Source: a virus. From it: 22,670 bases of DNA. The translations under genes were made by a program, and so were the position numbers. This document shows, in pieces, positions 1-22,670 of the stretch. Each line of letters begins with the position of its first letter. Positions within the stretch are counted from its first letter, which is position 1. The notes beneath the pieces were generated by a model. That model was not told the origin of the DNA and ran no database searches. It saw nothing but the letters and a program-made list of their open reading frames with translations. The stretch is from positions 1 through 22,670 of the IMG/VR virus record IMGVR_UViG_3300036832_000674, one strand, 5' to 3'.

Positions 1-413
1 CTAATCCAATTAATCAAATACCAACTATTGTTGATTATCCAGATAGTTATATTATTCCATATGTTATACCAGCACAAGAAACAATAACTATGACTGTTCA
101 ATGGTTAACTGATTCTCCAAATTATGTTAGTCAAACTGCAATGGCACAAGCTGCTGGGCCTGCATTAGTTGATTATATCAATAGTTTGCCTGTTGGTACA
201 ACTCCACTTAACATAAATACAATGACACAAATATTTCTTAGTTCAATTCAAAATATTCTTCCACCAGAAGCTATTGTTGGTTTATATTGGACTATCTATA
301 TTGATAATGTTTCAACTAATCCTGCTCCGGGAACTCAATCTATATTTGGTGATCCATTTAGTTATTTTTATACTGATTTAACTCAGATAACAATATCTGA
401 GGTAGGAAATTGA
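1..413 (+). CDS. Baseplate J-like protein, C-terminal part (5' end outside window)
   Basis: The reading frame is open from base 3 through the ATG at 90 to the stop at 411-413, so this is the 3' end of a longer gene and the ATG at 90 is an internal Met. The visible part has the layout of the C-terminal domain of the baseplate J / T4 gp6-like family: a strand beginning ETITMTVQW, a helix ending in DYINSLPVGTTPLNI, a second helix (TQIFLSSIQNILPPEAIVG) and a closing strand (WTIYIDN). In contractile phages this family forms the wedge ring of the baseplate. The next gene overlaps it by four bases and looks like the baseplate protein that normally follows gpJ. The family call comes from pattern recognition of a fragment, so the subfamily is uncertain. 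Confidence 0.72.
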   Translation, partial: NPINQIPTIVDYPDSYIIPYVIPAQETITMTVQWLTDSPNYVSQTAMAQAAGPALVDYINSLPVGTTPLNINTMTQIFLSSIQNILPPEAIVGLYWTIYIDNVSTNPAPGTQSIFGDPFSYFYTDLTQITISEVGN

Positions 414-1555
414 CTAATAGACTTTCACCAGGACTTACCTCCTTTGTATTAAAAGGAGGTACTGCTGTTCAAGTTGCTACAGCAGTTTTTAATGCAGGTG
501 GAGGATATATCTTAAATCCACATTCTAATGTAGATCAAAATCTTGATATAGCTGAAAATCTTTATATAAGTTTACTTGGTACATTTAATATAGACCCTAG
601 TTTTCCATTTCAATGCTCTGTATTATCTCCAGGCCAAATATTCATAGTCCCTGTTGGTTCTCAATGTTGGGTTAATGCTACAACTTCTGGACATAAATTT
701 TCATCAATTTTTATAGCCCAATCTCCTCTGCCATCAACACCATTACCAATACCTGGTATGCCCGGTGGTGGTGGCGCACAACAAGTTTTTCCACCTAAGA
801 CGCCTGTTGGTATGACAAAAGTCATACCTAGTTATTTATATGAAGAATATAGCGATGATGATGATTTACAGGAATTTGTAAGTGTTCAAAATTCTATGCA
901 ACAAAATTATATTGATACATTCAACGCACTTAATTTACCAATTTATACTGGTGATATAATCAATGGAGCGCTGCTAGATTGGGTTGGTAGAGGTATTTAT
1001 GGTTATGGACGTCCAGTAATTTCTAGTGGTCTTATAAATTCAGTTGGTGCTCTCAATACTTATGGTCCGAATTTTATGCCACCAAAATCTATTAATGGAT
1101 TTACGTTAGTTAATGATCAAGTCGCATATATTACTTCTGATGATACTTATAAGAGATGTATTACTTGGCATTATCAAAAAGGCGATGGAAAATATTGTAA
1201 TGTACGTTGGATGAAACGTCGAATTGCGCGCTTTTTATTTGGAGAAAATGGAACAAGTCCATTAATTGATCAAACAAATCAAATATCAATTACATTTGGT
1301 GCTAATTACAGTTGTTGTATTCGTTTTGTATTGGGCAAAAGAACTGTAATTGGTGGAGCAATACCTAATGTTCTTGGTCTTAATGGTATTACTACACCAT
1401 TTGATAATGCACATGGATTTGTTAGTTTAAATGATATTAAAACAACTTATACAACTTATTCACCATTACCTTATATGAGTTTGTTTCAGCAAGCTCTTAA
1501 ATCTGGTGTACTTGAAACTCCGTTCCAGTTTGATTTTGGCTGCACTATAGGTTAG
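410..1555 (+). CDS. Baseplate / tail protein I-like (DUF2612-like) with N-terminal adaptor domain
   Basis: 381 residues starting at a TTG that overlaps the preceding stop; the Shine-Dalgarno-like GAGGTAGGA just upstream supports this start. Two domains are visible. Residues 1-105 are a small beta-rich domain that also forms the whole of the 102-residue protein at 3053-3361 (shared GGG/GGF-I-NP, DQ.L..AE.LY, L.PGQ). A Gly/Pro-rich linker follows (residues ~105-135). The C-terminal part has an acidic patch (DDDD), then a helix and the YTGDIINGALLDWVGRGIYG segment. That matches the A.G..LD..G..lG..R signature of the DUF2612 / P2 gpI-like proteins that join the baseplate to fibres. Its position between gpJ and fibre genes fits. 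The C-terminal call is fairly firm; the role of the N-terminal domain is inferred. Confidence 0.65.
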   Translation: MTNRLSPGLTSFVLKGGTAVQVATAVFNAGGGYILNPHSNVDQNLDIAENLYISLLGTFNIDPSFPFQCSVLSPGQIFIVPVGSQCWVNATTSGHKFSSIFIAQSPLPSTPLPIPGMPGGGGAQQVFPPKTPVGMTKVIPSYLYEEYSDDDDLQEFVSVQNSMQQNYIDTFNALNLPIYTGDIINGALLDWVGRGIYGYGRPVISSGLINSVGALNTYGPNFMPPKSINGFTLVNDQVAYITSDDTYKRCITWHYQKGDGKYCNVRWMKRRIARFLFGENGTSPLIDQTNQISITFGANYSCCIRFVLGKRTVIGGAIPNVLGLNGITTPFDNAHGFVSLNDIKTTYTTYSPLPYMSLFQQALKSGVLETPFQFDFGCTIG

Positions 1556-1564
1556 GACCAGTGA

Positions 1565-3040
1565 ATGTCTATCCTTTGGACAAACAACGCTAACTCGACA
1601 GTTTCTGGTAGTTTATCATCTACAGGTACAACTGTTTCAGTTGCATCTGGATCAGGATCTTTATTTCCAACTATAGTTAATGTTGGTACTGATTATTTTA
1701 TGCTCACCTTTTATGATCAATTGACTAAAACTGTGACTGAAATTTGTAAATGTACTGCTCATGCTTCTGGTAGTGATAATTTCACTATTGTGCGTTCTCA
1801 AGAAAACACAACAGCTAGAGCTTGGAATTCTGGAGATATCATTCTTAATGCTATTACAGCTGGTACATTAGCCGCTTTTGTTCAATCTGGAGCAGGTCCA
1901 TTATCAACATCTATGATTTATGTAGGCGCTGATACAAGTATTACTCCAGGAACTTTGGTTGTAGCCACTACTCCTATTCCATCATCTTTAGCTGTTGGAA
2001 TGCAATTCAATATCAAAGTTAATAATACTAATCCAGGTCCAGTTACTTTACAATTGAATGGCGCAGCAGGTGTGCCAGTTACAAGACAAGATGGATCACC
2101 AATGGTTGGTGGTAATCTTGTTTCAAGTGAGGAAATGATTTTTGTTTGCAGTGCAATCGGAGCTTCAGCTAGCTTCACTGCAATGGTACCACCAATTCCG
2201 GCAGCGCCACCACAAACCACATTTTATGTTAATCCTGCTGGTAACGATACCAATTCTGGTTTTGCTAATACGGCAGCAGCAGCATTCAGAACAATTTCTG
2301 GAGGAATGTATAATATTAAGCAACGATATATTAGTCAAAATACAATCACTATACGTGTAGCTGATGGAACTTATGTTGATTGTGTAGGAGATATTGGAAG
2401 TTATATTGCTTCTTGGAATATTGTTGGTAATGCTGCTAATCCTGGAAATTGTGTTATTGATTCTACATCTAGTAGCCAAGCTGCTTATCCACCACATGCA
2501 ATGACAAATGGATCTTGTTGCGTTGCATATTCTTCATCCAATATTACGATTCAAGGATTTACATTTAAGAGTTATTATGATAATTGCGCCTCATCTGGTG
2601 GATATTTGACTATTCAAGGATGTAATTTTACAGCTCCAGTAGCGCCTGGAGGTGGAACTGCAATAGTTGGCGACGCTGCTGGTATTCTTTTGATTTATGG
2701 AGCATGTTTGTATACTGGTGCAGTTCCTTGTCAATCAATTATTGCTGCTGGTGAAAATTCATATGTGAGATTAGGAGATCATAATATTTTTTATAATAAT
2801 ACTTGCACGATCAATATTCAAGGAACACCAACTGTTTCACTTGGAACAGTTGAGGCTGTTAGTGGTGGAACATTTATACATTTGGATAATGGTTGCGCCA
2901 GTTTTACTGGTGGTACACCTGTTGGACCTAAGTATTATGTTTCATCAACAGGTGGTATTGTAACAGAAAAGGGCGATCCCAATACAGCTATTCCAGGATC
3001 ACAACCAGGCATTATCATACAACCTGGTTATGCTGTGTAA
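1565..3040 (+). CDS. Tail fibre/spike protein with C-terminal beta-helix-like domain
   Basis: 491 residues; ATG preceded by AGGA within TTAGGACCAGTGA. Residues 1-110 resemble a common phage fibre N-terminus (TxTVSGSLSSTGTTVSVASG, then a Y.mLT strand and an R..E.TTA..W..G stretch). Residues ~115-215 form a second beta-rich module with a VTLQLNG strand. From ~218 the sequence starts YVNPAGNDTNSG, followed by FRTISGG and ITIRVADGTY. This is the DUF1565 / pectate-lyase-like entry to a right-handed beta-helix; Gly/Asn/Thr-rich rungs with short I-x-G-F-x-F motifs follow. Proteins of this build are receptor-binding spikes or polysaccharide depolymerases. No catalytic residues can be assigned by eye, so enzymatic activity is open. 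It lies between two genes that share the adaptor domain. Confidence 0.65.
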   Translation: MSILWTNNANSTVSGSLSSTGTTVSVASGSGSLFPTIVNVGTDYFMLTFYDQLTKTVTEICKCTAHASGSDNFTIVRSQENTTARAWNSGDIILNAITAGTLAAFVQSGAGPLSTSMIYVGADTSITPGTLVVATTPIPSSLAVGMQFNIKVNNTNPGPVTLQLNGAAGVPVTRQDGSPMVGGNLVSSEEMIFVCSAIGASASFTAMVPPIPAAPPQTTFYVNPAGNDTNSGFANTAAAAFRTISGGMYNIKQRYISQNTITIRVADGTYVDCVGDIGSYIASWNIVGNAANPGNCVIDSTSSSQAAYPPHAMTNGSCCVAYSSSNITIQGFTFKSYYDNCASSGGYLTIQGCNFTAPVAPGGGTAIVGDAAGILLIYGACLYTGAVPCQSIIAAGENSYVRLGDHNIFYNNTCTINIQGTPTVSLGTVEAVSGGTFIHLDNGCASFTGGTPVGPKYYVSSTGGIVTEKGDPNTAIPGSQPGIIIQPGYAV

Positions 3041-3052
3041 AAGGATATAAAA

Positions 3053-3361
3053 ATGTCAACACCGATTGCTGGACTTGTTACTCAAACATCATCAACAGCA
3101 GGAACACCAGTTAATGCTATTGATGTTAATCAAGCTGGAGGATTTATTGTTAATCCTGTTACAGCATCAGATCAAGGATTGTCTACAGCTGAAGTATTGT
3201 ATGTAAATCAAGTTGGACCAGCTACGTTGCAAGCAAATGTGACAACTATTGCATTGCAACCTGGTCAAAGTTACTCTGTTATTCCAAACACAACTACTGC
3301 TGTGAGTGTTGCGTCTGTCAGCGCTAGTCATCAATTTACTGCTGTAATGTGGGCAACATAA
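3053..3361 (+). CDS. Small tail adaptor-like protein (stand-alone copy of the domain in 410-1555)
   Basis: 102 residues; RBS AAGGAT six bases before the ATG. The protein is a single small beta-rich domain rich in Thr, Val and Ala. Its sequence parallels residues ~5-105 of the protein at 410-1555: GTPVNAIDVNQAGGFIVNP against GTAVQVATAVFNAGGGYILNP-like residues, then DQ.L..AE.LYV, ALQPGQ.Y.VIP, and a final SHQFTAV strand. No transmembrane segment or enzyme motif is seen. Its stop overlaps the start of the large fibre gene (TAATG), so the two are translationally coupled. By context it may cap or dock a fibre. That role is inference; the homology to the neighbouring N-terminal domain is seen directly. 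Confidence 0.6.
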   Translation: MSTPIAGLVTQTSSTAGTPVNAIDVNQAGGFIVNPVTASDQGLSTAEVLYVNQVGPATLQANVTTIALQPGQSYSVIPNTTTAVSVASVSASHQFTAVMWAT

Positions 3362-5706
3362 TGAAGTCAAATTATCCTCCATCACCAGATCTACTAAACG
3401 TCCAATTTCTTGGTTTTGGACCAGGTGGTCCTTTACCAATTCCTTCACCATGGACTACATATGGTGGATATATATATTATCCACAAGGCGTTGTTCTTGG
3501 AAGTCCAACAGGTGGTAATTTAGGAGCTGGTATTATCAATGCGCAAGACGTTGCTATTCAAGGCACATCTGTTTTAAACAAATTCAATAATTATCTTCCA
3601 ACTGCCGGTGGAACTGTTACTGGAAATTTAATAGTCAATGGAAATTCTATATTATCAACTTTGAATGTAACTGGTCAAGCTTTTCTTGCTGCTGATCCAA
3701 CACAATCATTACAAGCAGCCACAAAACAATACGTTGATAATAATCCTCTTTTTGTAAGAAAAACTGGCGATACTATGACTGGTGCATTAACAATTGCGCC
3801 AACTAGTAGTGGTACTACCAATCTTACTTTAAACAAACCAGCTGCTGGTCAATCAAATACTATTTGGGGGCAAACAGGTGGTAAAAATCGTTGGACAATA
3901 TTATTAGGCAATTCAAACGCAGAAAGCGGCAGTAACGTAGGATCAGATTTTACAGTTCAAGCTTACGATGATACAGGAGCGCTGCTAGGAACTCCATTTT
4001 TTATGTGGAGACCAACTGGTGGTTTCTTTTGTAATGCATATGGCGCGACACTTGTTACGCCATCTGCGAGTCCTGGTGGTTCAGGTATTGGTCTGAATAA
4101 GGCACCAGGGGCCAATATGTGTATTCTTAATTCATTTAACAATGGAGTTGGTCGTTGGCAAATGCAGATAGGCAATTCCACAGCTGAAAGTGGATCTAAT
4201 ACTGGATCTAATTTCGCACTTATTGGAATGTCAGATACTGGTGTGGCCCTTGGAACATGGTTACAAATTAATCGAAATAATGGAAGTGCATATTTTAATA
4301 GTAATCCAGGTAACATTACATTACAAGCAGTAGCTGGAGTATCAGTTATTTATATTAATTCAGTTGGTGCAAATGCAGCACAAATTAATCTTAATAAAGG
4401 TGCCAGCGGTGGTGGCACTAATATACTTGGATTAACTAATGGTTCACAACGTTGGGTTATGTCGTTAGGTAATGGTACTGCCGAAGGTTCAGGAAACGTA
4501 GGATCAGATTTTCAACTTATTTCTTGTGATAATAATGGTGCTGGATTAGCATCATTTACTATATCACGTAATAGTGGTAATGTACAAATTAATGCATCAG
4601 CTAATAATGATGCTGCATTTGCTTTAAATAAACCAGCATCCGGTAGAAATTCTGAAATTTTAAGTTATACTGCTGGTAGTTTACGTTGGAATGTATGTCC
4701 AGGTAATTCCGCAGCAGAAACTGGAAGTAATGTTGGTTCTGATTTTTGCATTGTTCGTTATGGAGATAATGGCGTTGGCATAGATTGGCCGTTTCAAATT
4801 GTTCGCCAAACTGGCGCTGTAACAATCCCTAATGCACTTACTGTTAGTGGTCCAACACAAATAAATAATGGTCTTAATATTACACCACCAACAAATGCTA
4901 GTATTGGCTTATATCCAACAAGTAGTGGTTTTGCACAAATACAATTGAGTAGTAGAAGTGATAATTCTTATTTAATTCTGAATAGACCAAATGGTTATAA
5001 TAATCTCATAATAGGACGAACTGGTGTACCACCAGGAAATAATCGCTGGTATATATGTGTAGGTAGTGGTGATGCTGAAAGTGGAAATAATCAAGGAAGC
5101 CATTTCTATGTTCAAAGTTGGGGTGATAATAATGCTATATTAGCAACACCATTTATGATTTATCGTAATACCAGCATTTGTAATTTTGCTGCAAATATCA
5201 ATGTTGGTGGTACTGGTGTTATGTATGCTGCTTTTTCAACAGGTGCTTATATTGCTTGGTATTGGAATACTAGCGCCCTGTATGGATACGTAAATAATGT
5301 TCAACTTGGATATATAACATGGACATCTGATTATCGTATCAAGAGAAATATAAAACCATTATCATCAATGTGGGAAAAAGTAAAAGCACTTAATCCTATC
5401 AGTTATAATCAAAAAGAATTTTCACCGCCAGAATATCTTAAAAATTTACCAGCGAAAAATGGAACTGAATCAGAAGAAGAAAAATCAAAAGAACCTGATC
5501 CATTATTTAGAGAAGATAATATAGAACATTGGGGTTTTATTGCGCATGACCTTCAAAATGATTTAGTTCCGGCTGCTGCAACTGGCTATAAAGATGCGCC
5601 TAATATTGTGCAATCTGTTAATCCATTAACATTACTTGCTGGTCTAACGAAGGCACTTCAAGAAGCAATGGCGCGCATCGAGATCTTGGAAGGCAAGTTG
5701 GCATAA
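3361..5706 (+). CDS. Tail fibre with five ~70-residue repeats and C-terminal S74 self-cleaving chaperone
   Basis: 781 residues from the ATG at 3361, which overlaps the preceding stop (TAATG). An in-frame GTG at 3349 would overlap the upstream gene further and is less likely. The N-terminus has fibre motifs AGGTVTGNL and GDTMTGAL and an ATKQYVD segment (residues ~80-145). Residues 155-608 hold five imperfect repeats built as L-N-K-P, then RW.....G...ESGSN.GSDF, then a D..G turn and an R..G ending. The last ~130 residues are a peptidase S74 intramolecular chaperone: SDYRIKRNI at 656-664, then GFIAHDLQNDLVP and a C-terminal coiled coil. In this family the chaperone helps the fibre trimerise and then cuts itself off using the Ser-Lys pair; here that would be Ser656 and Lys661. 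The fibre probably binds the host receptor. Confidence 0.85.
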   Translation: MKSNYPPSPDLLNVQFLGFGPGGPLPIPSPWTTYGGYIYYPQGVVLGSPTGGNLGAGIINAQDVAIQGTSVLNKFNNYLPTAGGTVTGNLIVNGNSILSTLNVTGQAFLAADPTQSLQAATKQYVDNNPLFVRKTGDTMTGALTIAPTSSGTTNLTLNKPAAGQSNTIWGQTGGKNRWTILLGNSNAESGSNVGSDFTVQAYDDTGALLGTPFFMWRPTGGFFCNAYGATLVTPSASPGGSGIGLNKAPGANMCILNSFNNGVGRWQMQIGNSTAESGSNTGSNFALIGMSDTGVALGTWLQINRNNGSAYFNSNPGNITLQAVAGVSVIYINSVGANAAQINLNKGASGGGTNILGLTNGSQRWVMSLGNGTAEGSGNVGSDFQLISCDNNGAGLASFTISRNSGNVQINASANNDAAFALNKPASGRNSEILSYTAGSLRWNVCPGNSAAETGSNVGSDFCIVRYGDNGVGIDWPFQIVRQTGAVTIPNALTVSGPTQINNGLNITPPTNASIGLYPTSSGFAQIQLSSRSDNSYLILNRPNGYNNLIIGRTGVPPGNNRWYICVGSGDAESGNNQGSHFYVQSWGDNNAILATPFMIYRNTSICNFAANINVGGTGVMYAAFSTGAYIAWYWNTSALYGYVNNVQLGYITWTSDYRIKRNIKPLSSMWEKVKALNPISYNQKEFSPPEYLKNLPAKNGTESEEEKSKEPDPLFREDNIEHWGFIAHDLQNDLVPAAATGYKDAPNIVQSVNPLTLLAGLTKALQEAMARIEILEGKLA
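3823..5184 (+). repeat. Five protein-level repeats within the tail fibre gene
   Basis: The repeat units lie at about 3823-4023, 4087-4293, 4384-4590, 4615-4827 and 4969-5184 and encode residues 155-221, 243-311, 342-410, 419-489 and 537-608. Shared positions are an LNK/LNR start, an RW core, a G-N-S/G-x-A-E segment, G-S-D/N-F, and a final R-x-x-G. The DNA of the units has diverged much more than the protein pattern, which points to old duplications kept for structure. Confidence 0.75.
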
Positions 5707-5715
5707 GAGGGAAAT

Positions 5716-5943
5716 ATGAACGCGAACACACCGTTTAAGCTTCAGAATCAATCAAAAACTCCTGATATCATTTTATCAGGAGAAACAGTAGATCAAATTA
5801 TGATTTTGCTAAATAACACAATTATATTGGCAAGATCTCAAGATGGAGCTATGCGACCATTTATTGATCCTATGCCAATAATTCAAATCATTGGAAATGC
5901 TATTCAAGCACATACAGAAACTTCTCGTACAATGGACAATTAA
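5716..5943 (+). CDS. Small hypothetical protein in tail/lysis operon
   Basis: 75 residues; ATG preceded by GAGGGAAAT, a good ribosome binding site. Predicted to be mostly helical, with hydrophobic stretches around IIQIIGNAI and QIMILLNN that are too short and too polar-flanked for clear membrane spans. I do not recognise a family. It ends in a TAATG overlap with the next small gene and sits between the main fibre and the exported protein, so it is expressed with late genes. It could be a chaperone or assembly factor for the fibre, but nothing in the sequence shows that. Confidence 0.6.
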   Translation: MNANTPFKLQNQSKTPDIILSGETVDQIMILLNNTIILARSQDGAMRPFIDPMPIIQIIGNAIQAHTETSRTMDN

Positions 5944-6170
5944 TGCTTCCAATCATTGTAACAGTTGTTCTTGTACAATTGACAGGCCCTGATAATCAAA
6001 TTATTTGGGTCAATCCAGAAGAAATTGTCAGCATTCGTGCGCCTAGAGAATCACAGCAACATCATTTCGATAATGATATCAAATGTACTCTTCAGACAGT
6101 AGACGGTAAACTTATCAATGTTATCGACTCATGCGATGAAGTAAGAAATAAAGTGGGAATAAGACCATGA
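5943..6170 (+). CDS. Small FlbD-like beta-rich protein
   Basis: 75 residues; the ATG overlaps the preceding stop (TAATG) and the gene ends in an ATGA overlap with the exported protein gene. The pattern is a leading strand (VLVQLTG), a second strand with I.WVNPEEI.SI, a variable turn, then L.T.DGKLINVIDS..EV. This is the layout of the short FlbD-like domain (T..NG..i.vN...I..I......t...L.dGk.i.V.es..eV). FlbD-like domains are known from flagellar operons; small phage proteins of similar pattern have no established function that I know of. The similarity is weak and based on pattern only. Confidence 0.5.
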   Translation: MLPIIVTVVLVQLTGPDNQIIWVNPEEIVSIRAPRESQQHHFDNDIKCTLQTVDGKLINVIDSCDEVRNKVGIRP

Positions 6171-7696
6171 TCAAAACATCCTTGTTAACTTTGGCTTTTT
6201 TGATTTCCTTCAATGCTGCTACTGTCGCTCAATGTGACTGTCAGCCAGCTCAAGATTGGCAAAATAGTTTCACTTCTGGCGATCCTGTTGACGCAACAGA
6301 AGTCAGACAATTTGCTGTTTTTGATAGCAAACTTTATGCTGCTACTGGCAGCTGGATGGACCAAAACCAACCAAAAGGTACAGCGCACGTTATTCGTCTT
6401 GATTCTCCTACAAGCAAATGGATAAACGAAGTTGATTTCGGCGACGGTACAACTGGCGGATTAGCTAGACTTCATTGGGCAGCAAGTAAAAATTATAGTC
6501 CAGTCAATATTGATACGCTAGTTGCCAGTATTTGGTCTGGCGCTACTGTATTCAGTAAGAACCTTGAAAATGGAAAATGGATACGAACCAATCTAGATCC
6601 AAATGGACAAATTAGAGCATTTGCTACTCATGATGATCAAGTTGCGCATGAATTTTGGGGATTTGCAGGCGGTAAACCTGGAATATATCGCGGGCAGCTT
6701 CTTGATGATCGTCCAGCAGGAGTAAGTCCTATTGAATGGACTGTAAATGGCGCATCAAAACTTGAATTGAATACAGTAAATATGAATCTGCCATTGTGTT
6801 CAGGAGGTGGACGTATTACTGGTTTTGCCGAGGCGCGTGGCAGAATATTCGCTAGCGCATGTTGGCGCATCTTTGAGAGAGTAGATGGAACTGTTGGGAA
6901 CTGCAACCTTACACAAGTTCAAATAGGTGGAGTTTGTCAACCTCGTTGGAAACGATTTTGGGATGATCCTTTAGCAGCGCAAGGTGAGAGTGGATTGCGC
7001 GGGCTGACTCAGGTCATGTATAATGGCCAACAAGTGCTTTTGGTTGGCAGTGAAAGTGGAAATATGCATATTACGAGACTTGATCCAGATACTGGACAGT
7101 CTGTAGTTGAGATTAATATAAGTACATATCTCAACAATCTTTGGGGTCTAAATTCTGGTTATGGCATTATTCCGTATGACGCGCCAGCTAATCTTTGGTA
7201 CGGCCCTGATGGATATGGGCGGCGCTTGTTTGGATTTGAAGTTTGGCTACCTGGCGCTCCAACTAAGGATATGGCTCGTAAATTAGTCAATATAGATGAT
7301 GGTTCTCCTCAAGTTATGAACGGAGAAGGGTTTTTCTTCATTCGTAACAGTGCTTCCAGTTATCAACTTATTCATATTCCAGCATCTGCTGCTACACAAT
7401 TGATGACAGCCATTCGTGACATTATAGCTAGTCCATTCAAAGAAGATTGTAATGAAAAAGGACAAGATTGCGCTGTTTTTGCTGGCACATTTGATGCTAA
7501 CAAATCAGCAACTCAAACTCCCTGCACAGTGGCACCATGTACATTTCCACCATTGGTCGCTGTTCCTACACATGGATCTGGAGCCATTGTTAAAGGACGC
7601 ATAACATTGGATGCAGCAGCTTTGGCGGCGCCACAAAATGAAGGGAGTGTGGAAGCAGCACCACAAATTCCTCATATTGGATCTGGAGAAGAATAA
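6167..7696 (+). CDS. Exported, cysteine-rich beta-propeller-like protein
   Basis: 509 residues. The N-terminus is a clear Sec signal peptide: two positive charges region MIKT, hydrophobic core LLTLAFLISF, and likely cleavage after Ala21 (TVA then QC). The mature part starts with CDC and contains about ten Cys, suggesting disulfides in the periplasm or outside the cell. Most of the chain (residues ~40-470) is homologous to the leaderless protein at 9688-10776. Shared landmarks are ATE.R.FA, IRL.SP..W, a GQIRxFAxH block, an I.WTV block, SGLRGLT and II.SPF. Repeated L-Y/F-A-x-x-G and FAG..GIY.G strands suggest a beta-propeller. The C-terminal ~60 residues are Pro/Ala/Thr-rich. The gene overlaps its neighbours by ATGA and TAATG and lies just before the endolysin. 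Function is unknown; it could act at the cell envelope during late infection or bind the host surface after lysis. Confidence 0.7.
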   Translation: MIKTSLLTLAFLISFNAATVAQCDCQPAQDWQNSFTSGDPVDATEVRQFAVFDSKLYAATGSWMDQNQPKGTAHVIRLDSPTSKWINEVDFGDGTTGGLARLHWAASKNYSPVNIDTLVASIWSGATVFSKNLENGKWIRTNLDPNGQIRAFATHDDQVAHEFWGFAGGKPGIYRGQLLDDRPAGVSPIEWTVNGASKLELNTVNMNLPLCSGGGRITGFAEARGRIFASACWRIFERVDGTVGNCNLTQVQIGGVCQPRWKRFWDDPLAAQGESGLRGLTQVMYNGQQVLLVGSESGNMHITRLDPDTGQSVVEINISTYLNNLWGLNSGYGIIPYDAPANLWYGPDGYGRRLFGFEVWLPGAPTKDMARKLVNIDDGSPQVMNGEGFFFIRNSASSYQLIHIPASAATQLMTAIRDIIASPFKEDCNEKGQDCAVFAGTFDANKSATQTPCTVAPCTFPPLVAVPTHGSGAIVKGRITLDAAALAAPQNEGSVEAAPQIPHIGSGEE

Positions 7697-8181
7697 TGCC
7701 AAAACCTTCTGAAATGACATTAAGCAGTCCAGGTTTCGATTGTCTTCATATGCGCGAAGGTTTACGTCTTGAAGCTTATCTTGACTCAACTGGTGTGCTC
7801 ACTATTGGTCTTGGTCATACTAGCGCGGCTGGTCCACCAGAAGTTGTTCAAGGAATGGTAATTACTGAAAATCAAGCAGAATTTATCTTTCGTAGTGATT
7901 CAGAAACATTTCGTGATGAAGTTATAAAATATGTTAAAGTCAATCTTGAACAACATGAATTTGATGCTTGCTGCTCATTTCTTTACAATGTTGGTTCAAC
8001 TAATTTTCTTGGTTCGACATTTTTGGAGCGTCTCAATAGTGGTGATAAACCTGGCGCAGCAGAAGCTATGCTTTGGTGGAATCAGCCTCCAGAAATTATT
8101 ACTCGACGACAGGGTGAATATCAGCAATTTAAAAATGGTTTATATATTCCGCGCGCTGATGCGCAAGGAAATCCAGTATGA
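7696..8181 (+). CDS. Endolysin, GH24 (T4-type) lysozyme
   Basis: 161 residues. It should hydrolyse the MurNAc-GlcNAc bond of peptidoglycan at the end of infection. The catalytic triad pattern of T4 lysozyme is intact: Glu21 (MREGLRL), Asp30 (YLDSTG) and Thr36 (LTIGLGHT). The spacing is 9 and 6 residues, the same as Glu11/Asp20/Thr26 of T4 lysozyme. Downstream are the family's FLYNVG helix (residues ~94-99), the substrate-cleft region and the R-R-Q-G-E motif near the C-terminus. There is no signal peptide or SAR-type N-terminal anchor, so it should need a holin for release. The gene starts in a TAATG overlap with the exported protein and ends in an ATGA overlap with the repeat protein. Confidence 0.92.
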   Translation: MPKPSEMTLSSPGFDCLHMREGLRLEAYLDSTGVLTIGLGHTSAAGPPEVVQGMVITENQAEFIFRSDSETFRDEVIKYVKVNLEQHEFDACCSFLYNVGSTNFLGSTFLERLNSGDKPGAAEAMLWWNQPPEIITRRQGEYQQFKNGLYIPRADAQGNPV

Positions 8182-8492
8182 GTTCTAATAAGAATCCAAA
8201 TAGTGCGGTTCCTGTTTGGTATGCTCCTGCTGCTGGAGTTGGTGATCGTGCCAATATGAAAAAAGCAGTTCCTGTTTGGTTAGCAGCTTCTGCACCACCA
8301 GGTCTTAATCCTAAAAAAGCTATTCCAGTTTATGTTACTACAAATCCACCTGTTACTGGAGATAGAGCTAATCTTCAGAAAGCTACACCGATTTGGGTGA
8401 TATCTGGAACTCCGCCAATAGGCGTAGTTGGAGATAGGGCAAATCCAGCATTAGCAGTACCAGTTTATATTGTAGCGCAGCCAACAGAATAG
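8178..8492 (+). CDS. Small protein of AVPVW/Y repeats
   Basis: 104 residues, start overlapping the lysozyme stop (ATGA). The chain consists almost wholly of five degenerate units. Each carries N-x-x-x-A-V/I/T-P-V/I-W/Y, followed by a variable Ala/Thr/Pro stretch and usually GDRA. The units start near residues 6, 25, 43, 65 and 88. There is no signal peptide or membrane span. The composition (short beta strands separated by Pro/Gly turns) suggests an extended or solenoid-like structural piece. I know similar A-V-P-V strings from phage minor structural proteins, but no function is established. Its position between endolysin and holin candidate could mean a lysis role or a late virion role. Confidence 0.65.
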   Translation: MSSNKNPNSAVPVWYAPAAGVGDRANMKKAVPVWLAASAPPGLNPKKAIPVYVTTNPPVTGDRANLQKATPIWVISGTPPIGVVGDRANPALAVPVYIVAQPTE

Positions 8493-8501
8493 GAGCGTCA
8501 T

Positions 8502-8783
8502 ATGAGTATAGCTGGTATTCTAATCGGCGTTCTGAACTGCATTCTTCTGGTAACAGTGCTTGTACTTTTGGGCGCGATTATTGCCTGGGTAGCGCAAATT
8601 TTTGAGTGGCCAATTCCATGGAATATTCAGCGCATCTATCTGCTGATTTGTCTTCTAGTGTTCATCATTTGTGTAGCTTCATTAATGTTGGGCACTCCTA
8701 TGGTTCATTTCTTTGGCTATGCTCAGCATGGGAGCCTGGCGCCTGATGCGCCACCATTTCCCGGAAGCGGACAAATGGCATGA
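8502..8783 (+). CDS. Two-helix membrane protein, candidate holin
   Basis: 93 residues; RBS AGGAG nine bases before ATG. Two strong hydrophobic segments are visible: residues ~4-33 and ~44-70, joined by a short loop holding EWPIPWNIQR. The C-terminal tail is short and Pro/Gly-rich. Size, two membrane segments and position directly after the GH24 endolysin fit a class II holin, which would permeabilise the inner membrane and release the endolysin. Holins lack conserved motifs, so this rests on topology and context. The N-terminus is unusually devoid of charged residues, and no i-spanin/o-spanin pair was found beside it. It is the last rightward gene. Confidence 0.55.
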   Translation: MSIAGILIGVLNCILLVTVLVLLGAIIAWVAQIFEWPIPWNIQRIYLLICLLVFIICVASLMLGTPMVHFFGYAQHGSLAPDAPPFPGSGQMA

Positions 8784-8803
8784 TCCACATATAAATGGTA
8801 ATA

Positions 8804-8826
8804 ATTAGGTCTTTTGAAGACCTAAT
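8804..8826. terminator. Bidirectional terminator hairpin between convergent operons
   Basis: A perfect 10-bp inverted repeat, ATTAGGTCTT / AAGACCTAAT, with a three-base loop, lies 20 bases after the stop of the holin-like gene and contains the stop of the leftward gene ending at 8805. No long T-run follows on the plus strand; on the minus strand an AT-rich stretch follows. Placement between two converging operons supports termination in both directions. Confidence 0.6.
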
Positions 8827-9488
8827 CTCTGTAGTTTGTAATCCAATTCTTTGATTTGAGCTTCCATCGCAGAGCGCCATTCAGAATGGCGTTTATTTTC
8901 TTGATCCAGAAGATCTTTGATCGCTACTACATCTTCATGTAGCTTGCTAATTGCTGGATCTTGTGCAAGCTCTCCAAAAGCTTCCTTACGAACTCTGATA
9001 GCAAAGTCAAGTGACGCGCCGCTTTCTTTGGCAACGCGCTCATCTGACCAATTGTCATGGAAACGTCGTATATCGCGATTGAAATGATCTTCTATCATTG
9101 CTCCTACACGAAGCGTCAATCTTATGTCAGAGCCAATTGCTGGAATTGGCGCGACAGGGATAGCCGTTGTAGTTTGTGGTTTTGGAGGAGGTGGTAAAGT
9201 AGGTTTTTGAACCACGATTTCTTTCTCCAGTTTTGCAGCTTTCATACATTCTGGCGAACAGAAAGTTGGATTTTTGCGTTTGAATAGCCACCCTTTTTTT
9301 GTAAAATGAGTAACTGCTTCTGTTGCCTCATCTAACGTTGAATTAAACCAATTATCCTCTTTACCACAATCACATCTTATTTTAAGTCGTCTTTGTCCAG
9401 ATTTATCTCGTGTAGTTTGGATACTCCAACATGCTAATTCAGTTTCAAGTTTTAACACTCTACTAAGGCGCGTGCCCATTGTTTCCAT
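8805..9488 (-). CDS. Zinc-motif protein with Pro-rich linker and C-terminal helical domain
   Basis: 227 residues. The N-terminal domain has two cysteine pairs, C39-x-C41 and C77-x-x-x-C81 (CDCG and CSPEC), the layout of a small zinc-binding domain. A Pro/Thr-rich linker (~residues 93-118) follows, then a helical part. That part includes NWSDERVAKESGAS with an FAIRVRKEAFGEL helix, which looks like a small DNA-binding-like fold, and a C-terminal coiled coil (~190-225). The ATG at 9488 lacks a clear ribosome site; the in-frame ATG at 9479 has GGA five bases upstream and could be the true start. The family is unknown to me. It closes the leftward operon that also holds the propeller-like and sheath-like proteins, and shares the CSxxC style with the small protein at 12442-12696. 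Confidence 0.6.
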   Translation of the reverse strand: METMGTRLSRVLKLETELACWSIQTTRDKSGQRRLKIRCDCGKEDNWFNSTLDEATEAVTHFTKKGWLFKRKNPTFCSPECMKAAKLEKEIVVQKPTLPPPPKPQTTTAIPVAPIPAIGSDIRLTLRVGAMIEDHFNRDIRRFHDNWSDERVAKESGASLDFAIRVRKEAFGELAQDPAISKLHEDVVAIKDLLDQENKRHSEWRSAMEAQIKELDYKLQRLGLQKT

Positions 9489-9491
9489 CTT

Positions 9492-9686
9492 TTAGCTGAA
9501 GAGATCTTTTGGAATCCTCTTATTGAGATTTTTGATTCTTTCTTCATAAACTTCTATTTCTTTTTTGAGTTCCATTGCATAATCTTTGAGTAATCTATTT
9601 TCATTTTCTAAATCATCATATTTCTTTTTCAATTCGTCATATTGAAATTGTAACGGATCTTTTGATTTTTGCGGTTTATTAGCCAT
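9492..9686 (-). CDS. Small coiled-coil protein
   Basis: 64 residues starting at the ATG at 9684-9686. The AAGGAGGA directly upstream (9690-9698) selects this start over the in-frame ATG at 9707. From residue ~12 the chain is one continuous heptad-rich, highly charged helix (FQYDELKKKYDDLENENR onward), ending with KDLFS. It starts one base after the stop of the propeller-like gene, whose last codons contain its ribosome binding site, so translation is coupled. It is likely an oligomerisation or adaptor peptide, but nothing more can be read from the sequence. A similar coiled coil ends the protein at 12156-12455 in the same operon. Confidence 0.65.
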   Translation of the reverse strand: MANKPQKSKDPLQFQYDELKKKYDDLENENRLLKDYAMELKKEIEVYEERIKNLNKRIPKDLFS

Positions 9687-9687
9687 C

Positions 9688-10776
9688 TTATCCTCCTTGG
9701 ACGGCATCTTGTAGCGTTGATCTTACGATCCAAGCTGTATCATGTTCCCTATCTTTGTAACAATCAAAACCTCCATAGTAAACATCAGTATTATTAAATG
9801 GAGATAATATAATCGTTCTGCATGATCTCATTGGCTTTGGTGCAAGCGTTGGAATAGCAATTCTTCTCCAGTTTCCTTGATATAAACAAACATAGTGCGC
9901 TGGCGCATCAGCTCCGGCATCTATTCCACATAATATTACTTGTGATCCATTCAAACTAGCGACGCACATGTTATTATATGCGCCAATTATATAGAAATTT
10001 TGTGGACCAGATAAATCAAATTCTGTAAATGCTTCATATGTACCTGGAGCGAATTTGATTATTCGTGATTGTGTTCCTTCAACACATGCCCAAAGGTTGC
10101 CATTAATTGATGTTAATCCTCGCAATCCAGATTGTGATATTCCAGGTATCGGATTTTTCCAAACTTCTGTCCAACTAGATGGATGTCCATCATTGCGACG
10201 ATAGAGTCTTTGGCCTACAGTTGCATGAAGAACACCATTAACTTCTGCAAATGACATTACTCTTTCTGGATGTCCTCCAGCCATTAGTGGTAGACCTTTA
10301 ATATTAAGTTCTGGAACAACAGTCCATTGAATTTCTCCTGGAAGAACAGCATCATACACGCCGGAAAAAATTCCTTCATTTTGACCTGCAAATGCCATAT
10401 TAACACCAGTTCTATTATCAATATGCGCAGCAAAACTGCGGATTTGTCCACCTTCTCCGACTCGTGTTAAATTCCATCCATTATTTTTGATACCAACATA
10501 TGCTCTACCAAAAAATCCGCATACGAGTGTATTGATATTAGCTGTTGGAAAATGAATTTCATGTAAACATGCAACTGCTATTGTATCAGGATCAAATGTT
10601 TGTTCTATTTCCCAATTACCTCCTGGAGAATTAAGTCTAATAATTTGTGGTCCTTGACCTGAAATATTGTTATGCCAATTACCAGTTCCACAAAAGAGCG
10701 CTCCATTTGACGCAAACATACGTGCTTCTGTGGCAGAAAATGGTAGATGCGGTATCCATGAGAGCGTAAATGCCAT
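9688..10776 (-). CDS. Leaderless beta-propeller-like protein, paralogue of the exported protein at 6167-7696
   Basis: 362 residues, no signal peptide; the N-terminus goes straight into MAFTLSWIPHLPF. The upstream site is GGGGAC, a weak but usable ribosome site. Collinear similarity with residues ~40-450 of the exported protein is clear: ATEARMFA, IIRLNSPGGNW, INTLV, GGQIRSFAAH, FAG..EGIFSGVY, IQWTV, SFAEVNG, SGLRGLT, TIILSPF and GGFDCYK. Repeating strands of the form G-x-L-x-A-x-V point to a beta-propeller. Compared with the exported copy it lacks the leader, most of the cysteines and the C-terminal Pro-rich tail. Its place beside a sheath-like protein suggests a virion-associated or host-interaction role; no catalytic motif is seen. 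Confidence 0.7.
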   Translation of the reverse strand: MAFTLSWIPHLPFSATEARMFASNGALFCGTGNWHNNISGQGPQIIRLNSPGGNWEIEQTFDPDTIAVACLHEIHFPTANINTLVCGFFGRAYVGIKNNGWNLTRVGEGGQIRSFAAHIDNRTGVNMAFAGQNEGIFSGVYDAVLPGEIQWTVVPELNIKGLPLMAGGHPERVMSFAEVNGVLHATVGQRLYRRNDGHPSSWTEVWKNPIPGISQSGLRGLTSINGNLWACVEGTQSRIIKFAPGTYEAFTEFDLSGPQNFYIIGAYNNMCVASLNGSQVILCGIDAGADAPAHYVCLYQGNWRRIAIPTLAPKPMRSCRTIILSPFNNTDVYYGGFDCYKDREHDTAWIVRSTLQDAVQGG

Positions 10777-10828
10777 TACACGTCCCCGTCTTTGAGAAAC
10801 CCTCCAGCTATTCTAAAATTGCCAAATA

Positions 10829-10847
10829 GGAGCGCGTGTGGCGCTCC
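10829..10847 (-). terminator. GC-rich intercistronic hairpin
   Basis: GGAGCGC and GCGCTCC form a perfect 7-bp stem with a five-base loop, seven bases after the stop of the sheath-like gene and 53 bases before the propeller-like gene start (reading leftward). Only a short TATTT follows on the minus strand, so it may be a weak terminator or an RNA-processing/stability hairpin that lowers expression of the downstream genes. Confidence 0.45.
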
Positions 10848-10853
10848 AAATGA

Positions 10854-12116
10854 TTATGTTAGGAATGTATAGCCACGTCCAGCTTGTGTTGTAGTCCAAG
10901 CTTGGAACAACGGATCCAATCTAGGCTCTTCACTCTGAAATGTACCGAATGAGATCGGCGCTCCATTTTGGTCAGTATATGTATGGATAATTCTGTCCAT
11001 ATAGCCAGCAATAGAGAAATGCGCCCCTCCTGGCGAAGATAAAATTGCACCAGCATCTGCTGATAAGCCAAGATCATGCGCAGCAGTACCAGTTACTGCA
11101 CTAATTATTGATGGATTAAAATTATACCCATAATGCCCGTCTGGTTGAAGATCAAAATACTCGTTCGTTATTGTTCCAGTTCGAGTACCGATAATTGTTT
11201 GGGCTTGCGAGTCTAGTCCAGGTGCTGTCATATTAAATGATCCAGAAGCATTCACTGCATTGTTTATAATCCAATTTATTCCATCTGGTGCTTGATCTGC
11301 AATTGCAGTGAGTGGTGGAATGCCGTTAGTCTTAGTAGGCTGAATACGCTCACCTACCGTAAGTTGTCCAGCAATAACATCTCCAACACTTAGTAATCCG
11401 TAAGTCTCACTAATTGTACCAGAGTTAGTTAGTGGGTTAGTTCCTAAAAATGTTCCAGCTGTTGTTCCACCACCTTTAAAGGAGAATAAATCATATTCTC
11501 CAGTTCCACCTAACTCTCCGTTTGGTTCTGTTGAGTTAAGTTGGCTGATAATTTGCGCACCAGGAGCGATATTCAATCCTGACACTAGTCCACCAGGTAC
11601 AATCGGATCATTGTTTGCATCCAAAGCAGTTATAAACAGGTGCGATGTTTGACCTGGTGTAACATATCCTTGAAACGTCAAGGACTTTGCTGTTAGTGTA
11701 TCGCCAGTTGTTGTGGCAGCAATTGGCAAGTGCGCATTAAGCGCATTTGCAATCAATACCGCAGCACTGGCGAAACTAGTGGCGCTGGACAGATCAACCG
11801 TTCCTGCATAATTGAAGATTGGTCCATTAGGAATACTCAATGTAACATCGAGCGTTCCAGTAATATTTTGTAGATCGGCAAGTTGGAGATTGTTGATGTT
11901 ACCACCAATAAGATGAGGGCGCTGCCCCATGCCATAGCGGATAAACGTTATTGTGTTATGTGGAAAGTTTGTAAAGAACCCACGTGCAATTTTAGTTTCT
12001 GGACTGCCAAGACCATATTGTGCTCTAACAGCCGCTAGACTGGTGAAGCTAAATGCCTCAGTGGCAGAAGTATCTTTCTGCCATGTTATTACAAGTCTGT
12101 CATTATTCGTAGTCAT
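10854..12116 (-). CDS. Tail-sheath-like (DUF3383-like) protein with internal beta-rich insert
   Basis: 420 residues; RBS AAGGTAAGAG before the ATG. The N-terminal ~125 residues follow the DUF3383 sheath pattern: F.SLAAVRAQYGLGSPETK, an A..FF..FPHNTITFIRYG strand, an LIGG...L..LQNITGTL segment and VDLSSATSFASAA. Near the C-terminus AAHDLGLSADAGAILSSPGG and MDRI match the later part of the same family. Between them (~130-320) are about 190 extra residues, including two modules of the kind G-x-x-I-A-P-G-A-Q-I-I-S...GGTGEYD that are common in phage beta-rich proteins. The main sheath gene is normally next to the tube gene, which is not here, so this is probably a paralogue used as a decoration or terminator protein. 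A phage with this as its only sheath is not excluded. Confidence 0.5.
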   Translation of the reverse strand: MTTNNDRLVITWQKDTSATEAFSFTSLAAVRAQYGLGSPETKIARGFFTNFPHNTITFIRYGMGQRPHLIGGNINNLQLADLQNITGTLDVTLSIPNGPIFNYAGTVDLSSATSFASAAVLIANALNAHLPIAATTTGDTLTAKSLTFQGYVTPGQTSHLFITALDANNDPIVPGGLVSGLNIAPGAQIISQLNSTEPNGELGGTGEYDLFSFKGGGTTAGTFLGTNPLTNSGTISETYGLLSVGDVIAGQLTVGERIQPTKTNGIPPLTAIADQAPDGINWIINNAVNASGSFNMTAPGLDSQAQTIIGTRTGTITNEYFDLQPDGHYGYNFNPSIISAVTGTAAHDLGLSADAGAILSSPGGAHFSIAGYMDRIIHTYTDQNGAPISFGTFQSEEPRLDPLFQAWTTTQAGRGYTFLT

Positions 12117-12155
12117 TTCTCTTACCTTTCTATATGGGCAAAGTGCCTAAAGAAT

Positions 12156-12455
12156 TCATTTTGGATATCCAAATAGGTCTAAACTTTTTTTGAGTTCTTG
12201 TTTAAGTCGTTTATTTTCATCTCTTAATTTTTCAATTTGAATTTCTAATTTAGAAATTTGATCTCTCAATTTTCTTTTTTCATATTGATTACTTAATGTT
12301 ATTTTTTCTTCATTTAAGCAATGAATTTTTTTAAGAAAGCATGTATCATTAAATTGAACATAATATAATGTTTCTTCATTACCTCTATTAATGGCATATA
12401 TTATTGTTCCTTGAAACAAACATGACACTGTTTGATCTATTTCAAACTTTGACAT
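12156..12455 (-). CDS. Small SH3-like plus coiled-coil protein
   Basis: 99 residues from the ATG at 12453-12455. AAAGGAAAC upstream and the 14-base overlap with the preceding gene make this start better than the in-frame ATG at 12521. The first ~55 residues alternate strands and turns (FEIDQTVSCLFQGTIIYAI, then LYYVQFND) in an SH3/KOW-like manner. Residues ~60-92 form a strongly charged coiled coil with regular Leu/Ile spacing, and the chain ends DLFGYPK. I do not recognise a family. It lies in the promoter-proximal part of the leftward accessory operon, just before the sheath-like gene. Confidence 0.6.
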   Translation of the reverse strand: MSKFEIDQTVSCLFQGTIIYAINRGNEETLYYVQFNDTCFLKKIHCLNEEKITLSNQYEKRKLRDQISKLEIQIEKLRDENKRLKQELKKSLDLFGYPK

Positions 12456-12696
12456 TTTGTTTCCTTTCAACTTTTCTAAAATGGTATACTCTACATTTAG
12501 TTGAACAATAATTATGATCACTACGATGTTTGATAAAATGTTCTTTACACCATAGACATTTTATGCAACCAAATTTTTTAAAATGTTTAAAATCAACTTT
12601 AGAGAGGAAATCAGGTTTTTCTCTTTTATTTTCATATGCATTTGTAACTATAATTTTGTGCGTTAATCTCATTTGTTCTTTTGTTATTCTTGTCAT
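12442..12696 (-). CDS. Small zinc-finger-like protein
   Basis: 84 residues, rich in Lys, His and Cys. The cysteines C44, C47, C50, C64 and C68 (CIKCLWC then NYCSTKC) form a treble-clef-like zinc motif of the CxxC-x13-CxxxC type, followed by a basic tail. The first 40 residues are helical and basic. Small proteins of this kind often bind DNA or RNA or act as adaptors, but the target is unknown. Reading leftward, this is the first gene after the promoter and palindrome at 12730-12769, with a leader of about 40 bases and AAAGATGAGAA as ribosome site, so it could be the regulator of its own operon (inference). Confidence 0.6.
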   Translation of the reverse strand: MTRITKEQMRLTHKIIVTNAYENKREKPDFLSKVDFKHFKKFGCIKCLWCKEHFIKHRSDHNYCSTKCRVYHFRKVERKQNVKV

Positions 12697-12729
12697 TTCT
12701 CATCTTTCACAGGCGGTCTGTAAGCGCCC

Positions 12730-12767
12730 GTAACGCTTCCCTTATATGCTATATCGGGAAGCGTTAC
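12730..12767. repeat. Perfect 12-bp inverted repeat, candidate operator
   Basis: GTAACGCTTCCC at 12730-12741 and its exact reverse complement at 12756-12767 are separated by 14 bases. The 14-base spacer itself contains ATAT-GCT-ATAT, so a longer cruciform is possible. The arms are much richer in GC than the surroundings and sit inside the largest non-coding gap of the window (12697-12890). On the minus strand one arm overlaps the end of a promoter -35 and the other the end of its -10 and the start site, as expected for a repressor operator. Confidence 0.7.
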
Positions 12768-12769
12768 AA
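12741..12769 (-). promoter_or_regulatory. Sigma70-type promoter for the leftward accessory operon
   Basis: Reading the minus strand: TTGTAA (12764-12769) as -35, a 17-base spacer, and TATAAG (12741-12746) as -10, four and five of six matches to consensus. Transcription would start near 12734, about 38 bases before the ATG at 12696. Both boxes are overlapped by the inverted repeat, suggesting repression or activation by a symmetric DNA-binding protein. The match is by eye. Confidence 0.5.
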
Positions 12770-12770
12770 G

Positions 12771-12793
12771 CGAAATTTTCAGCGCTAATTTCG
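12771..12793. repeat. Second inverted repeat in the intergenic region
   Basis: CGAAATT at 12771-12777 and AATTTCG at 12787-12793 form a 7-bp inverted repeat. Its nine-base loop contains the palindrome AGCGCT. It begins four bases after the operator-like repeat. It could be another protein site or an RNA hairpin in any read-through leader. Confidence 0.4.
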
Positions 12794-12842
12794 TAATAAA
12801 AACAATAGCTTAGAAGCACATGAGTTTTCGTAAAATAGGGTT

Positions 12843-12859
12843 ATCGGCCGGATCGGCCG
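12843..12859 (-). terminator. GC-rich direct/inverted repeat, possible weak terminator
   Basis: ATCGGCCG occurs twice, at 12843-12850 and 12852-12859. CGGCC and GGCCG around GGATC also form a 5-bp hairpin. It lies about 30 bases after the stop of the gene ending at 12891 (leftward), followed on the minus strand by an AACCCTATTTTA stretch. It could end the upstream unit before the promoter at 12741-12769; the short stem makes this uncertain, and a protein-binding site is an alternative. Confidence 0.35.
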
Positions 12860-12890
12860 CGGATTATTACAGTTAGTGGATGTGGCATTT

Positions 12891-13163
12891 TCAATCCTTT
12901 CTATCATAATGAATACCAATTGTGAATAATTCTCTAACTGTCAATCTTCTAACCTTATCAAATAAAGTTGGGCTAAGATTTGAAAGTGATTCAATTACTC
13001 CTGTTAATGATGCGCTGATAACAATAGCAAGATCGTCTTCAGCATATGCAGTACCTAAATCACTTCCATCAATAATACATGTCTTTATGATTTGTTTCAT
13101 ATTATCCATTATTTTAGCAGAACGTTGTTCCAATTCTTCCTTATTCAATCTAACATTTGCCAT
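12891..13163 (-). CDS. Small hypothetical helical protein
   Basis: 90 residues from the ATG at 13161-13163. GAGGA ends six bases upstream of it, whereas it abuts the alternative ATG at 13169, so the shorter start is chosen. The chain is predicted helical, with a charged N-terminal third (RLNKEELEQRSAKIMDNMK) and a hydrophobic middle (LAIVISASLTGVIESL). No family is recognised. It follows the DfrB-like gene with two bases between, and is the last gene of this unit before the intergenic palindromes. Its helical build resembles that of the neighbour at 13507-13803, but I see no convincing alignment. Confidence 0.55.
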   Translation of the reverse strand: MANVRLNKEELEQRSAKIMDNMKQIIKTCIIDGSDLGTAYAEDDLAIVISASLTGVIESLSNLSPTLFDKVRRLTVRELFTIGIHYDRKD

Positions 13164-13165
13164 TT

Positions 13166-13510
13166 TCATTCCTCATATTTTGGTGCAAGTTTGCGATCAA
13201 GTGCATGTTCTGGATAAAGTTGTACTGATCCTGTCTCATAAATACTTTCAACAACATAGCCTCTTGGCGTATATGAAGTTGAATAATATCCACGTACATA
13301 GCCGCGCCACATAGAGCCTCTAGATTTTTCCACATAAGTTCCAAGTGGCCAAATATTTTGCCAAGATGATTCTGGAAAATGATCTGCCAATAATTCTCCG
13401 AGCGCTTCTATAATAATCCATGGATCAGATGCAGGAGCGAATTCCTGTGGTGATCCGTGTTTTGTTTTTTCACGTAGCAGCGCCTCTTTGACTTTGGCTA
13501 TGTCAATCAT
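13166..13510 (-). CDS. Type-B (R67/DfrB-like) dihydrofolate reductase-like SH3 domain protein
   Basis: 114 residues; AAGGAGG six bases before ATG, start overlapping the previous stop (ATGA). Residues 57-106 align without gaps, at a constant offset of 30, to the SH3-like core of R67 dihydrofolate reductase as I remember it. Matching positions include Val60, Lys62, Gly65, Trp68, Gly70, Gly74, Tyr76, Thr78, Thr81-Pro82, Gly84-Tyr85, Val87-Glu88-Ser89, Gly94-Ser95-Val96-Gln97 and Tyr99-Pro100. The R67 active-site residues Lys32, Gln67 and Tyr69 correspond to Lys62, Gln97 and Tyr99; Ile68 is Leu98. R67 acts as a homotetramer with a single central pore, reducing dihydrofolate with NADPH, and is insensitive to trimethoprim. 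Here a ~55-residue helical N-terminal domain (WIIIEALGELLADHF) precedes the core. It may be an enzyme or only a domain relative; fold homology is much surer than activity. Confidence 0.75.
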   Translation of the reverse strand: MIDIAKVKEALLREKTKHGSPQEFAPASDPWIIIEALGELLADHFPESSWQNIWPLGTYVEKSRGSMWRGYVRGYYSTSYTPRGYVVESIYETGSVQLYPEHALDRKLAPKYEE

Positions 13511-13803
13511 TGTTTTCCTCCTTCAACGCGCATCCAATTGAAACCTAATCTTCTAAACTCACTAATTGTAAAGTCTTCCAAATCTTTTCTATCTTTTGAG
13601 TTCGTTACATTACTAGTAATTTGATCTATTACAGCGATTAGTGAATGTATCGAATGATGGACTTCCATTCTTCCATCAGTACTATTGGCAAATTGTGCCA
13701 TTGCAGCCAAAATCATACAATGTAAGCATTCTGGATCGAAGTGTATTACCATGTCGGATACAAATTCAATATCAAGTTCTTCTCTCTTAGTTCGTTCGCT
13801 CAT
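13507..13803 (-). CDS. Small hypothetical protein upstream of the DfrB-like gene
   Basis: 98 residues from the ATG at 13801-13803, which has GGAGG about eight bases upstream; the in-frame ATG at 13836 has no such site. Predicted largely helical, with a conserved-looking FVSDMVIHFDPECLHCMIL stretch that contains a CxxC-like Cys-Leu-His-Cys, then a Ser/His segment and a C-terminal FRRLGFNW. No family is recognised. It overlaps the preceding gene by 17 bases and the DfrB-like gene by four, so the three are coupled. Confidence 0.55.
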   Translation of the reverse strand: MSERTKREELDIEFVSDMVIHFDPECLHCMILAAMAQFANSTDGRMEVHHSIHSLIAVIDQITSNVTNSKDRKDLEDFTISEFRRLGFNWMRVEGGKQ

Positions 13804-14008
13804 CTTTTTTGCCTCCATTTTCGATTTCATTTGCAAGGCTCCTAAGCAATTCAGGTACTCTTGGTAAAAGTTCTGGCAATTTTAAACGAATTGCCCAGCC
13901 TGTTCCTCTATCACCTCCAATGACTATAGCCAATGCAGCTAATGCGCTAGTTCTCTCCAAAAGAATTTTTGCTTCGTCACCGTATTTACCTTGATTTGTC
14001 ATGTTCAT
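13787..14008 (-). CDS. Small hypothetical protein
   Basis: 73 residues starting at the ATG at 14006-14008. GGAGG lies five bases upstream, and this start leaves 19 bases after the previous gene. The longer frame from 14131 would overlap that gene by 100 bases and has no ribosome site. The sequence has a helical N-terminus with an Ala/Leu-rich stretch (ALAALAIVIGG), a GGDRGTGWAIRLKL strand region and a charged C-terminal helix. No family is recognised. Its middle could be a small substrate- or protein-binding fold, but I would not assign a function. Confidence 0.5.
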   Translation of the reverse strand: MNMTNQGKYGDEAKILLERTSALAALAIVIGGDRGTGWAIRLKLPELLPRVPELLRSLANEIENGGKKDERTN

Positions 14009-14027
14009 TGTAGCCTCCATTGTGTAG

Positions 14028-14321
14028 TTATTTTCGTCCATTTTTGTGATTTCTTCTTTTCCTGGTTTCCTTCCAGAATTGTATGGGTTGATTACCTCTT
14101 GCTTTACTTCTAAATATCTCCCAATCTTCATTATTTTCGTCTGATTTTGAAATCAAATTATTGGCAGTATCTAATATTGATTGCCTAGCTGTTCTTGGTA
14201 TCCAATTACGGAAATAGCATCTATTGACAAGCTCAAGAGTATTTATTCTTTGTCCATTTTCAGGAATATTTTCTAGAATTTTTAATTCTAGTGGAGAATA
14301 TGGTATCTTTTGCCGCATCAT
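14028..14321 (-). CDS. Small winged-helix-like DNA-binding candidate
   Basis: 97 residues; AGGAG four bases before the first ATG and seven before a second ATG at 14318, so either may be used. Residues ~8-55 run as helix, turn, helix (SPLELKILENIPENG, then INTLELVNRCYF), then a helix TARQSILDTANNLI. An FRSKARGN..IQFW strand pair like the wing of a winged helix follows. The C-terminus is strongly basic (KRRNHKNGRK). This suggests DNA binding. It directly follows the terminator at 14338-14376 and has no visible promoter of its own, so it is probably made by read-through of the strong upstream unit. Confidence 0.5.
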   Translation of the reverse strand: MMRQKIPYSPLELKILENIPENGQRINTLELVNRCYFRNWIPRTARQSILDTANNLISKSDENNEDWEIFRSKARGNQPIQFWKETRKRRNHKNGRK

Positions 14322-14337
14322 CTATCTCCTTTTGACA

Positions 14338-14376
14338 AAAATTAACCCGTAGCTTTCAAAGCTACGGGTTAATTTT
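14338..14376. terminator. Strong intrinsic terminator
   Basis: A near-perfect palindrome centred on C14357: AAAATTAACCCGTAGC on one side and GCTACGGGTTAATTTT on the other. On the minus strand the GC-rich core is followed by TTAATTTTTG, a classic T-rich tail, 18 bases after the stop of the gene ending at 14395. The A-run on the other side would let it work in both directions. Confidence 0.85.
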
Positions 14377-14394
14377 CAGTTAGCGGCAGATTGA

Positions 14395-15222
14395 TTACTC
14401 AGCAGCTTGCGCAGTTTGAGCTTCCTCTGGCGCCTCGCCGTATTCGATCTTGACAGAAACCAAGCTCAAGCTCTTGTCGCCATTTTCTTTTTCTTTGGCG
14501 AGAATTGCCCAAGGCATCTGTACCTTGCTGAACTTGTAGTTAACATGATTGACTGCCGAAATCACATCGGTGACATCAAGAACACGATCTTCCTTGCCAG
14601 AAGCATTGAGTTTTGCCGCAACTTCTGAAGCCAGAATAGATCCTGGATTGTCGATGACTACCAATGCTGCTCGTGTGCGTCGGCCATTTGCATTGAGAGA
14701 TGCGGACGTGATAAGTTGCGCCGCTTTCTCAGAGCACTTGAGGTCTTCCACGAGTTTCTTGACGCGTTCAGCGTCGTCTTTGGGCGTCTTTGGTGCGCCA
14801 CTGCCAGCCTTGCGACCGCGAACTGGCGCAACATAAGTGCCAGAGTCAATCGCTGCTATAATAGCCTCAGCGTCAGCTCGCTTTTTGGCAAGCTTTTCAG
14901 CTTCGGTCATTTTTGGCGCCTTGGGCTTCTTCTCTGCCGGTACATCCGACAGTTTGGTATCTTCTGCCGATTTGAGAATTTCAACTGGAGAAGGCGGGCC
15001 TTCACGCTTGATAGGCTTGCCCATTTCACCGCCAGTGAATTCCCAGACGCGCGCCATTACTCTGGCACCGTCATCCAAAACGTCGAGTTCGCCCATCATA
15101 GCGTTCCCGATAGCCTTGGACAATTGCTTTGCGTCCGCTTTGCCTCCCTTTTCAGTATAGTGCTCGTGAGCTACGGTCTTATCGCCAACCGTATAGCGTA
15201 CCTGATATAGTTTACTTGGCAT
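14395..15222 (-). CDS. Lys/Ala-rich protein of unknown function, GC-richer than neighbours
   Basis: 275 residues from the ATG at 15220-15222, which has GAGGA eight bases upstream; the in-frame ATG at 15237 lacks one. The N-terminal ~80 residues alternate strands and helices (LYQVRYTVGDKT, ARVMARVWEFTGG). A Lys/Pro/Ala-rich segment (~90-150, e.g. AEKKPKAPKMTEAEKLAKK) follows, then a compact domain with a GRRTRAALVVIDNP strand. The end carries a beta segment (MPWAILAKEKENGDKSLSLV) and an acidic tail. The gene uses GC-ending codons far more than its neighbours and stands alone between a promoter and a strong terminator, as expected for an abundant protein. A nucleoid- or ssDNA-binding role is a guess from the charge pattern; I do not recognise the family. 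Confidence 0.65.
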   Translation of the reverse strand: MPSKLYQVRYTVGDKTVAHEHYTEKGGKADAKQLSKAIGNAMMGELDVLDDGARVMARVWEFTGGEMGKPIKREGPPSPVEILKSAEDTKLSDVPAEKKPKAPKMTEAEKLAKKRADAEAIIAAIDSGTYVAPVRGRKAGSGAPKTPKDDAERVKKLVEDLKCSEKAAQLITSASLNANGRRTRAALVVIDNPGSILASEVAAKLNASGKEDRVLDVTDVISAVNHVNYKFSKVQMPWAILAKEKENGDKSLSLVSVKIEYGEAPEEAQTAQAAE

Positions 15223-15244
15223 ATTCTGTTTCCTCATTGGTATT

Positions 15245-15260
15245 GCTGGTTTCTTCCAGC
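15245..15260 (-). promoter_or_regulatory. 5' leader hairpin
   Basis: GCTGG and CCAGC form a 5-bp stem with a six-base loop near the expected 5' end of the transcript for the gene starting at 15222, about nine bases before its GAGGA site. Short leader hairpins like this can stabilise abundant phage mRNAs; this is inference. Confidence 0.35.
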
Positions 15261-15270
15261 GTACTTTTTA

Positions 15271-15299
15271 CACATAGCATACTTCCGCACTAAACGCAA
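15271..15299 (-). promoter_or_regulatory. Promoter for the gene at 14395-15222
   Basis: Minus strand: TTGCGT (15294-15299), a 17-base spacer, and TATGTG (15271-15276) preceded by TGC (extended -10). Written as CTTGCG-N17-CTATGT it resembles alphaproteobacterial housekeeping promoters. The start would be near 15264, giving a ~40-base leader. Three-of-six matches in each box make it a moderate candidate; its place upstream of an isolated gene helps. Confidence 0.4.
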
Positions 15300-15344
15300 G
15301 CTGAAAATTAAAAAATTTCATTCACACGTTTGATATGTATAATT

Positions 15345-16994
15345 TCAATTAATTATCATCTGTCTAATGTCATCTAATACAAAAGTTGATATATCCTTTT
15401 TATTTTTGAGATTATCTGTAACTTTGACATCAATAGTTTTATCAGCACAAATATCAAATATTGTTAATGCTCCTTCCATTCCCATTCTATGTCCTCGATC
15501 TTCAGATTGAACACGATGTATATAATTGAAACTATTATTGTAATAAATCATAGTTAATCCACCTTTCTTTTGTAAATTCCAACCTTCACCTCTAGCTTGA
15601 TTCATAAATAAAAATCTACAGCGATCTTGTTGGAAATCTTTTATTGTATCAAACGTTGCTATTTGATTGTGGAATTTTTTGAATACATGTTTTAGAGATT
15701 TGATATCTTCAATAAAACGACACCATATAATTACTGGCCCATCAACTTGTTCTACAATATCGAGCGCAACTTCAGCGCGCTCATAAGTAAATACATTCAT
15801 TCCTTTTATGTTGCCTTCTTCATCTAAGCGAGGTAAGAAACCTGAACAAATCTGTTGGAGGCGCACCATTTGTGCAAGTGCGTTAGCTGGAGAAATTTCT
15901 TCTCCAGTAGATAATGTTGTCATAAAAGCATATTTGATATCTTCATAATGCTTCATAGCTTCTTTACCCAAGGAATAAAGTTTAGTGGCATAAATCTTAT
16001 CTGGCAAATCAAGGCATTCTTTCTTAGTGACACGAAACATATGCGGTGCAATAAGAGAATAAAATTCTTCAACGTTCTTTTCTTCAGGCTTCCCTGTCCA
16101 TGGATTGATATCCATGTAGCGCGCCTTGAATGCTGTGATATAATTTATGCCAATAATTCTGTAATCAAGGAACATAAATTGAGACCAAATATTGACTAAG
16201 CTTGTACCATAAGGAGTTCCAGTCAGTATTCTCTTATATTTGACAAGTTTGCCAAGATCAATTGCCATTTTTGATCTTTGCGCTCCATAGTTCATAATCT
16301 TGTGCGATTCATCTAAAACCATAAAAAGTTTATTCCTAAACAAAGCTATGAATTGATTGACTAAGAATGCTCCAGATTCAGTGTTGATACTATCTATGTT
16401 CATAGAAAGAATATTCAATTTACCTGGAACTTTTAATTCCTCAGACAAATAATATTTTCCAGCAGTCCAAAGTGTAGTATTTAATGGAACATTAGGATCA
16501 ATATGTTTTGGGATTTCTTCTCCTAACCATTGCTTATGTGGACCTTTAGGCGCAATGATAAGGACACCTTCAATTTCTCCTTCCATAAATAGGATACAAA
16601 AATTGGCAATAGTAAGCGCAGTCTTGCCTAAGCCCATTTCCATGAAATATGCAAATAAATCACGATGACATGAAAGATTAAGCGCGTCTGTTTGATGCTT
16701 TTTTAGCTCATATTTAGGGTGATAATTATGCTGAATTGGTATAATTTCTTTACCGTAATCTTCTAAAAGCTTTTTGATATTATCCATTTCTTGTAGATCA
16801 TGACCTATCTCTTCCCATTCTAGCGGAAAGCCACTATCAATTAATCTTCGCCTATTCCAAGGTGATCCATCAACTCTCACATATTTAGATTGTGACCAAA
16901 TCTTACGCCCGTTTAATATTGACAAGGTCTTTAAGAATTCAATCGGAAAGGGCCCATGAATAGTGAAGTGTCCGCTCTCAGCTACTATTTTCAT
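15345..16994 (-). CDS. SNF2/superfamily 2 DNA helicase
   Basis: 549 residues. An ATP-driven DNA translocase of superfamily 2, probably acting in phage replication, recombination or fork restart. Motifs in order: a KKHQ Q-motif-like start (~residue 98-101), Walker A EMGLGKT (119-125), motif Ia APKGPHKQW (~149-157), DESH Walker B (228-231), LTGTP motif III (257-261), and in the second RecA-like lobe IIWCRF, QARGEGWNLQ and the QSEDRGHRMG arginine-finger motif. The QARGEGWNL...Q.EDR.HR.G layout is typical of SNF2-like helicases. The first ~90 residues form an extra domain (FTIHGPFP...WSQSKYVRV), possibly DNA binding. The ribosome site (AAAGAAAA) is weak. It is the last gene of the replication block before the GC-rich gene. 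Confidence 0.88.
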   Translation of the reverse strand: MKIVAESGHFTIHGPFPIEFLKTLSILNGRKIWSQSKYVRVDGSPWNRRRLIDSGFPLEWEEIGHDLQEMDNIKKLLEDYGKEIIPIQHNYHPKYELKKHQTDALNLSCHRDLFAYFMEMGLGKTALTIANFCILFMEGEIEGVLIIAPKGPHKQWLGEEIPKHIDPNVPLNTTLWTAGKYYLSEELKVPGKLNILSMNIDSINTESGAFLVNQFIALFRNKLFMVLDESHKIMNYGAQRSKMAIDLGKLVKYKRILTGTPYGTSLVNIWSQFMFLDYRIIGINYITAFKARYMDINPWTGKPEEKNVEEFYSLIAPHMFRVTKKECLDLPDKIYATKLYSLGKEAMKHYEDIKYAFMTTLSTGEEISPANALAQMVRLQQICSGFLPRLDEEGNIKGMNVFTYERAEVALDIVEQVDGPVIIWCRFIEDIKSLKHVFKKFHNQIATFDTIKDFQQDRCRFLFMNQARGEGWNLQKKGGLTMIYYNNSFNYIHRVQSEDRGHRMGMEGALTIFDICADKTIDVKVTDNLKNKKDISTFVLDDIRQMIIN

Positions 16995-17006
16995 AAATTT
17001 TTCTTT

Positions 17007-17396
17007 CTAGTGTTTAGATGTTGATTCTTGATCTTCATCATTTATAGATAAAATTTCACCTCTAATTAATATATTTCCAGCATCTTTAATTCTTTGTTCT
17101 TGATGTCTAATTTCACGCTTAAGATAAGCTGGATTATGTCGTAATTTATTAAAATCTGCCATTATTCCTTTTGATGAAAAATATTCAATAATTCTATTAA
17201 CCACAACTATAGAAGGCTGAATATCGAGTCTTTCCCATGTATTAAATGCTTGATACGAAACTCTTATTTCTCTACAAAAAGTTCCTATATGTTCAATTTC
17301 AGCTTTCTGTACCAAATCCCATAAATATAGCCATTGTTTTCTATAAAGTTTGATTTTGGCTGTTTGATATGCGTATTCTAGTGTTACTGTTCTCAC
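17007..17396 (-). CDS. HTH-like protein between polymerase and helicase
   Basis: 129 residues from a GTG start; GAGGGAGAG four bases upstream, embedded in the end of the polymerase gene, fixes this start, and no in-frame ATG is near. Residues ~36-75 read as a helix-turn-helix of the Cro/CI-like kind (FCREIRVSYQAFNTWERL, then IVVVNRIIEYF). A basic stretch (KLRHNPAYLKREIRHQ) and a polar tail follow. It probably binds DNA; a regulator or a replication accessory factor are both possible. The 12 bases to the helicase and one-base gap to the polymerase stop show that it is expressed with both. Confidence 0.5.
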   Translation of the reverse strand: MRTVTLEYAYQTAKIKLYRKQWLYLWDLVQKAEIEHIGTFCREIRVSYQAFNTWERLDIQPSIVVVNRIIEYFSSKGIMADFNKLRHNPAYLKREIRHQEQRIKDAGNILIRGEILSINDEDQESTSKH

Positions 17397-17397
17397 A

Positions 17398-20328
17398 TTA
17401 CTCTCCCTCTATATCTCCAGCTATGTAGTGGAGTTTAGTTACGACGATTGGTTCAACAGGAGCGAATAGATCAATTTTGATCTTTTTCGCTTCTAAATCT
17501 GATATTTTGCCCAAATATCTGATATGAGTAATTTTTATCATTCTAAATGTATCTGGTATTGTTCCTTTGATTGCATAGAGCGCATCACCTTGTCCACCAA
17601 TTTCTTCGATTTTTTTTCCAACTGTCAGATAGTCATGTCGATCTATTTGACAAAGTATCTCGTCTGTATCATCATTAACAAAGAGGCGCAACACCCAAGA
17701 CTGTCCTTCAATTCTACGGCCGGCTCGTTTCGCTAATGACTGTAAGTCATTTAGATCTCTGGGCTGTATACGTTTAATTAAACAAAATATCATAAAATTA
17801 CCTGGCATTCCTGCTGATAATGTATAAATTGGAACTGGCTTACTAAAAATATTAATCTTAGTCAAATCTGGATGTAGTTTATTGATCGCATCACGAATTG
17901 GAGTTAAACTATCAATTTTTGTTTGAGCTAAAGCTAACTTATTCCTGATGGAAGGAGTTAGTGGCGCGCCACTAATGCGCGCATCCATTATCTTTTTGAC
18001 AGTAACAGGCCCGATCCCTTTGATATTGTTCAATGGGCCTACTAAAATTTTCTTTTCCTTCTCAATTTTAATCGACCATCTATCTGTTGAAGCATCTGCG
18101 TCTATTGGTTTATATTCTACACCTTCAACTGCTAACTCTCTAAGCTGATACAATTGGCGCAGCGGATCACTTTCTGAATCCAACGTTGCTGCTGCGAACT
18201 CAACTGGATAATATGCCTTTAGCCAACAGCAATAATAAGTAATGACTCCATATGAGGCTGCATGAGCTTTATTAAAAGCCCAAGCACCGAATTGAATCAT
18301 TTGCCCCCATAATCTATCTGTTATTTCTTCACCTAATGTATCTTTGGCTATAGCCTTAAATGGCTCGCCAATTTTGTTCATTTCTACAGAGCCCATAGAT
18401 TTGGACATAGCTTTACGAATGTGATGAACGTCACGTACACCCATTTTGCCTATGTCGCGCGCAATCATCATAATTTGTTCTTGATATATCATTTCTCCGT
18501 ATGTTTCCGATAGATATGGCTCTAACAAAGGATGTAGATATGAAACTCTTTCTGTTCCAGATCGTTTACGACACCATCTAACTGCGCCACCAGATGCAAC
18601 TGGACCTGGACGACTGAGTGAAGTAATTGCAATTAGATCGTCCAATCTATCAGTTTTAATCATATTAAACAATATCTGTAGACTTTTGCCCATAGCTTGA
18701 AATATACCTGAATACTGTCGCTTATTAAGAACTTCAAATGCATCTAAATCATCTAATGGGAGTTCTTCTAAAAAACCATTTCTAGGAGGAACTCCTATCA
18801 ACTCTAAGCAACGCTCAAAAATAGATAATTGTGCCAATCCAAGGCAATCTATTTTGAGAAGATTTAATTTCTCACAATCGTCTTTATCTGCCATAATTGT
18901 TCCAGTGCGATTATCAATCGCTACATAATCCACTATCTCATCATTCGTAATAATGGCTCCGGCAGCATGTGATCCTGCATTAGAAGCGTGATCTTCAGCT
19001 TCATACACAGTAGATATTTCTGGATATTCTGAAACAAGTTTTTTTCCCAAGTCTGTCGCTGAAAATGTTTCCTCAAATGTCTGTTGCGCTCTTGAATCTT
19101 TCGATGATCTTTCAATCAAAGTATCAGCGACAGCATCGCACATCCATTTCGGTATTCCCAAAGACATGCCTGCTTTATTCATAATAGACTTAGCTTTGAA
19201 CCTTAAAACTGTTCCAAGGTGCGCAACATGAGTTGATCCATATTTCTCTCCCAAGTAATCAAACACTAAGTGGCGCTTCTGATCTGAGAAATCAAGATCA
19301 ATGTCAGGTAAGTCTTTGCGTGTAACATCGATAAATCTTTCAAATAAAAGTCCGTATTTAATTGGATCTATAGTTGTAATGCCAGTTAGGTAACACATTA
19401 ATGATCCGGCAGATGATCCCCTGCCTGGACCAACAATCATTTTGCTTTTAGCATACTTTACGAGATCAGAAACAATATAGAAATAATCTGAGTAACCTTT
19501 CTCTTCAATCATTTTTAATTCTCTTTCAAATCGTTCTGCATAAATTGGATCGTTCATATTCACATTCAATTCTTCTGCGCCTTGCAGTGCAATGTCACGT
19601 AAAGAATATGAATCCTTCGGTTTGAATACTTCAGCTTTTAGTAACTTTGCATTGCATTGTTCAAATACTTTGTTACGATTATCAATTGCATCTTGCGCCT
19701 CTTCATCTGTTACTATATATGGAAGATTTTTGCGCCATTCTTCATCACCTAATAGCCATTGTGGATACGGATTTTCTTCTGCATTTTTGATTAATGTATG
19801 ATATGTTAATCTATCAAATTGATAAGTGAAGCGATTATCAATATGAGCAATAAACTGATAATTTCTTGATTTTGCTTCACGGAATAACCCAATGGAAGTA
19901 GCAGGATTAAGCGCAATATAAAAGTTAGCATGTGGACATATTCTTCCAAGTTGTACTTTACTATCAGTAATTGATATTACTTCATTTGAATTATGATTTA
20001 TTGTCTCTTCATATGTTAATAATGGATAATGTCCTGCTTTTCCAGTAGCAAGACCGATAAGCTCATTAATGGTGCGCAACTTATTGATTGCAAAAAAAGT
20101 GAAATATGACGTTGCTGGGCGCTTTTGCCCTAGTTGCGCGCTCACACCAAGTGTGACACCAAATATGGGCTTGACATTAGCCTTTTCACATAGTGAATCC
20201 CACTTGACAAATCCAAAAGTAGACATAATGTCATCTAAAGGAAATGAAGTAAAGCCTAGCTCCAAGGCACGCTTGTGTACGTCTTCAAGTTTGCCATATA
20301 CATGATTAAAGCTATATTCTGACTTCAT
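17398..20328 (-). CDS. dnaE: C-family DNA polymerase (DNA polymerase III alpha-like)
   Basis: 976 residues, shorter than bacterial DnaE (~1160). Replicative polymerase for the phage genome. The catalytic aspartates are intact: PDIDLDF with Asp342 and Asp344, and Asp494 in LLKIDCLGL, matching Asp401, Asp403 and Asp555 of the E. coli enzyme. Also present are GPGRGSSAGS (300-309) and the fingers motif AFNKAHAASYG. A helix-hairpin-helix (NNIKGIGPVTVKKI) comes after the fingers, and an OB-like region follows near the C-terminus. The N-terminal PHP domain begins abruptly at SEYSFNHVYG and lacks the canonical H-x-H metal ligands, so it is probably inactive for proofreading. The gene overlaps the separate DnaQ-like exonuclease by four bases (ATGA), which would supply proofreading. 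The C-terminal clamp/tau-binding tail seems reduced. Confidence 0.93.
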   Translation of the reverse strand: MKSEYSFNHVYGKLEDVHKRALELGFTSFPLDDIMSTFGFVKWDSLCEKANVKPIFGVTLGVSAQLGQKRPATSYFTFFAINKLRTINELIGLATGKAGHYPLLTYEETINHNSNEVISITDSKVQLGRICPHANFYIALNPATSIGLFREAKSRNYQFIAHIDNRFTYQFDRLTYHTLIKNAEENPYPQWLLGDEEWRKNLPYIVTDEEAQDAIDNRNKVFEQCNAKLLKAEVFKPKDSYSLRDIALQGAEELNVNMNDPIYAERFERELKMIEEKGYSDYFYIVSDLVKYAKSKMIVGPGRGSSAGSLMCYLTGITTIDPIKYGLLFERFIDVTRKDLPDIDLDFSDQKRHLVFDYLGEKYGSTHVAHLGTVLRFKAKSIMNKAGMSLGIPKWMCDAVADTLIERSSKDSRAQQTFEETFSATDLGKKLVSEYPEISTVYEAEDHASNAGSHAAGAIITNDEIVDYVAIDNRTGTIMADKDDCEKLNLLKIDCLGLAQLSIFERCLELIGVPPRNGFLEELPLDDLDAFEVLNKRQYSGIFQAMGKSLQILFNMIKTDRLDDLIAITSLSRPGPVASGGAVRWCRKRSGTERVSYLHPLLEPYLSETYGEMIYQEQIMMIARDIGKMGVRDVHHIRKAMSKSMGSVEMNKIGEPFKAIAKDTLGEEITDRLWGQMIQFGAWAFNKAHAASYGVITYYCCWLKAYYPVEFAAATLDSESDPLRQLYQLRELAVEGVEYKPIDADASTDRWSIKIEKEKKILVGPLNNIKGIGPVTVKKIMDARISGAPLTPSIRNKLALAQTKIDSLTPIRDAINKLHPDLTKINIFSKPVPIYTLSAGMPGNFMIFCLIKRIQPRDLNDLQSLAKRAGRRIEGQSWVLRLFVNDDTDEILCQIDRHDYLTVGKKIEEIGGQGDALYAIKGTIPDTFRMIKITHIRYLGKISDLEAKKIKIDLFAPVEPIVVTKLHYIAGDIEGE

Positions 20329-20858
20329 AGTATCCCACGCTTGTGCATTTCAATAGCACACTTAGCTGTTATTCTAGCATCCTCAAGTGCTTTGTGCGCC
20401 TCAGGGAAAGTTGTACCAAATAATTCAATATGAAGATTTGTTAGAGTTAAACGATAACCTCTCAAATAAATAGCATGTTGAACAAGATCAATACTCATGG
20501 GCCATTTGATTACTTTATCGTAACGTTGGCATTCAAGATTTACCATATTTATGTCAAATTGAATATTCTGTCCTATTAATATTGGAGCGTCTTCAATACG
20601 TTCTTTTATATCATCTAAATAATCTTCAATAGATGGCGCATTTGCCAATATAGAATTGGTAAAGCCTGTGATTTTTGTGATTTCAGCACTTACGGGTTTT
20701 TTAGGTTGAAATACTCTATAGTATTCATTAAATATATCTCCATCTGAAAGAGTCACATTGAGGCTAGCAAATGAGATTATCTCAGGCTGAATCGCTAGCC
20801 TCCTTGCTGGATTATCTATTAGACCAGTTGTTTCTGTGTCGATGACAAGAGCCAGCAT
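20325..20858 (-). CDS. DnaQ-like 3'-5' exonuclease (DEDDh)
   Basis: 177 residues. All five DEDDh residues are present: Asp7 and Glu9 in VIDTETTG, Asp102 in IQFDINMV, His155 and Asp160 in AHKALEDA. The family removes mispaired 3' ends; the coupling to the polymerase gene (ATGA overlap) argues that it is the proofreading subunit of the phage polymerase, equivalent to epsilon. It is single-domain, without the C-terminal extension that bacterial epsilon uses to bind alpha, so how the two associate is unclear. GTGAGAA precedes the ATG as a weak ribosome site. Confidence 0.9.
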   Translation of the reverse strand: MLALVIDTETTGLIDNPARRLAIQPEIISFASLNVTLSDGDIFNEYYRVFQPKKPVSAEITKITGFTNSILANAPSIEDYLDDIKERIEDAPILIGQNIQFDINMVNLECQRYDKVIKWPMSIDLVQHAIYLRGYRLTLTNLHIELFGTTFPEAHKALEDARITAKCAIEMHKRGIL

Positions 20859-20864
20859 TGTTTC

Positions 20865-21245
20865 TCACTTCTTTAAAAAGGCGCCATATATTGGTACTTG
20901 ATTTTTATCGTGTAACGATTCCTTTTTCTCACGAAAAGCTTCTATTTCTGTTTGTGGTTTTGGTGTCTCTATTTTTACCACACTATTGAGAACTCTTCTT
21001 TGCCATTCTAATTTATCTATTCCTTCTTTCTTAGCTCTTTTCAAAGCATGATCAGGTGGTTTTGCTCTACCAATATCATTATACATTTCTTTAATTATTT
21101 GAAGATCACTTGACATGTTTAATAGATGTGAATATAAACATTGCCTGTATTCTCTATCATCTTTATCATCTAGTCTAATTAGACCAGTTGCCGGATCTAT
21201 ATATGAATCATATGTATCACGAGTAATATCTGGTATAGTTTTCAT
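20865..21245 (-). CDS. Hypothetical protein in the nucleotide/replication operon
   Basis: 126 residues, starting inside the stop of the MazG-like gene (ATGA). It begins with a polar, Asp-rich segment (ITRDTYDSYIDPATGLIRL), followed by helices with many charged residues (YRQCLYSHLLNMSSDLQII, ALKRAKKEGIDKLEW). It ends in a basic tail with VPIYGAFLKK. No enzyme motif is evident and I know no family. By position it is made with the nucleotide-pool and polymerase genes, so a role in replication is plausible but unproven. Confidence 0.55.
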   Translation of the reverse strand: MKTIPDITRDTYDSYIDPATGLIRLDDKDDREYRQCLYSHLLNMSSDLQIIKEMYNDIGRAKPPDHALKRAKKEGIDKLEWQRRVLNSVVKIETPKPQTEIEAFREKKESLHDKNQVPIYGAFLKK

Positions 21246-21580
21246 CTGTTGTCTCCATCACCTGAGAGTGTCTTTCTTTTCATACGATCAGCAAGTTTAC
21301 CCAGATTTCTCATTGCTACATAATCAAGATTCACGCCCAATTCGTCCGCGCAACTAGTGAGATGCCACAAGATGTCTCCCAATTCTTTTAGGAGCGCCTC
21401 TTTTAATTCATCATTTATAATACCATTTTTATCGCTAATACACTTACCTAATTTGTCATTAAATTCTCCTATCTCTCCAGACATTTTGAGAGCATTATAA
21501 ATTAATCCAATTTTCATTTGAGTTTGACTTGGATAGAAGGCAAAGGCGCGCGCCTGTTGTTGATAGTCACGAAGGTCCAT
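21242..21580 (-). CDS. MazG-like nucleoside triphosphate pyrophosphohydrolase
   Basis: 112 residues from the ATG at 21578-21580, with AAGGAAGG six bases upstream; a GTG three bases earlier is an alternative. The all-alpha NTP pyrophosphohydrolase motif is present as E36-x-x-E39 (SGEIGEF) and E66-x-x-D69 (KELGDIL), the four metal ligands of the family. LWHLTSCADELG follows and the C-terminus is RKTLSGDGDNR, which resembles the usual ending of MazG-type proteins. It would hydrolyse (d)NTPs to monophosphates plus pyrophosphate. In phages this is thought to reshape nucleotide pools or lower ppGpp alarmone signalling. It sits among ThyX, HAD and polymerase genes. Confidence 0.85.
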   Translation of the reverse strand: MDLRDYQQQARAFAFYPSQTQMKIGLIYNALKMSGEIGEFNDKLGKCISDKNGIINDELKEALLKELGDILWHLTSCADELGVNLDYVAMRNLGKLADRMKRKTLSGDGDNR

Positions 21581-21885
21581 CACACACCTTCCTTGTCGAA
21601 AGCTGCCAACAAGAAAGCGTAGTTTGCGAGATCCAATAAATTATCTTCTTTTCCATTTCGTCGATAACGACAAATGATTTCGACTATATGAAAAATATAC
21701 TTGTAGCGTACCATATCATCATGAAAAATTGGCGAGCCATCTGGATAAAGAATTAGCATTATTTCAACAGAAGCATGTTTTTCAAGTACATTGTTGTCAT
21801 ACGACTTGCCTCTTTCTATTAGAATATCTATGGCTTTGTTTGCCATATCTATGGCAGCACGTGTTCTTGGAGTTCTTTCATTCAT
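21580..21885 (-). CDS. Small DUF6378-like protein
   Basis: 101 residues; ATG overlaps the stop of the HAD gene (ATGA). Pattern: an N-terminal helix (AIDMANKAIDILIERGKSYD), then a middle segment with DMVRYKYIFHIVEIICRY and a closing NLLDLANYAFLLAAF helix. This matches the layout of the small phage proteins labelled DUF6378 (R...YG...K..R......D...DlanYA). The function of that family is not established; its place next to MazG-like and ThyX genes suggests a nucleotide-related role. Family assignment is by memory of the pattern and moderate in strength. Confidence 0.6.
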   Translation of the reverse strand: MNERTPRTRAAIDMANKAIDILIERGKSYDNNVLEKHASVEIMLILYPDGSPIFHDDMVRYKYIFHIVEIICRYRRNGKEDNLLDLANYAFLLAAFDKEGV

Positions 21886-22310
21886 GGGATATTCCTCACT
21901 TGTAGTGTAGATATTCCCAATTCGTTAAATTTTAAAATAGTTTCTTCATTATCATCTATTATGAATCCTATTGTATCAAAAGAATTATTGAAATATGTTG
22001 TTAATAATTTTACTTTCATTTCCCAATTTTTTAGAAAAACATTGTCTGGGCGCATGATAAGATCATGCACTAATATATCATTTTTTATAAGCCAATCAAT
22101 TGTCAATCCTCTAAATTTTTCTGGACGACCAGTTATTGCAATTACTAAATCTCCATTTTTAGTAAGAGCATTAATTAATGTTTTCATTTTAGGAAATGGT
22201 TTATCATGTTTGCCTTCTGAATAATATTCATCCCAAGGCACAACACCTATTTTATTGTCGCGCCAGAACGCATTACTCAATGTATGATCTATGTCAACTA
22301 CTATGAACAT
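21882..22310 (-). CDS. HAD-superfamily phosphatase, T4 PseT-type
   Basis: 142 residues from the ATG at 22308-22310; an in-frame GTG four codons upstream overlaps the ThyX stop and is less likely. HAD motif I is DIDHTL (Asp6 nucleophile, Asp8), motif II is Thr60 in AITGRPEKFR, motif III probably Lys99, motif IV IIDDNEE (Asp119, Asp120). The R-P-E-K-F-R..T..WL and LIMRPDN patterns resemble the phosphatase half of T4 polynucleotide kinase, so a 3'-phosphatase for nucleic-acid ends or a 5'-nucleotidase is likely. There is no kinase domain, unlike T4 Pnk. It is translationally linked to ThyX and to the small gene after it. Confidence 0.8.
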   Translation of the reverse strand: MFIVVDIDHTLSNAFWRDNKIGVVPWDEYYSEGKHDKPFPKMKTLINALTKNGDLVIAITGRPEKFRGLTIDWLIKNDILVHDLIMRPDNVFLKNWEMKVKLLTTYFNNSFDTIGFIIDDNEETILKFNELGISTLQVRNIP

Positions 22311-22311
22311 T

Positions 22312-22670
22312 CTATATCTCACTTACTATTATATCCAACTTCTTTATCATAGCAGATTTTTCTTCTGAAGTTAAATTTTGATTGTCATAAATCAAATTTT
22401 GTAAATCACGTCTTGCTTGTGCTTCATCATTTTTATAAAAGATGTAAAACCAAGGATAAACGCGCTCAACTTCCATTATCATAGCCTGCATAACATCACG
22501 ATATTCTTTTTGCACCCTTAATGAGACACGTTTCCTAGTAAGATTAATGAAATTGCGCATATTGATAGTCATGCAGATATTGGTATGAATATTAGTTGGC
22601 AAAATACCACGTGCATCTTCTATAGCTGCGCCACTTTCCAATAGTTCCTTGTAACCTTCATCAATTTTAT
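22312..22670 (-). CDS. thyX: Flavin-dependent thymidylate synthase, C-terminal part (5' end outside window)
   Basis: The frame is open to the window edge at 22670 and ends at TAG 22312-22314; the Met at 22641 is a TTG inside the frame, not the start. About 119 residues are visible. They match the C-terminal half of ThyX: an LLESG...EDARGILP segment, then NICMTINMRNFINL with the N-x-R-x-x-x-x substrate/FAD-binding helix, and R.SLRVQKEYRDVMQAM. The sequence ends with a lysine-rich helix. ThyX makes dTMP from dUMP using methylene-tetrahydrofolate, FAD and NADPH. The N-terminal RHR signature would lie beyond the edge. Confidence 0.88.
   Translation of the reverse strand, partial: KIDEGYKELLESGAAIEDARGILPTNIHTNICMTINMRNFINLTRKRVSLRVQKEYRDVMQAMIMEVERVYPWFYIFYKNDEAQARRDLQNLIYDNQNLTSEEKSAMIKKLDIIVSEI

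Follow-up and report, generated by a model that had tools for sequence, protein, structure and literature searches.

A phage genome stretch of 22,670 bases, the whole of one IMG/VR record and called here the window, carries a gene for a 114-residue protein that near certainly belongs to the DfrB-like domain family. DfrB enzymes are insensitive to trimethoprim and, to our knowledge, have no relationship to any other dihydrofolate reductase. Since phage relatives are known and two have been tested, the gene is no new discovery: DfrB domains in phages are already on record, and the window protein is a divergent addition to a known group. Our preferred reading, to which we give a probability of about one half, is that it would form an R67-type tetrameric pore with slow, trimethoprim-insensitive reduction of dihydrofolate, as an optional accessory of the phage.

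The gene and its phage

Is the open reading frame a real gene? Its ATG lies 6 nt behind AAGGAGG, and at either end the sequence ATGA overlaps a neighbour, upstream with that gene's stop and downstream with that gene's start (table 1). With this ribosome-binding site and the two overlaps, the frame is therefore very probably a real, intact and coupled gene, as the preliminary description had held. The start of the upstream partner likely lies near position 13803. The downstream gene has no significant match in Pfam or PHROG, and neither it nor the first two genes of the cluster found a relative among phages, so that these three neighbours give no clue to function. Inverted repeats (GGGAAGCGTTAC; AACCCGTAGCTTTCAAAGCTACGGGTT) at 12725–12870 and 14345–14385, either side of the five-gene cluster, could be terminators; they are absent from the output of a simple scan.

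Table 1. Positions of the DfrB-like gene, its parts and other features in the window.
Feature	Position	Strand	Basis
First gene, five-gene cluster	14028..14321	(-)	ORF call
Upstream gene of five-gene cluster	13787..14131	(-)	ORF call
Upstream coupled gene of DfrB-like gene	13507..13836	(-)	ORF call
Ribosome-binding site AAGGAGG of DfrB-like gene	13517..13523	(-)	read directly
114-residue DfrB-like domain protein gene	13166..13510	(-)	ORF call
N-terminal extension, residues 1-52	13355..13510	(-)	AF2 model; about 50 residues
SH3-like DfrB domain, residues 53-107	13190..13354	(-)	PF06442 match, AF2 model, Foldseek/VIA, residue table
Downstream coupled gene, ATGA overlap with DfrB-like gene	12891..13169	(-)	ORF call
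MazG-like nucleotide pyrophosphohydrolase	21242..21583	(-)	PF03819 4.8e-6; phrog_229 4.5e-27
C-terminal part of ThyX (flavin-dependent thymidylate synthase) gene, runs off window	22312..22670	(-)	PF02511

The left arm of the window, on the plus strand, holds tail and lysis genes. The right arm, on the minus strand, is given to replication, with an SNF2-type helicase, a DnaE-like polymerase, a DnaQ-like exonuclease, MazG, a PNKP-type phosphatase and a ThyX cut by the window edge. The DnaE-like polymerase III alpha subunit (17398–20328) and the separate gene for the DnaQ-like 3'-5' exonuclease (20325–20858), both on the minus strand, overlap by 4 bases; the nearest phage relatives are about 35% identical. 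The genes at 6167–7696 (+) and 9688–10776 (-) flank the lysis genes on opposite strands and encode related proteins (32% identity over 282 residues, E 7e-28), neither with a Pfam match. A small open reading frame at 8178–8492 (+) is made up of roughly four imperfect copies of a repeat like GDRANLQKATPIWV.

Has this phage a close relative? The viral contigs that match its DNA polymerase do so only distantly, at about 30% identity, so that no sister phage is known. A scan of viral contigs with the window protein as single query gave no relative, and the central 8 kb of the window, searched as DNA against phages, gave no match. One contig (L049) shares the helicase, MazG and DfrB genes; we rejected it as a close relative because the similarity is distant and its G+C content is 55% against 37%.

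Sequence and predicted fold

How close does the protein come to R67? A profile search against the DfrB family, the check that the preliminary description had proposed, matched residues 53–106 to Pfam PF06442 (DHFR_2) with 50.5 bits (E 1.8e-13), twice the curated cut-off of 25 bits, and phmmer matched the R67 PDB chains at E about 4e-11. The alignment to the R67 core is gapless and has 25 identities in 55 positions; 20,000 shuffles gave 15 at most. The R67 residues K32, W38, Y46, T48, T51, S59, S65, V66, Q67 and Y69 are all kept. In the numbering of the window protein, K62, W68, Y76, T78 and T81 correspond to K32, W38, Y46, T48 and T51, and S95-V96-Q97-L98-Y99 to S65-V66-Q67-I68-Y69. The counterparts of K32, Q67 and Y69 that had been claimed from a gapless alignment are confirmed as K62, Q97 and Y99.

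The window protein differs from R67 in having Leu for I68, Arg for V43, Tyr for L50, Tyr for W45 and Glu for H62, none of which the preliminary description lists. The first of these changes, which gives VQLY in place of VQIY, is shared with four other viral sequences, and Glu is the commonest residue at position 62 among the 75 non-redundant viral domains. In DfrB1, W45 can be replaced without loss (PMC9835603). Among the 117 non-redundant domains compared, no other has R43 or Y50, and V56 is likewise unique to the window protein.

An AF2 monomer model built from 85 aligned rows has a pLDDT of 91–96 over residues 51–104; alignment-free folding gave a poor model (pLDDT 52). The modelled domain superposes on R67 crystal structures with an rmsd of 0.9–1.0 Å over 56–59 residues (Foldseek/VIA; Z about 11.5, 42% identity), while the next unrelated SH3-like folds reach Z 7.9 or less. 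The predicted fold is that of an R67-type SH3-like barrel. The N-terminal addition, put at ~55 residues in the preliminary description, is real and about 50 residues long, with helices predicted at modest confidence at 4–17 and 30–44. No relatives of this extension were detected among the sequences compared.

What is already known of such proteins? DfrB-like phage genes were reported from freshwater viromes in 2020 (PMC7265639) and from eight lytic phages in 2025 (PMC12466917), and two phage DfrB proteins were tested in 2023 (PMC9835603). DfrB-H4, from a Vibrio phage, made E. coli resistant to 600 µg/ml trimethoprim, whether whole or cut down to its SH3 segment; DfrB-H3, a Pseudomonas phage protein in which the motif is kept, was not among the proteins giving resistance; DfrB-H5 is tetrameric and active. 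Of the 30 non-redundant sequences that the same work covered, 12 were distant homologues, and point changes in the active site of DfrB1 proved mostly harmful (PMC9835603).

The nearest GenBank phage relative (tblastn) is AUR82941.1 of Vibrio phage 1.030.O, 47.5% identical over residues 35–114. It is almost certainly DfrB-H4 (PMC9835603), because it comes from a Vibrio phage with a DNA methylase 1.9 kb from the DfrB gene, as described for that protein. Both are phage proteins in which a DfrB domain follows an N-terminal extension, but the two extensions have no detectable relationship, and AUR82941.1 has 218 residues, is extended at the C-terminus too, retains VQIY, V43 and L50, and has been tested for trimethoprim resistance. 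The best structural match among the viral models is a protein of this same length.

With R67/DfrB1 (PDB 1VIE, 2RK1) the window protein shares the SH3-like core, the pore residues K32, Y46, T48, T51, S65, V66, Q67 and Y69 and the interface residue W38. R67/DfrB1, however, has 78 residues and a disordered N-terminus and is borne on plasmids or integrons, whereas the window protein has a predicted helical extension and lies on a phage contig. The chromosomal dfrB of Burkholderiales (PMC11662351; for example loci L103–L127) have the domain in common with it but are 78-residue forms near R67. DfrB-H5 of Methylobacterium pseudosasicola (L128) resembles it in carrying the domain within a longer protein and in having Glu at position 62, but is far longer. 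The numbered resistance genes dfrB1–21 encode close R67 relatives of about 78 residues on integrons, plasmids or Burkholderiales chromosomes; with 114 residues, 45% core identity, a phage contig and a long branch, the window protein stands outside them.

DfrB domains among viruses

How constant is the domain in viruses? It was found by tblastn in 25 GenBank phage records and by a pattern-plus-tblastn scan in 233 IMG/VR contigs, from which the best 80 stretches were read; a second viral scan added 17 loci, some contigs being common to both scans. A further 51 loci in bacterial genomes comprise 78-residue dfrB genes and longer proteins, and some of the latter probably sit in prophages. In the 75 non-redundant viral domains K32, G35, W38, G40, G44, Y46, G54, G64, V66, Q67, Y69 and P70 are invariant, and residues 31, 33, 37, 39, 41, 49, 53 and 60–61 vary freely. 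K32 and W38 lay outside the retrieval patterns. Of the viral sequences fetched, 57 distinct ones carry YSTx[LY]T[PA]xGY, the other retrieval motif, through which they could be fetched without the pore motif, and every one of them keeps VQ[IL]Y. Conservation is perhaps somewhat overstated, since the fetched viral set is the best-scoring third.

Fewer than 20 residues precede the domain in 31 of 76 distinct viral proteins and more than 100 in 21, and lengths vary widely. About 40% of the viral and prophage-like DfrB proteins are near stand-alone, and many others have partners of unassigned family; partners of the pyrophosphatase/MazG type occur in two or three and Lar-like restriction-alleviation zinc ribbons in three. 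The fusions to MazG/pyrophosphatase-like domains (L028:4180-4788, L039:5452-6060, L094:4770-5558) come from viral contigs and one Novosphingobium locus; the Lar-like ribbon stands ahead of the DfrB domain (L101:7761-8204, L025:2644-3309, L026:2045-2725). The Rhizobium Schitoviridae phages (L010, L011, L013) form a distinct branch with GPVQIYP replacing GSVQIYP and S59L; in these phages DfrB has the RusA-like gene on one side and the virion RNA polymerase on the other. The frame that encodes DfrB in RHph_N38 (L013) is other than the annotated gene.

Does the window gene work together with thyX? The C-terminal part of thyX at the right edge (22312–22641, minus strand; PF02511 E 1.1e-15, profile positions 129–191) lies about 9 kb away. 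The leftward arm that the preliminary description saw the two genes share stands, in that they are on the same strand. The partnership it implied is not supported. ThyX passed the cut-off in 5 of 45 random viral contigs but was present in 0 of 50 other DfrB-bearing viral records, some of which may be fragments, and so is if anything rarer with DfrB (p 0.02). We rejected a folate partnership with thyX as a general rule on this comparison. ThyA (7/50 against 3/45, p 0.32) and MazG (2/50 against 2/45) did not differ significantly, and FolA, compared in the DfrB set only, was found in none of the 50. The controls were 45 viral contigs of at least 30 kb, picked with arbitrary 14-base patterns. The folate product of ThyX is tetrahydrofolate, not dihydrofolate, so the enzyme creates no need for a dihydrofolate reductase; the presence of both genes in the window is best read as coincidence. 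In Sinorhizobium phage phiM9 (L005, KP881232.1, 149,218 bases) the DfrB gene lies at 417–620 and a ThyA-like match at 147896–148246. These positions at the record ends would bring the two close together in a circularly permuted genome, possibly as a pair like td-frd of T4.

Where do the resistance genes stand? In an unrooted tree of 98 rows and 54 columns, with modest or weak supports, R67 and the chromosomal dfrB fall into one shallow cluster. It lies far from the window protein, and viral sequences are its neighbours (L059, then L178, L087, L083 and L009). A viral reservoir for DfrB is plausible from these sequences. The 'natural reservoir' proposed earlier fits phages as a whole, with 233 viral contigs and the R67 cluster among viral rows, but not the window gene in particular, which sits at the tip of the tree's longest terminal branch (1.91) and lacks a supported neighbour. 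Direct ancestry of the resistance genes from it is unsupported in the 98-row tree, where the window protein appears among the most divergent members and as no special ancestor.

Possible function and rival readings

How might the protein act? DfrB homology, the predicted monomer fold, the kept R67 pore-lining residues and the intact coupled gene are directly supported. A short helical extension and one R67-type SH3-like domain would make up its architecture, and four copies would join through the domain, with its W38 counterpart, into a ring. In the pore, K32 and the VQxY motif would make the contacts to NADPH and dihydrofolate. Closeness of the two would then suffice for hydride transfer, as it does in R67, and reduction would be weak, slow and trimethoprim-insensitive. 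For the phage this may be an optional aid to folate or nucleotide supply during infection; the company of thyX would be a chance combination, ThyX regenerating tetrahydrofolate itself. We put the odds that the window copy is enzymatically active at about even. The trimethoprim resistance given by DfrB-H4 and the tetrameric, active DfrB-H5 speak for this reading, as does the invariance of K32, W38, V66, Q67, Y69 and P70. Against it, R43 and Y50 could disturb packing or the pore, most point changes in the DfrB1 active site do harm, DfrB-H3 was not among the resistant proteins in spite of its motif, and DfrB-bearing phages show no enrichment of thymidylate synthase or MazG.

Might catalysis be a by-product? 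The phage domain may instead be a tetramerising module for ligand binding or scaffolding, with a pore occupied by something nucleotide-like, either NAD(P)H or a nucleotide signal, or with no task but to bring partner domains together. We hold this to be a real, if tentative, possibility, consistent with the unrelated partner domains in viral and prophage-like proteins, with the missing tie to thymidylate synthesis and with the adventitious activity proposed for DfrB ancestors (PMC9835603). However, the exact set of NADPH and folate contacts is invariant, which is what one would expect were the same ligands important, and the present data do not indicate another ligand. We think it unlikely that the window copy has decayed or been re-purposed and has lost the ability to form the pore: its long end branch and the unique R43, Y50 and V56 point that way, but every listed pore or interface residue is kept apart from I68L and W45Y, the former recurs in other viral sequences, and the gene is intact and coupled, with a good ribosome-binding site. 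Chance likeness of a short SH3-like fold (NusG KOW, Tudor, PetP-like) is refuted by the profile and identity tests and has a negligible probability, for such folds score up to Z 7.9 with the model but R67 stands apart from them.

The preferred reading remains that of a pore with slow reductase activity, and the divergent window copy is a test of how far the DfrB family can drift while staying active. The 233 viral contigs present a near-fixed pore amid changing surfaces and partners, and offer many natural variants for assay. A broader and rather doubtful proposal is that the DfrB domain is of old standing and widespread in phages, that its invariant tetrameric pore would take a nucleotide-type ligand and serve the phage in a way that has nothing to do with thymidylate synthesis, and that R67 is a recent single-domain offshoot. 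If so, the pore might, for example, sequester or sense NAD(P)-like molecules. The near-fixed viral pore, together with the absence of a link to thymidylate synthase in phages, narrows the question of where DfrB came from and what its native job is.
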